64,000 bases of DNA from Silvibacterium dinghuense (lineage in GTDB: Bacteria; Acidobacteriota; Terriglobia; Terriglobales; Acidobacteriaceae). This document shows positions 1 through 64,000 of this stretch, in pieces; position 1 is the first letter of the stretch; every line of letters begins with the position of its first letter. The stretch covers positions 744,001-808,000 of the forward strand of contig NZ_SDMK01000001.1 in assembly GCF_004123295.1 (NCBI RefSeq). The letters are read 5' to 3'. The notes beneath the pieces were generated by a model. The model searched no databases. It was not told the DNA's origin and saw nothing but the letters and a program-made list of their open reading frames with translations. Made by a program: the position numbers and the translations under genes.

Positions 1-2
1 TC

Positions 3-1763
3 TTCAAACTCGAATCGTACCTGAGCGGCCGCGATTTCCTCTTCGGCAATGGGCCACGGTATCCCGTCAACACGCTCGTCTTCCGCGTGCGCATGGCGGC
101 CATGGTCTTTCCCCTGCTCATGGCGCTGCTCGTGTTCTTCGCCGCGCAGGAGATGTTCGGCACCAACGCAGGGCTGCTTGCTCTTACGCTGCTCGTCTTC
201 GAGCCCAGCATCGTCGCGCATGGCGCCTACGTCACCACCGACACCGCTGTCTCCTGCTTCTTCCTGGCCACCGTTTATGCGCTCTATCGCTATGTAAAAC
301 GGCCCACCGCGGCGCGGCTTGCCGTTACGGCTCTTGCCGCCGGCCTTGCTCTCGCCAGCAAGCACTCCGCCGTGCTGCTCGCCCCCATCCTCGTGCTGCT
401 GCTTGTTGGAGTGCTCATCCTGCGACGCACCCGCCGTACTGCGACAGAAGAAGCAACGCTGCCCGGCCCCACACAGCTTGCTCTCGCGCTGGCCGTCATC
501 ACCGTGCTCGCCTGCACCGTGCTCTGGGCCTTCTATGGATTCCGCTATGCTGCCCGGCCCGCTCCACTGGCGCTCTCACCGTCGCTCGCCGACTACACAC
601 ACCCGCTCCACCCGCTCGAAGCCCACGGCATCCTGCTCTTCGCCCGCCTGCATCTGCTGCCTGAGTCCTGGCTCTACGGCCTCACCGACGTGCGCGCCAT
701 GGCCAACGGCATGCAAAGCTTCGTCTTCGGCAAGGTTTATGAACACGGCGTCTGGTTCTATTTCCCGGCTGTCTTCGTCATCAAGTCCACGCTCGGCTTC
801 CTCGGGCTTTTCATCCTCGCGCTGTACGCCTGGTGCAGCGGCCGCCTGCGCCGGCCGCTCGAAACGCTCTTCCTGCTGCTGCCTCCAGCCTTTTATTTCC
901 TCATCGCCATGACATCGAGCCTCAACATCGGGGCAAGACACATCCTGCCCGTCTGGGTCTTCCTCTCCATCTTCCTCGCCGGAGCCACACTGACGCTCAC
1001 CCGCCAGAGCCGCATCTGGACCGGCGTGATCCTCGCGCTCGCCGCGCTCCATATCGCCTCATCCCTGCGCGCCTACCCCGATGACATCGCCTACGCCAAC
1101 GAGTTCTGGGGCGGACCAGCGAAGACGCACCTCTACCTCAACGATTCCAACACCGACTGGGGCCAGCAGCTCCTGGCCGTAAAGCAATACACCGACCAGC
1201 ACCACATCACCGACTGCTGGTTCGCCTACTTCGTTCAGCCCTTCGTCGATTTCCGATCCTACGGCATCCCCTGCCGTCCGCTGCCCACCTTCGACTCCCT
1301 CAGCGTGCCCGTACAGTACACCGTTCCACCGGTGATCCACGGCCCTGTCTTTATCAGCGCCGGAGACTGGACCGGCTTCGAATTCGGCACGAAGGTCCTC
1401 AGCCCCTACCGGTCGTTTGAGGCCATTCAGCCCGATGCCCTCATCCAGGACGGCGTCCTCGTCTACAACGGCACCTATGCCGTGCCTCTCGCCGCGGCGA
1501 CCGAGCACGTGCAGAAGTCGCAGGACGCGCTCGCCGCGAAGCACTCGGACGAGGCCGTCACCGAAGCACAGACCGCTGTCCAGCTCGCGCCGGATGACTT
1601 TACCCCGAATCTCGCTCTGGGCGATGCCGAAGCAGCCGCCGGCAATACCGCGGCAGCCCGTGCTGCCTACGGCAAAGCCATCACCATCGCTCACACCATG
1701 GAGCCGGAAGGCCAGCAGGATTGGCTGCCGAAGCTCGAAGACAAACTCAAATCTCTGCGCTAG
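3..1763 (+). CDS. GT39/PMT-type membrane glycosyltransferase with C-terminal TPR, 5'-truncated
   Basis: The frame is open from base 3 with no stop, so the true start lies outside the window; the GTG at 87 is only the first in-window start. The product is a polytopic membrane protein resembling phospholipid-carrier-dependent glycosyltransferases (family 39, PMT/ArnT fold). These use a polyprenyl-phosphate sugar donor in the cytoplasmic membrane. Seen: many hydrophobic segments, HGAYVTTDTAVSCFFL-type text near the N-terminus, and a soluble stretch with LNDSNTDWGQQ. The last about 60 residues (AVQLAPDDFTPNLALGDAEA) read as tetratricopeptide repeats, which may bind a partner. The catalytic Asp region is probably upstream of the window. 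Family call is firm, substrate unknown. Confidence 0.8.
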   Translation, partial: FKLESYLSGRDFLFGNGPRYPVNTLVFRVRMAAMVFPLLMALLVFFAAQEMFGTNAGLLALTLLVFEPSIVAHGAYVTTDTAVSCFFLATVYALYRYVKRPTAARLAVTALAAGLALASKHSAVLLAPILVLLLVGVLILRRTRRTATEEATLPGPTQLALALAVITVLACTVLWAFYGFRYAARPAPLALSPSLADYTHPLHPLEAHGILLFARLHLLPESWLYGLTDVRAMANGMQSFVFGKVYEHGVWFYFPAVFVIKSTLGFLGLFILALYAWCSGRLRRPLETLFLLLPPAFYFLIAMTSSLNIGARHILPVWVFLSIFLAGATLTLTRQSRIWTGVILALAALHIASSLRAYPDDIAYANEFWGGPAKTHLYLNDSNTDWGQQLLAVKQYTDQHHITDCWFAYFVQPFVDFRSYGIPCRPLPTFDSLSVPVQYTVPPVIHGPVFISAGDWTGFEFGTKVLSPYRSFEAIQPDALIQDGVLVYNGTYAVPLAAATEHVQKSQDALAAKHSDEAVTEAQTAVQLAPDDFTPNLALGDAEAAAGNTAAARAAYGKAITIAHTMEPEGQQDWLPKLEDKLKSLR

Positions 1764-1766
1764 GCC

Positions 1767-1964
1767 GTATCCACATAGAGCGATAGTAAAAGGCTGTCAT
1801 TTCGACCGGAGCAGGACCGTTTTGTGGTCCTGCGGAGTGGAGAAACCTGCGGGTTTCTGCCCGGACAGGCGCAAACCGCAGGTCCCTCCACTTCGCTGCG
1901 CTCTGGTCGGGATGACAACGATATGGATAAGTTCTTTAGTTTCAGACCAGCTATATGTGGATAC
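1767..1964. repeat. ~200-bp palindromic extragenic element, copy 1
   Basis: It begins four bases after the stop codon of the preceding gene. The outer ends are imperfect inverted repeats (GTATCCACATAG at 1767; its counterpart CTATATGTGGATAC at 1951-1964). A core at 1795-1917 starts TGTCATTTCGACC and ends GGTCGGGATGACA, so it folds back on itself. The same core occurs in the opposite orientation at 20579-20710 with high identity. No protein-coding potential was recognised. It resembles a non-autonomous palindromic element. Confidence 0.85.
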
Positions 1965-1996
1965 AACCGAGGAACAGCCTCCGCGAATCTGCTGCC

Positions 1997-2425
1997 TTAT
2001 GCGGGCCGGATTCGCACAACGCCTCTCGCACTCGGAGCGCGGTAGCTCAAATCCTCATGATCCGCGCTCGGGTGCAGCACCTTGGACGCCCGTCCCTCCG
2101 CGCGCAGGCGGCGATCTGCCTCACCCCAGCCCGGCAGCGCGGCCTCTGCCTGCTGCCAGCGTACGACAGCGGCCTCATCGCACCAGTGCATGAGCTTTGG
2201 CATCGCCTGCCGATGCGCGCCGGAGCTCATAAACGTGCGCATCGCCTCTTCGCTCTGCCACAGCGTCATCGTCCAGAAGGTCCGCTCGCGATCCGGCAGC
2301 AGCGCTCCCGCTACAAACCCGCCGGCCTTGCGCGCCTGCAGCAGCGAACGCAGCGTGTACACGGCGAAAGAAGGAAGAAACCGCGGAGACCGAATCCGCA
2401 GCCGCGTCACGCTGATAAGCACCAT
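1997..2425 (-). CDS. DUF3291 / antibiotic-monooxygenase-like protein
   Basis: A 142-residue soluble protein resembling the DUF3291 and spheroidene-monooxygenase-like group of the dimeric alpha/beta barrel superfamily. Recognisable text is the FWTMTLWQSEEAMRTFMSSG segment followed by HRQAMPKLMHWCDEAAVVRW, the characteristic core. No catalytic residues can be assigned and the substrate is unknown. It starts at an ATG with a weak ribosome site and is transcribed toward the preceding repeat. It is divergent from the B12-binding gene with only about 70 bp between starts, so the two may share a regulatory region. Confidence 0.65.
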   Translation of the reverse strand: MVLISVTRLRIRSPRFLPSFAVYTLRSLLQARKAGGFVAGALLPDRERTFWTMTLWQSEEAMRTFMSSGAHRQAMPKLMHWCDEAAVVRWQQAEAALPGWGEADRRLRAEGRASKVLHPSADHEDLSYRAPSARGVVRIRPA

Positions 2426-2496
2426 GATCTTTTCGGGCCTCCATACGCAGTCTTCAGCTCCCTTATCCCGTTGTGCTATGCTCGCCGGTCGCGCTT

Positions 2497-2916
2497 ATGA
2501 TACTCCGCACCACACCTATCCGCGTGCTTGTCGCCAAACCAGGGCTCGATGGCCATGACCGGGGCGCGAAGATTATCGCCCATGCGCTGCGCGACGCCGG
2601 CATGGAGGTGATCTATACCGGACTGCGGCAAACACCGGAGAACATCGTGCGCGCAGCCGTCGAAGAAGACGTGGACTGCATCGGCCTGAGCATCCTCTCC
2701 GGAGCGCACAATGTCATCGTGCCGCGCATCATGGCGCTGCTGCGCGAGGCTCACGCGGAAGACATCCTCGTCCTGCTTGGCGGAACTATCCCGGCGCAGG
2801 ATACGGAGTCGCTGCGAGCCCAGGGCGTCGCCGGCATCTTCGGCCCCGGCACTCCGCTCGATGCGATCGTCAGCTTTATTCGTGAACACGTGCAGGATCG
2901 CAGCCTGCAGCTCTAG
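2497..2916 (+). CDS. Cobalamin-binding mutase C-terminal subunit (methylmalonyl-CoA mutase type)
   Basis: A 139-residue B12-binding domain protein. It carries the DxHxxG cobalamin signature (D18, H20, G23 in [12 protein letters not shown]), where the histidine replaces the dimethylbenzimidazole ligand. It also has the SILSGAH and GGTIP strands of the flavodoxin-like fold. Family members are the small or C-terminal part of acyl-CoA mutases such as methylmalonyl-CoA or isobutyryl-CoA mutase. The large catalytic subunit is not adjacent, so the partner must be encoded elsewhere. ATG at 2497 is preferred; a GTG at 2473 would add eight unconserved residues. Confidence 0.85.
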
Positions 2917-2996
2917 CTGCAAAAACAAAAACTTGCTCTATCTGTGTCCACCTATGCCTCGGAATCGAGACGTGGGCACCCGGCTTTGACGATCGA

Positions 2997-3077
2997 TCCC
3001 GACCAACGGGAGGACCGTCAAGGCCCGCGCCAGCGACAAAGGCGAGCAAAGCGAGCGGATGCCTGGACGGCCAGTCC
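2997..3077. repeat. Divergent copy of dispersed GCGACCAAAGGGAGCGG repeat family
   Basis: The text contains CGATCCCGACCAACGGGAGG and, near the end, GCCTGGACGGCCAGTCC. Both blocks recur beside genes at 27458, 32863 and 47273. It abuts the 3' end of the lipoprotein gene. Confidence 0.5.
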
Positions 3078-3407
3078 CTATTGGCGCTGGAAGGTGTCTT
3101 TCTTCTGCGCTGCGGGAGGTGCTGCTTTGCCTTCTTCGGAGCCCATACCGGCCCGTGCGTCGGCATCGTCATAGGGTTGCTTGCCGTCAGGTCCGGCTGC
3201 AGTCGGCGAGCCCGGCACCGGAGGCTGTCCATCGCCGCTGGCCGTCAACGCGGGATCCTGCTTCCCGGTGGTTGTTGTGTCCTTGACCTCACCAAAGGTC
3301 CGCTTATTGGTCCGGCCCGTCTCACAGCCGGTCACCAGCACCGCCGAGCCCATCACCACCATGCTGGCCAGCAACACACCCGCCAACTTCCGCAACGAAG
3401 AAGCCAT
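3078..3407 (-). CDS. Small hypothetical lipoprotein
   Basis: A 109-residue protein starting at MASSLRKLAGVLLAS. It has a lipoprotein signal peptide: basic N-terminus, hydrophobic core, lipobox LVTGC around residue 28. After lipidation the chain is short, hydrophilic and low complexity (Thr, Pro, Gly, Asp, Lys rich), with no recognised domain. It is probably anchored to the outer or inner membrane facing the periplasm. A further in-frame start upstream would precede the signal with 14 residues not expected for a signal peptide, so the ATG at 3407 is chosen. Function unknown. Confidence 0.6.
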   Translation of the reverse strand: MASSLRKLAGVLLASMVVMGSAVLVTGCETGRTNKRTFGEVKDTTTTGKQDPALTASGDGQPPVPGSPTAAGPDGKQPYDDADARAGMGSEEGKAAPPAAQKKDTFQRQ

Positions 3408-3493
3408 CTTCCCATCCCGTAAGAAGAGCGATCGAAATTCGCCCACCACTCTACCATCCCCACGCTTCCGCTGGCACCGGACAAACGAGAAAA

Positions 3494-3513
3494 GGCCGGC
3501 ATCGCTGCCGGCC
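3494..3513 (-). terminator. Intrinsic terminator after the 3537-4802 aminotransferase
   Basis: GGCCGGCA / TGCCGGCC 8-bp stem with a 4-base loop. It is followed on the minus strand by a run of T residues (CTTTTC). Confidence 0.75.
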
Positions 3514-3536
3514 CTTCCTGTTTTGATCGGAAGAAA

Positions 3537-4802
3537 CTACGCCTTGGCGCCCACAGGCTCGAGCACGCCGGCTTCCTTCTCCGCGCACGCCAGCTTGACG
3601 CACAGCACCACGGCTTCTGCGGCAGCACGCACGTCCTCGGGCTTGGGGAACGACGGCGCAATGCGGATAGTGCGGTCAGCCTCATCCTTGCCATAAGGAT
3701 GCGTTGCGCCGGCAGGCGTCAGCACCACGCCTGCGTCCTTGGCCAGGCTCACCACGCGCTTGGCGCAGCCCGCAGGCACATCGAGGCTGGTGAAATAACC
3801 GCCCTTCGGCTTGGTCCAGCTCACGTCCTTGAGGCCGGTAAGGCCGGCCGCGAAAATCTCCTCGACCGCCGCGAACTTCGGAGCCAGCAGCGCGCGATGC
3901 TTCTCCATCAGCGCAGCGATGCCGGCCGCATCCTTGAGGAAGCGGACATGACGGAGCTGGTTCACCTTGTCCGGACCGATCGTGCGCGGAGTGAGCCGGG
4001 CCAGCAGCCAGGCCACGTTCTCCTTCGACGCCGCAAAGCCGCCGATACCCGCGCCCGAGAAGGTGATCTTCGAGGTCGAAGCGAAGACAAACGGGCGATT
4101 CGCGTTGCCATGAGCAGCAGCACGCTCGAGGATGTTCGCAATCTCGATCTTCTCGTCCGTGAGGTGATGCACGCCGTAGGCGTTATCCCAGAAAATGCGG
4201 AAGTCCTTCGCCGCGGTCTTCATCGAGGCCAGGCGCTCGATCACTGCATCCGAGTACACAGCGCCGGTCGGATTGCTGTACTTCGGCACGCACCAGATGC
4301 CGCGGATCGACGCGTCGGCAGCGACAAGACGCTCCACTTCGTCCATATCCGGACCGTCGGCGTTCATCGCCACCGGAATCATCTCGATGCCGTAGTCCTC
4401 GCAGATGCGGAAATGGCGGTCATAGCCCGGAACCGGGCACAGGAGCGAGATCTCCTCTTCCTTGCCCCAGGGCTTCGCGCTGTCGGCGTTGCCCTTGACC
4501 AGCGAGAAGATAATCGTGTCGTGCATCAGCGAGAGGCTGGCGTTATTCGCAAGCACTACCTGCTCGGCAGGCGCGCCCAGCAGCGAGCTGAGCAGCTTCC
4601 GCGCCTCGGCAAGGCCCTGCAGTCCGCCGTAGTTGCGAACATCGGTCGCGCCTTCGGCAGTGAAATCGCCCGTGCCCGGCAGCGCCAGCAACTCGTTCGA
4701 AAGCTCCAGCTGCTCCGGCGCCGGCTTACCGCGCGTCAGGTCCAGCTTGATTGCCTTGGCGCGAAGCGCCTCGTATTCCTTCTGCAGCAGCTCCAACGAC
4801 AT
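3537..4802 (-). CDS. PLP-dependent aminotransferase, aspartate aminotransferase subfamily Ic (MocR-type fold)
   Basis: A 421-residue fold-type I aminotransferase. The opening LDLTRGKPAPEQLELSN and the VRNYGGLQGLAEARKLL segment are typical of the atypical aspartate aminotransferases (Asp_aminotransf, subgroup Ic). These transfer an amino group between L-aspartate and 2-oxoglutarate using pyridoxal phosphate. The Schiff-base lysine is expected in FASTSKITFSGAGIGGFAAS. The start is fixed by a strong AGGAGG ribosome site eight bases before ATG 4802. It lies directly downstream of a second aminotransferase of another subfamily, separated by about 120 bp with a palindrome. The exact amino acid substrate is inferred. 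Confidence 0.88.
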   Translation of the reverse strand: MSLELLQKEYEALRAKAIKLDLTRGKPAPEQLELSNELLALPGTGDFTAEGATDVRNYGGLQGLAEARKLLSSLLGAPAEQVVLANNASLSLMHDTIIFSLVKGNADSAKPWGKEEEISLLCPVPGYDRHFRICEDYGIEMIPVAMNADGPDMDEVERLVAADASIRGIWCVPKYSNPTGAVYSDAVIERLASMKTAAKDFRIFWDNAYGVHHLTDEKIEIANILERAAAHGNANRPFVFASTSKITFSGAGIGGFAASKENVAWLLARLTPRTIGPDKVNQLRHVRFLKDAAGIAALMEKHRALLAPKFAAVEEIFAAGLTGLKDVSWTKPKGGYFTSLDVPAGCAKRVVSLAKDAGVVLTPAGATHPYGKDEADRTIRIAPSFPKPEDVRAAAEAVVLCVKLACAEKEAGVLEPVGAKA

Positions 4803-4883
4803 CGTTACTCCTCCTGGTACTTCAGGTAATTCCAATCTGTCACGGTGACGGATACATATCCGCCACAACCGTATTCCGGGTGC

Positions 4884-4916
4884 CCCACCCATGACACGCA
4901 GTCGGTCATGGGTGGG
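4884..4916. repeat. Extragenic palindrome, CCCACCCATGA type
   Basis: Perfect 11-bp arms CCCACCCATGA / TCATGGGTGGG around an 11-base loop, just downstream of the stop of the next gene. It belongs to the same GTGCCCCACCC-type family seen at 27584 and 32781. It could also act as a weak terminator for the upstream aminotransferase. Confidence 0.65.
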
Positions 4917-4923
4917 TTAGCCA

Positions 4924-6135
4924 CTACCCTTTACGTCTCAACCCCTCAAAAAACGCCTTCATCCTCGCCACGCCCTCCGCCACCGTCTCATGCGAGGTCG
5001 CATAGGAGAGCCGTAAATGCTCCCTGGTGCCGAAGGCCTCGCCCGGCACCGTAACCACATGGCCTTCTCTCAACAGCCGCGATGCGAGTTCCATCGCCGT
5101 CTCCGCACCGGGCAGGCCGAGATAGGCCTTCACATTCGGATACACATAAAACGCGCCTTCGGGCACGGTACAGGTGATCCCCGGAATCCCGCGAAGCCCG
5201 GCCAGCACCTCGTCGCGCAGCTTCAGGTAATCGGCGCGCATCTCCGCCACGCACTGCTGCGGACCGCTGAGCGCGGCAATCGACGCCTTCTGGATAAAGT
5301 GCGTGGCGGAGGAAGTCGTCTGGCTCTGCAGCTTGGCCATGGCCGCGATAATCGGCTTCGGCGCAAGCGCGAAGCCCGCACGCCAGCCGGTCATCGCGTA
5401 GGTCTTCGAGAGCGAACCCAGCACGACGACATGCTCTTTCGCCTCGATGTACGATCCACCGCTGACCGGCTTCCCCTTATACGTCAGGTAGGCATAGCAC
5501 TCGTCGAGCAGCACGTAGATGCCGCGCTCGTGAGCCAGCCGCACGATGCCTTCGAAGTCCGCGGTGTCCATCACCGCGCCGGAAGGGTTCGAGGGCGAGT
5601 TCAGCAGGATGGCGCGGGTACGCGGCGTGATCAGGCTCTCGATCGCCTCAGCCGTGATGCGGAAGTGATCGGCCTCCGCGGTCTCCAGAAAGACCGGCCG
5701 CCCGCCCGCATACTGCACGATGTCCTTGTAGGAAACCCAGTACGGCACCGGCACGATCACTTCGTCGCCATGGTCGATCAATGCCGAGACGGCATAAAAG
5801 ATGGCCAGCTTGCCGCCCGTGGTGAAGATGGCCTCATCCGGCGCGTAATCCGAGCCGAAATCTGCAGCATGGCGATCGACAATCGCCTTCCTCACCTCGG
5901 GAATGCCCGGAGTCGTGGTGTAGTGGGTAAAGTTCTGCTCGATGGCCGCAATGGCCGCATCCTTGATGTGACGCGGCGTGGGGAAATGCGGCTCCCCGGC
6001 GCCAAAGTCGGCCAGATCCACGCCTGCGGCCTTCAGCTTCGCCGCCTCCGCCACCACAACCGCCGTCGCCGAGACCTCGAACCGGCCGATCCGCTCGCTG
6101 AACTCCCTTGCCACTCCCGCTGTGCTCGCTGTCAT
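4924..6135 (-). CDS. Pyridoxal phosphate-dependent aminotransferase, AspC-like class Ib
   Basis: A 403-residue class I aminotransferase. Visible motifs are DFGAGEPHFPTP near residue 44, the YWVSYKD substrate loop, NSPSNPSGAV around 180, LDECYAYLTY, and the PLP lysine in SLSKTYAMTGWRAGF (about residue 244). This subgroup covers bacterial aspartate and aspartate/prephenate aminotransferases. Its role is likely amino-group transfer from glutamate or aspartate in amino acid synthesis. A GTG one codon earlier is possible; the ATG at 6135 is chosen. It may be cotranscribed with the 3537-4802 aminotransferase. Confidence 0.9.
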   Translation of the reverse strand: MTASTAGVAREFSERIGRFEVSATAVVVAEAAKLKAAGVDLADFGAGEPHFPTPRHIKDAAIAAIEQNFTHYTTTPGIPEVRKAIVDRHAADFGSDYAPDEAIFTTGGKLAIFYAVSALIDHGDEVIVPVPYWVSYKDIVQYAGGRPVFLETAEADHFRITAEAIESLITPRTRAILLNSPSNPSGAVMDTADFEGIVRLAHERGIYVLLDECYAYLTYKGKPVSGGSYIEAKEHVVVLGSLSKTYAMTGWRAGFALAPKPIIAAMAKLQSQTTSSATHFIQKASIAALSGPQQCVAEMRADYLKLRDEVLAGLRGIPGITCTVPEGAFYVYPNVKAYLGLPGAETAMELASRLLREGHVVTVPGEAFGTREHLRLSYATSHETVAEGVARMKAFFEGLRRKG

Positions 6136-6350
6136 CACTTCTTCATTTTTTCATGACTTTCGGTCTGGATTCTCGCCTCGAACGAAAACCGTCGCCCAGC
6201 CGCACACGGTTCGCTCTATACTGGTGCCCCGAAATCCCCCAGCGGCTTCTCATATCGGCTCCCCGGTTTGATGTTCAGGGCCCCGCAACCTGCCTCCCTT
6301 GCTGTCAGCACCCATACCGCGTCTCTATCCCCGTGTCTCAGGAGGAGATC

Positions 6351-7529
6351 ATGGCCCGACGCTCCGCCTTGGCCCTGCTGCCCATGCTCCTATTCGCCGC
6401 TGTCGCGGCCGCGCAATCGCCCACACGCTTCCTGGCCTGCGAGTCGCGCGACAACACCTGCGCCCAGCCCGCGGCCACCCTCGATCAGACATGGATCTTC
6501 GACGGTACCGAGGGCACAGCCACTTCGACTACCGGAAACGAGCAGCCTTCCCACCTGTCCATTCAGAAGTTCGACAGCACCGCGCTCGTCGTCCAGCGTA
6601 CGGATGCCTCCGGCCTTACCGCCGTCTACACCGGCACCGTCCAGGGAACCCACGTTACCGGCACCGTGCAATGGAGCTGGCCCGGCCATGCGGACTATCC
6701 TGCAAGCGGCATTTTCTCTGCCGTACTGCAAGACACGGTAGCCGCTGCCCCGGTGCCTGCTGCTTCTGTAGCTCCAGTCTCACCGCTGCCGCCGCAACTG
6801 CTGGTCTGCGAAAACCAGGGACCGCCGTGCAGCGCAGCCTGGACCTTTCAGGGAACCGAGGGCACCGCGGTCTGGTTCGATGAAAATCACACCCACGCGC
6901 ACCTGACCATCGTGCGCGCGGAGCCGGATTACATCGTGGTCCGCCGCACCGACACCACCAGCCCCAACTCCGCCATCTATACCGGCTCTCTGCGCGGCGA
7001 TCACTACGCGGGCACCGTCGTGTACAGCAGCCCCGGCCATGCCGGCGACCGCACCGGCTCCTGGAATGCCAGCGTGCCGAAGTTCACCTGCGATCCACAT
7101 GACGACCTCAGCCACCAGGAGGCCATGGCGCTCGGCCAGACCGGCCTCATGTTCCATCACAGCCGTGAGGCCATCGCCTGCTACACCCTCGCCGCCGGCG
7201 ACGGAGACGTCACCGCGCAACGCATTGTCGGACGGCTCTATTACGTGGGCAGCAACGACGTGCCCCAGGACTACGCCAAGGCTCTCTACTGGCTCCAGAA
7301 GGCAGCCGACCAGGGCATCTACCAGGCCGAGCGCACCGTTTCTGAGATGTATGAAGCCGGCCAGGGCACCAGACCCAATCCCGCCCTTGCCAGGATGTAC
7401 AAGGACCGCGCCGATGAGCAGAAACACGACTTCGAGCGCCAGCAGGACCTGAATGAGCGCGAAGCCGACCGCCGCACCCAGGTGCTCTCAAGCTTTGTCC
7501 TGGGCGCATCCATCGGCATGTTCTGGTAG
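6351..7529 (+). CDS. Secreted Sel1-repeat protein with duplicated N-terminal beta domain
   Basis: A 392-residue exported protein. The start is set by CAGGAGGAGATC directly before ATG 6351 and by the signal peptide MARRSALALLPMLLFAAV ending near AAAQS. Two homologous units of about 95 residues follow (from LACESRDNTC and from LVCENQGPPC). Each ends with a WSWPGHA/YSSPGHA-type motif. The C-terminal third holds Sel1-like TPR repeats (RIVGRLYYVGS, ALYWLQKAADQGIYQAE), normally protein-interaction scaffolds. The last residues are basic and acidic, then a hydrophobic end. The duplicated domain is not recognised. Likely periplasmic. Confidence 0.7.
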   Translation: MARRSALALLPMLLFAAVAAAQSPTRFLACESRDNTCAQPAATLDQTWIFDGTEGTATSTTGNEQPSHLSIQKFDSTALVVQRTDASGLTAVYTGTVQGTHVTGTVQWSWPGHADYPASGIFSAVLQDTVAAAPVPAASVAPVSPLPPQLLVCENQGPPCSAAWTFQGTEGTAVWFDENHTHAHLTIVRAEPDYIVVRRTDTTSPNSAIYTGSLRGDHYAGTVVYSSPGHAGDRTGSWNASVPKFTCDPHDDLSHQEAMALGQTGLMFHHSREAIACYTLAAGDGDVTAQRIVGRLYYVGSNDVPQDYAKALYWLQKAADQGIYQAERTVSEMYEAGQGTRPNPALARMYKDRADEQKHDFERQQDLNEREADRRTQVLSSFVLGASIGMFW

Positions 7530-7564
7530 TGGCATGTTCTGGCAGCGCGGAGCACTTACCACAT

Positions 7565-8494
7565 TTACGGCATCGGCTCAGCCACATCCTTGCTCTGCGG
7601 CAATCCTCCAGCGCAGGTACCTGAGGCATTCGTGTCCTCAGCATCGGCGATGGTCAGCACGCAGATCTTCTGCTTGCGCACAATCGGCTGACCGGTCTTC
7701 GGATCGATCAGCCCTACGCTCACCTCGCGCGTCACCTGGAAGCGATCTCCGGCCTTCACTCCGGCCGCTGTTCCCTCGTTGATGTACACCGCGCCGCCGG
7801 AAATTCCAGCCACCAGAGCAGGCGCGGCCTTCGGCTTCGGCGCGCTCGCGATCACCGCCTTGAACTGCGTCGCCAGGTCTGTGGTCACCGCATCCACGGC
7901 CTTCGCCGTCTCGTTGTCCTTGATGACCTGCGGATCGCCGCCGCTCGATTTCTGCTTGGCAGGAACCCGGATAGCCCCGAAGTTAAAGCCCTGCGACTTC
8001 GAAGTCTCCCCCACCACCGTGCTGTCCTGAAACTCCGACTTCGGCTGCGCCAGAATCACCTCTGTCTCCACATCGATAAGCCGCGCATTCGCCCGCAGCA
8101 CCACCGTGCCGGTCGTCTTCGAGGAGCCGTTCGAGCCGTCCTGGTGCGTGGAGTAGTTCGAGTCGTAGACATTCACCATCACCACCTGCGAAACACCGAG
8201 CAGCTTGCCGATCCGCGCCGCCGTATTCGGGTCCGAACGGTCGCTGTTCTGGAAGTTCTGCTCCTTGATGAGCTTGTCCACATTTGCCCGGTCGATCAGC
8301 GTGACTCCCGGCTGCCCGGCCAGCTTGGCGTTCAGGTCGTCGGCAACCCGCGCCTCCGTAGCCGCCACAGCGCCGTTGCTCCGCGCCGCCGGTCCGTTTT
8401 CCTCCACAATCGCCCATCTCCGCCCGGCCTGCCCCATCAGTAGAGGGCAAGCCGCCACGACCAGCCACGAACACACCACCCAACGCACCCGCAT
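7565..8494 (-). CDS. CsgG-family / curli-assembly-like secreted protein
   Basis: A 309-residue protein with a signal peptide (MRVRWVVCSWLVVAACPLL) and a domain resembling CsgG. Evidence is an RWAIVEEN strand, VADDLNAKLAGQPGVTLIDRANVDKLIKEQNF, and IGKLLGVSQVVMVNVYD, the pattern of CsgG/peptidoglycan-associated sensor domains. CsgG proper is an outer-membrane secretion channel lipoprotein. The lipobox here is not clear, and the C-terminal half is a beta-rich extension (INEGTAAGVKAGDRFQVTRE). ATG 8494 is preceded by GGAGGAAAG; an extended frame upstream is ignored. No csgA/B/E/F neighbours are present, so a curli role is unproven. Confidence 0.6.
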   Translation of the reverse strand: MRVRWVVCSWLVVAACPLLMGQAGRRWAIVEENGPAARSNGAVAATEARVADDLNAKLAGQPGVTLIDRANVDKLIKEQNFQNSDRSDPNTAARIGKLLGVSQVVMVNVYDSNYSTHQDGSNGSSKTTGTVVLRANARLIDVETEVILAQPKSEFQDSTVVGETSKSQGFNFGAIRVPAKQKSSGGDPQVIKDNETAKAVDAVTTDLATQFKAVIASAPKPKAAPALVAGISGGAVYINEGTAAGVKAGDRFQVTREVSVGLIDPKTGQPIVRKQKICVLTIADAEDTNASGTCAGGLPQSKDVAEPMP

Positions 8495-8813
8495 CTTTCC
8501 TCCAGCGATCCGCACTGCACACCTGTCCGCACTCGCCGAAAACCATCGGCGACAGCATTCTGAATTTCCCAGGGGAAGGCCCGGCATTGCCAGCAGAAGG
8601 AGAACGCGCACCATCATAGCCCAGGCTCTGCAATCCCCAACGGGAATTTCGAGTGACCGCCGGCCGCTCGACGTCCAACAACTTGTTCCAGTTCGCCCAC
8701 CCGCCAAGGGTATGTCCTCTGCCGGAACGGACGCAGGCGCGCACATCTCGATCAACAGGCAATCTTGCCAGCTAAACTTGCAAGTTTGACTTCTATTATC
8801 CTAAAATCGATCC
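8495..8813. other. Intergenic region between divergent csgG-like and marR genes
   Basis: About 320 bp with no convincing gene. The only clear element is the palindrome at 8774-8787, next to a TATTAT box (8794-8799). The rest shows nothing recognisable. Confidence 0.6.
8774..8787. promoter_or_regulatory. Probable MarR operator, perfect 14-bp palindrome
   Basis: AAACTTGCAAGTTT is a perfect inverted repeat. It lies 26 bases before the marR start codon, immediately upstream of a TATTAT -10-like box. Binding by the adjacent MarR protein and autorepression are inferred from position. Confidence 0.6.
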
Positions 8814-9242
8814 ATGCAGCGGAAATCCTTCGACGCCTCCGTCGCCGACCTCACGCAGTCGATCGGACTGCTGATACGCCGTCTGCGCGCAGCCACAGCC
8901 TCGCACGAGCTCTCGCTCACCGAGTCCACGGTGCTTGCCCGCCTCGAGCAGCACGGGCCCATGACAACGGCCGAGCTGGCCCGCATAGAGAGCATGAAGC
9001 CGCAGTCCATGGGAGCCACCGTGGCTGCACTCGAAGAGCGAGAGCTGTTGCAACGCACGCCGCATCCCACCGACGGACGCCAGCTTCTGATCTCGCTCAC
9101 CGCAAAAGGCGGGGAAACACGGCGTGCTCTCAAGGCTGCCAAGCGCTCCTGGATCGCAAGCGCCATCTCTCAGCTCCCGAAAGAAGAACAGGAGACGCTC
9201 TTCGCTGCCGCAGAGATCATCCGCCATCTGGCCGAACAGTAA
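8814..9242 (+). CDS. MarR-family transcriptional regulator
   Basis: A 142-residue winged-helix regulator. The recognition region LTESTVLARLEQHGPMTTAELARIESMKPQSMGATVAALEERELLQRTPHPTDGRQ contains the helix-turn-helix and the conserved wing residues D-R. These proteins bind palindromic operators as dimers and release DNA on binding a phenolic or lipophilic ligand. It lies directly downstream of a perfect palindrome. Its TAA stop overlaps the ATG of the MFS gene (TAATG), so it is probably cotranscribed and autoregulates the efflux operon. Confidence 0.92.
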   Translation: MQRKSFDASVADLTQSIGLLIRRLRAATASHELSLTESTVLARLEQHGPMTTAELARIESMKPQSMGATVAALEERELLQRTPHPTDGRQLLISLTAKGGETRRALKAAKRSWIASAISQLPKEEQETLFAAAEIIRHLAEQ

Positions 9243-10519
9243 TGACGCGCTTCAGTCACGCATGGCGTGCGTTGCGGCATCGCAATTTCCAGCTCTTCTT
9301 CTTCGGCCAGGGCATCTCGCTCATCGGGACATGGATCACCCGCATAGCCGCCACATGGCTCGTGTACCGTCTCACACACTCGGCACTGCTGCTCGGCATC
9401 GTCGGCTTCTGCGGTCAGATCACTTCCTTCCTGCTCGGGCCTCTCGCCGGCGCATGGGTGGAACGCATGCCACGCCGCAAGTTATTGCTATGGACCCAGG
9501 CCGCCGCCGCGGTGCAATCGCTCTCACTGGCCGCGCTCACGCTCTCGCACCGCATCAACCTCATCGAGATCATCGCGCTCTCCGCACTGCAGGGCGTCAT
9601 CAATGCTTTCGACGCACCCGGACGCCATTCGTTCCTGATCCAGATGGTCGACGACCGTGAGGATCTGGGCAATGCCATCGCGCTCAACTCCGCGCTGGCC
9701 AACGGCGCGCGCTTCATCGGACCTGCCTTTGCCGGGGTGCTGATCGCCGCGGTGGGCGAGGGCTGGTGTTTCCTCATCGACGGCGCCAGCTATATCGCCG
9801 TCATCGCATCGCTCGCCATGATGCAGCTCAGGCCAATGGAGACGCATCGAGCGCGTGCCGGCATGCTCGCGCAGTTGCGTGAAGGATGGGATTTCGTTCG
9901 CAGCTCACTGCCCATTCGCTCCGTGCTGCTGCTCTTCTGCGTACTTAGCCTGATGGGCTATTCCTTCACCGTGCTGCTGCCCATCTTCGCAGCGCAGGTA
10001 CTGCACGGTGATGCGCGAACGTTAGGATGGCTCAGCTCCGCCTCCGGCGCGGGTGCGCTGGCTTCCGCCATCTCGCTGACATTGCGCAAGGGCATCCACG
10101 GTCTGCCGCGCGCGCTGCAGATTGCCACCACGGTACTCGCCGGCGGTCTCATCGCGCTGGGCTTTTCGCATGCGCTCTGGCTCTCGATGGCGCTGCTGAC
10201 GTGCGTCGGCTTCGGCATGATGCAGGGCGCCACCATCACCAACACCATCGTCCAGTCACTTGTACCCGAGGACAAGCGCGCTCGCGTGCTCAGTTATTAC
10301 GCAACAGCCTTCTTCGGCGCCGCGCCTTTCGGCAACCTGTTTGCCGGAGCTCTGGCACACCGCATCGGCGCGCCGCATACGGTGATTCTCTGCGGCGCCT
10401 GCTGTCTCGCAGCCGCGCTCTGGTACACGGCGCGGCTGCCGCAGATTCAGGCTTCCCTGCCGGCACCGGCCGGTGATGCCCACGGTTCTCTCTCCGTTTC
10501 CACCTCAACCGCACGCTAA
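9242..10519 (+). CDS. MFS transporter (EntS/MFS_3-like efflux permease)
   Basis: A 425-residue protein with about 12 hydrophobic segments, of the major facilitator superfamily. The N-terminal text NFQLFFFGQGISLIGTWITRIA matches the enterobactin-exporter-like MFS_3 group. A basic cytoplasmic loop (VERMPRRKLLLW) follows transmembrane segment 2. It sits in the inner membrane and would use the proton gradient to export a small molecule. The start codon overlaps the marR stop, which points to coupled translation and MarR control. Substrate unknown; the downstream isochorismatase-like enzyme suggests an aromatic or siderophore-related compound. Confidence 0.88.
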   Translation: MTRFSHAWRALRHRNFQLFFFGQGISLIGTWITRIAATWLVYRLTHSALLLGIVGFCGQITSFLLGPLAGAWVERMPRRKLLLWTQAAAAVQSLSLAALTLSHRINLIEIIALSALQGVINAFDAPGRHSFLIQMVDDREDLGNAIALNSALANGARFIGPAFAGVLIAAVGEGWCFLIDGASYIAVIASLAMMQLRPMETHRARAGMLAQLREGWDFVRSSLPIRSVLLLFCVLSLMGYSFTVLLPIFAAQVLHGDARTLGWLSSASGAGALASAISLTLRKGIHGLPRALQIATTVLAGGLIALGFSHALWLSMALLTCVGFGMMQGATITNTIVQSLVPEDKRARVLSYYATAFFGAAPFGNLFAGALAHRIGAPHTVILCGACCLAAALWYTARLPQIQASLPAPAGDAHGSLSVSTSTAR

Positions 10520-10543
10520 ACGTGACCGAAAGGACTACTCCTC

Positions 10544-11101
10544 ATGCCTCTCACCCAGCTCGAACCGAATGCCGCCCTCATCATCATCGATCTTCAGAAG
10601 GGCATTACCGCAATGCCTGTCTCGCATCCGGTCTCCGATGTGATCCAGCGCTCGGCGGAGCTCGCCAGGGCCTTTCGCGAGCGCGGCCTGCCGGTGGTAC
10701 TGGTGAATGTCGCCGGAGCAGCACCGGGACGCACCTCGCGTCCGCGCCCGGACTTCTCGCAGTTCCCCGCCGACTTCGCCGAGCTGGTGCCGGAGCTCGA
10801 CGCGCAGCCGACAGATCATCGTGTCACCAAGCACGCCTTCGGAGCCTTTCCCGGAACAGGTCTCGACGACTACCTCCGCAGCCGCGGCGTCACGCAGATC
10901 GTGCTCACAGGTGTTGCCACGACGATCGGCGTAGAGTCGACGGCGCGCAGCGCCTATGACCACGGCTATCACATCGTCTTCGTCTCTGATGCCATGGCCG
11001 ACCTGAGCGCCGCGGCGCACACCCATAGCATCGAGAATATCTTCCCGCGCATGGGAGAGATCGACACCACGGAAACAGTGCTGGCCAGGCTCCGCGCCTG
11101 A
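10544..11101 (+). CDS. Isochorismatase-like hydrolase lacking the catalytic cysteine
   Basis: A 185-residue Rossmann-like protein of the cysteine-hydrolase/isochorismatase superfamily. The conserved Asp is D16 (IIIDLQKG) and the Lys is K96 (VTKHAFGAF). The motif usually reading TSICVESTAR reads TTIGVESTAR here, with Gly129 at the nucleophile position. Many superfamily members with this Gly exist, and like isochorismatase proper they may use a different mechanism. It ends the marR-MFS operon, 24 bp after the transporter, ahead of a strong hairpin. Reaction unknown. Confidence 0.85.
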   Translation: MPLTQLEPNAALIIIDLQKGITAMPVSHPVSDVIQRSAELARAFRERGLPVVLVNVAGAAPGRTSRPRPDFSQFPADFAELVPELDAQPTDHRVTKHAFGAFPGTGLDDYLRSRGVTQIVLTGVATTIGVESTARSAYDHGYHIVFVSDAMADLSAAAHTHSIENIFPRMGEIDTTETVLARLRA

Positions 11102-11105
11102 AAAA

Positions 11106-11146
11106 CGGCGTGCATTTGTCACCAACATGGTGACAAATGCACGCCG
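11106..11146 (+). terminator. Perfect 18-bp stem hairpin ending the marR operon
   Basis: CGGCGTGCATTTGTCACC (11106-11123) pairs perfectly with 11129-11146 around a 5-base loop. No T-run follows directly, so it may be a terminator or an extragenic repeat. It starts five bases after the hydrolase stop. Confidence 0.7.
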
Positions 11147-11205
11147 CACTTCTTTACGGATGAACGAAAGTACGAATGAACGGAAGAGCAGCAGGGCGAG
11201 GCAGC

Positions 11206-11793
11206 TCATCTCCTCTCTTCGTCCGCCCGGCGTTCGATCCCTTCCAGCAGCTTACGCCGGCACGCCCGCCATTCCTCAGCCGTCTGCTCCCAGAGCTCCG
11301 CAGGCATCACGCCTCCGACGTAGCCATCTTCCATCCGCTCCACCACCCGCATTCCCGTCTTTTCCGAGATACGGCGCGAGGCAACATTCCTGGTCGCCTT
11401 CGGCACGCGCAGCACCGCTTCGCCCAGCGCATCGAACCAATAGTCATTCACAGCGGCCACGGCTTCCGTCATAAGCCCGCGCCCATGCCACGGCATCCCC
11501 AGCCAGAAGCCTCGATTTGTCTTTTCACCCCGAACCAGGCAGATGGAGCCGATGATCCGGCCAGGCGCCTCCTTCAGCCGAAGCGTCCAATGCCATTCCC
11601 TGCCCTCAGCCATCGCCGGGAGCGCAGAGTCGCGGTAGTAGCTCAGGCAGCCGCTGTCCGGAAATGGCCATGGCACGCGGCTGTTCAGGTATTGCACGAT
11701 CTCCCACCGCGCGAAGAGCGGCTGCGTCTGCTCCGCATCTTCCAGCCGCAGCGGCTGCAGCATCATCCGCAATGTCGTAAGCGCAGGCACCAT
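11206..11793 (-). CDS. GNAT acetyltransferase, RimJ/RimL-like
   Basis: A protein of 195 residues at most, of the GNAT fold. Seen: LRLEDAEQTQPLFARWEIVQYLNSRVPWPFPD, then GSICLVRGEKTNRGFWLGMPWHGRGLMTEAVAAVNDY, the acetyl-CoA-binding Q/RxxGxG/A-like loop, and RISEKTGM. Homologues acetylate ribosomal proteins or small amines. Start is uncertain: ATG at 11793, or the Met codons about nine residues later nearer the conserved region. The substrate cannot be told from sequence. Confidence 0.82.
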   Translation of the reverse strand: MVPALTTLRMMLQPLRLEDAEQTQPLFARWEIVQYLNSRVPWPFPDSGCLSYYRDSALPAMAEGREWHWTLRLKEAPGRIIGSICLVRGEKTNRGFWLGMPWHGRGLMTEAVAAVNDYWFDALGEAVLRVPKATRNVASRRISEKTGMRVVERMEDGYVGGVMPAELWEQTAEEWRACRRKLLEGIERRADEERR

Positions 11794-11905
11794 CCCGACA
11801 CTGTATCAATACGCCAGTACATCGTCAGGGAACTATTGCGCTTTCACCTGCGTACACTCCTCACGGTGCGCCACGCGCCCCACCTCATGGCTCCATGGAG
11901 GCCGT

Positions 11906-14383
11906 ATGACGCTGTTTGGAAACCAGCTGCAGCAGGTGCTGCGGCGACTTGGACGCGCCCCGCTCTTCACCGCCATCACGCTGCTCACCCTCGCCATCGG
12001 AGTCGGCGCGAATACGGTCATCTTCAGCGTGGTGAACGGCATCCTGCTCAAGCCCCTGCCCTACCCTCATCCCGAGCAGCTCATCGGAGTCTGGTATCGC
12101 GCCGACGGCGTCAACATCCCCCAGCTCAACATGTCGGCGGCAAACTACTTCATCGACCGCGAGCAGAACACCACCCTGCAGGACATCGGCATTTATGACG
12201 GGGATGCCTTCGATATCACCGGCGGCAATGCTCCGGAGCGCGTAAGCGGCGCCGATGTCACCGACGGCACGCTGCCCATCCTCGGCGCGCAGCCCGTGCT
12301 TGGCCGGCTCTTCAGCCGGCAGGATGATTTACCCAACGCCCCGCACACGATCCTTATCTCGTATGGATACTGGCAGCGGAAGTTCGGCGGCGCACGGAGT
12401 GTCCTCGGCCGCACGCTGGTTGCCGACGGACAGATGCGCCAGATCATCGGCGTGCTGCCCAAGGGTTTCCATGTCGCCGACCTCGACGACGCCGATATCT
12501 ACGCGCCCATGCAGATCGATCGGGCTAAGGTGCATCTCGGCGGCTTCAACGACCGCGCCGTTGCCCGCCTCAAACCCGGCATAACGCTCCAGCAGGCCTA
12601 CGCCGACCTGGCGCACCTGCAAGCCGTCACGCTGCGCTCTTTCCCCACTCCGGAGGGATTCAGCCTCGAGCTCTTCCAGAAAGCAAATATTCATCCCCTG
12701 CTCCGTCCGTTCAAGCAGGACGTGATCGGCGACATCGGCAACATGCTCTGGGTGCTGATGGGCTCAATCGCCATGGTGCTGCTTGTCGCCTGCGCGAATG
12801 TAGCCAACCTGCTGCTGGTACGCGTGGAAGGGCGCCGCCAGGAGCTGGCCGTGCGTTCCGCGCTCGGCGCAGGCTGGATGCAGATCGCCCGTGAGCTGCT
12901 CGTCGAGAGCTTTGCCCTCGGCATCGCGGGAAGCCTGCTCGGCCTTGCCCTTGCATGGGGAGGACTTCACGTCCTGCTTGCCATCGCACCGGAGGGGCTG
13001 CCCCGCGTGCATGAAATCGGCATCGACCTGCCCGTGCTGCTCTTTACTGTAGGACTTGCGCTCTTCACCAGCCTGCTCATTGGCGCGATTCCGGTTTTCA
13101 AATACGCGGGCACGGGGATCAATGCCACACTGCGCGAAGGCGGCCGCTCCCTGAGCCAGAGCCGCGAGCGGCATCGCGCGCGCAAAACGCTGGTGGTGGT
13201 GCAGGTGGCGCTCGCATTGGTACTGCTCATCTGTTCCGGCCTCATGATCCGCACCTTCCGCGCGCTCTCGCATGTCTCGCCTGGCTTCACGCATCCGGAA
13301 ACGCTGCAGACCTTCCGCTTTTATATTCCCGAAAACCGTGTACCCGACGCGCAGGGAGACCGCGTGATCCGCATGGAGCAGGAGATTCGCGATAAGCTCG
13401 CAGACCTGCCCGGCGTTTCTTCGGCAGCGATCGCCAGCTCCGTGCCTATGGATGGCCGCTACTCCATGGACCCGGTCTTTGCGCAGGATCACACCTATGG
13501 ACAGGGCGAGCTGCCCCCCATCCGTAAGTTCATGCATGTCTCGCCCGGAGCCTTCGACACACTCGGCACCCGTATTCTTGCCGGACGCGACTTCACCTGG
13601 AGCGACAACTACGACCGGCATCCGGTGGCTGTCATCTCCGAAAATTTCGCCCGCGAATATTGGAAGAGCCCGGTCAATGCGCTCGGCAAGCATATCCGCG
13701 CAAGCAGCACAGATGACTGGCGCGAGATCGTCGGAGTCGTCGAAGACGTGCATGCCTCTGGCGTCGACAAACCTGCTGAATCCACCGTCTACTGGCCGCT
13801 GCTGAGCGATCATCTGGAAGGCCAGCCCACCGAGGTAGAGCGCTACGTCACATACATCGTGCGCAGCCCCCGCGCCGGCTCGCAGACCTTCATTCATGAG
13901 CTCCAGCAGCAGGCGTGGTCGGTTGAGAATGAAGTTCCAATCTCCGGCGAACGCACGGAAGCCGAATACCTTCGCCAGTCGATGGCGCGCACCTCGTTCA
14001 CACTGGTCATGCTCTCAGTCGCCGGATCGATGGCGCTGCTGCTTGGCGTCATCGGCATCTACGGGGTGATCGCGTACTCGGTCTCGCAGCGTACCCGCGA
14101 AATCGGCATCCGCATGGCGCTCGGCGCGCAGCGCGAATCGCTCACCGGGCTCTTTGTACGCCAGGGCATGATGCTCACCGGCATCGGTGTCGCCTGCGGT
14201 CTGGTCGCTGCCTTCCTTTCCATGCGGCTGATGTCATCGCTGCTCTTCGGAGTGAGCCCGATGGACCCGCTGACCTATGCGGCAATCAGTATCGCCGTCC
14301 TCTTAGCGGCATGGCTGGCCTGCTATCTGCCCTCGCGACGGGCAGCCTCCATCAACCCGGTGCAGGCACTGCGTTCGGAGTAG
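11906..14383 (+). CDS. ADOP-family ABC transporter permease (MacB/FtsX-like)
   Basis: An 825-residue Acidobacteriota-type duplicated permease with two MacB-PCD/FtsX units. The first unit begins at LFTAITLLTLAIGVGANTVIFSVVNGILLKPLPYPHPEQL, with membrane segments around 290-330. The second ends with AYSVSQRTREIGIRMALGAQRESLTGLFVRQG and a final LLFGVSPMDPLTYAAISIAVLLAAWLACYLPSRRAA block. Periplasmic domains of about 200 residues separate the membrane parts. Such permeases work with a MacB-like ATPase, which is not in this window. Likely lipid, peptide or macrolide export. ATG follows a GGAGG-like site. Confidence 0.9.
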   Translation: MTLFGNQLQQVLRRLGRAPLFTAITLLTLAIGVGANTVIFSVVNGILLKPLPYPHPEQLIGVWYRADGVNIPQLNMSAANYFIDREQNTTLQDIGIYDGDAFDITGGNAPERVSGADVTDGTLPILGAQPVLGRLFSRQDDLPNAPHTILISYGYWQRKFGGARSVLGRTLVADGQMRQIIGVLPKGFHVADLDDADIYAPMQIDRAKVHLGGFNDRAVARLKPGITLQQAYADLAHLQAVTLRSFPTPEGFSLELFQKANIHPLLRPFKQDVIGDIGNMLWVLMGSIAMVLLVACANVANLLLVRVEGRRQELAVRSALGAGWMQIARELLVESFALGIAGSLLGLALAWGGLHVLLAIAPEGLPRVHEIGIDLPVLLFTVGLALFTSLLIGAIPVFKYAGTGINATLREGGRSLSQSRERHRARKTLVVVQVALALVLLICSGLMIRTFRALSHVSPGFTHPETLQTFRFYIPENRVPDAQGDRVIRMEQEIRDKLADLPGVSSAAIASSVPMDGRYSMDPVFAQDHTYGQGELPPIRKFMHVSPGAFDTLGTRILAGRDFTWSDNYDRHPVAVISENFAREYWKSPVNALGKHIRASSTDDWREIVGVVEDVHASGVDKPAESTVYWPLLSDHLEGQPTEVERYVTYIVRSPRAGSQTFIHELQQQAWSVENEVPISGERTEAEYLRQSMARTSFTLVMLSVAGSMALLLGVIGIYGVIAYSVSQRTREIGIRMALGAQRESLTGLFVRQGMMLTGIGVACGLVAAFLSMRLMSSLLFGVSPMDPLTYAAISIAVLLAAWLACYLPSRRAASINPVQALRSE

Positions 14384-14398
14384 AGAAAACCTGGATGC

Positions 14399-14423
14399 CC
14401 CGTCCAAGCTTCGCTTGGGCGGG
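14399..14423. repeat. Extragenic palindrome, CCAAGC/GCTTGG type
   Basis: CCGTCCAAGC-TTC-GCTTGGGCGG, about 11-bp arms with one mismatch, immediately downstream of the permease stop. It matches the family at 27584 and 32781. The following roughly 80 bases (14424-14504) show nothing recognisable. Confidence 0.55.
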
Positions 14424-14504
14424 AAGTACGGTGCATCGCAAGGCGCAGATTGAGATTGCAAATTCAGGCATACAACCAGACTTACTACCCGTACAGTTAC
14501 ACAT

Positions 14505-14879
14505 TCATCGCGCGTTGCGATAGATCATCTCCAGCAGCTCGTCATACATGGCTTCCTTTTCCTGCTGCGTGCCGGTTTCTATGGCATGCGTAGCGCAGTG
14601 CGCCAGGTGATTGCGCATCAGCGCGCGAGCCACGGCTCGCAATGCCTCCTGTGCCGACGAAACCTGCATGAGAATATCCGCGCAGTAGCGATCGTCCTCG
14701 ACCATCTTGCGAATGCCGCGGATCTGGCCCTCGATGCGGCTCAGGCGCCGGAGGTTTGAAGCGCGAATCTCGGGATCGACGCCCACAGCCTTACGCTCTT
14801 CGCCCTTTGTGCCATGCACTGCGCAGGCATGGACCACGTCAGCCTTCGCCACAGCCTCGCTCTTTTTCTTTGCTGCCAT
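14505..14879 (-). CDS. csoR: CsoR-type copper-sensing repressor
   Basis: A 124-residue protein with the CsoR/RcnR (DUF156) core: [20 protein letters not shown] then [22 protein letters not shown]. The Cu(I) ligands are C66, H91 and C95, matching the canonical CsoR Cys-His-Cys spacing. Apo-CsoR binds palindromic operators and is released by Cu(I). It is the last gene of a copZ-copA-csoR unit, starting nine bases after copA, and an operator of the expected type lies before copZ. A small N-terminal extension with a CxxH-like HACAVHG segment is extra. Start ATG 14879 follows GGGAGACG. Confidence 0.9.
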
Positions 14880-14887
14880 CGTCTCCC

Positions 14888-17242
14888 TCACCCCAACCGC
14901 ATCCGGCTGAGCCGGACAGAATTCATCACTACGCTGAACGAACTGACAGCCATCGCCGCGCTCGCCAATACCGGGCTCAACAAAATCCCGAATGCCGGAT
15001 ACAACACACCCGCCGCAACCGGAATACCCACGGCATTGAAGATGAGCGCCCAGAAAAGATTCTGCCGCATCACGCGCATCGCGCTGCGGGAAAGCGCCAG
15101 CGCCGTCGTGACGGAATGCACATCGCTGCGCATCAGTGTGACCTCGCCCGCCTCAAGCGCCACATCCGAACCGGAGGCCATGGTCACACCCACGTCAGCC
15201 AGCGCCAGCGCAGGAGCATCATTCACGCCATCACCTACCATCGCCACCACGCGACGCTCCCCCCGCAACTTCCGCACCGCCTCCACCTTGCCTTCGGGCA
15301 ATACTCCGGCAATCACCTCGCTGAGCCCGACAGCATGCGCCATGGCTTGCGCCGTGCGCTCGTTATCGCCGGTCAGCATGACTACCCGGAGCCCCAGCGC
15401 ACGCAGCCCGGCAACTGCCGCAGCCGCATCGGGCTTGATCGTATCCGCAACCGCGACAATTCCCTTCGCAAGGCCATCGACTGAAACCCACAGGGCTGTC
15501 TGTCCCGCATGCGCGGCATCATCGGCAACGTCCGCCAGCTCCGCGGTAGACACGCTGTATTGCTCCATCAGTGTCCGACTGCCGACAAGCACGGCGTGCC
15601 CCTCAACCATACCGCGAACACCCAGCCCGGTCAGCGCCTCGAAATGCTCAGCCTCCGGCATGCCTTCGCCCGCACGGCGCAGCAGAGCTCCCGCCAGCGG
15701 ATGCTCACTTGCCCGCTCGAGTGAAGCGGCCATGCGCAGAACTTCGTCTTGATTTGTACCGATAACAGTGACAATTTCCACCACCTCGGGCCGGCCCTGC
15801 GTCAGCGTGCCTGTCTTATCGAAGACCACGGTGTCCACCTTCGCCAGCCGCTCGAGCGGTGCGCCGCCCTTGATTAACAGCCCTTCGCCTGCGCCACGGC
15901 CAGTCGCCACCATCACCGCGGTCGGCACGGCAAGGCCCATCGCACAGGGACAGGCAATCACCAGCACGGCCACGGCAGCAGCAACCGCCTGTGCTGCACC
16001 TGCGGCAGGGTCGAAAATTCTCCAGGCGAGCAGTGTCACCACAGCGATGCCCAGCACTGCCGGCACAAAGATCGCACTCATGCGATCAGCAAGATTCTGG
16101 ATAGGCGCGCGCGAGCCCTGCGCCTCGCGCAGTAGTCGCACAATCTGCTCGAGCGTGCTCTCAGCGCCCACGGTGGTCGCACGATAGCGCAGCACGCCGC
16201 GCTGGTTCATCGTGCCGCCCATCAGCCTGCTGCCGGCATTTTTTTCTACCGGCATTGCCTCGCCGGTCAGCATCGACTCATCGACGCTGCTATGCCCCGC
16301 GATGACCTCGCCATCCGCAGGCACGCGCTCACCAGGGCGCACGATGATCGTCTCTCCGGCGCGAATCTCTTCGAGAGGCACGTCCACCTGCGCACCATCG
16401 CGCACCACGCGCGCCGTAGCCGGACGCAACGCCGCCAGTCGATGCAGCGCGGCCACAGCCTGTCCCTTGGCCCGCGCCTCAAGCGTGTTGCCGGTAAGCA
16501 CGAAGCCGAGAATCAGTAGGCCCGCCTCGTAGTAAACGTCAAGCGCAACACCATGCGACAGGAACCATTGCGGAACCACGGTAGCCGCGGCGGAATAAAG
16601 AAAGGCAGTACCTGTACCCAGAGCCACCAGCGTATTCATATCCGCGGCGCGATGGAGCAGAGCACTCCATGCCTTCACGTAAAATCGCCGGCCAGACCAG
16701 GCGATGATCGCGACGGAGAGCACCAGCAGGCTCCAGCGCAGGATTTGAGGAGACAGCGCGAAGAGCCATGGCGCGATGCTGTGCAGCACGGGATCGACGA
16801 AGCGCATGGCCCAGCCCAGAACCGGATCATGCGCCGCATGCGATGTGTGCCCGGCGGTCATCAGCGGCATGGACAGCAGCATCGCCACAGCGCCTGCGGC
16901 GACTGTAACGACGGCCTTACGGCGCAAGGCACGATACTCTGCCGCCTGTGCCTTGTCTTCGCGCTCCTGCGTCGAAACAGCAGAGGCATCGGCAATGGGC
17001 ATCTCCGCGCCATAGCCGGTGCTGCGCACCTTTTCCACCAGCGCCGCAATCGAGGTGGCCGAGGGATCGAAGCTCACCGTGGCCTGATGCAGCATCAGGT
17101 TCACGGTCGCCTCGCGCACACCGCGCTCCGCGCCCAGCGTCTTCTGCACGAAGGCCTGGCAGGCCGCACAGGTCATCCCGGTAACCGGGAAGCTCACCCG
17201 TTCGAGACCTTCCTGCTGCTTCTCTGCTGTGCCACCCGCCAT
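14888..17242 (-). CDS. copA: Copper-translocating P1B-type ATPase
   Basis: A 784-residue Cu(I) exporter in the inner membrane that pumps Cu(I) to the periplasm at the cost of ATP. Domains in order: an N-terminal metal-binding HMA domain (GMTCAAC, C25 and C28), transmembrane segments with the CPC ion motif at 431-433 ([10 protein letters not shown]), the phosphorylation site [11 protein letters not shown] with D475, the [10 protein letters not shown] histidine motif and [10 protein letters not shown]. The start ATG 17242 follows AGGAGG; an upstream extension of the frame would overlap copZ and is rejected. Encoded between copZ and csoR and probably controlled by CsoR. Confidence 0.95.
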
Positions 17243-17268
17243 ACTGCCCTCCTGGTCGCTAACAGGCT

Positions 17269-17481
17269 CTAGCGCGCTACGCGTGTAGCAAAACCGATCT
17301 GGCTCACCGCAGCCGCGGCCTCTTCCGGCGTAACGCCCGCACCGAGCGCAACCTCTGCCGAGCCCACCTGCACCGACTTCACCTTCGCACCGGCCACTCC
17401 TTCCAGCGCCTGGGTCACACGCCGCACGCACGCCCCGCAATGCATGCCCTCGATTGCCAGCTTTACCGTGTCCTCTGCCAT
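17269..17481 (-). CDS. copZ: CopZ-like copper chaperone
   Basis: A 70-residue single HMA domain. The metal site is MHCGAC (C15, C18), and the rest fits the ferredoxin-like fold ([20 protein letters not shown]). It binds Cu(I) in the cytoplasm and hands it to the N-terminal domain of CopA, encoded 26 bases downstream. It is the first gene of the operon, with the CsoR box just upstream. Confidence 0.93.
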
Positions 17482-17513
17482 CTTTCTTTTCTCCCTCCAA
17501 TCCTCTGATGCCT

Positions 17514-17530
17514 ATACCCCCCAAGGGTAT
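17514..17530. promoter_or_regulatory. CsoR operator upstream of copZ
   Basis: ATACCC-N5-GGGTAT is an inverted repeat of 17 bp matching the usual CsoR box shape. It ends 33 bases before the copZ start, in the probable promoter region. Confidence 0.8.
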
Positions 17531-17605
17531 TCAAAAATCCTCTTGAAAAGCAAAAACCGCTGCCTTGGCAGCGGTGAACTCATAGAAATGACAATGGAAG
17601 CAGGC

Positions 17606-18442
17606 TCAGCTGCCGCGCACGCCAATGGCGCGTTCGCGCTCGAGTTCGCGCGTCTTGAGCACGATGAAGTACTCATAGATGGACTGCAGCGTGGCGTAGG
17701 CGATGCCCGCCGAACCATCCAGCAGCGCGCGGCGCACGAACATCATGTATGCCCACTTGAGCAGCGGCCGCGCCGGCATGCGATAGAAGAGCGCCTTCTG
17801 CGCCACGCGGCGGGCATGGAAATCCTTCGCGAAAAGCGCGACCCGCCACGACGCCTGCGCCCGCGAGAGCCCGTCGGCAACCACGCGTGCTTCCATCGTC
17901 GAGTAGACATTGTGCTTCTCGATCCAGTGGCGAATGCCCTTCGAGAACGGATAATGATCGAGCGTAGCCGTCAGGTCACCCACTCCGCCATCTACCTCGA
18001 GCACTTCGTTGATCTCCCGCATATAGCGGGCGCGGCCGCGCCGCACCAGGCGGATATAAAACGGAGAGATCTGGGCATGCTTCAGCCAGGTACCCATAAA
18101 GAAGTCGCGGCGGCGAAGCCGGTAGCCATTCACCTCCGGCGAAACCGACGCCACCCTGCGCTGCATCTCCACCGCCAGCTCCGGGGTGGGTCGCTCGTCC
18201 GCATCGAGGATGAAGATCCATTCGTATTTGAAGGGCAGTCCTTCGAGGGCCGCGTTCCTCTGCCGCGCATAGCCATCGAAGGCCCGCTGCGTAAAGTGTG
18301 CTCCGTGCGCAGCGGCAATCTCACCGGTGCGATCGGTGCTCACCGAGTCAAAGACGTGCACGTCGTCGGACCAGGCCACGCTCTCGAGGCACCCAGGCAG
18401 GTCCTGCTCTTCATTCCGCGTCAGGATGAGAACGGATATCAC
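17606..18442 (-). CDS. Family 2 glycosyltransferase (LPS core / WaaE-like)
   Basis: A 278-residue GT-A enzyme. Seen: ISVLILTRNEEQDLPGCLESV at the nucleotide-binding start, DVHVFDSVSTDRTGEIA, and the DxD-like ILDADERPTPEL with an LRRRDFF segment. The long C-terminal half is typical of the LPS/glycan WaaE-like group. It would transfer a sugar from a nucleotide donor in the cytoplasm or at the membrane. A GTG at 18442 is chosen because it precedes the conserved ISVLIL strand; upstream text has no family similarity and no clear ribosome site. Divergent from dapA. Confidence 0.82.
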   Translation of the reverse strand: MISVLILTRNEEQDLPGCLESVAWSDDVHVFDSVSTDRTGEIAAAHGAHFTQRAFDGYARQRNAALEGLPFKYEWIFILDADERPTPELAVEMQRRVASVSPEVNGYRLRRRDFFMGTWLKHAQISPFYIRLVRRGRARYMREINEVLEVDGGVGDLTATLDHYPFSKGIRHWIEKHNVYSTMEARVVADGLSRAQASWRVALFAKDFHARRVAQKALFYRMPARPLLKWAYMMFVRRALLDGSAGIAYATLQSIYEYFIVLKTRELERERAIGVRGS

Positions 18443-18536
18443 GAACCGAATTCCAGTGAGGAAATCATAGGGCCATTGTAGTGATGAGCCGCGTGTTTTC
18501 TCTTTGCCCCCCTCCCCCTGTAAACTCACAAACGTG

Positions 18537-19463
18537 ATGGATGCACCGATTGGCTGTGGCACTGCCCTCGTCACTCCCTTCCGCGCCGATGGGAGCCTCG
18601 ACGAACACACGCTCTACAACCTTGCGCAATGGCAGGTAGAAAGCGGTATTGACTGGATTGTCGCCTGCGGCACAACCGCTGAGACGCCGACGCTGACCGA
18701 CGAGGAGTGGCTGCGGGTGATCCGCATCATTGCCGAGGCTGTCGCCGGGCGCGTCCCCGTCTGGGCCGGGGCTACGCATAACTCCACGCGCGAGGCCGCA
18801 CACCGCGCCGCGCTGGCCGCGCAGATCCCCGGCGTCACCGCCATCCTTTCGGCGAACCCGTACTACAACAAGCCCAATCAGCAGGGCCAGTTCGAGCACT
18901 TCCGCGCCGTCGCCCAGGCGACCCAGCTGCCGGTAATCCTCTACAACATTCCCGGCCGCACCGGAACAAACCTCGAACCGGCGACCGTGCTCCAGCTGAT
19001 CGACGCCGCTCCGAACATCGCCGGCGTTAAGGAATCGAGCGGCAATCTGCCGCAGATCACCGAGTTGCTCACGCTGGTCCCGCGCAGCTTCCATGTTTAT
19101 GCCGGCGATGACAACATGGCCCTCGGCGTCATCGCCCTTGGCGGCTCAGGCCTGGTCTCGGTCGCCTCAAACCAGATCCCCGGCGCTATGGCCGAGATGA
19201 TCCACGCCGCGCTGGCCAATGAGTGGACCACCGCCCGCCGCCTGAATCGCAAGTACTTCCGCCTGCTCCAGGCCAACTTCTGGGAGACCAGTCCCGGCCC
19301 GGTGAAGGCCATCATGACCATGATGGGCAAGCTTGAAGAGCACTACCGCCTGCCGATCGTTCCAGTCGCGCCTTCGACCCGCGCCAGACTCGAGCGACTG
19401 GCCGGAGAGCTGGGCCTGTTAGTGCACGGACCGCAGGTCGACGGCGATCCGGGTTTGTTCTAG
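18537..19463 (+). CDS. dapA: 4-hydroxy-tetrahydrodipicolinate synthase
   Basis: A 308-residue class I aldolase that condenses pyruvate with L-aspartate-4-semialdehyde, the first committed step of the lysine and diaminopimelate branch. Motifs: GCGTALVTPF, ACGTTAE (T46, T47), the Tyr136 in LYNIPGRTG, and the Schiff-base lysine K165 in GVKESSGN. Start: ATG at 18537 is preferred; a GTG one codon earlier and longer starts lack support. Followed by dapD after about 200 bp containing a repeat, so the two may not be one tight operon. Confidence 0.95.
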   Translation: MDAPIGCGTALVTPFRADGSLDEHTLYNLAQWQVESGIDWIVACGTTAETPTLTDEEWLRVIRIIAEAVAGRVPVWAGATHNSTREAAHRAALAAQIPGVTAILSANPYYNKPNQQGQFEHFRAVAQATQLPVILYNIPGRTGTNLEPATVLQLIDAAPNIAGVKESSGNLPQITELLTLVPRSFHVYAGDDNMALGVIALGGSGLVSVASNQIPGAMAEMIHAALANEWTTARRLNRKYFRLLQANFWETSPGPVKAIMTMMGKLEEHYRLPIVPVAPSTRARLERLAGELGLLVHGPQVDGDPGLF

Positions 19464-19570
19464 CCGCAGGGGACGCGACGTAGTCCCGGCTTCCCTTCAA
19501 CACCAGACCTTTTAAAGTCCCGCAAAGATAGCTCCGGAAAGGAATCCTGGGTTATCCCAAAGCATCTGGA

Positions 19571-19661
19571 TCGCGACCAAAGGGAGCGGAGGCCGAAGGC
19601 GATCCGCCCTGCGCGCAGCAGCCGAAGGCGATCCACCCTGTGCGCAGCTGGTCCGGTAAAC
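19571..19661. repeat. Dispersed GCGACCAAAGGGAGCGG repeat between dapA and dapD
   Basis: Contains TCGCGACCAAAGGGAGCGG and GGCCGAAGGCGATCC units, with a following CCCTGCGCGCAGCAG. Part of it recurs at 53843-53895 and inside the moaD-like gene at 54621. Confidence 0.7.
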
Positions 19662-19670
19662 TTGAATCAA

Positions 19671-20531
19671 ATGTCTGAAAGCACCCTGAAGTCCCCAGCT
19701 CTGCAATCACAGATTGAGCACCACTTCGCCGCCGGGCCGGCCGCCATTGGCGACGCTGCCGCCATCGCCGCCTTCCTTGAACTTCGCTCGGCCCTCGAGG
19801 CCGGCACCTTGCGCTCGGCCGAGCCCGACGCGACCCACCCCCTGGGCTGGCGCGTCAATGCCTGGGTCAAGCAAGGCATCCTGCTCGGCTTCCGCCTCGG
19901 CCATCTTGAAGCCGCAGGCTCCGATCTTTCCTTCGTCGACAAGCACACCTATCCGGCGCGCATCTTCACCGCCGAGCAGGGCATTCGCATCGTCCCCGGC
20001 GGGTCGTCTGTTCGAGCAGGAGCGTATCTGGCCAAATCCGTGGTCTGTATGCCTCCCATGTATGTGAACGTCGGCGCTTACGTCGATGAGGGCACCATGG
20101 TCGACTCGCACGCCCTGGTCGGCAGCTGCGCCCAGATTGGCAAGCGCGTGCACCTGAGTGCCGCGGCGCAGGTCGGCGGCGTACTCGAGCCGGTCAACGC
20201 CAGCCCCGTCATCCTTGAAGACGATGTGCTCGTCGGCGGCAACTGCGGCGTCTATGAAGGCACCATCGTGCGCAAGCGCGCCGTGCTCGCGGCCGGTACT
20301 ATCCTTACCCGCGGCACACCGGTCTATGACACGGTGAACGGCACCGTACTGCGCGCCACGGCCGAAACGCCGCTCATCATCCCCGAGAATGCCGTCGTCG
20401 TCCCCGGCTCGCGCTCCATCCAGAAGGGCAAGGCCGCCGAATGGGGTCTCAGCGTCTACACACCGGTCATCGTAAAGTACCGCGACGAGAAGACCGACCT
20501 CAGCGCCACGCTCGAAGACCTGCTGCGCTAA
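19671..20531 (+). CDS. dapD: 2,3,4,5-tetrahydropyridine-2,6-dicarboxylate N-succinyltransferase
   Basis: A 286-residue left-handed beta-helix transferase. It succinylates tetrahydrodipicolinate with succinyl-CoA in the succinylase route to meso-diaminopimelate, giving lysine and peptidoglycan. Seen: [22 protein letters not shown], the hexapeptide repeat region from [46 protein letters not shown], and [15 protein letters not shown]. The domain order and length fit DapD. ATG 19671 is chosen over TTG 19662. The enzyme sits downstream of dapA, which supplies its precursor pathway. Confidence 0.93.
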
Positions 20532-20534
20532 GCC

Positions 20535-20739
20535 TGTCGACATAGAAACGCATAGAGAATAAAAACTTAACGCCAAATTGTCATCCCGACCGAAGCGAGC
20601 CAAAGGCGAGCGAAGTGGAGGGACCTGCGGTTAACGCCTGTCCGGGTAGGAAACCACTGGCTTCTCCACTCCGCAGGACAATAAAGCTGTCCTGCTCCGG
20701 TCGAAATGACCATGATTTGCCTGGGCTATAGGTCGATAC
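20535..20739. repeat. ~200-bp palindromic extragenic element, copy 2 (inverted)
   Basis: The reverse complement of the element at 1767-1964, with core at 20579-20710. It starts a few bases after the dapD stop. The outer ends are imperfect inverted repeats (left TGTCGACATAG, right CTATAGGTCGATAC). Confidence 0.85.
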
Positions 20740-20927
20740 CCCTAACGCATCTCCAGATCTGCAAAAGGCTCCGCCAAAACCGGAGCCTATCTTTATTCCC
20801 TGTATCTGCTCCGGTACGCGCCACTTTTCAATCCTGCCTCCGTCGATATATGGTAGGCAGTCGCTCTGCGTCCGGGCCGTTTCGACCCCGCCGGGCGGCC
20901 GCATCGAATGTTTTGGAGTACCTGCTT

Positions 20928-22055
20928 ATGTCGACCACCTTGCTGCATCCCGAAGTTGCTCTTCCGAAAGACTTTCTTCCCCTCAACGGCACCGATCACG
21001 TCGAATTTTATGTGGGAAATGCCCGTCAGGCGGCCTACTTCTACCGTGCCGCCTTTGGCATGAAGCTCGTCGCCTACGCCGGTCCCGAGACCGGACGCCG
21101 CGATCGCGCCTCCTATGTCCTGCAACAGGGCAAAATCCGCTTCGTTCTCACTACCGCGCTCCGTCCTGATGGCGAGATCGCGCAGCATGTCCACATTCAC
21201 GGTGACGGTGTCCGCGACGTAGCCCTCATGGTCGACGACGCGCGGCAGGCCTGGAAGGAGACCACCAAGCGCGGCGCCCGCTCCATCCGCGAGCCCTTTG
21301 AGATGCAGGACGAGTACGGCCGCGTCCGCCTCTCCTCGATCGCCACCTATGGCGACACCATCCACACCTTTGTCGAACGCGGTGATTACGCCGGTCCGTT
21401 CCTGCCCGGCTACCGCGCCGAGCCAGAAGACCTGATCGCCCGGCCAACCGGCCTGCTCTATATCGACCACATGGTCGGCAACGTCGGCTGGAACGAGATG
21501 AACCGCTGGGTCGATTTCTACGCCGACACCCTCGGCTTCTCGCTCTATCAGCACTTCGACGACAAGGACATCTCGACCGAGTATTCGGCACTGATGTCGA
21601 AGGTGATGGCCAACGGCAACGGCCGCGTGAAATTCCCCATCAACGAGCCCGCCGAAGGTCGGCACAAGTCGCAGATCGAAGAGTATCTCGAATTCTACCA
21701 CGGCCCCGGCGTGCAGCATATCGCCATGGCCACGCACGACATCCTCTCCACCGTCTCGCAGATGCAGGCGCAGGGCATCGGCTTCCTCAAAGTCCCGCAC
21801 ACGTACTACACGCAGCTCGAGCAGCGCATCGGCAAGATCGACGAACCGATCGAAGAACTCGAACGCCTCGGCATCCTCGTCGACCGCGACGACGAAGGCT
21901 ACATGCTGCAGATCTTCACCCGGCCGGTCGAAGACCGCCCGACGCTGTTCTACGAGATCATCCAGCGCAAGGGCAGCCGCAGCTTCGGCAAGGGCAACTT
22001 CAAGGCGCTCTTTGAAGCCATTGAACGCGAACAGGCCGAGCGCGGAAACCTGTAA
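20928..22055 (+). CDS. hppD: 4-hydroxyphenylpyruvate dioxygenase
   Basis: A 375-residue Fe(II) dioxygenase that converts 4-hydroxyphenylpyruvate to homogentisate in tyrosine breakdown. Two VOC halves are visible: NGTDHVEFYVGN at the N-terminus, and YIDHMVGNVG with the iron ligand H181. The other ligands are H264 (GVQHIAMATHD) and E343 (FYEIIQRKGSRSFGKGNFK). The gating helix at the C-terminus is present. The start ATG 20928 is selected because it follows GGAGTACC and begins the known family N-terminus; upstream in-frame text has no similarity. It is preceded by the copy-2 palindromic element. Confidence 0.95.
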   Translation: MSTTLLHPEVALPKDFLPLNGTDHVEFYVGNARQAAYFYRAAFGMKLVAYAGPETGRRDRASYVLQQGKIRFVLTTALRPDGEIAQHVHIHGDGVRDVALMVDDARQAWKETTKRGARSIREPFEMQDEYGRVRLSSIATYGDTIHTFVERGDYAGPFLPGYRAEPEDLIARPTGLLYIDHMVGNVGWNEMNRWVDFYADTLGFSLYQHFDDKDISTEYSALMSKVMANGNGRVKFPINEPAEGRHKSQIEEYLEFYHGPGVQHIAMATHDILSTVSQMQAQGIGFLKVPHTYYTQLEQRIGKIDEPIEELERLGILVDRDDEGYMLQIFTRPVEDRPTLFYEIIQRKGSRSFGKGNFKALFEAIEREQAERGNL

Positions 22056-22116
22056 GGCGCATTCCGATCCGAAACCCTTTGCGAAACTTCGCGTTTGGGG
22101 GATGAAACGAAATATG

Positions 22117-22157
22117 GGCACCTTATCCAAACCTGATTTTGGCTTGGATAAGGTGCC
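22117..22157. repeat. 14-bp perfect stem palindrome after hppD
   Basis: GGCACCTTATCCAA pairs with TTGGATAAGGTGCC around a 13-base loop. No T-run follows, so it is an extragenic palindrome or weak terminator. Confidence 0.6.
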
Positions 22158-22227
22158 GGCGTGTGCTCCAGGTCTCAACTTGAGACGTGGAAAAGCATGC
22201 TGGCCATGAAAAATGCTCTACTGAAGA

Positions 22228-23019
22228 GTGAACACCGCCAGCCCCGCTCCGCCCGCTGCCGCCCGCATAGAAACCCGCATCGCTCCTCTTCGCGAAAAGC
22301 TCGCCGCACACCCGCTCTATCTCGAAATCCGCACCCTGGCTGAACTCCGTCTCTTCATGGAGTCGCATGTCTTTGCCGTGTGGGATTTCATGAGCCTGCT
22401 CAAGAGCCTGCAGCGCACGCTCACCTCGGTCTCTGTGCCATGGGTGCCGACACCGTTTCCAGCCAGCCGCCGCTTCCTCAATGAAATCGTCCTCGGCGAG
22501 GAGAGCGACCTCTACGACGGCCAGCCGGCAAGTCACTTTGAAATGTACCTGTCCGCCATGCGGCAGGCGGGAGCCTCAACCGCCGCTATCGATGCGCTGC
22601 TCGGCAACGCACCGACCGGCAACGTGATCTTCGCCGCCGAGACACCCGCCGAGGCCCGTGCCTTCGTTGAGGACACCTTCCGCATCATCGAGCGCGGCTC
22701 ACCCGCGGCACAGGCCGGAGCCTTTGCCTTCGGCCGCGAAGATCTGATCCCGGCGATGTTCCGCGCGTTGGTCCGCGACCTCAATCATGAGCTCAGCGGA
22801 CGGCTTGACCGCTTTGTCTGGTATCTCGAGCGCCACATCGAGGTCGATGGCGATGACCACGGACCGCTTGCCCTGGGCATGGTCGCCGACCTCTGCGGCG
22901 ACTCCGCAGAGCGATGGGAAGAAGCAGCCAGAGCCGCGGAAACAGCACTGCAATCGCGACTGGCGCTGTGGGATGGCATCCTCTCGCGCATCGAGAAGCA
23001 TCGCGTCATAAGCGGCTGA
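22228..23019 (+). CDS. DUF3050 family protein (heme-oxygenase-like fold)
   Basis: A 263-residue all-helical protein starting at GTG 22228. The text IETRIAPLREKLAAHPLY, MESHVFAVWDFMSLLKSLQ, and NEIVLGEESDL are features of the DUF3050 family, which is predicted to have a heme-oxygenase-like fold. The histidines and acids in MESHVF and EESD resemble metal-ligand positions in diiron members, but this is inference. The function is unknown. The TlpA-like gene starts 36 bases after its stop. Confidence 0.75.
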   Translation: MNTASPAPPAAARIETRIAPLREKLAAHPLYLEIRTLAELRLFMESHVFAVWDFMSLLKSLQRTLTSVSVPWVPTPFPASRRFLNEIVLGEESDLYDGQPASHFEMYLSAMRQAGASTAAIDALLGNAPTGNVIFAAETPAEARAFVEDTFRIIERGSPAAQAGAFAFGREDLIPAMFRALVRDLNHELSGRLDRFVWYLERHIEVDGDDHGPLALGMVADLCGDSAERWEEAARAAETALQSRLALWDGILSRIEKHRVISG

Positions 23020-23054
23020 TAACCGCTCCAGACACGGACTTATGCGTTATTCTG

Positions 23055-23618
23055 ATGACCACCATGCGCCCATGCCGAAGCCTTCTCCCGCTCGCCCTCG
23101 CCTTCATGCTCGGACTCTCCGCCTACGCGTCGGACACACCGGTCGGCAAGGAAGACCCGATGGTGAAAGGTACGCACACCAAGGTCGGAGATCAGTCGCC
23201 CGCGGTCGCAGTCGATGAGCTATCCGGAGACACCTTCAACCTTGCGCACGAGAAGGGCAAGGTCGTACTCGTGAATTTCTGGGCCACATGGTGCGGTCCA
23301 TGCCAGATCGAGATGCCGCGCCTCGAGAAGGAAGTCTGGGAGAAGTACAAATCGAATCCGCATTTCGCGATGGTCGCCATCGCCCGTGAGCAGACGAAGG
23401 ATGTGGTCGCCGGCTTTGCCGCCAAACACACCGCTTACACCTTTCCGCTCGCCTACGATCCGCAGCGCGATGTCTACAAGCACTTCGCCGACATCGGCAT
23501 TCCACGCAGCTACGTCATCGACCGCCACGGCGTGATCGTCTTCCAGAGCGTCGGCTACACCGATGCCGATTTTGCCGGACTTGAGGCCGCACTCAGCAAA
23601 GCACTCGCAACGAATTAG
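23055..23618 (+). CDS. TlpA/ResA-type periplasmic thioredoxin
   Basis: A 187-residue exported thioredoxin-fold protein. It has an N-terminal signal peptide (RSLLPLALAFMLGLSAYAS), then VLVNFWATWCGPCQIEMPRL with the redox motif WCGPC at 79-83, and GIPRSYVIDRHGVIVFQSVGY with the cis-proline loop. Family members reduce disulfides during cytochrome c maturation or in envelope redox control. It is 36 bases downstream of the DUF3050 gene, in the same direction. Start ATG 23055; ATG 23064 is also possible. Confidence 0.85.
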   Translation: MTTMRPCRSLLPLALAFMLGLSAYASDTPVGKEDPMVKGTHTKVGDQSPAVAVDELSGDTFNLAHEKGKVVLVNFWATWCGPCQIEMPRLEKEVWEKYKSNPHFAMVAIAREQTKDVVAGFAAKHTAYTFPLAYDPQRDVYKHFADIGIPRSYVIDRHGVIVFQSVGYTDADFAGLEAALSKALATN

Positions 23619-23637
23619 CCCCTCTCGACAGAAACAG

Positions 23638-23670
23638 AAACGGCCGGAAACACATAGCTTCCGGCCGTTT
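23638..23670. terminator. Bidirectional terminator between convergent genes
   Basis: AAACGGCCGGAA / TTCCGGCCGTTT, a 12-bp perfect stem, sits between the + strand thioredoxin and the - strand secreted gene. A and T runs flank it on both strands. Confidence 0.75.
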
Positions 23671-23691
23671 CTGCGGGTAAGCCCCAAGGCT

Positions 23692-24240
23692 CTAATCGAG
23701 TCCGAAACAGAAGGCCTGCATCGAACCCTGTGTCATCAGCGCGTATTCGCCCGGTGCGAGCGGCGCGGCAGGAATCACCTTCACCGATCCGGTTCCATAT
23801 TTGGCAAAGTTCATGGATATCTGCTCGCCTGCAAGCGTGCTCTTGCCGCCTGTAAACAGGTGCGCCTTTGCCACCTGCACCTCACGCTTTCCCTTCTTCG
23901 GCGTGAGCTGGTAAAGGTGCACTACCGTCGAAGGATCGATGTCCGGACTGGGCAGTTTGACGATCATGGGAGGCAGCGTCGCGGCAGTAAAGCGCACCGG
24001 AGACTTCTCGCCCTCGACGGCATAGACGGTTTCAGCGCCGCCATAGCCCAGACCGTGCACCTTGGTCGCTGCGGCCATCTGCTGCTGCTCGAGCGGCTTG
24101 AGGCTCCCATCCGGCGCGAGCGCACGAAAACTGTTGATATATTCCGGCTCCTGCGCCGCGCTGGCGGCAGGAGCGCTCTGTACCGGTCCTCCAACCCCGG
24201 TCCACAGCAGAAACGACAAAACGGCCACTTTTACGTACAT
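23692..24240 (-). CDS. Secreted hypothetical protein
   Basis: A 182-residue protein with a signal peptide (YVKVAVLSFLLWTGVGGP, cleavage near QSAPA) and no recognised domain. The mature part is beta-rich (VHLYQLTPKKGKREVQVAKAHLF, SVKVIPAAPLAPGEYALMTQG), which looks like an Ig-like or surface-exposed fold. The start ATG 24240 has a GGAG site in front; upstream in-frame residues are not signal-like. Likely periplasmic or outer-membrane exposed, convergent with the thioredoxin. Confidence 0.6.
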   Translation of the reverse strand: MYVKVAVLSFLLWTGVGGPVQSAPAASAAQEPEYINSFRALAPDGSLKPLEQQQMAAATKVHGLGYGGAETVYAVEGEKSPVRFTAATLPPMIVKLPSPDIDPSTVVHLYQLTPKKGKREVQVAKAHLFTGGKSTLAGEQISMNFAKYGTGSVKVIPAAPLAPGEYALMTQGSMQAFCFGLD

Positions 24241-24414
24241 GTGCCTGCTCCGCTTTCCACATCTGAATTGTCCAAGGGGGGAGTCGCCGACAGTATGCCA
24301 CAGGCGCTGTTGTCTTCCCGCAAATTCCTGCCGGGCCTGCAAACGCAAACGGGGACACGGCACGTGCCGTATCCCCGTTCGCTTTTCCCCTGCCGGGAAA
24401 CTCGTCAGAGTCTA

Positions 24415-24684
24415 AGAGCCTGTTATGAACTTTCCCGCGGCGGACGCTGGGAGCCAATTTTTACGAGGTCGAGGAGCGAGTTGCGACGGATATCGGGCCA
24501 TATCCGAGCAGCGAGCGACGAAGAGATCGGGAAAATTGGCCCCAGCCCTGAAGGGTTGCGGGGAAAATCGGCCCATACTTCGTTGTCGGCCTCGCCTAGG
24601 AATCGCCTATGTCTTCGTCCTCCGCCTCGTCTGGGCCGATTTTCCCGCGCAACGCCGCCCGCGCGAAAGTTCATAACAGGCTCT
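24415..24684. mobile_element. MITE-like 270-bp element, copy 1
   Basis: Terminal inverted repeats AGAGCCTGTTATGAACTTTC at the left and the same sequence reversed at the right. No transposase frame lies inside. Copy 2 (42909-43176) is its inverted relative. TAA directly flanks the GAGCC...GGCTC body on both sides, consistent with a 3-base target duplication. The final bases form part of the stop codon of the adjacent receptor gene. Confidence 0.8.
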
Positions 24685-27127
24685 AAAAGTTCCACGACAT
24701 CGTAGCGTGAAGCGTACGCGGATCGCCCGGCTTCACGTAGATATCGTTGTAGGAGCCGGAGGCGTAGCGCTCGTTGAGCAGGTTCTCCGCGTTGAACTGC
24801 CACAGTGCGTGGCCGCGGTGATAGCTCACCGAAGTTTCCATCAGCCCATAGCCGGGCAACTGGAAGCTGTTCTCGAGATCGCCAGCCTGATCGGTGTAAT
24901 GGTGACCGCCGACGCCGAATGCGAGTCCCCGCACTACACCGCGCGGAATCTCATAGGTGGTCCACAGGTTCAGAATGTTCCGTGGCGCGTTCAGAGTCGG
25001 CGTGCCGGAAGCAATCGTCGTGTCCTTGGTCACCTCGGCATTTACATAGGAATACGCCGCAGTCACGTTCCATCCTGTCATCGGATGCAGAGCGGTTTCG
25101 AACTCCACGCCGCGGCTGCGCTGCGCGCCGGTCACCACGTAGTAGTTCGGATGGGTTTCGTCCGTCGTCGCCACGTTGTTGCGGTTCAGCTGGAAGATCG
25201 CAGTCGTCGCCGTCACGCGGCCACCCCAGAATGAGCTCTTGGTACCGCCCTCCCACTGCTGACCGCGCTCGGGCGGCAGATAGCTGCCGGATGTCGTGCC
25301 GTTATAGACGCTGCCCGACTGCGGCAGATACGACTTGCTGAAGCTCGCATAGAACGTCGTCGACGGGATCGCCTCCCAGGTCACGCCCACGCGCGGTGTC
25401 TCGCCCGTGCCGTTCTGGTTAGCTTCGCCTCGGCTCTCGTTCTTGGCAAAGTCGATGCGCCCACCGGCCGTCACCGTAATGTGATGGGGCAGACGGACAT
25501 GATCCTGCAGGTAGACGCCCATGTACTGGGTCACTGTGAACGTATCCGAATAGAGCACCAGCTGCTGGATCGGATTCGCGCCGTATACCGGATGGAACAG
25601 ATCCAGAGGTTCATAGACCGGATCGGCGAAATTGATGGAGTAACCGATTCCCGTCGAGGGACTACGGTAGACATCCAGGCCCGCGAGCACATCATGCTCC
25701 ATGCCGAAGAAGGAGTGACGCAGCTCGAAGTTCGTATCCACCTCATGCGCCTGCCACGGCCCATGCCAGCTCAGCGGATAGCGATACAGCGTGCGGTCGT
25801 CCGAGGACAGATACGCCGGGTAATAGAGCCGGTTCCAGTCTTCCTGGTACCAGGCAAAGCGCGCGTTCTGGTGCAGAGAGATGCTGTCCGTCAGCTTCTG
25901 CGTAAGCTGGTAGCCGATCTGCTGCGTGGCCTGCGCCAGCCCGTTGGCATGATCCTCAAGCTCGCCGATGTAGCGGCTGATAGGAATCTGGCCGTTCGGG
26001 TTCGGCAGGATAAGGCCCACGGCCGGCAGCGGCATGGCCATGCGTCCGTTATCGCGCTCCGCGCGGCCCAGCAGCGTCAGCTGGGTCGACGGGCTCGGCC
26101 TCCACGTCAGCGAAGGCTCCAGGTAGTAGCGGTTGCGGTGCGTGTAATCGACGAAGGTGTCTGCTGAGTGGAACAGGCCCGCGAAACGCCCATACAGCGT
26201 GCCCGAAGAGTTCAACTCCCTGCCCGCGTCCACCGCCGGATCGATAAAGTTGAAAGAGCCGCCCGTCAGCTGCACATGCGCGAAGTTGGCCGGCACCGGC
26301 TTGCGCGTAACCAGGTTGACCAGTCCACCCAGCGGGCTCTGTCCGTAGAGCGCGGAGGAAGGCCCCTTGAGCACCTCGACCGACTCCAGTCCCCACATCT
26401 CCTCACTCACGCCGTTGCCGCTGCGTAGCCCGTCGATATAGGTATTGAACGAGGCATCGAAGCCCCGGATGCGGTAGTAGTCGTAGTTGTCGTAGTAACC
26501 GCCCGCCATCACGCCGGAGACATTGCGCAGCGCCTGCTCCAGGGTCACCACCCCTTCGGCATCCATCTGCTGGCGGTTCACCTCGCTGATCGACTGTGGA
26601 ACCTCGTTCAACGGCAGTTCCGTCTTCGTTCCGCCATTCGAGACCGACGTGGCGTACTCATTGCCCGCCGTCACCGTCACCGAGCTCGTCACGTGGCCCA
26701 TTTGCAGCTTCGGATTCACAATCGTCCCGGTGGCCGTGTCCTCCACGGCCACGCTCTGGGTCGTGCTGCCAAAGCCCTTGGACTCCACCACCATCTGGTA
26801 ACGGCCAGCCGGGACTGCGAGGCTGAAGCTTCCGGCAGCATCGGAAGTCGCCGTCGCCTGGAAAGCATCGCAGGTCAGCGTCAGCTCAGCATGGGCCACG
26901 CCCGCTCCCGAGGGATCGGTTACCACGCCGGAAAGCCTCCGCAGCGGCGCGGTTGCGGCTCCAGGTGCCGGACATCCGGCCGGCACGTTCTCCGCAACCA
27001 CAGCCGGCATCTCAGCCGTATTTTTTCCATCTTCGGCCCAAAGCAATCCTGCACCTGCAACCAGCCCCATCAGCGCCATCCAGGGCGCGCATGCCAACAA
27101 CCCAGCCTTACCCAACTTCAAAGTCAT
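24683..27127 (-). CDS. TonB-dependent siderophore receptor
   Basis: An 814-residue outer-membrane receptor. Order: signal peptide to about residue 31; a carboxypeptidase-regulatory-like beta domain (about 64-145, LSGVVTDPSGAGVAHAELTL); the plug domain (about 165-290, with QSISEVNRQQM, VLKGPSSALYGQSPLGGLVNLVTRKP); then the 22-strand barrel ending in the aromatic SWNF. The plug and barrel resemble ferric siderophore (FepA/FhuA-like) receptors energised by TonB. Start ATG 27127 is chosen for the signal peptide; the longer frame is not. The promoter has two palindromes, so iron-responsive repression is likely. Its stop codon overlaps the MITE-like element. Confidence 0.92.
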   Translation of the reverse strand: MTLKLGKAGLLACAPWMALMGLVAGAGLLWAEDGKNTAEMPAVVAENVPAGCPAPGAATAPLRRLSGVVTDPSGAGVAHAELTLTCDAFQATATSDAAGSFSLAVPAGRYQMVVESKGFGSTTQSVAVEDTATGTIVNPKLQMGHVTSSVTVTAGNEYATSVSNGGTKTELPLNEVPQSISEVNRQQMDAEGVVTLEQALRNVSGVMAGGYYDNYDYYRIRGFDASFNTYIDGLRSGNGVSEEMWGLESVEVLKGPSSALYGQSPLGGLVNLVTRKPVPANFAHVQLTGGSFNFIDPAVDAGRELNSSGTLYGRFAGLFHSADTFVDYTHRNRYYLEPSLTWRPSPSTQLTLLGRAERDNGRMAMPLPAVGLILPNPNGQIPISRYIGELEDHANGLAQATQQIGYQLTQKLTDSISLHQNARFAWYQEDWNRLYYPAYLSSDDRTLYRYPLSWHGPWQAHEVDTNFELRHSFFGMEHDVLAGLDVYRSPSTGIGYSINFADPVYEPLDLFHPVYGANPIQQLVLYSDTFTVTQYMGVYLQDHVRLPHHITVTAGGRIDFAKNESRGEANQNGTGETPRVGVTWEAIPSTTFYASFSKSYLPQSGSVYNGTTSGSYLPPERGQQWEGGTKSSFWGGRVTATTAIFQLNRNNVATTDETHPNYYVVTGAQRSRGVEFETALHPMTGWNVTAAYSYVNAEVTKDTTIASGTPTLNAPRNILNLWTTYEIPRGVVRGLAFGVGGHHYTDQAGDLENSFQLPGYGLMETSVSYHRGHALWQFNAENLLNERYASGSYNDIYVKPGDPRTLHATMSWNF

Positions 27128-27237
27128 CCTGCTGAAACCCTTCAACTTGTCGTGTATTTCAGGCGTCTTCCGGATCTGTTTCCATCCGCGCCTGCCAGAA
27201 ACCGCACAGCACACCAAAAGCGAGCTGCAGTCCATAT

Positions 27238-27285
27238 AGGACCAATCCAGTCCTCATTAAATAGGACCAAATCAGTCCTAGTCAA
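27238..27285 (-). promoter_or_regulatory. Receptor promoter with twin operator palindromes
   Basis: On the minus strand a TTGACT -35 box (27280-27285) and an ATTTAA-like -10 (27257-27262) are separated by 17 bases. That spacer is the palindrome AGGAC-N7-GTCCT (27263-27279). A second copy of the same palindrome lies downstream at 27238-27254, 25 bp from the first. This geometry suggests steric repression of the receptor gene by an unidentified regulator. Confidence 0.65.
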
Positions 27286-27399
27286 CCCCAGGTAGGGAGA
27301 AACAACCCCCAAGCGGCTGAGAATGCGTTCTGAAAAGACAAATGAGAAGTGCAGACGGAATGCCCCCGAAGGGCTGCTTGTTGCCAGGGAAAGCAGAAG
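27286..27399. other. Upstream spacer before receptor promoter
   Basis: Short A-rich tract and remnants of repeats, with no gene seen. The adjoining strong palindrome is annotated separately. Confidence 0.5.
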
Positions 27400-27454
27400 G
27401 AGCTACAGCCTCCCCTTCAAGCCAACTTTAGACTTGAAGGGGAGGCTGTAGCTC
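27400..27454. repeat. 22-bp perfect inverted repeat
   Basis: Arms 27400-27421 and 27433-27454 are perfect complements (start GAGCTACAGCC, end GGCTGTAGCTC) around an 11-base loop. It is the strongest hairpin in the window and sits in the thyX to receptor gap. No T-run follows. Confidence 0.8.
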
Positions 27455-27457
27455 TAT

Positions 27458-27690
27458 TCGCGACCAAAGGGAGCGGGTGCCGAAGGCGGAAGACCTGGAC
27501 GGCCAGTCCCGCGGGTGGACCACTCAAACCCGAAGTTGGCTTGAGTGGGAAAGCACAGAAGCCAGCTTTGGGGTTCATGCCTTCCCACCCAAGCGGAGCT
27601 TGGATGGGGCACCCGTTTCCGTCTCAGCCCCATAGAAAAATCCAAAATCGCGACCAAAGGGAGCGGAGGCCGAAGGCGGAAGACCGCACG
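27458..27690. repeat. Tandem cluster of dispersed repeats and palindromes before thyX stop
   Basis: Contains two copies of the GCGACCAAAGGGAGCGG unit (27460 and 27650), a CCACTCAA/TTGAGTGG palindrome (27520-27548), and a CCCACCCAAGC-type palindrome (27584-27608). The region lies at the 3' end of thyX and has no coding potential. Confidence 0.75.
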
Positions 27691-27696
27691 AAGTGC

Positions 27697-29277
27697 CTAG
27701 CGTTTCAGCAGGTCGACCGGCTCATTCACATCCGTGACCCGGAAGTAGCGGGCCAGTGCCGGATGCCGGACCTCGACAGCCTTGTACATCTCCCAGGCCA
27801 CGCGGCGATAGGAGAAGTGTCCCTGCGGCGCCGAACGTAGCTCGGAGATGTAGAGCGCCTCGGCAAAGTCCATCTTGAAGAGCGAACGATTGCGTGTGCC
27901 CAGCGGCAGCAGGTACTGCGCCCGCTCGGCCGCTTCGGGCACCGGTCCGGCAGCCAGCTTCTCATAGGCGGCGTGGGCCGCCGTCATCGCCTCGCTGTAA
28001 CGAGCCTCGAGCCCGGCCTCGGCCAGCCCTTCAGGCACATCGAAACCATGCAGCGAGGTGAAAGACTGCATGATCTGCGTGCACTTGCGATGGCGGTGCA
28101 TGTCGCGGAAGCCGCCGATATCCATGAGGATGTCGAACTTGAGCGCCTGCCCGGCGGAGAACTCGCGCAGCAGTTCGTCATGACGTCCACGATGACGGAC
28201 ACCGAGTGCAATGATCTCGTTGCGCCGTACTTCGTCGAGCGCGGCGACCCGCTTCTGAATCTGCCGGTAGGGATAGTGGCATGCCCCATAAAGCAGCGTC
28301 GTCGCCAGCTCGACCTCGAGGCTTGGATCGGCCTCAACGAGATCGACCACCGGGGCCGCGTCGATGGCCTCACCCGACATCAGTTCGGCAACAGCCTGCC
28401 GCAGCTCGGCGCGGGTGCGGATCTCGTACTCGTTCGGCGCCGCATACTTCACCAGCGTCGGAGCTACCTTCACCTCGCGCATCAGCAACGCTGAAGTCCG
28501 GTCGCCCAGCTCCACATCCAGCTTGCGAATTTCGTGCTGGACGCCGGCCATCTCCTCGGCACGGACATTCCAGGCCGCGCCGCTTGCCGCCACGCGCAGC
28601 TTTTCGCCCAGTTCGCGAATCTCGGCAAAGGGGCTCGAAAGCAGCCTCGAAACCTGCGTCTCGAGCGTGCGCGCATTCACAATCTGCCCCAGCGAAGTGT
28701 TGGTCGCCAGCGGCAGCAGGTAGCGCGCCACGTCAAAGGCTCGCGCCTTGAGCGTGCGCTCGTAGGCCTCGGGCTTCATCTCCTCGGGCTTTGCGACCGT
28801 GCGCTTCAGGCTCTCGGCAACGCCTTCGGCGACCTCGTGATAAGCGGCAAACAGGGAGTCTATCCCCGCCTTGAACTCCGTCTCCGAAGCCGTATCGCTG
28901 GCAAAGTCAGGCAGATACCAGCCGCTGGTGCGGAAGTTCTGATAGCGCGTCGAGCGCTCCTGCCCATCCCAGCGCTGCTCGTCCACCAGCACAATCGCCG
29001 CCAGGAGCGAGAGGCGCTCGATGGCAAAAGCCAGATGCGCCAGGTCGGCAATGGAACGATGTCCATACTGAAAATAAAAGGTATTGAGGAACTGCTCGGC
29101 GCGTTGGCTGGAGATCTCCCGGAGCGATTCCTTCATCGACAGCGCCGAGCGCGAATACTTGGCCATGGCATAGGCCAGCACCTCGGGATCGGCCCCGTGC
29201 ACCGCAAAGACCTCTGTCTGGTTCCGGGGACGCTCTGCGGCGGTTCCCGCGTCGGGTTTTTCTTCCTTCACCTGCAT
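27697..29277 (-). CDS. thyX: FAD-dependent thymidylate synthase, double-length ThyX
   Basis: A 526-residue ThyX-family protein, about twice the usual roughly 230 residues. It forms dTMP from dUMP with CH2-tetrahydrofolate and NADPH via FAD. The N-terminal half shows FQYGHRSIADLAHLAFAIERLS and DEQRWDGQERSTRYQNF. The second half shows ALGVRHRGRHDELLREF and GGFRDMHRHRKCTQIMQSF, a second RHR-like nucleotide-binding patch. Long bidomain ThyX proteins are known in Acidobacteriota and other phyla. Both halves may be needed for one active tetramer equivalent. ATG 29277; ends against a repeat cluster. Confidence 0.85.
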   Translation of the reverse strand: MQVKEEKPDAGTAAERPRNQTEVFAVHGADPEVLAYAMAKYSRSALSMKESLREISSQRAEQFLNTFYFQYGHRSIADLAHLAFAIERLSLLAAIVLVDEQRWDGQERSTRYQNFRTSGWYLPDFASDTASETEFKAGIDSLFAAYHEVAEGVAESLKRTVAKPEEMKPEAYERTLKARAFDVARYLLPLATNTSLGQIVNARTLETQVSRLLSSPFAEIRELGEKLRVAASGAAWNVRAEEMAGVQHEIRKLDVELGDRTSALLMREVKVAPTLVKYAAPNEYEIRTRAELRQAVAELMSGEAIDAAPVVDLVEADPSLEVELATTLLYGACHYPYRQIQKRVAALDEVRRNEIIALGVRHRGRHDELLREFSAGQALKFDILMDIGGFRDMHRHRKCTQIMQSFTSLHGFDVPEGLAEAGLEARYSEAMTAAHAAYEKLAAGPVPEAAERAQYLLPLGTRNRSLFKMDFAEALYISELRSAPQGHFSYRRVAWEMYKAVEVRHPALARYFRVTDVNEPVDLLKR

Positions 29278-29521
29278 CTGCTACAGCATACGGTATGCTC
29301 GCACTTGTGTGATGTGCTGAGCGGTTGTGCAATTCCGCGCCCCAGCCGGCTCCCCAGCTTGCCGGAACTGGTCTTTATGACGCAGAGGTCCATCTAAGAA
29401 CCTGTGAGAGACGAAGGAAAGCGACGTGAACAGAGTTCAAATTCCCGTGCTGCAGCAGCAACTCTTCTCCCCTGCTCCGGGTTTATCTTTCTCAAAACAG
29501 TCGCCGCTTCCTCCATCCAAC

Positions 29522-30346
29522 ATGCGCGATATCCTCTCCGAGACCGGTCATCGTCCCTGGCCGTTACCCTCCGCACATTGGAGCATGACCCAGCGATGGA
29601 ACGACCTGCTCTTCGCGCACTGGCCCGTGCCGGCCTCGCAGATCGCGCCGCTTATCCCCTCCGGCCTCACCATCGATACCTTTGACGGCTCCGCGTGGAT
29701 CGGCGTCGTTCCCTTCTGGATGGACCAGATCCGCCTCCGCGGACTACCCGCCATTCCCGGGCTCAATCGCTTTCCCGAGCTCAACCTGCGCACCTATGTC
29801 CGCGAGCCGCACACCAACCTCGGCGGCGTTTATTTCTTCTCGCTCGATGCCGCCAACCCGATCGCCGTCACCATGGCCCGGACCTTCTACCGCCTGCCCT
29901 ATCACTGGGCGAAGATGAAGATCGAGCATTGCGATAACCGCGAATTCCTCTACTCGAGCGAGCGCCGCTTTGCTTCCGGCCATTCGCCGGCCCGTGCCCG
30001 TTTCCGCGCCCGGTATCGCTCTCTCGGGCAGGCCTCCGACAAGCAGGGCCTCGAGCAGTTCCTCACCGAGCGCTACGCCCTCTACACTGCCGGCACAGGC
30101 AAGCCCGGCGAGCAGGATGCCATCTTCAAGGGCAACATCCATCATTTGCCCTGGCCGCTCGAACGCGCCGAGGCGGAATTCGAGATCAACGAGCTACCCG
30201 CCGCCCACGGCATCAAGCTCCCGGACATCCCTCCGGTGCTCCATTACAGCCGCGAGCTCTTCGTCTATGTGTGGGCGCTCGACCCGCTGCCCACGCTCGT
30301 GCCCAATCCGGCTGCGACACCGGTACCGGCTCCAAAGCCTTTGTAG
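29522..30346 (+). CDS. DUF2071 / YqjF-like protein
   Basis: A 274-residue protein of family DUF2071. The diagnostic opening HRPWPLP, WSMTQRWNDLLFAHWPV and the LTIDTFDGSAWIGVVPFWM strand match that family. It also has ELNLRTYVREPHTNLGGVYFFSLDA. No catalytic residues are recognised; function is unknown. The start at ATG 29522 gives the conserved N-terminus. A GTG at 29426 with a better GAAGGAAAG ribosome site would add 32 residues, so this start is uncertain. Confidence 0.8.
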   Translation: MRDILSETGHRPWPLPSAHWSMTQRWNDLLFAHWPVPASQIAPLIPSGLTIDTFDGSAWIGVVPFWMDQIRLRGLPAIPGLNRFPELNLRTYVREPHTNLGGVYFFSLDAANPIAVTMARTFYRLPYHWAKMKIEHCDNREFLYSSERRFASGHSPARARFRARYRSLGQASDKQGLEQFLTERYALYTAGTGKPGEQDAIFKGNIHHLPWPLERAEAEFEINELPAAHGIKLPDIPPVLHYSRELFVYVWALDPLPTLVPNPAATPVPAPKPL

Positions 30347-30379
30347 GAAGTAGGAAGAATGTATAGCCGATAATCGGCC

Positions 30380-30748
30380 CTAGTCCCGCTTACGAAGAAA
30401 GTCTTCGATCCCCGCGACCATGGCCTTGGGATTGAATTCAGCGCGGATCACCTCGTCCGGGCAATCCGTCTCCTGCGAGACGCGGTAATTGCAGATAAAG
30501 ACCACGTCCTGTCCCGCCCGCTGCTCTTTGAGCTGTTGGCAGAGCTCCTCGGCGAGGGCAATGCGCCCGTCACCTTCCACGTCGATCACTACCAGGTCAT
30601 AGGCGCGTCTGCGGCTGAGTTCCAGCGCAACGGCCGAATCCAGGGTTGAATCCACCTGGTAGCCATGCACGCGCAAAATCTGGTCGCGCAGGCCGAGAAT
30701 CATCTCTCGGCTGCAAATATGGAGAATTGAGGGGCCCGCTTCGCTCAT
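30380..30748 (-). CDS. Response-regulator receiver-like protein
   Basis: A 122-residue single CheY-like domain. The phosphoacceptor region is LVVIDVEGDGRIAL, a beta-strand 3 aspartate, and the N-terminal fold SILHICSREMILGLRDQILR follows the receiver pattern. The conserved lysine of the canonical receiver is not clear, so phosphorylation is uncertain. No kinase or output domain is adjacent. Start is ATG 30748; upstream residues to 30808 are not family-like. Confidence 0.65.
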   Translation of the reverse strand: MSEAGPSILHICSREMILGLRDQILRVHGYQVDSTLDSAVALELSRRRAYDLVVIDVEGDGRIALAEELCQQLKEQRAGQDVVFICNYRVSQETDCPDEVIRAEFNPKAMVAGIEDFLRKRD

Positions 30749-30821
30749 AGGTAATCGCTGGGCAATTTTACCCCACCCGGCATGCCTCCAAAGCAGAGCG
30801 CCACCCACAGCCGCAGTACGA

Positions 30822-31460
30822 CTAGGGTTTTGGATCGATCAGCGTCAGATCGGTCTCCGGATCGAAGCGCTTCTGCATACCGGCCGGATCGACTGTCACC
30901 ATGACCTCGAGCGTCGGGCGCACCTGCATCTCCACCACATGCCCAGCCCGCGTCGAGCCGTCGAGCATACCCAGCACGGCATGGGCATGAACCGCCGGCC
31001 TGCCCTGGTATATGGCGATGTCGCCGCTCATCGAGGCGACCTCCATCTGCCCGGTGTATGGCGTGATGCGGTACATCTTCTTTGCCTGATCGAACCAGCC
31101 AAGCCGCGCTCCGCTAATTGCTCCGATGGCCGTAAAATGCGCGCTGGTCACGTGATACTGCTTCGCAAATGCGACGAGCCCGCTGAAAGCCTCATCGCCG
31201 GTGTAGAAAATCACCGCGTACTCCTTCACTTCGCCAGTGGAGGTGAGCTGCTGCACCTGCATGCGCGGCGCAGAGCCCGTGGCCTGGATGGCTTTCGGCG
31301 AGAGGAAGACAGCTGGCCCCGTGCTCACATGGCCGGATGCCGACTGAGCCCGGATCCATGTGCACGTACCAAGGCAAAGGGCCGCAATCCCTGCGGCCCT
31401 GCTGACTTGCTGTATCGATCGCCTCCTCAGAACAGACAGGCCGGCATGCAAATGCAGCAC
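30822..31460 (-). CDS. Secreted DUF296 (PPC/PCC) domain protein
   Basis: A 212-residue exported protein. An N-terminal signal peptide (GIAALCLGTCTWIRAQS) precedes a DUF296 domain: EAFSGLVAFAKQYHVTSAHFTAIGAISGARLGWF, then VHAHAVLGMLDG and TRAGHVVEMQVRPTLEVMV. DUF296 occurs in plant PPC DNA-binding proteins, but bacterial ones are trimers of unknown role. Its export makes DNA binding improbable. Start is GTG 31460 with an AAGGAAAGGTGAG ribosome region. Confidence 0.75.
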   Translation of the reverse strand: MLHLHAGLSVLRRRSIQQVSRAAGIAALCLGTCTWIRAQSASGHVSTGPAVFLSPKAIQATGSAPRMQVQQLTSTGEVKEYAVIFYTGDEAFSGLVAFAKQYHVTSAHFTAIGAISGARLGWFDQAKKMYRITPYTGQMEVASMSGDIAIYQGRPAVHAHAVLGMLDGSTRAGHVVEMQVRPTLEVMVTVDPAGMQKRFDPETDLTLIDPKP

Positions 31461-31486
31461 CTCACCTTTCCTTCGAGGAAGCCTGT

Positions 31487-31981
31487 TTACTTCACGGAAT
31501 CGGAATGCGCTGCCAGTTCGCCGGGCATGCCCGCTGTCGATACCAGCATGTCTTCCTTGCGCATCACCAGGTTCGTCGCGTTCAGGCTGGCCAGTTCAAA
31601 GCCATGCCCATGCGTGATCGCATCGGTGGGGCAGGCTTCCACGCAATATCCGCAGAAGATGCAGCGGTTGTAATCGATGTTATAAACCTTGGCATAGCGC
31701 TCGGCGCTGGAGATGCGCTGCTCGGCCGTGTTCTCGTCCGCCTCGATGTAGATACAGTTCGAAGGGCAGGCTGCCGCGCAAAGGAAGCAGGCCACGCACT
31801 TCTCCAAACCGTTCTCATCGCGCTGCAGCACGTGCGCACCACGGAACCGCTCCTGGAAGACTGCTCCGCGCAGCGGGCCCGGCCCATCCGGATAATTCTC
31901 GACCTCGGTAGGTTGGAACATCTCTCCAAAGGTGATGCTCATCCCCTTGGCGATTCCAGCGATATTGCGCACGATCGACAT
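31487..31981 (-). CDS. nuoI: NADH-quinone oxidoreductase subunit I-like ferredoxin
   Basis: A 164-residue 8Fe ferredoxin subunit. It has two tetracysteine motifs: CVACFLCAAACP (C62, C65, C68, C72) and CIFCGYCVEACP (C107, C110, C113, C117). These bind two [4Fe-4S] clusters relaying electrons in respiratory complex I. The N-terminal IVRNIAGIAKGMSITFGEMF and PTEVENYPDGPGPLRG text is the NuoI signature. The rest of the nuo operon is not here, so it is stand-alone or separated. Start ATG 31981. Confidence 0.9.
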   Translation of the reverse strand: MSIVRNIAGIAKGMSITFGEMFQPTEVENYPDGPGPLRGAVFQERFRGAHVLQRDENGLEKCVACFLCAAACPSNCIYIEADENTAEQRISSAERYAKVYNIDYNRCIFCGYCVEACPTDAITHGHGFELASLNATNLVMRKEDMLVSTAGMPGELAAHSDSVK

Positions 31982-32199
31982 GCCCACCGTTATATACCGC
32001 GCACAGCAACGAAATCCAGAGCGAATGGCTTTCCCATTCCAGTTCAAACACTTAGCTGGACCGGTTTGACCCGTTTTGCCTCATGCTCCTACACCATTAC
32101 CAGCCTGAGCATGCCTCTCTGTCTCCGGCCTGCCGCCGGATTCGATCCCCTATACTGACTTCGCCAGTAACTTCCTATTTCTCGCCAGCGGAGATTCCG

Positions 32200-32736
32200 A
32201 TGTCTCGCACTCCCATCCTCGCTTTTGCTCTGCTCCTGGGCTCTGCGGTCTTTGTCTCGCCATGCGCTCGCGCCCAGACAGAGATGGCCCACGAGCATGC
32301 ACCCGGGCCACTTGTCACCGCACTCGCTATCCACACGCCTGCCGGCAGCGCAACGCTCTCACTCGAGGACCTCAAGGCGAAGCCGCACATTACGGTTACC
32401 GTCCATAACCCACATACGAATGCAGACGAGACCTACTCCGGCGTACCGCTCATCGAGCTGCTCGCCCCGCTCGGCACGCCGCATGGGAAAGACCTGCACG
32501 GCAAGGGGCTCTCGGACTACATCATCGCCACCGGCTCAGACGGCTATAAAGCGGTCATCGCCCTGGCCGAGATCGATCCGGAATTCCATCCAGGCCAGGT
32601 GCTCGTCGCCGACACCATGGACGGTAAGCCCATCGATGCAAAGACCGGCCCGTTCCGCCTGGTCGTCAGTGAAGACAAGCGTCCGGCGCGTTCGGTGCAC
32701 AACCTGGCCTCGATCGAGCTGAAGGCAGCGGAGTAG
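32200..32736 (+). CDS. Exported molybdopterin-binding-like domain protein
   Basis: A 178-residue protein with a signal peptide (RTPILAFALLLGSAVFVSPCARA). A sulfite-oxidase-type (Oxidored_molyb) fold follows: VHNPHTNADETYSGVPLIELLAPLG, LSDYIIATGSDGYKAVIALAEIDP, and GPFRLVVSEDKRPARSVHNLASIEL. Cysteine ligation and the usual cofactor residues are not visible, so it probably does not carry the cofactor. It may bind another ligand. Start ATG 32200 follows GGAGATTCCG. Confidence 0.65.
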   Translation: MSRTPILAFALLLGSAVFVSPCARAQTEMAHEHAPGPLVTALAIHTPAGSATLSLEDLKAKPHITVTVHNPHTNADETYSGVPLIELLAPLGTPHGKDLHGKGLSDYIIATGSDGYKAVIALAEIDPEFHPGQVLVADTMDGKPIDAKTGPFRLVVSEDKRPARSVHNLASIELKAAE

Positions 32737-32780
32737 AACGAGTCAGCGGGCTTTCGTGTGCAGAGGAACAAAAAGGGTGC

Positions 32781-32805
32781 CCCACCCAAGCTCCGCTTGG
32801 GTGGG
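32781..32805. repeat. Extragenic palindrome, CCCACCCAAGC type
   Basis: Perfect 11-bp arms CCCACCCAAGC / GCTTGGGTGGG around a 3-base loop. Recurs with variants at 27584 and 14399. Confidence 0.7.
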
Positions 32806-32862
32806 AAGCATCCAACGCTCGCTGCCCGGAGTCTTCATCTCTCTCATGAAGTGCAAATTGGA

Positions 32863-32915
32863 ATCGCGACCAAAGGGAGCGGAGGCCGAAGGCAAAAGGC
32901 CTGGACGGCTAGTCC
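32863..32915. repeat. Dispersed GCGACCAAAGGGAGCGG repeat at ubiD 3' end
   Basis: Contains the GCGACCAAAGGGAGCGG block and GGCCTGGACGGCTAGTCC, which ends on the stop codon of the UbiD-like gene. Confidence 0.7.
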
Positions 32916-34561
32916 TCAATCCCCAGCGACTTCCAGATCGCATCCACGCGCGACTTCGTCGCATGGTCCATCTCGATCATCGGCGGCCACGGCCGTGTGA
33001 AGCCTTCGGCGGCCCACTTGCGCGTGGCGTCAATGCCCATCTTGCTGCCATAGTTCGGCAGCCGCGAGGCGTGATCGAGCGAGTCGACCGGACCCAGAGT
33101 GAAGGCAATGTCGCGCTCGGGGTCGATGTTGTTCGTCACCCGCAGTGTCACCTCGCCCAGGTCCTGCACATCGCAATCCTCGTCCACGACCACCACGCAC
33201 TTGGTGAACATGGCCTGGCCCATCGACCAGATGCCGTTCATCACCTTGCGCGCCTGCCCGGCGTAGCTCTTGCGGATGGAGACGATCATCAGGTTGTGAA
33301 ACACGCCCTCGGGCGGCAGGTTGATGTCCACGATCTCGGGCATGGTCAGCTTCATCAGCGGCAGGAAGATGCGCTCGACGGCCTTGCCCATCCACGCATC
33401 CTCCATGGGCGGCTTGCCCACGATGGTCGCCGCATAGACCGGGTCTTTGCGATGCGTGATGCAGGTGATATGGAAGACCGGGTACTCCTCCTCCATGGTG
33501 TAGTAGCCGGTGTGATCGCCGAATGGCCCCTCGGTGCGCAGCTCTTCGAGATTCACATAGCCTTCGAGCACGATCTCGGCATGCGCAGGCACTTCGAGAT
33601 CGACCGTCTCACACTTCACCAGCTCGACCGGCTTCTGGCGCAGAAAGCCCGCGATCACGAACTCTTCGACCTCGGGCGGAGCCGGCACGATAGCCGAGAA
33701 CGTCGTCGCCGGATCGGTGCCGATGGCCACGGCCACTTCCAGGCGGCCATCCTTTTCCTTGGCGAAGGCCACCTGCGGCACGCCCGGAGTCACCGATCCG
33801 GAGCCTGGTGCCACCGGCCCTGAGATGGTATTCGCCATGCCGGCAATGTTCGTCGTTGCCCCGGCGGTCTCTGCCATCGCTGCGACATGCGCTGCTGCCG
33901 AGTTCCCAACAGATGCCCTCACACGCTCGCGCAGATGTTCGGCCGCATTCTTCTGCCGCTGCCAGTGCATGCCGGTCGTCTGTCCGTCGTACACCTGCAT
34001 GCGATACATGCCCATGTTGCGTTTGCCCGTCTTCGGATCGCGCGTGACCACACAGGGCAGCGTGATAAACCGTCCGCCGTCGAAAGGCCAGGTCTTGAGC
34101 ACCGGGAAATCGAGCACGCTGAAACCATCCCGCTTGATCACCTGCTTGCAGGCCGCGTCTTTCGCCGGGATCACCTTGGGGAAAAACTTGCCCACCTCGG
34201 CCAGCATGGGCAGCATCTTGAATTTTTCGAAGAGACCTTCCGGCGACTTGATATCCATGAAGGCGCGGATGCGTCCGGCAATCTCGTCCAGCGAGTCCAC
34301 ATCGAGGGCCAGCTTCATGCGCCGCTCGCTGCCGAACTGGTTCATCAGCACCTTTGCACCGGGATAGCCCTTCACATTCTCGAACAGCAGCGCCGGACCA
34401 CCCGGAGCATAGCCCTTCACTCCGCCCTTTTTGCCTGCCTTCGAGGCGCGATCGGCAATCTCCGTCATCTCGAGGATGGGGTCGACCTCGGCGCGCACGC
34501 GCTTCAGTTCGCCAGCCTTTTCCAGTGCCTTGATCCAGTCGCGCAGGTCGTCGTATGCCAA
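32909..34561 (-). CDS. UbiD-family decarboxylase
   Basis: A 550-residue prenyl-FMN-dependent decarboxylase. The family text MAYDDLRDWIKALEKAGELKRVRAEVD and the catalytic-region segments EGPFGDHTGYYTMEEE and HITCITHRKDPVYAATIVG are clear, with the E-R-E pattern expected. UbiD/MenB-type members decarboxylate 3-polyprenyl-4-hydroxybenzoate or related aromatic acids, here perhaps in quinone synthesis. UbiX is not adjacent. A TTG start with a strong GAGGAG site is chosen. The C-terminus ends at a repeat. Confidence 0.9.
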   Translation of the reverse strand: MAYDDLRDWIKALEKAGELKRVRAEVDPILEMTEIADRASKAGKKGGVKGYAPGGPALLFENVKGYPGAKVLMNQFGSERRMKLALDVDSLDEIAGRIRAFMDIKSPEGLFEKFKMLPMLAEVGKFFPKVIPAKDAACKQVIKRDGFSVLDFPVLKTWPFDGGRFITLPCVVTRDPKTGKRNMGMYRMQVYDGQTTGMHWQRQKNAAEHLRERVRASVGNSAAAHVAAMAETAGATTNIAGMANTISGPVAPGSGSVTPGVPQVAFAKEKDGRLEVAVAIGTDPATTFSAIVPAPPEVEEFVIAGFLRQKPVELVKCETVDLEVPAHAEIVLEGYVNLEELRTEGPFGDHTGYYTMEEEYPVFHITCITHRKDPVYAATIVGKPPMEDAWMGKAVERIFLPLMKLTMPEIVDINLPPEGVFHNLMIVSIRKSYAGQARKVMNGIWSMGQAMFTKCVVVVDEDCDVQDLGEVTLRVTNNIDPERDIAFTLGPVDSLDHASRLPNYGSKMGIDATRKWAAEGFTRPWPPMIEMDHATKSRVDAIWKSLGIED

Positions 34562-34659
34562 TGCCGCTCCTCAGGCGCCCAGTCCGCGGACGCAACTCCT
34601 TATCTTAATTGGGGGGAGCAGCCAGTGGGACGCGCTTTGCGCGTCCAGCAGCCAGATGC

Positions 34660-34699
34660 AAAAACGGCCAGCAGGAGCACACTCCCACTGGCCGTTTTT
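34660..34699. terminator. Bidirectional terminator upstream of UbiD gene
   Basis: AAAAACGGCCAG / CTGGCCGTTTTT, a 12-bp stem with A and T tracts. It probably ends the 34750-35004 gene on the minus strand. Confidence 0.75.
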
Positions 34700-34749
34700 A
34701 TGACTGGCTACTCGCCGCTTTATCCCTGGCGACGCTGCCGCCTACTTCT

Positions 34750-35004
34750 TTAGTCGGTCACGCACCCAGTCTGCGTGTGCATCCAGCGATCCATCAGCGT
34801 CTGCGCGCAGCGTCCGCCGCACAGGTGCTTTGCGCCTGCATCATGGGAAAGAAAAAGGTGCCATGGCGTCAGCTTCAGCACCGGCTGGCACTCTCCGCCC
34901 GCAATCGGCGATGAGCCCTCGGTCCAGGCCAGCCACCAGTCTGTCGCCTCTTCCGTTTTACGCTTGCCGCAAACGTCGCAGTGGTATGTCTCTATCCAGG
35001 CCAT
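34750..35004 (-). CDS. Small zinc-finger-like hypothetical protein
   Basis: An 84-residue protein starting MAWIETYHCDVCGKRKTEEA. Two cysteine pairs, CDVC at about residue 10 and CGGRC at about 66, could form a zinc ribbon. Trp-rich text (DWWLAW, TPWHLFLSHDAGAKHLC) lies between. No family is recognised. ATG 35004 follows GAGGATGCG. Likely a cytoplasmic metal-binding or interaction protein. Confidence 0.6.
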   Translation of the reverse strand: MAWIETYHCDVCGKRKTEEATDWWLAWTEGSSPIAGGECQPVLKLTPWHLFLSHDAGAKHLCGGRCAQTLMDRWMHTQTGCVTD

Positions 35005-35074
35005 CGCATCCTCAACGGTGTGTGCTGTGCTTTGCACAACTTAGCATAGCCGGAGGTCGCGCTGGATCAAAAGC

Positions 35075-36061
35075 TCATGCCAACTGGCTGGCCGCCACGA
35101 ACTCCCCGTCCACATCGCTCACGGCAGGAATCGGCACCAGGGGATAGCCCAGGCCCTTCCACTCATCGAATCCGCCCAGCAGCGGCCTCACCCGATAGAC
35201 TCCCAGCTTGCGAATGGCCAGCGCCATTTTGGCCGCCGTTGCCTCGCTCGGGCAGGTGCAGAAGAGCACTACATCGCGGTCGCGGGGAATCTGCTCGCTC
35301 TCGAGCACCAGCTTGTCCGGCGTCAGCATCACCGCTCCGGGCAGCGTGCGGGGATCCGGCAGATAATCCAGCGGGTGCCGCAGGTCTACGATATATACCG
35401 GCTGTCCGTTATCGAGCATGCCTTTGAGCTCCTGCGGCGCGATGCGCTGGGTACGGATCTCACGCAGGAATGCCCTCTGACGCAGGAAGCGATAAGAGAG
35501 GAAGGCCAGTAACAATAACGCAAAGAGCAGCACGGCAAAGTGTGCGACCCAGCTCAACGCCCCCGGATGCTTCTTGAGCACATCGCCGAAGAACCGGCCG
35601 CCGAGCGTGAAGGTCAGAGCCCAGATCAGAATCCCCGCACAGTCAAAGATCACAAACGAGTTGTAAGGCATTGCGGTCTGCCCGGCGATCGGTGCCGCCA
35701 CGCTTCCCAGGCCAGGGATGAACTTGGCCAGCAGCAGCGCCGCCGGACCGTGCTTGGTGAAATAGTTCTCCGTCTTGCGGACGCAGGTCGAACTCTCCAT
35801 CGAAAGCCGGCACAGCAGCCGCACCACCGCGCCGCCATAGCGCTTGCCCATCAGGTACCAGAGGCTGTCGCTGATCAGGCTGCCCAGCATCACCGAGACC
35901 AGCACCAGCGGCAGGTTCAGCTTATGCGTCGCCGTCAGCGTGCCCGCGGTGAGCAGCACCGGCACACTCGGGATCGGCACCCCGAGCTGTTCCGTCAGCA
36001 CCCACAGGAACAGGATCAGGTATCCGTATTTCAGGAAAAAATCCAGCGCAACCGGCACCAC
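35075..36061 (-). CDS. DedA membrane protein fused to rhodanese domain
   Basis: A 328-residue fusion. Residues 1-190 are a DedA/SNARE-associated membrane domain (YGYLILFLWVLTEQLGVPIPS, KFIPGLGSVAAPIAGQTAMP), typical of lipid scramblases or flippases. A rhodanese (sulfurtransferase) domain follows, with VYIVDLRHPLDY and FCTCPSEATAAK around 268-278, carrying the catalytic cysteine (C268 or C270). Such fusions are known, but the substrate coupling is unclear. The ATG at 36061 gives the DedA N-terminus. Confidence 0.88.
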   Translation of the reverse strand: MVPVALDFFLKYGYLILFLWVLTEQLGVPIPSVPVLLTAGTLTATHKLNLPLVLVSVMLGSLISDSLWYLMGKRYGGAVVRLLCRLSMESSTCVRKTENYFTKHGPAALLLAKFIPGLGSVAAPIAGQTAMPYNSFVIFDCAGILIWALTFTLGGRFFGDVLKKHPGALSWVAHFAVLLFALLLLAFLSYRFLRQRAFLREIRTQRIAPQELKGMLDNGQPVYIVDLRHPLDYLPDPRTLPGAVMLTPDKLVLESEQIPRDRDVVLFCTCPSEATAAKMALAIRKLGVYRVRPLLGGFDEWKGLGYPLVPIPAVSDVDGEFVAASQLA

Positions 36062-36273
36062 AAGCCTCGAAAACTACGTTAGAGGAGCGTCGATCATAAA
36101 GTCGCGATCACTCTTACCGATTGATTGTCGGTGATTCAAGGATGCCCCGCAACCGGCAAACGATTCAGGCGGCTTAGGCAGATGCACGAAAGCCGCAGGT
36201 CTGCCCAACCTGCGGCTCATCGCTGCGCTCTTCCGCAGCCCATAGCTGCGGCTGCGCCATCCTGCCGATTGCG

Positions 36274-36873
36274 TTACTTCGCGTGCACCAACGGCATTTC
36301 GACCAGGTGCTCGCTCAGGAACCACACCTGCATCTCGTTGGTGCGGACCACATCGCTGATGAGCAGGTCATTGGTCCCCTCATCTCCCAGGTCGGAGGCC
36401 TTCTCCGCCAGATCGCGGGCATCCTTCAGGATCAGCGCATGCGCCTCGAGCAACCGCGAAATCTGCACCGGAACCTCTTCGCGTCCCTTCGGAGGGCGCT
36501 CGAGCCGGGTCAGCTCGGCGATATCGGCAGCCATCGCCACGCTTACGCCTCCAAGTATCTGAATGCGTTCGGCGATCAGGTCGACAAGCTCTACCTGCTG
36601 CTCAAAGTGCTTATCGAAAAGCAGATGCAGCTGGTAGAAGGTAGGACCGCCGACCTGCCAGTGCGACTTCTTATAGAGGTCACGGAGGCTGGCAATATCG
36701 GCCAGCAACACGTTCAACCGTTCACACACCTTCTGCCGGGCATCCTTATCGATGCCGATCGGCAAATCCTTGATGACGGTTCCGAATTTCTGGATTTCCT
36801 TCGCATTCTGACGCCACTGCGGAGTAATCAGATCGCGGTTCTTCGCAACTTCCTTCAATGCGGCAGTGCTCAT
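36274..36873 (-). CDS. Dps-like DNA-protection ferritin
   Basis: A 199-residue ferritin-like protein of the Dps group. The ferroxidase segment is KKSHWQVGGPTFYQLHLLFDKHFEQQVELVDLIAER, with H71, H83, D87 and E91 as likely iron ligands across the dimer. Dps oxidises Fe(II) with peroxide, stores iron in a 12-mer and protects DNA in stationary phase. The N-terminus is longer than E. coli Dps (KNRDLITPQWRQNAKE). ATG 36873 follows AAGGAG; GTG two codons earlier is possible. Confidence 0.88.
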   Translation of the reverse strand: MSTAALKEVAKNRDLITPQWRQNAKEIQKFGTVIKDLPIGIDKDARQKVCERLNVLLADIASLRDLYKKSHWQVGGPTFYQLHLLFDKHFEQQVELVDLIAERIQILGGVSVAMAADIAELTRLERPPKGREEVPVQISRLLEAHALILKDARDLAEKASDLGDEGTNDLLISDVVRTNEMQVWFLSEHLVEMPLVHAK

Positions 36874-36954
36874 GTCCACTCTCCTTTTATGGGTTGGATG
36901 CGAGGAGCTCTGCCGAAGCTACCTCTCGAACACGATGAGTTTGCCCGCACGAAA

Positions 36955-36980
36955 AAGAGGCGCCCCTCAGGGCGCCTCTT
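36955..36980. terminator. Terminator after emrA-like gene
   Basis: AAGAGGCGCCC / GGGCGCCTCTT, an 11-bp stem with a 4-base loop, just 3' of the emrA-like gene on the minus strand. Trailing Ts follow on that strand. Confidence 0.75.
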
Positions 36981-36997
36981 GAGCAAAACAGCGATGG

Positions 36998-38230
36998 TTA
37001 GTCTTTGACCCGGACCTTCGGCTCGACCGAGAGTCCCGGACGCAGCAGGTGATCGGAATCTTCCTTCATATCCGTAAGGTCGATTCTGACTGGAACGCGC
37101 TGCACCACCTTCACATAGTTGCCGGTTGCATTCTCCGGCGGGAAGAGGCTGAGCACCGAGCCGGTCGCGCCGCCGATCTGCGTGACCTTGCCGTCGTACT
37201 TGCGTCCACCATAGGCATCTACGCTGATCTCCACCTTCTGGCCGGCACGCATGTTTTCGAGCTGCGTTTCCTTGAAGTTGGCGGTGATCCAGATATCGTC
37301 GAGCGAGACCAGCGTGGCCATGTTCTGACCGACGCTGACGTTCTGACCTACTTCCACACTCTTGCGGGTGATGATGCCCGCCTCCGGAGCCACGATCTTC
37401 GTATAGCCGAGGTTTAGTTGCGCCTGGGCCAGTTCGGCACGGGCCTGCTCCACCTGCGCCGCCGCCTGGTCGGCCTTGGCCTTCTGGATCGCCACCTGCT
37501 GCGGAGCCGTCTTGGCATACTGCAGCGCCGATTGCGACTGCTGTACGCGATCCTTGGCTACCCGGACCGCATCCTGCGAAGCCAGCACCTGCGCCTGAGC
37601 CTGTGCGAGCGCTGCCTTGTCGCCGTTTGCCGCAGCCACTGCCGCGTCAAACTGCTGCTTCGAGATGACATCCTTCTCGACCAGCGGCGTGTAACGCTGC
37701 AGATCGAGCTGCGCCTTGGTGTTATTGGCTTCGGCCTGAAGAACCGCCGCCTGCGAGGCTTCGAGCTGCTTCTCCGCCTGCGCCACCTGGGCGCCGGCCG
37801 TCGAAACATCCACACCGGCCGTGCGCAGGTTGGTGCCCGCGTTCACGTTGATGACCGGCACATTGACCTTGGCCGCCTCAAAAGCCGCCTCAGCCGACTG
37901 CAGATTGGCTTCGTCCTGCTGCACCGCGGTCTCGAAATCCTTGGGATCGAGCTCCACCAGCACCGTGCCTTTTTCCACGAACTGGTTCTCGTCCACGTTG
38001 ACCTTGACCACGTTGCCGGCAATGCGGGAGCTGATCTGGATCAGGTGGCCGTTCACCTGCGCGTCGTCGGTGTCCTCATAGTAGGTCGAGTGCCACCAGA
38101 ACAGCAGCCCACCTACCAACAGGATCAAGACCACGCCCACGATGATGAACCGGCGACGCGCCTTCTGCTCGGGCGCCTCGGGCTGCTTTCCGCCGTTTCC
38201 GTTTTGCTGTTCGGGCTTCTCGTCCGCCAC
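36998..38230 (-). CDS. HlyD/EmrA membrane-fusion efflux protein
   Basis: A 410-residue periplasmic adaptor. It has one N-terminal transmembrane anchor (FIIVGVVLILLVGGLLFWW, about 27-45), a lipoyl half (VNGHLIQISSRIAGNVVKVNVDENQ), a long coiled-coil hairpin (about 105-265, repetitive AQAEKQLEASQAA text), and the second lipoyl/beta-barrel half (TKIVAPEAGIITRKSVEVGQNV). It bridges an inner-membrane pump to TolC. The TolC-like gene ends two bases before its GTG start, which follows GGAGG. No MFS pump (EmrB) is adjacent. Confidence 0.9.
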   Translation of the reverse strand: MADEKPEQQNGNGGKQPEAPEQKARRRFIIVGVVLILLVGGLLFWWHSTYYEDTDDAQVNGHLIQISSRIAGNVVKVNVDENQFVEKGTVLVELDPKDFETAVQQDEANLQSAEAAFEAAKVNVPVINVNAGTNLRTAGVDVSTAGAQVAQAEKQLEASQAAVLQAEANNTKAQLDLQRYTPLVEKDVISKQQFDAAVAAANGDKAALAQAQAQVLASQDAVRVAKDRVQQSQSALQYAKTAPQQVAIQKAKADQAAAQVEQARAELAQAQLNLGYTKIVAPEAGIITRKSVEVGQNVSVGQNMATLVSLDDIWITANFKETQLENMRAGQKVEISVDAYGGRKYDGKVTQIGGATGSVLSLFPPENATGNYVKVVQRVPVRIDLTDMKEDSDHLLRPGLSVEPKVRVKD

Positions 38231-38232
38231 CG

Positions 38233-39705
38233 CTACTTTCCTCCCAGATAAACCTGATACTTCTGATCCGCCACACCCAGCGCGCGCGCCAGCGACAGCT
38301 TCGCGACATTGTGCTGGTAGAGGCTACTCACATACTGGTCATCGGCCTGCGCCATCGCCTGCAACGCCTGCGACACCGCCAGGTTGTCCGACACTCCGGC
38401 CTTGTACCGCTGCTGCGCCTCGCTCAAGGCTTCCTTGGCCAGCTCTACATTGCTGCGGGCTACTTCCACCTGCTTGGCCGCCGATTCCATATCCAGCAGG
38501 CTGTCGCGCACATCGGCGCCGATCTGTCCCTGCTTATCGCTTAACTTGGCCTTTGCCTGGTTCAGCTGGCTCTGTGCCGACTGCGCATCGCCGCGCAGCT
38601 TGGCTTCCTCGAAAATCGGAATGTCCAGCGATCCGGTGGCATCGAAGGTTGAACGCGAGTTTCCCACATTCACCCCAATCGCGCCATAGTCGCCCGAGAA
38701 ACTGATGACCGGCAGGCGCTCATACGTCGCCGCATGGCGCGCCTGCTCGGCGGCTGTCTGCTGCTCCTGGGCCGCCGCCAGATCCTGGCGTGCGCCAAGC
38801 GCCTGCTTCACCGCCGCATCCGCATCCACAGGGTCCAGCGCTGCGTAGGGCTCCTGATCGGTCAGCTCGAACTTCTGCTCAAGCGGCAGGCCGATGGCCC
38901 GGGCCAGCGCAATCTTATCCTTCTCGTAGGTGTTCTTTGTGCTGATGAGCGTCTGTTCCTGCGTCTGGTAATCGACGCGGGCGCGCAGCTCGTCCAGCAG
39001 CGGAGCCGTCCCGGCCTGATGATTCGAGACCGCCTGGTCGAGCGACACCTTCGAGGTGTCCACCTGGGCCTGCACCGAATCGATCCGCGACTTGTCGGCG
39101 ATGCACAGCAGGTATGCGTTCCCCACCGTCAGCACCACCATGTCCCGCGCATCCGCCGCGGAGAGCTTCGACGCAGCGAAGTTATGCTTCGACGCCAGAT
39201 AGTTCTGCAGGGAGGAAAGATCGAGCAGCGACCACTTGAGCGATGCTCTCAGGTCGGTATAGCCATACGGGCCAATGATCGCCGGAAAGCCCTCGCCTCG
39301 TAGACCGAGCGCCTGCAAATCCGTCTGCTGGACCGATTCGGTGATCTTGCCGGTCACCGTCGGCAGCAGAGACTGCAGCTGCTCAAGCTGCGAGCCCCGG
39401 GAGCTGAGCGTGCTCTGGCTGGTCAGGATCAGGCCCAGGTTATGCTTCAACCCGCGCGCGATAGCATCCGCCAGCGTCAGGTCCAGCACCCCGTCGGTTG
39501 CCTTGTCCGTCGTTTCCGAACCCTGGAAGGTCGAACTGTTGATGACCGGCTGCTGCACCTGGATCGGAGCTGCCGGCTGCGCCACGCCGCTGCTCGAGCC
39601 TCCGCCCAGCTGAAACGCATACGCGCCAACCGGCGCAAGCGCCAGCACACCGGCCGCCAGAGCCGAACACAAAACGGCTTTTCCCCGCCCAGGAAGAAGG
39701 GCCAT
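38233..39705 (-). CDS. TolC-family outer-membrane efflux protein
   Basis: A 490-residue outer-membrane channel. After a signal peptide (VLCSALAAGVLALAPVGAYA), two OEP repeats of long alpha-helices run through the chain (LTLADAIARGLKHNLGL, LDQAVSNHQAGTAPLLDELRARVDYQTQEQ, and SSLYQHNVAKLSLARALG). It assembles into a trimeric exit duct. It is the first gene of a two-gene unit with the EmrA-like adaptor. Start: ATG 39705 gives a normal signal peptide; a GTG at 39741 adds 12 unlikely residues. Confidence 0.9.
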   Translation of the reverse strand: MALLPGRGKAVLCSALAAGVLALAPVGAYAFQLGGGSSSGVAQPAAPIQVQQPVINSSTFQGSETTDKATDGVLDLTLADAIARGLKHNLGLILTSQSTLSSRGSQLEQLQSLLPTVTGKITESVQQTDLQALGLRGEGFPAIIGPYGYTDLRASLKWSLLDLSSLQNYLASKHNFAASKLSAADARDMVVLTVGNAYLLCIADKSRIDSVQAQVDTSKVSLDQAVSNHQAGTAPLLDELRARVDYQTQEQTLISTKNTYEKDKIALARAIGLPLEQKFELTDQEPYAALDPVDADAAVKQALGARQDLAAAQEQQTAAEQARHAATYERLPVISFSGDYGAIGVNVGNSRSTFDATGSLDIPIFEEAKLRGDAQSAQSQLNQAKAKLSDKQGQIGADVRDSLLDMESAAKQVEVARSNVELAKEALSEAQQRYKAGVSDNLAVSQALQAMAQADDQYVSSLYQHNVAKLSLARALGVADQKYQVYLGGK

Positions 39706-39884
39706 CGCCACACGTAACTCCAGAAAAAGGTTGTTACTCACCCGAAATACTACGGGAAAAGGGTACGAGGTTTGGATGCGGCTCGTCCGGAAAGTATTCA
39801 GAATTCACAACAATTTGCGTCCGGTTCCCGGCCCGCTTCCGGGTTTCCCTGAAACCATCGTGTGCCGGCGCCCCAGAAGTGGAA

Positions 39885-39916
39885 AAGACCGGCTTCCGTT
39901 CCGGGAAGCCAGTCTT
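39885..39916 (-). terminator. Imperfect terminator hairpin between tolC and the sigma-like gene
   Basis: AAGAC-GGCTTCC / GGAAGCC-GTCTT, about 12 bp with one mismatch. It fits the 3' end of the minus-strand gene at 39967. The rest of the about 260-bp gap shows nothing. Confidence 0.5.
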
Positions 39917-39966
39917 CAGTATGGGGGCATGCAGGGCCGACCCGTCGAAACAGAAACTCTAAAACT

Positions 39967-40542
39967 TTAAGCCGAAACTTTGACCGCTGCATGCACCAGA
40001 GAGTTGGCCAGGGAGCACAGCGCCTGCCGGTAGGTATCGCTCACCTGCTGCGCGGTCCATGATCCGCCGCCCGAACCGGTCACGCTTGCCGCAGTGGTTG
40101 CGTTGTCGCGACCCAGAACAGCACGCTGAATAAAGATTGCCCGCTGCGCTGCGGGAAGCTGTTCCAGCCACGCCCGCATCTCCTCGCGTCCTGAGCCGCC
40201 GATCATCTCGCTCAGCTGCGCGGGGGTGAGACCCGCCGCGGAGAGATCGTCGTCTTCGATGCAGCTGCCCTGCGCATGGTCATTCGGCGCCGGTGCCACA
40301 AACCCCTTCGGGTCCTCGGCCGCCATCCGCGCCATCACCGACTCCAGCAGCCGCTCCCGCACCAGCCCAGCCGCTACCTCCTGTTGTGCACAGGGATCAA
40401 TCTCCACACCCGCGAAAGCCTCTTCTACCAGCGCTACCGCGTCTGCCTGTCTGCCCAGCAGCAGGGCTGCCAGCTGGTAAAGCTCCACAGCCGCATCCTG
40501 CGCTTTTGCCAGACCCGAACCGGAACAGTCGTTGTCGATCAT
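39967..40542 (-). CDS. Sigma-factor-like hypothetical protein
   Basis: A 191-residue protein whose ends resemble RNA polymerase sigma regions 2 and 4: AAVELYQLAALLLGRQADAVALVEEAF near the N-terminus, and MRAWLEQLPAAQRAIFIQRAVLGR followed by TAQQVSDTYRQALCSLANSL at the C-terminus. The usual region 4 DNA-binding helix is weak, so a diverged ECF sigma or anti-sigma-type role is only a suggestion. Start ATG 40542 follows GGAGG. It is divergent from ppk1, 187 bp apart. Confidence 0.55.
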   Translation of the reverse strand: MIDNDCSGSGLAKAQDAAVELYQLAALLLGRQADAVALVEEAFAGVEIDPCAQQEVAAGLVRERLLESVMARMAAEDPKGFVAPAPNDHAQGSCIEDDDLSAAGLTPAQLSEMIGGSGREEMRAWLEQLPAAQRAIFIQRAVLGRDNATTAASVTGSGGGSWTAQQVSDTYRQALCSLANSLVHAAVKVSA

Positions 40543-40729
40543 CGATAGAACCTCCAGCGTACCCTCTATCCTTACTGACTCCCCGCAACGCGTCAACCGT
40601 CCGGGAGACTGTCAGGCCTTCGGGCATTCCCATTTTCACCCTCACTTTTCGCATCCCATTCATCCCCCGGCATCTGTAGCTGGTATATAGCTGGTCGTAT
40701 AAACTCGCACTGCGCAGGGACATAGCCTC

Positions 40730-42908
<2,179 letters not shown>

Positions 42909-42910
<2 letters not shown>

Positions 42911-43176
42911 AGCCTGTTATGAACTTTCGCGCGAGCGGCGTTGCGCGGGAAAATCGGCCGAGACGAGGCGGAGGACGAAGGCTTGGCTACTCCAAGTCGA
43001 GGACGACAACGAAGTATGGGCCGATTTTCCCCGCAACCCGAAGGGCTGGGGCCAATTTTCCCGATCTCTTCGTCGCTCGCTGCTCGGAGATAACCCGATA
43101 TCCGTCGCAACTCGCTCCTCGACCTCAGAAAAATTGGCGCCCAGCGTCCGCCGCGGGAAAGTTCATAACAGGCTCT
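42909..43176. mobile_element. MITE-like element, copy 2 (inverted)
   Basis: Reverse complement of copy 1 at 24415-24684, 268 bp, with the same near-perfect terminal inverted repeats. The flanking bases are TA on each side of the GAGCC...GGCTC body, shorter than the TAA seen at copy 1. No internal gene. Confidence 0.8.
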
Positions 43177-43189
43177 AGTACCTCTACCT

Positions 43190-43224
43190 CGCCCTCTCGA
43201 GCCTGTTTCCGGCTTGAGAGGGCG
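43190..43224. terminator. Possible terminator/palindrome after ppk1
   Basis: CGCCCTCTC / GAGAGGGCG stem, with inner AGCC / GGCT pairing. It may end ppk1 transcription after the MITE. The remaining gap up to 43397 shows nothing else. Confidence 0.5.
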
Positions 43225-43397
43225 AATGTCATCGATCAATAGAAATTATTAAACAATAAAGCCTATTAAACTCTTCGGAAAACCTACCGGAGCGGAGTGT
43301 CCCCACACCCATGCAACGGAGGCTTGCATAGTCCAGCCGCTATTCCGATGCCGGGACGCTGTTCTAAACCCCAGCCCGGATCTAGTAGGATTCCTGC

Positions 43398-44315
43398 GTG
43401 TCTTCGACGACTGCCGCGCCCGCGCTCTCCCGTCGCCGCCCGGTTCCTGCAACACGTCTGGCGATGCTTCTCGCTGCGCTTCCGGCATGGTGGCATCTGC
43501 TCTCGCTCGACGCACCCACAGTTGCCGCACTCTGGTCCTGGAGCCTGGCGCGCGCCCTCGGCGTACATCCGCCTCTGACTGCACCGCTCCTGCTCGCCAC
43601 GGGAACGTGGCTGCTCTATGTCGCTGACCGCCTGCTCGATGGCCTGCGGGATACGGCCATCCTGCGCGATCGCCACCACTTCAGCCGCCGCCATCGCCCA
43701 GCCTTTCTTGCCGCTGCCATCCCAGCCGGAGCGCTGCTCCTCTGGCTCATTGCCTTCCATATGAGCCCGGCCGCCCGCCGCGACGATACCGCGCTGTTCG
43801 CCCTTACCCTTACCTACTTCACGGCTGTGCATGTTCCAGGTGCGGCCATCCGCCGCAGACTTCCGAAAGAACTCGCCGTCGCGCTCATTTTTGCCCTTGC
43901 CACCGCCGTCCCCGCCTGGGTGAGGATTCCGCACACCATGCAGAGCGTCACGCTCCTCGCCGCCGCAACGATTCTTTTCGCCGGTCTCTGCTGGCTCAAT
44001 TGCGCGGCGATTGAGACCTGGGAGAGCGACAGGGCGATGCAATCCACAACAGCTCTGCACGGGACCACCCTATGGCTCCAGCGCCACCTCGCGCCCGTAT
44101 CGATCACTCTGGCTGCCGGCGGCCTGATCGCCGCAGCCTTCTGCGCTTTGCAAAGGGAGCCGCGCTCCGCCGCGCTCTTTCTCGCTCAGGCTCTTGCCGC
44201 CGCGCTGCTCGCGATGCTCCACCGCCGTCACCACCACCTGCCCGTGCTCCCTCTGCGCATCGCCGCCGATGCGGTTCTGCTTACTCCGCTGCTCATCCTG
44301 CCGATGCTTCGATAA
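43398..44315 (+). CDS. Polytopic membrane protein, possibly UbiA-like
   Basis: A 305-residue protein with about seven hydrophobic segments. The text TWLLYVADRLLDGLRD recalls the Asp-rich DxxxD metal-diphosphate site of UbiA prenyltransferases, and AIETWESDRAM could be the second Asp-rich patch. The match is weak and the length is ordinary for the fold. The GTG start has a TAGGA region. It precedes the SAM methyltransferase by 11 bases, so they probably form an operon, perhaps for a lipid-quinone. This is inference. Confidence 0.5.
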   Translation: MSSTTAAPALSRRRPVPATRLAMLLAALPAWWHLLSLDAPTVAALWSWSLARALGVHPPLTAPLLLATGTWLLYVADRLLDGLRDTAILRDRHHFSRRHRPAFLAAAIPAGALLLWLIAFHMSPAARRDDTALFALTLTYFTAVHVPGAAIRRRLPKELAVALIFALATAVPAWVRIPHTMQSVTLLAAATILFAGLCWLNCAAIETWESDRAMQSTTALHGTTLWLQRHLAPVSITLAAGGLIAAAFCALQREPRSAALFLAQALAAALLAMLHRRHHHLPVLPLRIAADAVLLTPLLILPMLR

Positions 44316-44326
44316 ACGCCCTGCCG

Positions 44327-45034
44327 ATGCCTCCATCCCTTCCTGTCCAGGATGAGCACTCCCAGCGCGATGGCTTCGGCCGCCTCGCCCGGCTTTATCG
44401 CTGGCTGGAATACCTTACTTTCGGCCCATGGCTGGCTCTCTGCCGCAATGCGCGGCTGCGCGACGTATCGGTCACCGCAGCCCGGCATGCACTCATCCTC
44501 GGAGATGGCGACGGCCGCTTTCTCGCCCGCCTGCTTCGCCAGAATCCCGGCCTTGGCATCCTCTCTGTCGACAGCAGCCCGGCCATGCTTGACCGCCAGA
44601 GTCGCCGGGCGGCCCGCGACGGCAACGCCTCTCGCCTCACCATTCACTGCGAAGACATCCGATGCTTCACTCCCGCGGCGGACTACGACCTGGTCACCAC
44701 GCACTTCTGCCTCGATTGTCTTTCGACCACAGAGATCGAGGCGCTTGCCCGTCGCCTGCGCCTCCGTATGGCTCCGGGAGCCTGCTGGATCGTCTCTGAC
44801 TTCGCCCTTCCCGGCGGGGCAGCTCGCATCCCAGCCCGGATCGTCGTCCGGAGCCTCTATCTGGCTTTCAGGGTCATCACCGGCCTCCAGACGCGCACCT
44901 TACCCGACCACGCCGAGGCGCTGCGGAACGCCGGATTTGTTCTCCTCGATCGCTGCACCTGGCTCGCCGGACTGCTTATGAGTGAGCGGTGGACAACCCC
45001 TGCAGGGGCCTCCACGAAACCGCTAACGTATTGA
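44327..45034 (+). CDS. Class I SAM-dependent methyltransferase
   Basis: A 235-residue Rossmann methyltransferase. The SAM-binding segment is HALILGDGDGRFLARLLRQN (motif I GxGxG-like), then SVDSSPAMLDRQSRRAA (acidic residue after strand 2) and DLVTTHFCLDCLSTTEIEALARRL. It resembles UbiE/COQ5-like or general small-molecule methyltransferases. Its start, ATG 44327, is chosen within the longer open frame because the SAM motif then sits at a normal distance. The neighbour upstream is a possible prenyltransferase-like membrane protein. Confidence 0.8.
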   Translation: MPPSLPVQDEHSQRDGFGRLARLYRWLEYLTFGPWLALCRNARLRDVSVTAARHALILGDGDGRFLARLLRQNPGLGILSVDSSPAMLDRQSRRAARDGNASRLTIHCEDIRCFTPAADYDLVTTHFCLDCLSTTEIEALARRLRLRMAPGACWIVSDFALPGGAARIPARIVVRSLYLAFRVITGLQTRTLPDHAEALRNAGFVLLDRCTWLAGLLMSERWTTPAGASTKPLTY

Positions 45035-45166
45035 TGGAAAAAGACATAGAAGCGCGCGAAATTAACATTGGGAAGACCGGAGGATTGTTACAATAAGATG
45101 AATAGATTGCCGCGCGTCCTATAGAAATCGCACAACCCAAGGATCGCACCGCGACAGAAAGCCCCC

Positions 45167-45703
45167 GTGAACCTGTACATTCTTCGCCATGCCAGCGCCG
45201 GCACCCGCCGCGCCAATCCAATCATTGACGTCAAGCGTCCACTCGACCGGGAAGGCAAGCAGCAGTGCATCCTGGTCGGCGCTTACCTCAATGCCCTGCG
45301 GGTCCATTTTGACCTGATTATTTCGAGCCCGCTCAAGCGCGCGCTCCAGACTGCCGCCCTGGTCGGCAACGAAACCGGCTACGAAGGCAGCATCCAGGTG
45401 GCCGATGAGCTGGCCCCCGATGCCACGCTGACCGAATTTGAGGCCATGATTGCCGGTCTTCAGGGTTATGAAAATGTTCTGCTGGTCGGCCATAACCCGA
45501 ATCTGCCCCAGCTTCTCGGCTCCCTGCTGGGATCGGGACTCAGCTCGGGACGCCCCAGCATCCGCATGCGCAAGGGCGCCATCGCCCGCGTGGACTACAC
45601 CCGGCGACCCGGCATCCTGCACTGGCTGGTCGACCCGCGTATTCTCCGCGGGGTCTATACCAGGGTGACGAAGAGCTCGCGCCGGAAGATTTCGCGGAAG
45701 TAG
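45167..45703 (+). CDS. sixA: SixA-like phosphohistidine phosphatase
   Basis: A 178-residue histidine phosphatase superfamily protein. The catalytic RH motif is R7-H8 (LYILRHASAG), followed by ISSPLKRALQTAALV and LLVGHNPNLPQLLGSLL with the second catalytic histidine. SixA removes phosphate from phosphohistidine on HPt/ArcB-type relays and the nitrogen PTS. Start is GTG 45167. Its last 49 bases overlap the 3' end of the ppx-like gene on the other strand. Preceding it is a TACAAT box (45089-45094) that could be a promoter. Confidence 0.85.
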   Translation: MNLYILRHASAGTRRANPIIDVKRPLDREGKQQCILVGAYLNALRVHFDLIISSPLKRALQTAALVGNETGYEGSIQVADELAPDATLTEFEAMIAGLQGYENVLLVGHNPNLPQLLGSLLGSGLSSGRPSIRMRKGAIARVDYTRRPGILHWLVDPRILRGVYTRVTKSSRRKISRK

Positions 45704-47199
45704 TCGGCTTCCTTGCGAAGCGACCACAGCTCCAGTTCCGCACCCGTTCTTCCCGGGCTCAGTTCCAGCAGAATCCGCTTGGGATAGACCCGTACGCGCA
45801 TCTTCAGGACATCGCTGGCGCGGTCCTGATTGAGCGCCACGGCCAGCCGCAGCAGCACGACCGTCCGCTTCACGTTCTCATGCTCTTCCGGAGGCACCTG
45901 GCGCATCGTTCTGCCCTGCGGCTCCGGCCGGCTTTTGCCGATGTAGCGCGCAATAGCGGAAGTGATCACCCGCTGCACCGGGTTGAAGCCGTAAATTTCC
46001 GAGTTGGCGATGATGTACTGGGCGTGCCGGTGGTGCCCCTGGTAGTTCATGAACTTGCCGATATCGCGCAGCATCGCCGCCGCTTCCAGCCAGGTCTCGT
46101 ACTCGGCGGGAAGCTGATGCACGGCCAGCAGATCATGAAAGAGCTGCGCCGCATGCTGCCGCACCGGCTCGGCGGTCTTCGGCTCCACGCCGTACTTCCC
46201 ACAGGTTTCGAGCACTGCTGCCCAGCGATCCTGTTCAAACTGCCGGTGCGCTGTCGTCCGGGAGTCCTGCTCGGCCAGCATCTGCGCCAAGATGCCGTCC
46301 CGAAGCCCCATCGCCGAGTAGCGGAAGCCCGGCAGCGCGAAGTGCTCGAGCAGCTGCGCATAAACATGTGCACCGGCGACGATGATCTCCGACCGGCGCG
46401 GCCCAACCCCCTCAACGGCGCCGCGCTGCTCGTTCGTCATCTTAGTCAGCTTCTCCGTAAGCCGACGCACCTCGCGCACTGGCGTCATATCGCCGGCGAC
46501 GGAGGTCTTGCTCTTCACGGTTCTCTTCGCGACGAGCGTCCGGCCTGCCTCAGAGAGCGCCGCTGCAGTACCCGAGGTGGCAATCACCAGCGGCACGCGC
46601 TCGCCGCTGATCTTCCGCGACGCGCGGCGCAACTCGCGTGCGATGAACTGCTTCATCCGCGCGATTTCTTCCTTGGTCGGCGGATCGGTCTTGAGGAATT
46701 CTTCCGTGAGCCGTACCGCGCCCAGAGGAAGGCTGATGGTCTCGATCAGCCGCTTATGATCGGAGAGCGAGACCTCGCAACTGCCGCCGCCAACATCGAT
46801 CAGGATGCACCGGCCGGAGGTGCCCGGCTCATGGCTCATGACCCCGCGATGGATCAGGCGTCCCTCTTCGAGGCCGGAGATGATCTCCACCTCCCAGCCG
46901 GTCTCATCGCGCACCCAGGCGAGGAAGGCCCGGCCATTGCGCGCATCGCGCATGGCCGCGGTAGCCACGGCACGCACCTGGTCGGCTCCGTGCGCCTGCA
47001 CCGCTTTGTAGAAGCGCTTGAGCGCGCGCAGCGTTGCCGCCATCGACTCCGGCGAGACCAGGCCGGTCTCGAAGACGCTGCCACCCAGCCGCGTCACCTC
47101 GCGGTCTTCATGCACCACACGCAGCCGATGCTGCACCACCCGCGCAATCTTCAGACGGCACGAGTTCGATCCAATATCAATCGCCGCAAAGGTCTGCAT
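45655..47199 (-). CDS. ppx: Ppx/GppA exopolyphosphatase-family protein
   Basis: A 514-residue ASKHA-fold phosphatase. The N-terminal ATPase-like segment is TFAAIDIGSNSCRLKIARV, with VRAVATAAMRDARNGRAFL, then LIDVGGGSCEVSL and IATSGTAAALSEAG. The C-terminal half is HD-like (LEAAAMLRDIGKFMNYQGHHRHAQYI), as in Ppx/GppA with a helical extension. It would hydrolyse polyphosphate ends or pppGpp. It is placed in the phosphate neighbourhood with ppk1, SixA and CHAD. Start ATG 47199. Confidence 0.92.
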   Translation of the reverse strand: MQTFAAIDIGSNSCRLKIARVVQHRLRVVHEDREVTRLGGSVFETGLVSPESMAATLRALKRFYKAVQAHGADQVRAVATAAMRDARNGRAFLAWVRDETGWEVEIISGLEEGRLIHRGVMSHEPGTSGRCILIDVGGGSCEVSLSDHKRLIETISLPLGAVRLTEEFLKTDPPTKEEIARMKQFIARELRRASRKISGERVPLVIATSGTAAALSEAGRTLVAKRTVKSKTSVAGDMTPVREVRRLTEKLTKMTNEQRGAVEGVGPRRSEIIVAGAHVYAQLLEHFALPGFRYSAMGLRDGILAQMLAEQDSRTTAHRQFEQDRWAAVLETCGKYGVEPKTAEPVRQHAAQLFHDLLAVHQLPAEYETWLEAAAMLRDIGKFMNYQGHHRHAQYIIANSEIYGFNPVQRVITSAIARYIGKSRPEPQGRTMRQVPPEEHENVKRTVVLLRLAVALNQDRASDVLKMRVRVYPKRILLELSPGRTGAELELWSLRKEADYFREIFRRELFVTLV

Positions 47200-47272
47200 C
47201 ACTGCACATCAGCCCCGGAGAGAAATTCGCACAACAATTTTTCTAAGTTGAAAGATACACGACTGCTGCGGG

Positions 47273-47325
47273 ACTGGCCGTCCTGGCGATCGCGCTTCGC
47301 GCCTCCGCTTCCTTTGGTCGCGAGT
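47273..47325. repeat. Dispersed GCGACCAAAGGGAGCGG repeat (reverse)
   Basis: Between ppx and the GNAT gene: GACTGGCCGTCCTGGCGATC and CGCTTCCTTTGGTCGCGAG. This is the reversed form of the unit at 27458 and 32863. Confidence 0.7.
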
Positions 47326-47419
47326 GGAGATTCCTACTTTTTTTTAAAGTGCCTCTTGTCTCATTCCGGTTTGGATAGGCACTGGTCCGGCGAAGAGGAA
47401 ACGATAGACTATCGGCAGC

Positions 47420-47875
47420 ATGCATGAGTTGCTCATCCGCGAGGCCTGCGATGCGGACATCCCCGCCATCCTCGAGCTGTACACCGTCTCCGGGATCGGC
47501 GATGAGACGAACTTCACGGCCGACGAAGCGATCGAACACCTGGCACTGCTGAGGACCTATCCTTACTTCCGCGTCTTCGTTGCCCTTATCGATGAGGCCG
47601 TCGCCGGGACTTACGAGCTCATGATCATGGACAACATGGCCAAGCGCGGCCGGAAGTCTGCCATTGTGGAAGATGTGGCGGTGCATCCGGACTATCAAGG
47701 GAAAGGCATTGGCCGCGCCATGATGCGGCATGCGCTGGAGCAGTGCCGGGAGAGCTCCTGCTACAAACTGACGCTCTCCAGCAATCTCAAGCGTCTCGAT
47801 GCGCACCGCTTCTACGATTCGCTGGGCTTCACCCGGCACGGGTATAGCTTCCAGATGGAGCTTTTGCCGGACTAA
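47420..47875 (+). CDS. GNAT acetyltransferase
   Basis: A 151-residue N-acetyltransferase. The core is VEDVAVHPDYQGKGIGRAMMRHALEQC, with the acetyl-CoA-binding QGKGIG loop, then CYKLTLSSNLKRLDAHRFYDSLGFTRHG. The substrate is unknown. Start ATG 47420. It ends 60 bp before the CHAD gene's stop on the other strand. Confidence 0.9.
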   Translation: MHELLIREACDADIPAILELYTVSGIGDETNFTADEAIEHLALLRTYPYFRVFVALIDEAVAGTYELMIMDNMAKRGRKSAIVEDVAVHPDYQGKGIGRAMMRHALEQCRESSCYKLTLSSNLKRLDAHRFYDSLGFTRHGYSFQMELLPD

Positions 47876-47932
47876 CTGCTTCGCGGAGGGCGAATCGCCT
47901 TCGACCTCCGCTCCTGCGGGCCGCGGTACAGC

Positions 47933-48916
47933 CTACGCGATGGAGCGCCACTCCCCCATGAGCCGTCCGCGCATGGTCTGCGTGATCCGCACAGCCTCTG
48001 CGTAGCGCCGGTCGCGCGCTCCGGCAAGATAGTCAGCCAGTTCGACGTCACCGAGTGCCTCACGCGCCTCCTCGGCCAACATCTCCCAGTCGTGCCAGTC
48101 TCCGATCGCATCCTGCACACGCTTGATGGCCTTGCCGACCTCACCCGCATACGCGTCCGCACCGTCGGCTTCGGCCATGTAACGTGCCTTCTTCGCGCCC
48201 TTGCGAAAATCGTGCAAATTTTCGCCGTGCAGCAGCTCGATCTCCGCCGAGAGCCGGGCGAAGGCGTCTAAGGCGGTGCGGGCGCCTGCATTTCTGCGGC
48301 GCGCACCTGCAGGCAAGGGGAGCCCCGCAAGCGCCTCCGACGTTGCCGTCACCAGGCTGTCGAGCTTGCCTGCCCATTTCGCTGCGCGCCGGCCCAGCGG
48401 CCGCGCTGCTCTGGCCCGATGCGACCGCAGCCACGCATCGAGATGCCCGGCCTGCTGATGCAGATTGGCCTCCGGACCAGAGTCGGCCGCGGACCAGCGC
48501 TCGATCAGGCCACCCAGCAGCTTCCGGTGCACATCCAGATCTCTCACCGGCGCTGCCGCCTGGCGCACCTTTCTGAGCAGGGCCCGCCAGCGGCCAAACA
48601 TCTCTTCGTATCTCTCCTGGGCGCCAGCCGCGGGCTCGCATTCGGCAGGGCGGCGCGCCATGGCCGCCCACAACGCCTCCAGAAGCGCTTCGATGCGGCG
48701 CGTGCCGGTGCGCACCTGATGGACCGCCTCCACTTTCGGCTCACTCTCCTGGGCGCACACCTCGAGGTTCTCCCCGAGCTTCGCAGCAAGCGCTCGCAGC
48801 CGTGCCGCGTCCCTGCCTCCGCTCCGCCGATTCCTGCGTCTGGAAGTGCTGCCGTGGCTGATATCCTGAGCATCTGAGCCCGATGAATGCCCCGATGAAC
48901 GCAATGACGAACCCAT
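47933..48916 (-). CDS. CHAD-domain protein
   Basis: A 327-residue helical protein. The conserved histidine-rich alpha-helical CHAD features are present: VEAVHQVRTGTRRIEALLEALW, RDLDVHRKLLGGL, and LHDFRKGAKKARYMAEA. CHAD domains bind polyphosphate granules, and the neighbours are ppk1, SixA and Ppx/GppA. It therefore likely localises to polyP. The 5' end is uncertain: ATG 48916 overlaps the start of the divergent GT39 gene by about 34 bases. The N-terminal tail is basic, low complexity (STSRRRNRRSGG). Confidence 0.85.
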   Translation of the reverse strand: MGSSLRSSGHSSGSDAQDISHGSTSRRRNRRSGGRDAARLRALAAKLGENLEVCAQESEPKVEAVHQVRTGTRRIEALLEALWAAMARRPAECEPAAGAQERYEEMFGRWRALLRKVRQAAAPVRDLDVHRKLLGGLIERWSAADSGPEANLHQQAGHLDAWLRSHRARAARPLGRRAAKWAGKLDSLVTATSEALAGLPLPAGARRRNAGARTALDAFARLSAEIELLHGENLHDFRKGAKKARYMAEADGADAYAGEVGKAIKRVQDAIGDWHDWEMLAEEAREALGDVELADYLAGARDRRYAEAVRITQTMRGRLMGEWRSIA

Positions 48917-50916
48917 CCCTTTCCGGTCACGACCCTGTAGACAACGACAAACGTTCGTTCTACACCTCGCCTGTCAAAAGCTGGACGCTGCTCGTCCTCG
49001 TCTTCCTCGCTGTTCACTTCGTCGCGCTCTTCACGCCGTCGCTTCTGGACGATGCCGACGCCACCCACGCCAACGCCGCGCAGCACATGGCGGTCTCCGG
49101 CGACTGGGTCACGCTTTATGTCAATGGCATCCGCTATCTCGAAAAGCCGCCGCTGCCCTATTGGCTGGCAGCCGCCGATTATCACCTCTTCGGCTTCAAT
49201 GTCTATGCCACCCATCTGCCGATCACCCTCGGCGTGCTCGCCTGCGCCATCCTGGCCTGGGTCTGGTCACGGCGCGCTTATGGGGACAGGGCTGCATTTT
49301 ACGCCGCGCTTGCGGTGCTTACCTCGGTTGGCGTCTTCCTCTGGACACGCTTCTTCATCCCCGAAGCCCTGCTGACCTTCTTCATCACGCTGGCGCTTTA
49401 TGGATTCCTCACCGGCCTCGAACTGCGAAGGCCCTCGCTGATCTACATGGCGTGGGCTGCGCTGGCCATCGCCACGCTGGCCAAGGGACTTATCGCCCCG
49501 GTCTTCTGCTTCGCTGCCTTCCTGCCCTACCTTGCCATCAGCGGCGAGTGGCGCAAGTGGCGGCAGCTGCGCCCGGTTACCGGCCTGCTGCTCTTCCTGG
49601 CGATTGCCGCGCCGTGGCACGTGATGGCCGCGCTGCGCAATCCGGACCACGGCAACCCCTCCGGCAATGTTCCCTCGCCCGGCCATGTGCACGGCTTCCT
49701 CTACTTCTACTTCATCAACGAGCACTTCCTCCGCTTCCTCGGCAAGCGGTATCCGCACGATTACAACAAGCAGTCATTCCTTGCCTTCTGGCTCGGCCAG
49801 ATTGCCTGGCTCTTCCCGTGGAGCCTCTTTCTCCCGGCGACCCTTATCCGCGCCTGGCGCAACCGCAGCATCTTTAACGCCGACCTGCGCTACGACGCGA
49901 CGAATACCATCCAGTTTCTCGATCCGCGCATGACGGCGCACCACGCCTCATCGCTGGCCTCGCGCGTCCGCTTCCGCGCCCGCACCAACCTGCTGCTCTC
50001 GATCTACGCAGGCTTCATCCTGGTTTTCTTCTCCATCTCGACCAACCAGGAGTACTACACCTGGCCAGCCTGGGTGCCGATCCTCATGATCATTGCGGGC
50101 GCACTGGCCTCGATCGAGGACGCTCCCGAGGGAGATAATCGCTGGGTTACGGCCTCGAGCCGCTGGCTCTCGAGCGCACATGCGCTCTTCGCGATCATTG
50201 GCATCCTTGCCGCAGCCGCTCTCGGCTATGGGCTCTGGACCTCGCGCAACCTGCCCTTTGTCTCGGATATCGGCACGCTGCTGGCGCATCGCGGCGTGGG
50301 TGACTATTCACTCGCGACTTCGCACCTCTTCGATCTCACCGGACCGTCGTTTGCCGCGCTGCGCGAGCCTGCTCTGATCGCAGCCATTGCGCTGCTCCTT
50401 GGCCCGCTTGCCGCATGGCTCCTGCGCCGCCGCGGCCACGGCTTTGAATCCACGGTCACTATCGGCTTCACCGCCGCCGTTTTTCTCATCGCCGCGCACA
50501 TCGCATTCTTCCGCTTCGAACCGATGCTCTCCTCGCGCGCCATGGCTGACACGATCAATCGCATGACGGCGGGTGAGCCGAAGGATGCCTCGCAGCTCAT
50601 CATTTACGGCGATCAGGCCGACGCCTCTTCAGTGATCTTCTACACCCATCGCCAGGCGCTGCTGGTCCATGGCCAGTCCTCGTACTTCGAAGGCAACTTC
50701 GGCTCCTCGATGATCTGGGGATCGGACTATCCGGACGCACCCCACATCTTCCTCACCGATTCGGAATTTCTACCGATGTGGGGCACCGGACCGCGCAAGT
50801 TCCTCTTCGTCGGCGGCGACCTGCGGCCGCATGTCGAGCAGATGCTCAAGGGGCATCTCTACCTGCTGCAGGAGCTGTCAGACAAAGCGCTCTACACAGA
50901 CAGACCAACGCAATAA
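48883..50916 (+). CDS. GT39 / ArnT-like membrane glycosyltransferase
   Basis: A 677-residue polytopic protein. The N-terminal catalytic acid pair is D56-D57 in PSLLDDADATHANAAQHM, followed by VNGIRYLEKPPLPYW, diagnostic of ArnT/PMT lipid-linked sugar transferases. About 11-13 membrane segments follow, then a C-terminal soluble region of about 130 residues. It transfers a sugar from polyprenyl phosphate to lipid A, protein or glycan in the periplasm. Start could be 48883, 48895 or 48904. An intrinsic terminator follows immediately. Confidence 0.88.
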   Translation: MNAPMNAMTNPSLSGHDPVDNDKRSFYTSPVKSWTLLVLVFLAVHFVALFTPSLLDDADATHANAAQHMAVSGDWVTLYVNGIRYLEKPPLPYWLAAADYHLFGFNVYATHLPITLGVLACAILAWVWSRRAYGDRAAFYAALAVLTSVGVFLWTRFFIPEALLTFFITLALYGFLTGLELRRPSLIYMAWAALAIATLAKGLIAPVFCFAAFLPYLAISGEWRKWRQLRPVTGLLLFLAIAAPWHVMAALRNPDHGNPSGNVPSPGHVHGFLYFYFINEHFLRFLGKRYPHDYNKQSFLAFWLGQIAWLFPWSLFLPATLIRAWRNRSIFNADLRYDATNTIQFLDPRMTAHHASSLASRVRFRARTNLLLSIYAGFILVFFSISTNQEYYTWPAWVPILMIIAGALASIEDAPEGDNRWVTASSRWLSSAHALFAIIGILAAAALGYGLWTSRNLPFVSDIGTLLAHRGVGDYSLATSHLFDLTGPSFAALREPALIAAIALLLGPLAAWLLRRRGHGFESTVTIGFTAAVFLIAAHIAFFRFEPMLSSRAMADTINRMTAGEPKDASQLIIYGDQADASSVIFYTHRQALLVHGQSSYFEGNFGSSMIWGSDYPDAPHIFLTDSEFLPMWGTGPRKFLFVGGDLRPHVEQMLKGHLYLLQELSDKALYTDRPTQ

Positions 50917-50933
50917 CCACGCGCGATGCGAAG

Positions 50934-50965
50934 GGCCGGCGGGATATTCTCGCCGGCCTTTTTTT
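50934..50965 (+). terminator. Intrinsic terminator of the GT39 gene
   Basis: GGCCGGCG / CGCCGGCC, 8-bp stem with a 9-base loop, followed by a T7 run at 50959-50965. Confidence 0.9.
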
Positions 50966-51012
50966 CTATGACAGACTCTGCGAATCCAATTCTCCAATTG
51001 CTTCGTCCAATA

Positions 51013-51033
51013 CATAGGAGGATCAATCCTATG
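51013..51033 (+). promoter_or_regulatory. Hairpin covering ribosome site and start codon of 51031 gene
   Basis: CATAGGA pairs with TCCTATG, 7 bp with a 7-base loop. The left arm carries AGGA of the AGGAGG site and the right arm ends with the ATG. If formed in mRNA, it would hide both signals. Confidence 0.5.
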
Positions 51034-51198
51034 GCTGCTTTCTGTGCCTGCTGCGGAGCCGAGATCACCCCCAAAAGCGGACCCTGCACCCTCTGCGGAG
51101 CCCCGCAGCATGGGTCGCTGCCCGCCGCCAAGCCCTCGCAGAACAAGACCTATCCTGGAATCTCGTCGACCCCGAACACACCTCGCCGCGTCGCCTGA
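51031..51198 (+). CDS. Small zinc-ribbon protein
   Basis: A 55-residue protein starting MAAFCACCGAEITPKSGPCTLCGAP. Two close CxxC pairs (CACC and CTLC) form a zinc ribbon; the rest is Pro/Ser-rich and probably disordered. AGGAGG precedes the start. Nothing indicates its partner; the neighbour downstream is the TonB-C protein, 59 bases away. Confidence 0.65.
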   Translation: MAAFCACCGAEITPKSGPCTLCGAPQHGSLPAAKPSQNKTYPGISSTPNTPRRVA

Positions 51199-51257
51199 CG
51201 CAGCTTTACCATTGCAATCTCGGCGCAGCAGCCGCATCCTGAAAGCAAGGTGACGGC

Positions 51258-51947
51258 ATGAACCCAGGCGCGAACGAAGACACGCCAACAAACGCGAGCA
51301 AGCGACGGCTTTCCGCGGAGCCTTCGCTCGCTTCTGCACTCTCGCTGCTGACGCACGTTCTTGTCCTGCTCGTGATTCTCTATGCCGCACGGCCAGTCTG
51401 GAAGCCACAGACCGTGCGCACACGCGGCGGCCACGCTACCGTGCTCTACTGGAATGCTGGCGTTGGCATCGGCGCCGCGCAGCAGCACACTACGAGCAAG
51501 ACCGTTGTCTCGCCAGCGCGGCAGGCTTCACGTAAGAACCTGCTGCAAGCTCAGGCGAAACCGGCACTGGCCACACCTTCCGCAACAAAGACAGGCGAAC
51601 TGCAGGCTGCCTCCGCCGGAGCCTCGCAGACACACACCCAGTTCATCGGCAATGGCGAATCGGACGCAGACGCTACGCCTGCATGGCCCACGTTTTCCCC
51701 GAATCCGCCCGTGGGAGACCGCTCGCTGCTGCCTGCCAATGAGACCAACATCGTTGTCGATGTGAACGTCAGCGCCGATGGACTCGTTCTGGACGAAAAG
51801 CTCATTCGCGGCCTCGGCAACGGCCTCGATCAGTCTGTCCTCGATACCGTACGCAGCTGGCGTTTTCATCCTGCTACGCGCAACGGCGCGCCGGTGGCCA
51901 GCATCTCCGAACTGGTCTTTCCCATGAGCCCGCGCTACCACGCGTAA
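51258..51947 (+). CDS. TonB C-terminal domain protein
   Basis: A 229-residue protein with one N-terminal membrane anchor (LASALSLLTHVLVLLVILYA, about 24-43). A Ser/Ala/Thr/Gln-rich linker follows, then a TonB C-terminal domain from about 160 (NIVVDVNVSADGLVLDEKLIRGLG, SVLDTVRSWRFHPATRNG). The C-terminal domain would contact outer-membrane receptors from the periplasm. The energising ExbB/ExbD genes are not here. ATG 51258 follows AAGGTG. It could serve the TonB receptors of the window, though this is inference. Confidence 0.8.
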   Translation: MNPGANEDTPTNASKRRLSAEPSLASALSLLTHVLVLLVILYAARPVWKPQTVRTRGGHATVLYWNAGVGIGAAQQHTTSKTVVSPARQASRKNLLQAQAKPALATPSATKTGELQAASAGASQTHTQFIGNGESDADATPAWPTFSPNPPVGDRSLLPANETNIVVDVNVSADGLVLDEKLIRGLGNGLDQSVLDTVRSWRFHPATRNGAPVASISELVFPMSPRYHA

Positions 51948-51954
51948 ACGCGGG

Positions 51955-51976
51955 AAGGCTCGCCGAAGCGAGCCTT
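51955..51976. terminator. Terminator between convergent TonB-C and SDR genes
   Basis: AAGGCTCGC / GCGAGCCTT around CGAA, a 9-bp stem, with Ts after it on the plus strand. Confidence 0.75.
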
Positions 51977-51998
51977 TACTTTCTGCAATCACCTCGCA

Positions 51999-52850
51999 TC
52001 AGTGCGCGCTGTCCGACATCCTCACAGACACACCCTGCGCCGCATCCGCAACATCCTTCCATGCCTCCCACGTCGCCAGGCGCTCTGCGTAAACCGCCTG
52101 CGTCTGGGGCAGCCCTTTGTCTCCGAGCATCAGCCGCAGCGGCGGATGCTCCGCGTCCACCAGCTTCAGCACGGCTTCTGCCGTTGCCCTGGGATCACCG
52201 CGCTCCATCGTTGTGAGGCCTTCATAGACCTGTTTGCGCACCGGAGCATACACCTCGAGCTCTTGAGCCCGCTTGCCCGACTGTGGTCCGCCGAACTCCG
52301 TGGCGTAGGCTCCCGGCTCGATGATGGTGACGTCAATGCCGAAGCCGCGCACTTCCTTCGCAAGACTTTCGTGCATGGCTTCAAAGGCCCACTTCGAAGC
52401 GCAGTAGAAGCCAATCAGCGGCAGCGTAATCACACCGAGGGTGCTCGAAACGCCGATGATGTGCCCGCTGCCCTGCTTCCGAAGCAGCGGCAGCGCAGCC
52501 TTGATCACGCGATGCGGGCCAAAGACATTCGTGTCGAACTGCGCCTGCACCTCGTCATCGCCCGCCTCTTCCATGGTGCCAATCAGCGGATACGCGGCAT
52601 TATTCAGCACCACATCCAGACGGCCGAAGTGCGCGTGCGCCTGCTCCACAACCGCACCCACCTGCGCGGCATCCGTCGGCTCCAGCGCCAGCGGCAGGGC
52701 CGCATCGCCATACTTTTCCGCGAGATCGGCCACATCGGCAGCCTTACGCGCCGTGGCCGCAACCTTGTCGCCACGCTTCAGTGCAGCCTCGGCCCAGATA
52801 CGCCCCATGCCACGCGAGGCGCCGGTGATCAACCATACTTTGCTGCTCAT
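51999..52850 (-). CDS. Short-chain dehydrogenase/reductase
   Basis: A 283-residue SDR. The cofactor motif TGASRGMG lies at 9-16; ATARKAADVADLAE follows; the NNAA element is at 83-86; the catalytic S135/S136, Y149 and K153 (YCASK) are in place. It is likely an NADP-dependent oxidoreductase for a carbonyl substrate. Start ATG 52850 follows AGGAG; the longer frame is not SDR-like. Divergent from the TetR regulator, which probably controls it. Confidence 0.9.
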   Translation of the reverse strand: MSSKVWLITGASRGMGRIWAEAALKRGDKVAATARKAADVADLAEKYGDAALPLALEPTDAAQVGAVVEQAHAHFGRLDVVLNNAAYPLIGTMEEAGDDEVQAQFDTNVFGPHRVIKAALPLLRKQGSGHIIGVSSTLGVITLPLIGFYCASKWAFEAMHESLAKEVRGFGIDVTIIEPGAYATEFGGPQSGKRAQELEVYAPVRKQVYEGLTTMERGDPRATAEAVLKLVDAEHPPLRLMLGDKGLPQTQAVYAERLATWEAWKDVADAAQGVSVRMSDSAH

Positions 52851-52943
52851 CGATTCTTCTCCTGAATATTCCGCCCGATTATTTAAACAACGTTCAGATT
52901 GCCGGCACACTGCTTCCCAGTGCTAACGTGAAACAAACTAGTT

Positions 52944-53648
52944 TTGAAGGTATCCGTCTATTTGAACACTGTCAAGATTCAGGCAGAGCGCAAACCGGGA
53001 AAACGGTCGACGTATCATCACGGAGACCTGCGCACCGCGCTTATCCAGGCTGCCGACGCGATCATCGCCGAAGGCGGTATTGAGGCTTTCTCCCTGCGCG
53101 CAGCCGCACAGCGGGCCGGTGTCTCCCCTGGTGCTCCGGCACACCACTTCGGCAATGCGCGAGGACTGCTCACCGAAGTCGCGCTGCTCGCCTACAAGCG
53201 ATTAGAGGACTATATCCAGAAGGCTGGGCACTCCGACGACCCGGTTGCCGAGGTGCGCGCGCTGAGCCTTGCCTTCATTCACTTTGCGCTCGACCATCCC
53301 GGGCACTTCCGGCTGATGTTCCGCAACGATCTCGTCGATCGCAGCGACCCGCGCTTTGCCTCGTTCCCCCGGCAATCGGGAAGAAGGCTCAGCCAGGCCA
53401 TCCTCACCTACCAGGGCAAGAACGATGTGGATATGAATCGCTTCGAGGACGCGGCCGACATCCTCTGCGGCATGGCCACGCTGCATGGACTCGCTTCCCT
53501 GGTGCTCGAAGAGAAGGCTGTCCACTTCTTTCGCAACGCCAACGCGCGCGACTTCAGGAAGAAGGAGCTACCCCGGGTGATCGAACACCTGTACCCGGAG
53601 CGCAGGAACAGCACCACGCGGAAGAAAGCTGTCCACGGCAAATCCTGA
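52944..53648 (+). CDS. TetR/AcrR-family regulator
   Basis: A 234-residue protein. The N-terminal HTH is STYHHGDLRTALIQAADAIIAEGGIEAFSLRAAAQRAGVSPGAPAHHFGNARGLLTEVA, diagnostic of TetR. The C-terminal domain resembles the TetR_C WHG group. It likely represses the divergent SDR gene and responds to its ligand. The start is uncertain: TTG 52944 or TTG 52962, both without a strong ribosome site. A hairpin terminator follows. Confidence 0.85.
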   Translation: MKVSVYLNTVKIQAERKPGKRSTYHHGDLRTALIQAADAIIAEGGIEAFSLRAAAQRAGVSPGAPAHHFGNARGLLTEVALLAYKRLEDYIQKAGHSDDPVAEVRALSLAFIHFALDHPGHFRLMFRNDLVDRSDPRFASFPRQSGRRLSQAILTYQGKNDVDMNRFEDAADILCGMATLHGLASLVLEEKAVHFFRNANARDFRKKELPRVIEHLYPERRNSTTRKKAVHGKS

Positions 53649-53666
53649 GCCGCCTTGCGTGCAGCA

Positions 53667-53697
53667 GCGCGGCCCTGCATGAGCGACAGGGCCGCGC
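53667..53697 (+). terminator. Terminator hairpin after tetR
   Basis: GCGCGGCCCTG / CAGGGCCGCGC, an 11-bp perfect stem with a 9-base loop. No strong T-run follows. Confidence 0.6.
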
Positions 53698-53842
53698 CGG
53701 CATCTCCGACTGGTCTTTCTCTCTATGAGGCGGCGCTACCACGCGCCGGCCTATGAGCACGCATTCTCACACATTAGCCGTGCGTACTTTTCACATCTCA
53801 AGATCGAGACATGGAGCGCCATGCGGCTGTCTCTCCCTGCTG

Positions 53843-53895
53843 GCGACCAACGGGAGCGCGGGCAGAAGGCGATTCGCTGCTGCGCGCAGCAGTCA
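53843..53895. repeat. Dispersed repeat unit upstream of the GlsB-like gene stop
   Basis: Contains GCGACCAACGGGAGCGCGGG and GCGATTCGCTGCTGCGCGCA. The second block is shared with the moaD-like tail at 54621 and with 19604. Confidence 0.65.
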
Positions 53896-54141
53896 TCGTC
53901 CCTTGGTGAACAGGCGCAGCAACAGCGTGAGCAGCACCGCGCCCAGAACCGCGACCACGATGGTGTAGATCATGCCTCCGGAGCCTGCAAAACCGAGCGC
54001 CCGCATGATAAAGCCGCCGATCACCGCACCGACGATACCGATGACGATATCCATGATCGTCCCATAGCCTTCGCCACGCATTAACTTGCCGGTGATCCAG
54101 CCCGCAATCAGACCGACGATGACCCACCATAAGATAGCCAT
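53893..54141 (-). CDS. GlsB/YeaQ/YmgE-family membrane protein
   Basis: An 82-residue protein with three hydrophobic segments. The text ILWWVIVGLIAGWITGKLMRGEGYG and the repeated GIVGAVIGGF and AVLGAVLLTLLLRLF pattern are the transglycosylase-associated (GlsB) family, a general stress-related inner-membrane protein. AGGAGG precedes the start. Its 3' end overlaps a dispersed repeat by a few bases. Confidence 0.9.
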   Translation of the reverse strand: MAILWWVIVGLIAGWITGKLMRGEGYGTIMDIVIGIVGAVIGGFIMRALGFAGSGGMIYTIVVAVLGAVLLTLLLRLFTKGR

Positions 54142-54276
54142 TCCACCTCCTGGGATTCCGGGGGAGGCGATGAGCGTTCCACGCCATCTCCACGGCCGTC
54201 AAGGATGAAATGCGTCGAAACAGGCAATTTACAGTTATGCTGAATCGGTCCTCTATCCGGTGAAAAGGAGAGCTGC

Positions 54277-54492
54277 ATGGTCAACGGAAGCACGGAAGGA
54301 GTCGGCGCGATCTGGGTGCTTGCCAACGCGAGCTATGCGGGGATGAGAGCCCAGGCGCATTCCAGCATTGCGTGGCGCGTGCTCTCGTTTATCTTCGGGT
54401 TCCCGGGAACACTGCTGTCATTCCTCGTTATCCGCGAGGGCTCGGAACGTGCCTATGGCGTCGACCTGCCGCGGCGCACGCCTCGGATGTAA
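54277..54492 (+). CDS. Small hypothetical membrane-associated protein
   Basis: A 71-residue protein with one hydrophobic segment (AWRVLSFIFGFPGTLLSFLVI) and a basic end (LPRRTPRM). AAAAGGAGAGCTGC precedes the ATG, which supports it as a real gene. A terminator follows it. No domain is recognised. The nearby GlsB-like gene and this one could both relate to envelope stress, which is inference. Confidence 0.65.
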   Translation: MVNGSTEGVGAIWVLANASYAGMRAQAHSSIAWRVLSFIFGFPGTLLSFLVIREGSERAYGVDLPRRTPRM

Positions 54493-54513
54493 CCCGCTAT
54501 TCGCTCAAAAGAA

Positions 54514-54539
54514 AAACGGCCCGCCGAAGCGGGCCGTTT
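54514..54539. terminator. Terminator between convergent small genes
   Basis: AAACGGCCCGC / GCGGGCCGTTT, an 11-bp perfect stem with loop CGAA, flanked by A and T runs. It likely ends both the 54277 gene and the moaD-like gene. Confidence 0.85.
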
Positions 54540-54555
54540 CCAATGCGGAGAACGC

Positions 54556-54915
54556 CTAGTAGCAGAGACACTCTTCCTGCCCACAGTAGGAGCAGCAACG
54601 AAGTTGCTCGGGCGCGAAGCGCGATTCGCCCTGCGCGCAGCAGCCGCCGGCGATCGACGGGATCACGAGCACTTCATCGCCATCCTGGAAAGCGTACTTC
54701 TCGTTGCCGAGGAAGCGGATGTCTTCCTCATTCACGTAGAAGTTGATGAAGCGGCGCACATTGCCCTGCTCGTCGCGCAGATGCGTCTTCAGGCCGGGAA
54801 AGGTGGTTTCGATCTCGGTGATCAGCTCGGGCAGATTCTGCGCGCTCGACTTCAGTTCCTTGGCACCATCGGTGTGCTTCTGAAAGGCATTCGGCAACAA
54901 AACTCTAACGGACAC
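54556..54915 (-). CDS. MoaD/ThiS-like sulfur carrier with Cys-rich tail
   Basis: A 119-residue beta-grasp protein. The MoaD/ThiS core runs to IPSIAGG, the Gly-Gly at residues 90-91 that normally ends such carriers and is activated to a thiocarboxylate. Here 28 residues follow, with seven cysteines (C92, C93, C107, C108, C111, C116, C118). A carrier needs a free Gly-Gly, so the tail would have to be cleaved. The GTG start is chosen because GGGGAGG precedes it. It overlaps the stop of threonine synthase by 11 bases, suggesting coupled translation. Part of the tail coding sequence matches a dispersed repeat. Partner unknown; thrC-linked sulfur transfer is inference. Confidence 0.72.
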   Translation of the reverse strand: MSVRVLLPNAFQKHTDGAKELKSSAQNLPELITEIETTFPGLKTHLRDEQGNVRRFINFYVNEEDIRFLGNEKYAFQDGDEVLVIPSIAGGCCAQGESRFAPEQLRCCSYCGQEECLCY

Positions 54916-56176
54916 TTGCAACCTCCCCAGCCAGTTCACCGCTGGCGGTCTTCTGATCGATGTAGGCTTCGAAATCGGAGAGCCGCGGACGTACCGCCTG
55001 CTCCACTTCATATGCGCCCGTCAGTGCGTCGGTCGTCTTCAGACCATTGCCCGTGATGACGGATACCGTAAGCTCATCCGGCTTGATGCGGCCGTGCGCG
55101 TAGAGCCGCGCGGTCACTGCCGTAGTCACGCCGCCCGCGGTCTCGGTAAAGATACCCTCGGTTTCGGCCAGTTCCTGAATTGCGGAGACGATCTCGACGT
55201 CCGAGACATCCTCGGCCCAGCCGCCGCTCTGGCGGATGGCGCGCGCCGCGTAGACACCGTCTGCGGGATTGCCGATCGCGAGCGAGCGTGCGATGGTTGC
55301 CGGGCGCTGCGGCTCGATGTGATCGGCACCGTTCTTCACCGCCGTCGAAATCGGCGAGCAACCCGTCGCCTGCGCTCCGAAGAAGCGCACTTCCTTATCT
55401 TCCACCAGGCCCAGGGCAACCAGCTCCTTGAAAGCCTTACGAATCTTGGTGATCAGCGAACCGCCGGCCATGGGGCACACGATGTTGTCGGGCAGGCGCC
55501 AGCCCAGCTGCTCGGCGATCTCATATCCGACCGTCTTCGAGCCCTCGGCGTAGTAGGGGCGCAGGTTCACATTCACAAAGCCCCAGTTGTAGCGCTCCGC
55601 GATCTGCGAGCACAGCCGGTTCACATGGTCGTAGTTGCCGTCGATGCGCACCAGGTTCGCACCATAGACCTGCGTATTCAGAATCTTTGCCGGCTCCAGG
55701 TCCGCCGGGACCAGGATGTAGGTCTTGAGACCCAGCCGCGCCGCGCCTGCGGCCACTGCGTTCGCCAGATTACCGGTCGAGGAGCATCCCACCGTGTCGA
55801 AGCCGAAGACCTGCGCATTCGCCAGAGCCGTTGCCACCACGCGATCCTTGAAGCTCAACGTCGGCACGCACACGGCATCGTTCTTGATGTACAGATTCGA
55901 GGCACCGATCCGCTTCGCCAGTCGCGGAGCCTTCAGCAGCGGCGTCCAGCCGGAGGGCGTTGCCGGGACGTAGTCCTCCGGCACCGGCAGCAGCGCCTGG
56001 TAACGCCACATGCTGTCCGGACCCTGCGCAATCTTCTCGCGGGTAAAGCTGCCGCGCGCCGCTTCGAGGTCGCAGAACACCTCAAGCGGGGAAAAGCACT
56101 CATCACAGATGGAAAGCGGGGTGTTTGGATACGTCTTCCCGCATTCCCGACATCGCAATTCATAGGCAAGCGCCAT
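54905..56176 (-). CDS. thrC: Threonine synthase with N-terminal zinc ribbon
   Basis: A 423-residue fold-type II PLP enzyme. Family members convert O-phosphohomoserine to threonine. The N-terminus carries a zinc-ribbon CxxC pair set (C9, C12, C24, C27). The PLP lysine is K110 in PTLSFKDRVVA, with SSTGNLANAVAAGAARLGLKTYI after it. The chain length fits the standard group. It is directly upstream of the sulfur-carrier gene, overlapping by 11 bases. A paralogue acting on a thiocarboxylate carrier, as CysM does with CysO, is possible but not demonstrated. Start ATG 56176. Confidence 0.88.
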   Translation of the reverse strand: MALAYELRCRECGKTYPNTPLSICDECFSPLEVFCDLEAARGSFTREKIAQGPDSMWRYQALLPVPEDYVPATPSGWTPLLKAPRLAKRIGASNLYIKNDAVCVPTLSFKDRVVATALANAQVFGFDTVGCSSTGNLANAVAAGAARLGLKTYILVPADLEPAKILNTQVYGANLVRIDGNYDHVNRLCSQIAERYNWGFVNVNLRPYYAEGSKTVGYEIAEQLGWRLPDNIVCPMAGGSLITKIRKAFKELVALGLVEDKEVRFFGAQATGCSPISTAVKNGADHIEPQRPATIARSLAIGNPADGVYAARAIRQSGGWAEDVSDVEIVSAIQELAETEGIFTETAGGVTTAVTARLYAHGRIKPDELTVSVITGNGLKTTDALTGAYEVEQAVRPRLSDFEAYIDQKTASGELAGEVASVR

Positions 56177-56601
56177 GAAACCCTCGATTCCGAGAGCTGC
56201 TGACGGACACCACAGGAGCTTTCCCCTATGGGTACAAATGCACGGGCATGCGTGACGTACTCTGCTGCAACATCTGGTACTGCAAACTACCCGGACCAAG
56301 AGCCCGGTACCACTTTGGGATTTGGCGAGATGCGATACTGCATTGCATCCCCGAATCTCATGTTCCCCGGTTTCCCAGGAGAGAGTTGACACCGATGTCT
56401 TAGATTGCCTAAGCCGGTTGTCGTGGCGTCACAGGGCCCGTCCCTCAGCCACTCTTCATGAAATTCAGGCTCGCTCGTAAGAGCAAACTTGAATAATCAT
56501 TTGATACCACAGTGGCCGTGCGGATGCAAGAAATCCTGTGGATATTTGCTGCCTGCGACCGTCCTTTATCTGGACTTCAGCCCTGGCCATACAACGCTGC
56601 A
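56177..56601. other. Leader region upstream of thrC
   Basis: About 425 bp with no gene recognised. A nested palindromic segment (GGTAC at 56277 with GTACC at 56308) is present. I saw no match to a known riboswitch class, including SAM or lysine types. Could be a long untranslated leader. Confidence 0.5.
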
Positions 56602-57063
56602 TCAAGCGATCTCAAGCAGACTTTTGCGAAGTGCAGCAGCGCCGCCCTGCGGCAGCTGAGCTTCGACTTCCGCATGCGTCCGCTCCCACACCGGCACTGC
56701 CTGTGCCAGCAGTTCCTCTCCTGCGCGCGTCAGCGCCAGGAGACGGGAGCGGCGATCTTCCGGGTCCGGCGCGATCCGCAGCAGTCCGCGGCGCTCCAGC
56801 GGCTTGAGCGCGGCTGTCAGTGTCGTGCGATCCATGGCCAGCAGCGCTGCCACGGAGGCCATCCGTGCCGCCTGTGGCCGGTTCAACGACATCAGCAGCG
56901 AAAACTGCCCGTTGGTCAGCCCCAATGGCCTCAGCACTTCATCGAAACGCCGCGCCAAAGCGCGCGCAGCACGTTGCACATGCAGACACAGACAACAATC
57001 CCGGACCAGCAACGTGGTCTCGAACGGCACCGGACGCGGAGCCGGGCGGGCAGCCTTTGACAT
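56602..57063 (-). CDS. MarR-family regulator (OhrR-like N-terminus)
   Basis: A 153-residue MarR protein. The wHTH text is LTNGQFSLLMSLNRPQAARMASVAALLAMDRTTLTAALKPLERRGLLRIAPDPEDRRSR. The N-terminal VRDCCLCLHVQRAARAL carries three cysteines. Peroxide-sensing OhrR-type members have an N-terminal reactive cysteine, so redox control is plausible. It is divergent from the DUF899 gene with the palindrome 57075-57086 between. Confidence 0.9.
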   Translation of the reverse strand: MSKAARPAPRPVPFETTLLVRDCCLCLHVQRAARALARRFDEVLRPLGLTNGQFSLLMSLNRPQAARMASVAALLAMDRTTLTAALKPLERRGLLRIAPDPEDRRSRLLALTRAGEELLAQAVPVWERTHAEVEAQLPQGGAAALRKSLLEIA

Positions 57064-57074
57064 ATCTCAATAAT

Positions 57075-57086
57075 GTTGATATCAAC
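57075..57086. promoter_or_regulatory. Probable MarR operator
   Basis: GTTGATATCAAC, a perfect 12-bp palindrome between the divergent marR and DUF899 genes, 11 bases from the marR start. Confidence 0.55.
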
Positions 57087-57151
57087 GTATGCCGTCAAGC
57101 AAGATCCATATCCTGCGCCACGAAATCAGCAGCGCCGCCAAGGAGTTCGTC

Positions 57152-57898
57152 ATGCAAACTCACCCTGTCGTATCCCGTGAAGAGTGGCTCACCGCACGCA
57201 AAGCGCTGCTCGCCCGCGAAAAGGAAGAGACTCACCTGCGCGACGCCATCAACGCCCAGCGCCTTGCCCTGCCCTGGGTGAGGGTTGAAAAGGACTATGT
57301 TTTCGATACCCCGACTGGGCGCCGCTCTCTTGCCGAACTCTTCGCCGGCCGCAGCCAGCTCATCGTTTACCACTTCATGCTCGCTCCCGGATGGGCCGCA
57401 GGTTGCCCCGGCTGCTCCTTCCTTGCCGATCACTTCGACGGCGCGCTACCTCACCTGAACCATCATGACGTCACCTTCACCGCTGTCTCCCGCGCTCCGC
57501 TCTCGGAGATCGAAGCCTACAAGCGCCGCATGGGATGGCATTTCCCCTGGGTTTCTTCTCACAGCAACGATTTCAACTTCGATTACCACGTCTCTTTCCT
57601 GCCCGGCCCCGGCACCAACGGCACTGTCCACTACAACTTCACCGAAACTCCTTTTCCTGTCAGCGATGACAATACCGAGCTGCCCGGCATGAGCAGCTTC
57701 TTCCGCGATGACGACGGCCATGTTTATCACACCTATTCCAGTTACGCTCGTGGGCCGGAAGAGTGGATCGGCACGCTCATGATCCTCGACCGCGCGCCCA
57801 AGGGCCGCAACGAGAAGAGCACCATGGATTTCGTTCGCCGGCACGACGAGTACGAGAACCTCCCCAAGCCTCATGCCTGCTGTACCGAGCACGCATAA
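57152..57898 (+). CDS. DUF899 thioredoxin-fold protein
   Basis: A 248-residue protein. The text LAELFAGRSQLIVYHFMLAPGWAAGCPGCSFLADHFDGALPHLNHHDVTF is the DUF899 core, with the CPGC redox-like motif, and a strongly conserved SRAPLSEIEAYKRRMGW and HFPWVSSHSNDFNFDY segment. It resembles peroxiredoxin/thioredoxin folds. Start ATG 57152 follows AAGGAG; longer upstream text is not family-like. A VOC gene follows 30 bases on, forming an operon opposite the MarR regulator. Confidence 0.85.
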   Translation: MQTHPVVSREEWLTARKALLAREKEETHLRDAINAQRLALPWVRVEKDYVFDTPTGRRSLAELFAGRSQLIVYHFMLAPGWAAGCPGCSFLADHFDGALPHLNHHDVTFTAVSRAPLSEIEAYKRRMGWHFPWVSSHSNDFNFDYHVSFLPGPGTNGTVHYNFTETPFPVSDDNTELPGMSSFFRDDDGHVYHTYSSYARGPEEWIGTLMILDRAPKGRNEKSTMDFVRRHDEYENLPKPHACCTEHA

Positions 57899-57928
57899 CC
57901 CGCCCAACCTTCAGGAGAACCTCTCACG

Positions 57929-58354
57929 ATGCCGATGCATGTCAATGCCTATCTCAACTTCGGCGGCAACTGCGCCGATGCCTTTCGCTACTATGAGAAA
58001 CACCTCGGAGCAAAGCTGCTTTTCTCGATGACCTTCGCAGAAGCACCTCCGGGAAATGCCCCTCCAGGTGAATTCGATCCCAACTCCGTGATGTACTCGC
58101 GCATAAGCCTGGGCGACACGCATATCATGGGCAACGATATTCCACCCTCGCGCTATCAGCCCATGCGCAGCGCCTATGTTGCGCTCTCGGCCGACTCCAT
58201 CGAGGAAGCCGAGCGCATCTACAAGGCGCTCGCCGATGGCGGCGAGATCTTTATGCCGATAGCGGAAACATTCTTTGCCTTTCGATTTGGCATGCTGCGC
58301 GATAAGTTCGGGATTAACTGGATGGTGCTCCACCCTCGCCCCATGCAAAGCTAA
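57929..58354 (+). CDS. VOC-family PhnB-like protein
   Basis: A 141-residue glyoxalase/bleomycin-resistance (VOC) protein. It opens VNAYLNFGGNCADAFRYYEKHLGAKL and closes with DKFGINWMVLHPR, the PhnB-like pattern with two half-barrels. A metal site is not evident. Function unknown; often found with small regulators. It ends in a terminator. CAGGAGAACC lies before the ATG. Confidence 0.88.
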   Translation: MPMHVNAYLNFGGNCADAFRYYEKHLGAKLLFSMTFAEAPPGNAPPGEFDPNSVMYSRISLGDTHIMGNDIPPSRYQPMRSAYVALSADSIEEAERIYKALADGGEIFMPIAETFFAFRFGMLRDKFGINWMVLHPRPMQS

Positions 58355-58360
58355 AAAGAG

Positions 58361-58394
58361 AAGGCTGCCCGGCGTCATTCTCCCCGGCAGCCTT
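58361..58394 (+). terminator. Terminator after VOC gene
   Basis: AAGGCTGCC / GGCAGCCTT, a 9-bp stem with a loop, followed by TTTGTTTATT. Confidence 0.75.
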
Positions 58395-58475
58395 TGTTTA
58401 TTCCATATTTGCAACTATGCCTGCGACAAACTCTCACGGCAGTACATTCTTTCCTCCACGCCCTGTTACAGATTC

Positions 58476-60050
58476 CTATTCCGGCGTGAGCACCACGAGC
58501 ACGGCATCGTTCTCGCGCATGGAAAAGCGCTCCGCCACGCTGCCATTGTTCACCTCTATCGCCTCCGTCTGCTCCGGATCGCCACTGGCCGCGGCCTGCA
58601 ATGCCGTTACCTGCGCACGCGTCAGCTGGCTGGGCGACCCCATGTGCAGATATGCCGTGTAGGCATCATTCTGCTCATATCCCACACGGAAGACCTGCAT
58701 CCGGTAGAGCCCATCTTTCAAGCCTTTCACCGTCAGAGCCACAGGAGCCGTGGTCTGCGCCGGCTGCTCGCGCTTGTAGAAGGTCTGGTTTGTTTCCTTC
58801 CCTGGAGGAGCAATGGCTTTGTAGCTCCAGAACAGCACCTGCACCGAACCATCCTGTTTGCGCGTCGTCCAGCTTTCGGCATCGTTCGTCGCCACATCGT
58901 CCGGCCCGAGCGCGGCGAGAAATTTGTATGCAAAATATGCGGGCTTCCGGATGCCTTCGTAGTTCATCAACCCAAAGCCGCCATGAAAGGGCGTAAACCG
59001 CGGACCCGCTTCTTCGAAGATATCGGTGAACGTCCAGTACGACATAGACTGCGCGAATGGAGAAGCGGCCTTCAGCTTCTCCAGAATGAAGGGCGCCGAG
59101 ATGTACTGGTCATGGATCGGATCGGCAGGCGTATAGCTGGTACTCCACTCCGTGTAGTGCAGTTCCAGCTGCGGTGTGGCTGAATGTGCAATCCGCTCCC
59201 GCGAGTCGCGCACCCGCCCCACAATCGAGTCCGGCTTCGTATCCAGCACCGTACCTGCATGGCCATCGGCATCGAACGATCCCTGCACTACGCCATAGGT
59301 ATGTGTCGAAAGAAAGTCCGCCGGCACATGGTTCTTCGCAATGAAGTCCAGCCAGGCCGGTTCTATCTCCCATCGCGCCGAAGCAGGACCACCGACACGG
59401 CACGCGGCGCATACCGTCTTGATCTCTGTAGCCGTATTTTTGTAGAGACTGAAGTACTGTTCCCGTGTCCCCGACCAGAAGCCATCCAAGTCCGGCTCAT
59501 TCCACACCTCGAAGTACCAGCGCGCAATCTCCTCTTCTCCGTAGCGCTCCTTCCAGTGCTCCATCAGCGCGCGGATCAGCCCGTTCCACTTTTCCATGTC
59601 TTTGGGCGGTGTCACATTCGCCTTCCACCAGAAGACGGTCTTCGTCCCGCTTGCCAGTTGCGCCGGCATAAAAGACAGCTCTACGAACGGCCTGATGTGC
59701 TGCGCAAGCAATGCATCGTAGAGCGCATCGACGTACTGGAAGTTGTACATTGCATGCCCGGCGGAATCTTCGGCGTAGACACCCATGTCGTCATGCAACA
59801 GGCCATGAAAACGCAGATAACGAAAGCCGATCTCTTTCTGCACCGTGGCCAATTGCGCCTGCCAGTCGGCCCTCAATCCTTCGTTGGCGCGGCCCGCGCC
59901 TACGGTCATCAGCGGCGTAGACGAGTGAGGCCCGGTTCTATGCGCTGCATCCACAGCGATCTCCCGCACGGAGAGATTGGGGGTACTGGGGTTCTGCGCC
60001 AGAAGAGGCGCTCCAAGGACAAGGAAAGCTGCAATACGGCGCAAGAACAT
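58476..60050 (-). CDS. GH39 glycosidase (beta-xylosidase-like)
   Basis: A 524-residue secreted glycoside hydrolase with a signal peptide (MFLRRIAAFLVLGAPLLAQN). The catalytic (beta/alpha)8 barrel has the acid/base E185 in WYFEVWNEPDLDG and the probable nucleophile E301 in LELHYTEWSTSY. The C-terminal third is a beta-sandwich. The family acts on xylan or related oligosaccharides with retention. Alternatives are GH30/51-like activities. It is likely periplasmic or secreted. Confidence 0.88.
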   Translation of the reverse strand: MFLRRIAAFLVLGAPLLAQNPSTPNLSVREIAVDAAHRTGPHSSTPLMTVGAGRANEGLRADWQAQLATVQKEIGFRYLRFHGLLHDDMGVYAEDSAGHAMYNFQYVDALYDALLAQHIRPFVELSFMPAQLASGTKTVFWWKANVTPPKDMEKWNGLIRALMEHWKERYGEEEIARWYFEVWNEPDLDGFWSGTREQYFSLYKNTATEIKTVCAACRVGGPASARWEIEPAWLDFIAKNHVPADFLSTHTYGVVQGSFDADGHAGTVLDTKPDSIVGRVRDSRERIAHSATPQLELHYTEWSTSYTPADPIHDQYISAPFILEKLKAASPFAQSMSYWTFTDIFEEAGPRFTPFHGGFGLMNYEGIRKPAYFAYKFLAALGPDDVATNDAESWTTRKQDGSVQVLFWSYKAIAPPGKETNQTFYKREQPAQTTAPVALTVKGLKDGLYRMQVFRVGYEQNDAYTAYLHMGSPSQLTRAQVTALQAAASGDPEQTEAIEVNNGSVAERFSMRENDAVLVVLTPE

Positions 60051-60168
60051 AGCCAGGCTATCGTCTCCCGATTCATCTTTAGAAAATCGCTTTTCCGAAA
60101 CGATGGAAGCATACCAGCCATGCGATATCCCTGGCTTCTTCTTTCCCTAAAAAGCGCCGAGCCACCGT

Positions 60169-60675
60169 TCAGGATGGCGGCTTGTCGTCCATCTCCGGCA
60201 GCGCCAGCAGGAGGAAGACAATCCCGATGCAGGTGAACATCCGGAAGGCCGCATCCTGTCCGTTCCAGATCTTCGATTGCCACATCAGGAACCATTCTCC
60301 GCCCACGCTGAGAAAGGCGCCGAACCACAGCAGCTCGGCTGCCGTAAGCGCAGCAAAAGCCCACGATTTGGCGCGAGAAAATACTGCCGCCGGCGCACGC
60401 AACGCCTGCAACAGCTTCGCCACGGCGATCCAGGCAAGCACTGCGGTCAGCGCCTCCCAGACGATGATGCCGTCATAGAAGAGCGTCTGCAGGAGTGCCG
60501 GATGCAGCGCCCGCCACATGCCGTGGTTGCCGGGAAAGGTCGTGTCCATCAAGAGCACATGATGGACGAACTGCCAATTCGAGCTGTAGTCGGTGAGGTT
60601 GTTGAAAACCACCAGCGTGTAGAAGAAAGCTACTGCCGCCAGCAGCACGATCTTGCCCAGCCGAAGCATCATCAT
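60169..60675 (-). CDS. DUF2165 membrane protein
   Basis: A 168-residue protein with four membrane segments. The pattern FFYTLVVFNNLTDYSSNWQFVHHVLLMDTTFPGN is characteristic of DUF2165. ATG 60675 follows GGAAG. It starts four bases after the cytochrome gene's stop, so the two are likely cotranscribed. Function unknown. Confidence 0.8.
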   Translation of the reverse strand: MMMLRLGKIVLLAAVAFFYTLVVFNNLTDYSSNWQFVHHVLLMDTTFPGNHGMWRALHPALLQTLFYDGIIVWEALTAVLAWIAVAKLLQALRAPAAVFSRAKSWAFAALTAAELLWFGAFLSVGGEWFLMWQSKIWNGQDAAFRMFTCIGIVFLLLALPEMDDKPPS

Positions 60676-60679
60676 GCCA

Positions 60680-61549
60680 TCACTTCCTTCTTGCCATAGG
60701 CGCAGCAAAGCTCTGGAAATAAGCCATCACCGCATGGAGCATGGCCTCGCTGTAGTCCGCGCTCGGCGGCATCTCCGCCGCAGGGTCCACGGCTTGCGGA
60801 TTCCGCACCCACAGCATGAAGCCTTTCGGATCGCGCGCCGCCTCGTTGGCGATCTGTCCCCAGGGCACATTCGCTTTATGCCCTCCGTACTCCCCTGCGT
60901 TGTGGCAGCGGAAGCAGTACTGGCCGGCCAGCTTATATCCCTGCTCGACCTCAGAACCCGGCGCCACATGCCCGCGCGGCGCAATTGCCGCCAGCACGTC
61001 CTTCTGCTTGAGAATGCGCAACTCGACCACACCGTTGGGAATCTGCGCTTCCTCATCCTGCCCCAGCACGCGATAGGACGGATGGAAGCTGGCATGCGAG
61101 ACGAGATACGGTCCGTAGGCGCCGTCGTCGCTTGCGCGCGTGCCGCCATGAATCTCCTTGCCGTTGACCTGCGTCACCAGAATCGGCCCATGCGTGTGCC
61201 GGTATTGCGGACTGTAATGCGCCTCGTAACCGTCATCGCACACCGCCGCCACAATCACGCTCTCACTCGAAACATTCAGCGCATGCAGCAGCTCCTCAAG
61301 CGGTACGCCGCGAATCTCTACCGGCCTGGGGAAGTTCGCATCGTCTGTCACCCGATAGCTCACCATCGGCAGCTGCTCCAGCTCACTGCGCCGAATGAAG
61401 CGAACCGCATCCACGGGCAGCGCCGGCAGCGCGCCGCTCACCTTCAGGTCCGAGCTGGAAGTGGACACCGGCGAAAGCTCCAGCTGCTGCGAGAAGGGCT
61501 GCAGGAGGACAGCCAGCAGCAGCATGATATTCGCTCGAGAGAGAAACAT
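60680..61549 (-). CDS. Exported cytochrome c fused to a molybdopterin-fold domain
   Basis: A 289-residue protein with a hydrophobic N-terminal signal (IMLLLAVLLQPFSQQL). Residues about 45-185 resemble the sulfite-oxidase type fold (MVSYRVTDDANFPRPVEIRGVPLEELL). A single c-type heme site CFRCH is at 212-216 in the final part, with PPSADYSEAMLHAVMAYFQSF after it. The cofactor-binding cysteine position reads AAVCDDGYEAHY. It might accept electrons for a periplasmic reaction, but the substrate is unknown. Start ATG 61549. Confidence 0.75.
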   Translation of the reverse strand: MFLSRANIMLLLAVLLQPFSQQLELSPVSTSSSDLKVSGALPALPVDAVRFIRRSELEQLPMVSYRVTDDANFPRPVEIRGVPLEELLHALNVSSESVIVAAVCDDGYEAHYSPQYRHTHGPILVTQVNGKEIHGGTRASDDGAYGPYLVSHASFHPSYRVLGQDEEAQIPNGVVELRILKQKDVLAAIAPRGHVAPGSEVEQGYKLAGQYCFRCHNAGEYGGHKANVPWGQIANEAARDPKGFMLWVRNPQAVDPAAEMPPSADYSEAMLHAVMAYFQSFAAPMARRK

Positions 61550-61986
61550 GTCTGCCCATCCTAAGGCATTTCTCCTGACACTGGGACGTGCTCCAGCGGG
61601 AGTGCGATGCCTTTTCGGAGAGAACACGGCACTTGCGATCTCGCCTTATCCGGTGTGACAAATTCGCCGCAATAAAAGCTGTCAGCGCGTTTCAAAAAAA
61701 CAGAGCCCCTGCCTCTATCCGGAACATTTCTCACACTCATAAAAAATCTTTATTGACCTCTTCACACAAACTTCGGACAGCTGCGCTTTTCCCTTCAGAA
61801 TCGGCCCCGGTCTGCGCTATGCTCACTCCCAAGTTCCGGGATCGCTGCCCGTTTGCCGATCCTCGGATTCTCCGACAGCCAGGAACAGAAGACGGTCGTT
61901 CACCACACGGCCTCCCTGCCAGGCACCGGGTCCACCCTATAGCCGCTCCCAAGGCGCGAGCTTTTCCCTTATGAGGCCATTCATCG
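61550..61986. other. Intergenic region before the Oar-like receptor
   Basis: About 440 bp. Contains an AAGGCAT / ATGCCTT palindrome (61563, 61607), a TTGACC box at 61753-61758 and a TATGCT box at 61818-61823, with A-rich tracts. Divergent promoters for the cytochrome and receptor genes are expected here. No gene seen. Confidence 0.5.
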
Positions 61987-64000
61987 ATGTTGAAGAGACT
62001 CGGCATATCTGCCCTTTCGTTTTTCCTTGGTCTACTCCTGCTCACCGGTAACAGCTGGGCTCAGCAGACCCTCGGCGGCATTACCGGCGAGGTTAGTGAC
62101 GCCTCCGGAGCCCTCATCTCCGATGCCACCGTCACCGCCGTGGATACCGGTACCGGCCTGACGCGCTCTGTAAAGACCAGCGCCAGCGGTGCGTATCTCT
62201 TCTCAAGCCTCCCCATCGGCACCTATAGCCTCACCATCACCCATGACGGCTTCGAGACGCAGAAGATGCCCTCGATCCTCGTGCAGGCCGACCGCACGGC
62301 GACCATCAACGCCTCGCTCAAGATCGGCCAGACCAGTGAATCGGTCACCGTTGAAGCTTCCCCGCTGATGAATGCCGTCGATACGACGAACGGCTACATC
62401 CTCGATAAAGCGCAGATCGACGCCGTTCCTCTGCCCACTGGCAGCTTCACCGGTGTCGCCATTCTCGCTCCGGGTGTCAATGCCGAGCTGCCCGGCGGCA
62501 CCGGATCCAACTCCGGCCTGGGCAATGCACCCATCTGGGCCAACGGCCAGCGCGACACATCGAACAGCTTCCTGCTGAACGGCGTCGATGCCTCGAACCT
62601 CTTCAACGGCAAGAGCACCAGCCAGGTGGCATCGGCCCGCATCGTCAACAACACCGGTGTCGGCAATGCCGGAGCCGGCGGTGTTGAGCAGAGTTCGGCA
62701 TCGGTCTATCTCGCTATCGGCAACGCATTGCCCAGCCCGGCGCCTGAAACGCTACAGGAAATCCGCGTCAACACCTCTATGTACGATGCACAGCAGGGTG
62801 CCACCTCCGGTGCGCATATCGATATGAGCACCGAAACCGGCACCAACAAGTACCATGGCCAGCTTTACGCCCATCGCGGCACCGACTGGCTGAATGCCGC
62901 GCCCTTTTTCTTCAAGCAATCTTCCTTCATCCCGGAAGATGAAAAAGTACCGCAGCTGCATCGGTATATCGCTGGCGGCTCTATCGGCGGCCCCATCATC
63001 AAGGACAAGCTTTTCGGCTACGTCGCCTATCAGCATGTTCACATTGCAGACCAGGAGATCGGCATCTCCCGCCTCGTCGTTCCTGCCGCACTCACCGACG
63101 ACCGCAGCGCCGGCGCGCTCGCGAACGTGGCGAACGAGGAGTTCGGAACCGACATCACCGCAGCCGACATCAGCCCGGTCGCTCTCTTCCTGATGCAGTA
63201 CAAGATGCCGAACGGCCAGTACCTGATGCCGTCGCCGACGACCAGCGCCGCTCCCACTGCGAGCGACCCGTATAACGCATCCATCCCCGGCACCAGCTAC
63301 TTCACCGCCGACCAGGGCATCGCCAACCTCGATTGGAACGCCACGTCGAAGGACACACTGGCCGCGAAGTACTACTACCAGCACGATCCGCTGGCCGCGC
63401 CCTATGCTTATTCCAACGTCTCCGGTTTTACCCAAAAGCTCGACACCGGCAGCCAGGTCTTCTCGCTCAATAACACCCAGCTTGTAAAACCGGCTCTTTC
63501 CATCACCGAAGTACTCGGCTTTCTTCGCGAAAAAGCTTATGGCGTCAATGAGCAGCCCTTCGGTCCGGCCGCAGCAGGCATCAGCGCCTTCGGCAGCTCC
63601 TATTTCCCGGGCATCAGCATCATCGACAATCTCGGCAACGACTCGTCAACATACAACCCGAACGGTGTTTACGACGCATCCGCGAATATCGGACCTGGCT
63701 CTTTTACCCAATCCCCCTTCACCGGCCTCTTTCAAAACCGCATCATGCCTTCGGCCAGCGCTATCTGGACACTCGGCAAGCACACTGTCACCTTCGGTGG
63801 CAGCTACTCCTACACCCAGCTCAACGTACGCGACGATCGTACGGGTAAGGGCATGATCGCTACCTCCGACTTCGGAAACTTTCTCGAAGGCAACCTTGCC
63901 CCACAAAACACCGACTACACGACAACATCCTTCATGGTAGGAAATGCGAATCGCTACTACCGGGCTAACCAGGCCGGCGCCTACATCCAAGACAAGTTCC
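61987..64000 (+). CDS. Oar-like TonB-dependent receptor, 3'-truncated
   Basis: At least 671 residues; the frame stays open to the window end. Signal peptide MLKRLGISALSFFLGLLLL is followed by a carboxypeptidase-regulatory beta domain (GGITGEVSDASGALISDATV), a plug-like region, and barrel strands (VGNANRYYRANQAGAYIQDKF at the very end). The domain set matches Acidobacteriota Oar-type outer-membrane transporters, usually well over 1000 residues. The ATG 61987 follows GTTATGAG-type sequence, not a strong ribosome site. The substrate is probably a glycan or peptide, which is inference. Confidence 0.88.
   Translation, partial: MLKRLGISALSFFLGLLLLTGNSWAQQTLGGITGEVSDASGALISDATVTAVDTGTGLTRSVKTSASGAYLFSSLPIGTYSLTITHDGFETQKMPSILVQADRTATINASLKIGQTSESVTVEASPLMNAVDTTNGYILDKAQIDAVPLPTGSFTGVAILAPGVNAELPGGTGSNSGLGNAPIWANGQRDTSNSFLLNGVDASNLFNGKSTSQVASARIVNNTGVGNAGAGGVEQSSASVYLAIGNALPSPAPETLQEIRVNTSMYDAQQGATSGAHIDMSTETGTNKYHGQLYAHRGTDWLNAAPFFFKQSSFIPEDEKVPQLHRYIAGGSIGGPIIKDKLFGYVAYQHVHIADQEIGISRLVVPAALTDDRSAGALANVANEEFGTDITAADISPVALFLMQYKMPNGQYLMPSPTTSAAPTASDPYNASIPGTSYFTADQGIANLDWNATSKDTLAAKYYYQHDPLAAPYAYSNVSGFTQKLDTGSQVFSLNNTQLVKPALSITEVLGFLREKAYGVNEQPFGPAAAGISAFGSSYFPGISIIDNLGNDSSTYNPNGVYDASANIGPGSFTQSPFTGLFQNRIMPSASAIWTLGKHTVTFGGSYSYTQLNVRDDRTGKGMIATSDFGNFLEGNLAPQNTDYTTTSFMVGNANRYYRANQAGAYIQDKF

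Follow-up and report, generated by a model that had tools for sequence, protein, structure and literature searches.

A metO-like sulfur carrier of Silvibacterium dinghuense with a conserved cysteine-rich tail beyond Gly-Gly

Sulfur carriers are usually thought to need just a free Gly-Gly, and a short reading frame of Silvibacterium dinghuense raises the question of what becomes of such a carrier when a cysteine-rich stretch follows this point. The frame lies in the window, the whole stretch of 64,000 nucleotides that was analysed. The initial annotation had described a core ending at Gly90-Gly91 and then 28 residues with seven cysteines, and both translation and the Pfam ThiS match confirmed this, on the minus strand, which had been left unstated. 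The features of the locus are the following:

54556-54915, minus strand: metO-like sulfur carrier coding sequence (119 aa, GTG start at 54915, stop at 54556)
54643-54915, minus strand: beta-grasp (ThiS/MoaD/CysO) core, residues 1-91, the last two being Gly90-Gly91 (Pfam ThiS, nearest structures)
54559-54642, minus strand: C-terminal tail of 28 residues with 7 Cys after Gly-Gly (translation, relatives)
54559-54597, minus strand: conserved tail motif CCSYCGQEECLCY (alignment, profile, pN/pS)
54905-56176, minus strand: probable metM, a PLP enzyme resembling threonine synthase, with a CxxC...CxxC stretch near its N-terminus (PF00291, TIGR00260)
56355-56464, minus strand: SAM riboswitch (RF00162) upstream of metM-metO (76.3 bits against a gathering score of 44.4, E 2e-17)
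54508-54539, minus strand: intrinsic-terminator-like hairpin and T run directly after the metO stop (by inspection)

The carrier matched the Pfam ThiS family (PF02597) with 42.5 bits against a cut-off of 22.5, the match spanning residues 10-91 with Gly91 as its last residue; ThiS and Urm1 were the sole families matched at E 0.001. The nearest solved structures by sequence were mycobacterial CysO (3dwg, E 1.2e-17) and Amycolatopsis CysO (4n6e), which were also the nearest by the fold of the predicted carrier model, the top four Foldseek matches being CysO and SAMP1 chains (TMt 0.81-0.85). The product as a ThiS/MoaD-type sulfur carrier is well supported, and the identity given at the outset stands. 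Gly90-Gly91 is invariant across 54 chosen aligned rows, tailed and untailed (the frame-broken L143 is absent from these rows). As encoded, the carrier has no free C-terminal Gly, and with 28 residues beyond Gly-Gly it therefore either needs processing or is atypical. The AlphaFold model was confident for the core, with pLDDT below 50 at residues 90-107 and a mean of 52 for the last block; a confident tail structure was sought in this model and none was found.

The tail has the sequence CCAQGESRFAPEQLRCCSYCGQEECLCY. Long tails of this kind begin with a linker of unconserved sequence, 3 to 28 residues in length, followed by CCSYCGxE(E/D/N)CxC and one or two residues. The motif CCSYCGxExCxC was common to 26 distinct acidobacterial tail-bearing sequences, with 8 of the 12 positions invariant and the codons varying, and the pooled pairwise pN/pS was 0.12 for the motif (pS 0.74) versus 0.15 for the core. 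The tail is a true conserved feature, more than chance, and its motif is kept by strong selection. A motif profile built from 23 long tails was searched against a sample of 200 genomes of the same family, this genome among them, taken from a larger group; it was found in 21 of them at E ≤ 0.004, in all 21 at the carrier, and the best remaining matches, on other proteins, were at E 0.2 or worse. The search was not fully sensitive, since a frame-displaced copy in genome G101 went unreported, so a few copies elsewhere could be missed too. No significant match to a known metal-binding family was obtained for the tail (Pfam at E 0.001; solved chains up to E 10), the lone solved-chain match up to E 10 being CSYCGRE of ribosomal protein L24e (E 1.4). 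The order of CxxCG and then CxC suggests a small metal site or redox switch, and the last 13 residues of the tail (CCSYCGxExCxC and one more) are probably a small element that responds to metal or redox state. Given that the Cys motif is conserved, some role before or during tail removal would be expected.

The possibility that a frame or sequencing error had created the tail, raised by the initial annotation itself, was ruled out because independent relatives carry it (26 distinct sequences). The hairpin lies beyond the stop codon, so the tail is not terminator DNA in translation. Read-through past the stop in untailed relatives, hinted at by matches crossing stops, was unsupported by frame readings: in a three-frame reading of 17 untailed loci and a six-frame pattern scan of loci collected from relatives, the motif was found off the carrier frame in L066 and L143 alone. 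Both represent the Acidipila sp. EB88 locus, in which the frame breaks at Gly-Gly and the motif comes next in another frame, either by a sequencing error or by a real loss.

Among the 200 family genomes, 162 had any match to the carrier. The carrier set was defined as the 108 genomes with a best match at E ≤ 4.2e-27 and identity ≥ 47%; the matches below the gap had E 1e-19 or worse and identity ≤ 40% and were CysO-like where inspected. After Gly-Gly, 14 of the 108 carriers have nothing, 11 have one residue, 44 two, and 5 three; the rest comprise 12 other tails of 6-24 residues, 21 long Cys tails, and one break of frame inside Gly-Gly (G101), with the motif present in another frame. At least one residue stands beyond Gly-Gly in 93 of the 107 readable carriers; blocked Gly-Gly is the rule in the family sample. 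The motif tail occurs in 22 of the 108 carriers, one of them behind the frame break, which disposes of the idea that it might be found only here; that all homologues would stop at Gly-Gly proved equally wrong, with 14 of 108 ending there. The carriers extended past Gly-Gly but without the motif number 72, with tails of 1-24 residues.

A quick tree was built from the carrier core and the MetM fragment, with the tail columns unused; its 111 rows represent 107 of the 108 carriers and 4 outgroups, L187 (a fragment without a threonine-synthase match) having been dropped. All 22 tailed rows fall inside one 38-row clade (SH-aLRT 92, not starred), and at least 4 changes of tail gain or loss are needed, 3 of them forced by well supported branches, in a tree with a very long branch for L149 and an unsure placement of L216. 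Nested among the tailed rows are two with a short tail or none: L140 and L027, the latter from Silvibacterium, the genus of the window. From these several changes and the nested short or untailed rows, the tail is dispensable in some lineages.

A JAMM peptidase and an E1-like activating enzyme, both suggested for a search by the initial annotation, were found in the genome. One Prok-JAB/JAMM match was detected, in an operon CysM - JAMM - CysO - MoeB-rhodanese, and the E1-like enzymes comprise this MoeB-rhodanese (L002) and two other ThiF matches. The JAMM stretch GFYHSHPDHPAQWSKTD fits HxHxxxxxxxSxxD, the active-site motif. The CysO of the same operon terminates in Gly-Gly-Cys. Together with the extended ends in 93 of 107 family carriers, these matches bear out the proposed blocked Gly-Gly, and the predicted need for carrier processing is well supported. 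JAMM was present in 186 of the 200 family genomes and in 20 of the 22 tailed ones, the two without a match being incomplete drafts (G159, 90% complete, and G142, 77%); it was equally common in untailed genomes. Being near-universal in the family, it leaves little contrast for judging a link with the tail and is probably not specific to it, and no feature tied to the tail was seen in the JAMM sequences inspected by eye. Taken as a whole, the initial interpretation is partly supported: the carrier, its blocked end and the need for processing hold, whereas cleavage and metal binding by the tail are still proposals. It was made without the methionine context, namely the SAM riboswitch, the MetM-type partner and the lack of a MetX or MetA match. 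In one locus (L123) the JAMM domain is followed in the same frame by an apparent acetyltransferase (GNAT-like by eye).

The CysO genes near JAMM were read at 91 loci, of which 22 had no CysO match and two (G144 and G092) were dropped, leaving 67 genes. In 12 of the 67 genomes the CysO frame continues into MoeB, and in one (L298) it continues into an apparent small cupin domain, judged by eye. In the CysO-MoeB-rhodanese fusions (L256, L267, L268, L269, L270, L271, L277, L280, L285, L120, L127, and L137), the residue after Gly-Gly is Ala, Ser, Gly or Thr, the reading of L280 ending with the fetched stretch. The Gly of a carrier inside such a fusion could not be adenylated unless the chain were cut after Gly-Gly. 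Cys is the first residue after Gly-Gly in 33 of 93 MetO tails (23 of 72 among those without the motif) and in 15 of 53 unfused CysO tails, with 0 of 13 in the fusions; Ser or Ala opens 34 of the 93 MetO tails. CysO tails with at least three Cys were found in seven other genomes (L258, L260, L131, L118, L121, L266, and L292; for example, SGRMADCACSCCCCR or CCWYCCCR after Gly-Gly), none of them with the long CCSYCG motif, and it seems that such carriers have acquired Cys-rich ends more than once. A tendency of Cys-rich tails to be exclusive to either MetO or CysO was not significant (0 of the 15 motif-tailed genomes with unfused CysO versus 7 of 39, Fisher p 0.17). According to the excerpted text of PMC3227635, Mec+ hydrolyses the CysO-cysteine adduct and releases cysteine, so a carrier encoded with Gly-Gly-Cys would have a form that this peptidase already cuts. 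Cleavage between Gly82 and Ser83 is needed for MoaX to work, as stated in the excerpt of PMC4326299, and DRJAMM cuts a MoaD-MoaE fusion, leaving a C-terminal Gly, as the excerpt of PMC8832034 reports from earlier work. An operon of ThiS/MoaD, E1, JAB, and cysteine synthase was already recorded in Acidobacteria by PMC1779556, the main text of which does not mention threonine synthase.

The likely partner of the carrier is indicated by the neighbouring gene. The metO start lies inside the last codons of metM (an 11-base overlap), for which the ATG at 56176 was chosen, the longer in-frame alternative being a GTG at 56392. A threonine-synthase match lies upstream on the same strand for 107 of the 108 family carriers. 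The product of the window gene shows 56-57% identity to three carrier-linked cyanobacterial enzymes versus 33% to a second ThrC of the genome, which adjoins thrB. No association was seen between the tail and the N-terminal Cys stretch of MetM, which occurs in tailed and untailed acidobacterial loci alike. The SAM riboswitch upstream of the pair points to methionine rather than threonine. A scan of species genomes yielded 70 loci related to the carrier, and among 20 chosen from these, a SAM riboswitch was found in 16 (15 of 15 acidobacterial loci and one Scalindua locus); L083, L084, and L091 had neither a SAM riboswitch nor a T-box. An Armatimonadetes relative (L090, positions 1361-1630) has a T-box leader where the acidobacterial relatives have the SAM riboswitch.

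The enzymes of the canonical route showed a corresponding pattern. No match to MetX or to HTS/MetA was obtained in the own genome (99.93% complete), with models that were positive in 9 and 8 of 14 control genomes, respectively; one full-length Cys/Met PLP enzyme is encoded beside a CysK-like gene. Canonical homoserine acyltransferases were absent from the matches of the own genome, yet strong MetX was present in 15 of the 108 genomes with the carrier pair, against 43 of the 92 without it (Fisher p 4e-7, kinship ignored). Strong MetX was also found in 4 of the 22 tailed genomes, and neither the pair nor strong MetX in 49 of the 92. A MetX match was called strong at ≥ 280 bits, a threshold set after a gap between 283 and 180 bits was seen; the 180-bit match, a fragment from G121, which lacks the pair, was counted as not strong, and the curated 500-bit cut-off of the model was passed by no sample genome and by none of the 14 controls.

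In Streptomyces, MetO is reportedly a thiocarboxylated sulfur donor adjoining MetM, and the MetM/MetO route is said to do without the canonical acylation route. As given in the excerpt of PMC12172450, Hasebe et al. 2024 found MetM, a Streptomyces homocysteine synthase that converts O-phosphohomoserine, and metM of S. albulus has a SAM riboswitch upstream. The same excerpt describes a metO-like Microcystis gene adjoining thrC, with a sulfur carrier annotation; the Microcystis ThrC, a relative of the window enzyme, was reported mainly as a threonine synthase/deaminase, and its induction brought no rise in methionine. The riboswitch, the overlap, the thrB-linked ThrC, and the lack of detected MetX or MetA fit MetM/MetO, so homology and genome context favour metO as the identity of the carrier gene, and metM, for a putative homocysteine synthase, as that of the gene at 54905-56176. 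For genomic evidence, this putative pathway assignment is strong, its link to MetM/MetO having been drawn through the cyanobacterial relatives and the excerpt of PMC12172450 rather than through S. albulus sequences.

The reading towards which we lean is that metO encodes a pro-carrier of a MetM/MetO-type pathway, matured by JAMM, with the tail as a conserved, probably metal- or redox-active element. The metM-metO mRNA would yield the pro-carrier when S-adenosylmethionine is low, and Gly91 would stay blocked by the tail until proteolysis after Gly-Gly, for which the single JAMM enzyme found in this genome is the likeliest candidate. The MoeB-rhodanese would then charge Gly91 with sulfur as a thiocarboxylate, and MetM would form homocysteine from O-phosphohomoserine and the charged carrier. 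The metal- or redox-responsive element of the tail may dock or gate the maturation. Several observations weigh against this reading: two tailed drafts gave no JAMM match, JAMM is just as frequent in untailed genomes, the tail has come or gone several times, strong MetX accompanies the pair in some genomes, the Microcystis enzyme behaved mainly as a threonine synthase/deaminase, Cys never opens the stretch after Gly-Gly in the CysO fusions, and the modelled tail has no confident fold. A more specific version, tentative and in our view rather doubtful, lets the Cys motif sense metal or redox state and thereby gate homocysteine synthesis, where maturation would set the active carrier atop the SAM riboswitch, and a metal-bound or reduced tail would differ from a free tail in JAMM access. 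If it were true, the Cys-rich CysO tails in seven other genomes would be independent versions of the same idea, and the Gly-Gly-Cys carriers would be gene-encoded counterparts of the carrier-cysteine adduct, already a JAMM substrate, which would explain why tails originate so easily.

Two readings concern the fate of the tail. It might stay on as a fixed metal-binding or docking module, making the protein a subunit, regulatory or structural, of its threonine-synthase-like neighbour and not a working carrier; CxxCG is a common zinc-knuckle shape, the motif is constrained like the core, the lone solved-chain match is CSYCGRE of L24e at E 1.4, and the cleavage is a predicted step. We consider it unlikely, however, as Gly90-Gly91 is invariant in tailed and untailed rows and 14 of the 108 relatives end exactly there, showing that functional forms with a free Gly-Gly do exist, and the linker ranges from 3 to 28 residues. 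Decidedly unlikely is a disposable cap, in which the cysteines would be by-products of drift after Gly-Gly and JAMM would remove whatever comes next. The wide variation of the 72 tails without the motif and the loss of the tail in some lineages are in line with it, but purifying selection on the terminal motif is strong, at a pS of 0.74, and a mere cap would not retain 8 invariant residues over 26 sequences.

Other readings change the chemistry or the pathway. The Cys cluster could serve as a sulfur donor or relay, by passing a tail persulfide to the neighbouring Gly or by a Gly-Cys rearrangement that charges the carrier during cleavage. Cys is the commonest first residue after Gly-Gly in MetO and unfused CysO, and carrier-Gly-Gly-Cys equals the CysO-cysteine adduct hydrolysed by Mec+ (excerpt of PMC3227635); the reading is nevertheless very unlikely, given that the usual route, MoeB-rhodanese, is present in the genome and Ser or Ala opens 34 of 93 MetO tails. 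A role for the carrier outside methionine synthesis, in making cysteine or a metal cofactor, with the threonine-synthase-like neighbour pointing to threonine instead, is highly improbable. The nearest solved relatives are CysO proteins, and threonine is made by Microcystis ThrC in the excerpt of PMC12172450, but this reading is opposed by the SAM riboswitch upstream of the pair, the second, thrB-linked ThrC, the separate CysO in the CysM operon, and the inverse pattern of the pair and MetX across the 200 genomes.

In one bacterial family, most genes for the predicted methionine and cysteine carriers specify a product whose end is blocked; in some the obstacle is a strongly conserved Cys motif, in others the activating enzyme itself, fused to its carrier. 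Whether the synthesis of sulfur amino acids includes a regulated maturation step thereby becomes testable. On genomic evidence, the MetM/MetO route would extend to Acidobacteriota. A Cys-rich tail on such a carrier appeared in none of the titles and abstract openings among the matches listed, a weak indication, as subscription literature was mostly outside the scope. With the Streptomyces MetM/MetO pair, the locus would reportedly share an adjacent carrier as thiocarboxylate donor and the lack of a canonical acylation route. As described in the excerpt of PMC12172450, both also have a threonine-synthase homologue, predicted here to use O-phosphohomoserine, with a SAM riboswitch upstream. The Silvibacterium carrier differs from the Streptomyces pair as described in its conserved Cys-rich C-terminal tail, the end of Streptomyces MetO standing outside this comparison. 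The mycobacterial CysO-CysM-Mec+-MoeZ system has the same carrier fold, a PLP-enzyme partner, and JAMM and MoeB-rhodanese in the genome; unlike there, the partner here is threonine-synthase-like and not CysM, the genome has its own separate CysO operon besides metO, and the aligned solved CysO chains stop at Gly-Gly, whereas the Silvibacterium carrier runs 28 residues on. In QbsE- and HcyS-type carriers, very short tails after Gly-Gly are removed by a JAMM peptidase. Residues beyond Gly-Gly and a JAMM in the genome are found here as well, and a similar cleavage may be expected, but the tail is 28 residues long and carries a conserved Cys motif. MoaX and the MoaD-MoaE fusions (excerpts of PMC4326299 and PMC8832034) resemble the Silvibacterium protein in that the carrier is made blocked, cleavage being needed there and presumed here; the downstream part is an enzyme subunit in those proteins and a short Cys motif in this one.
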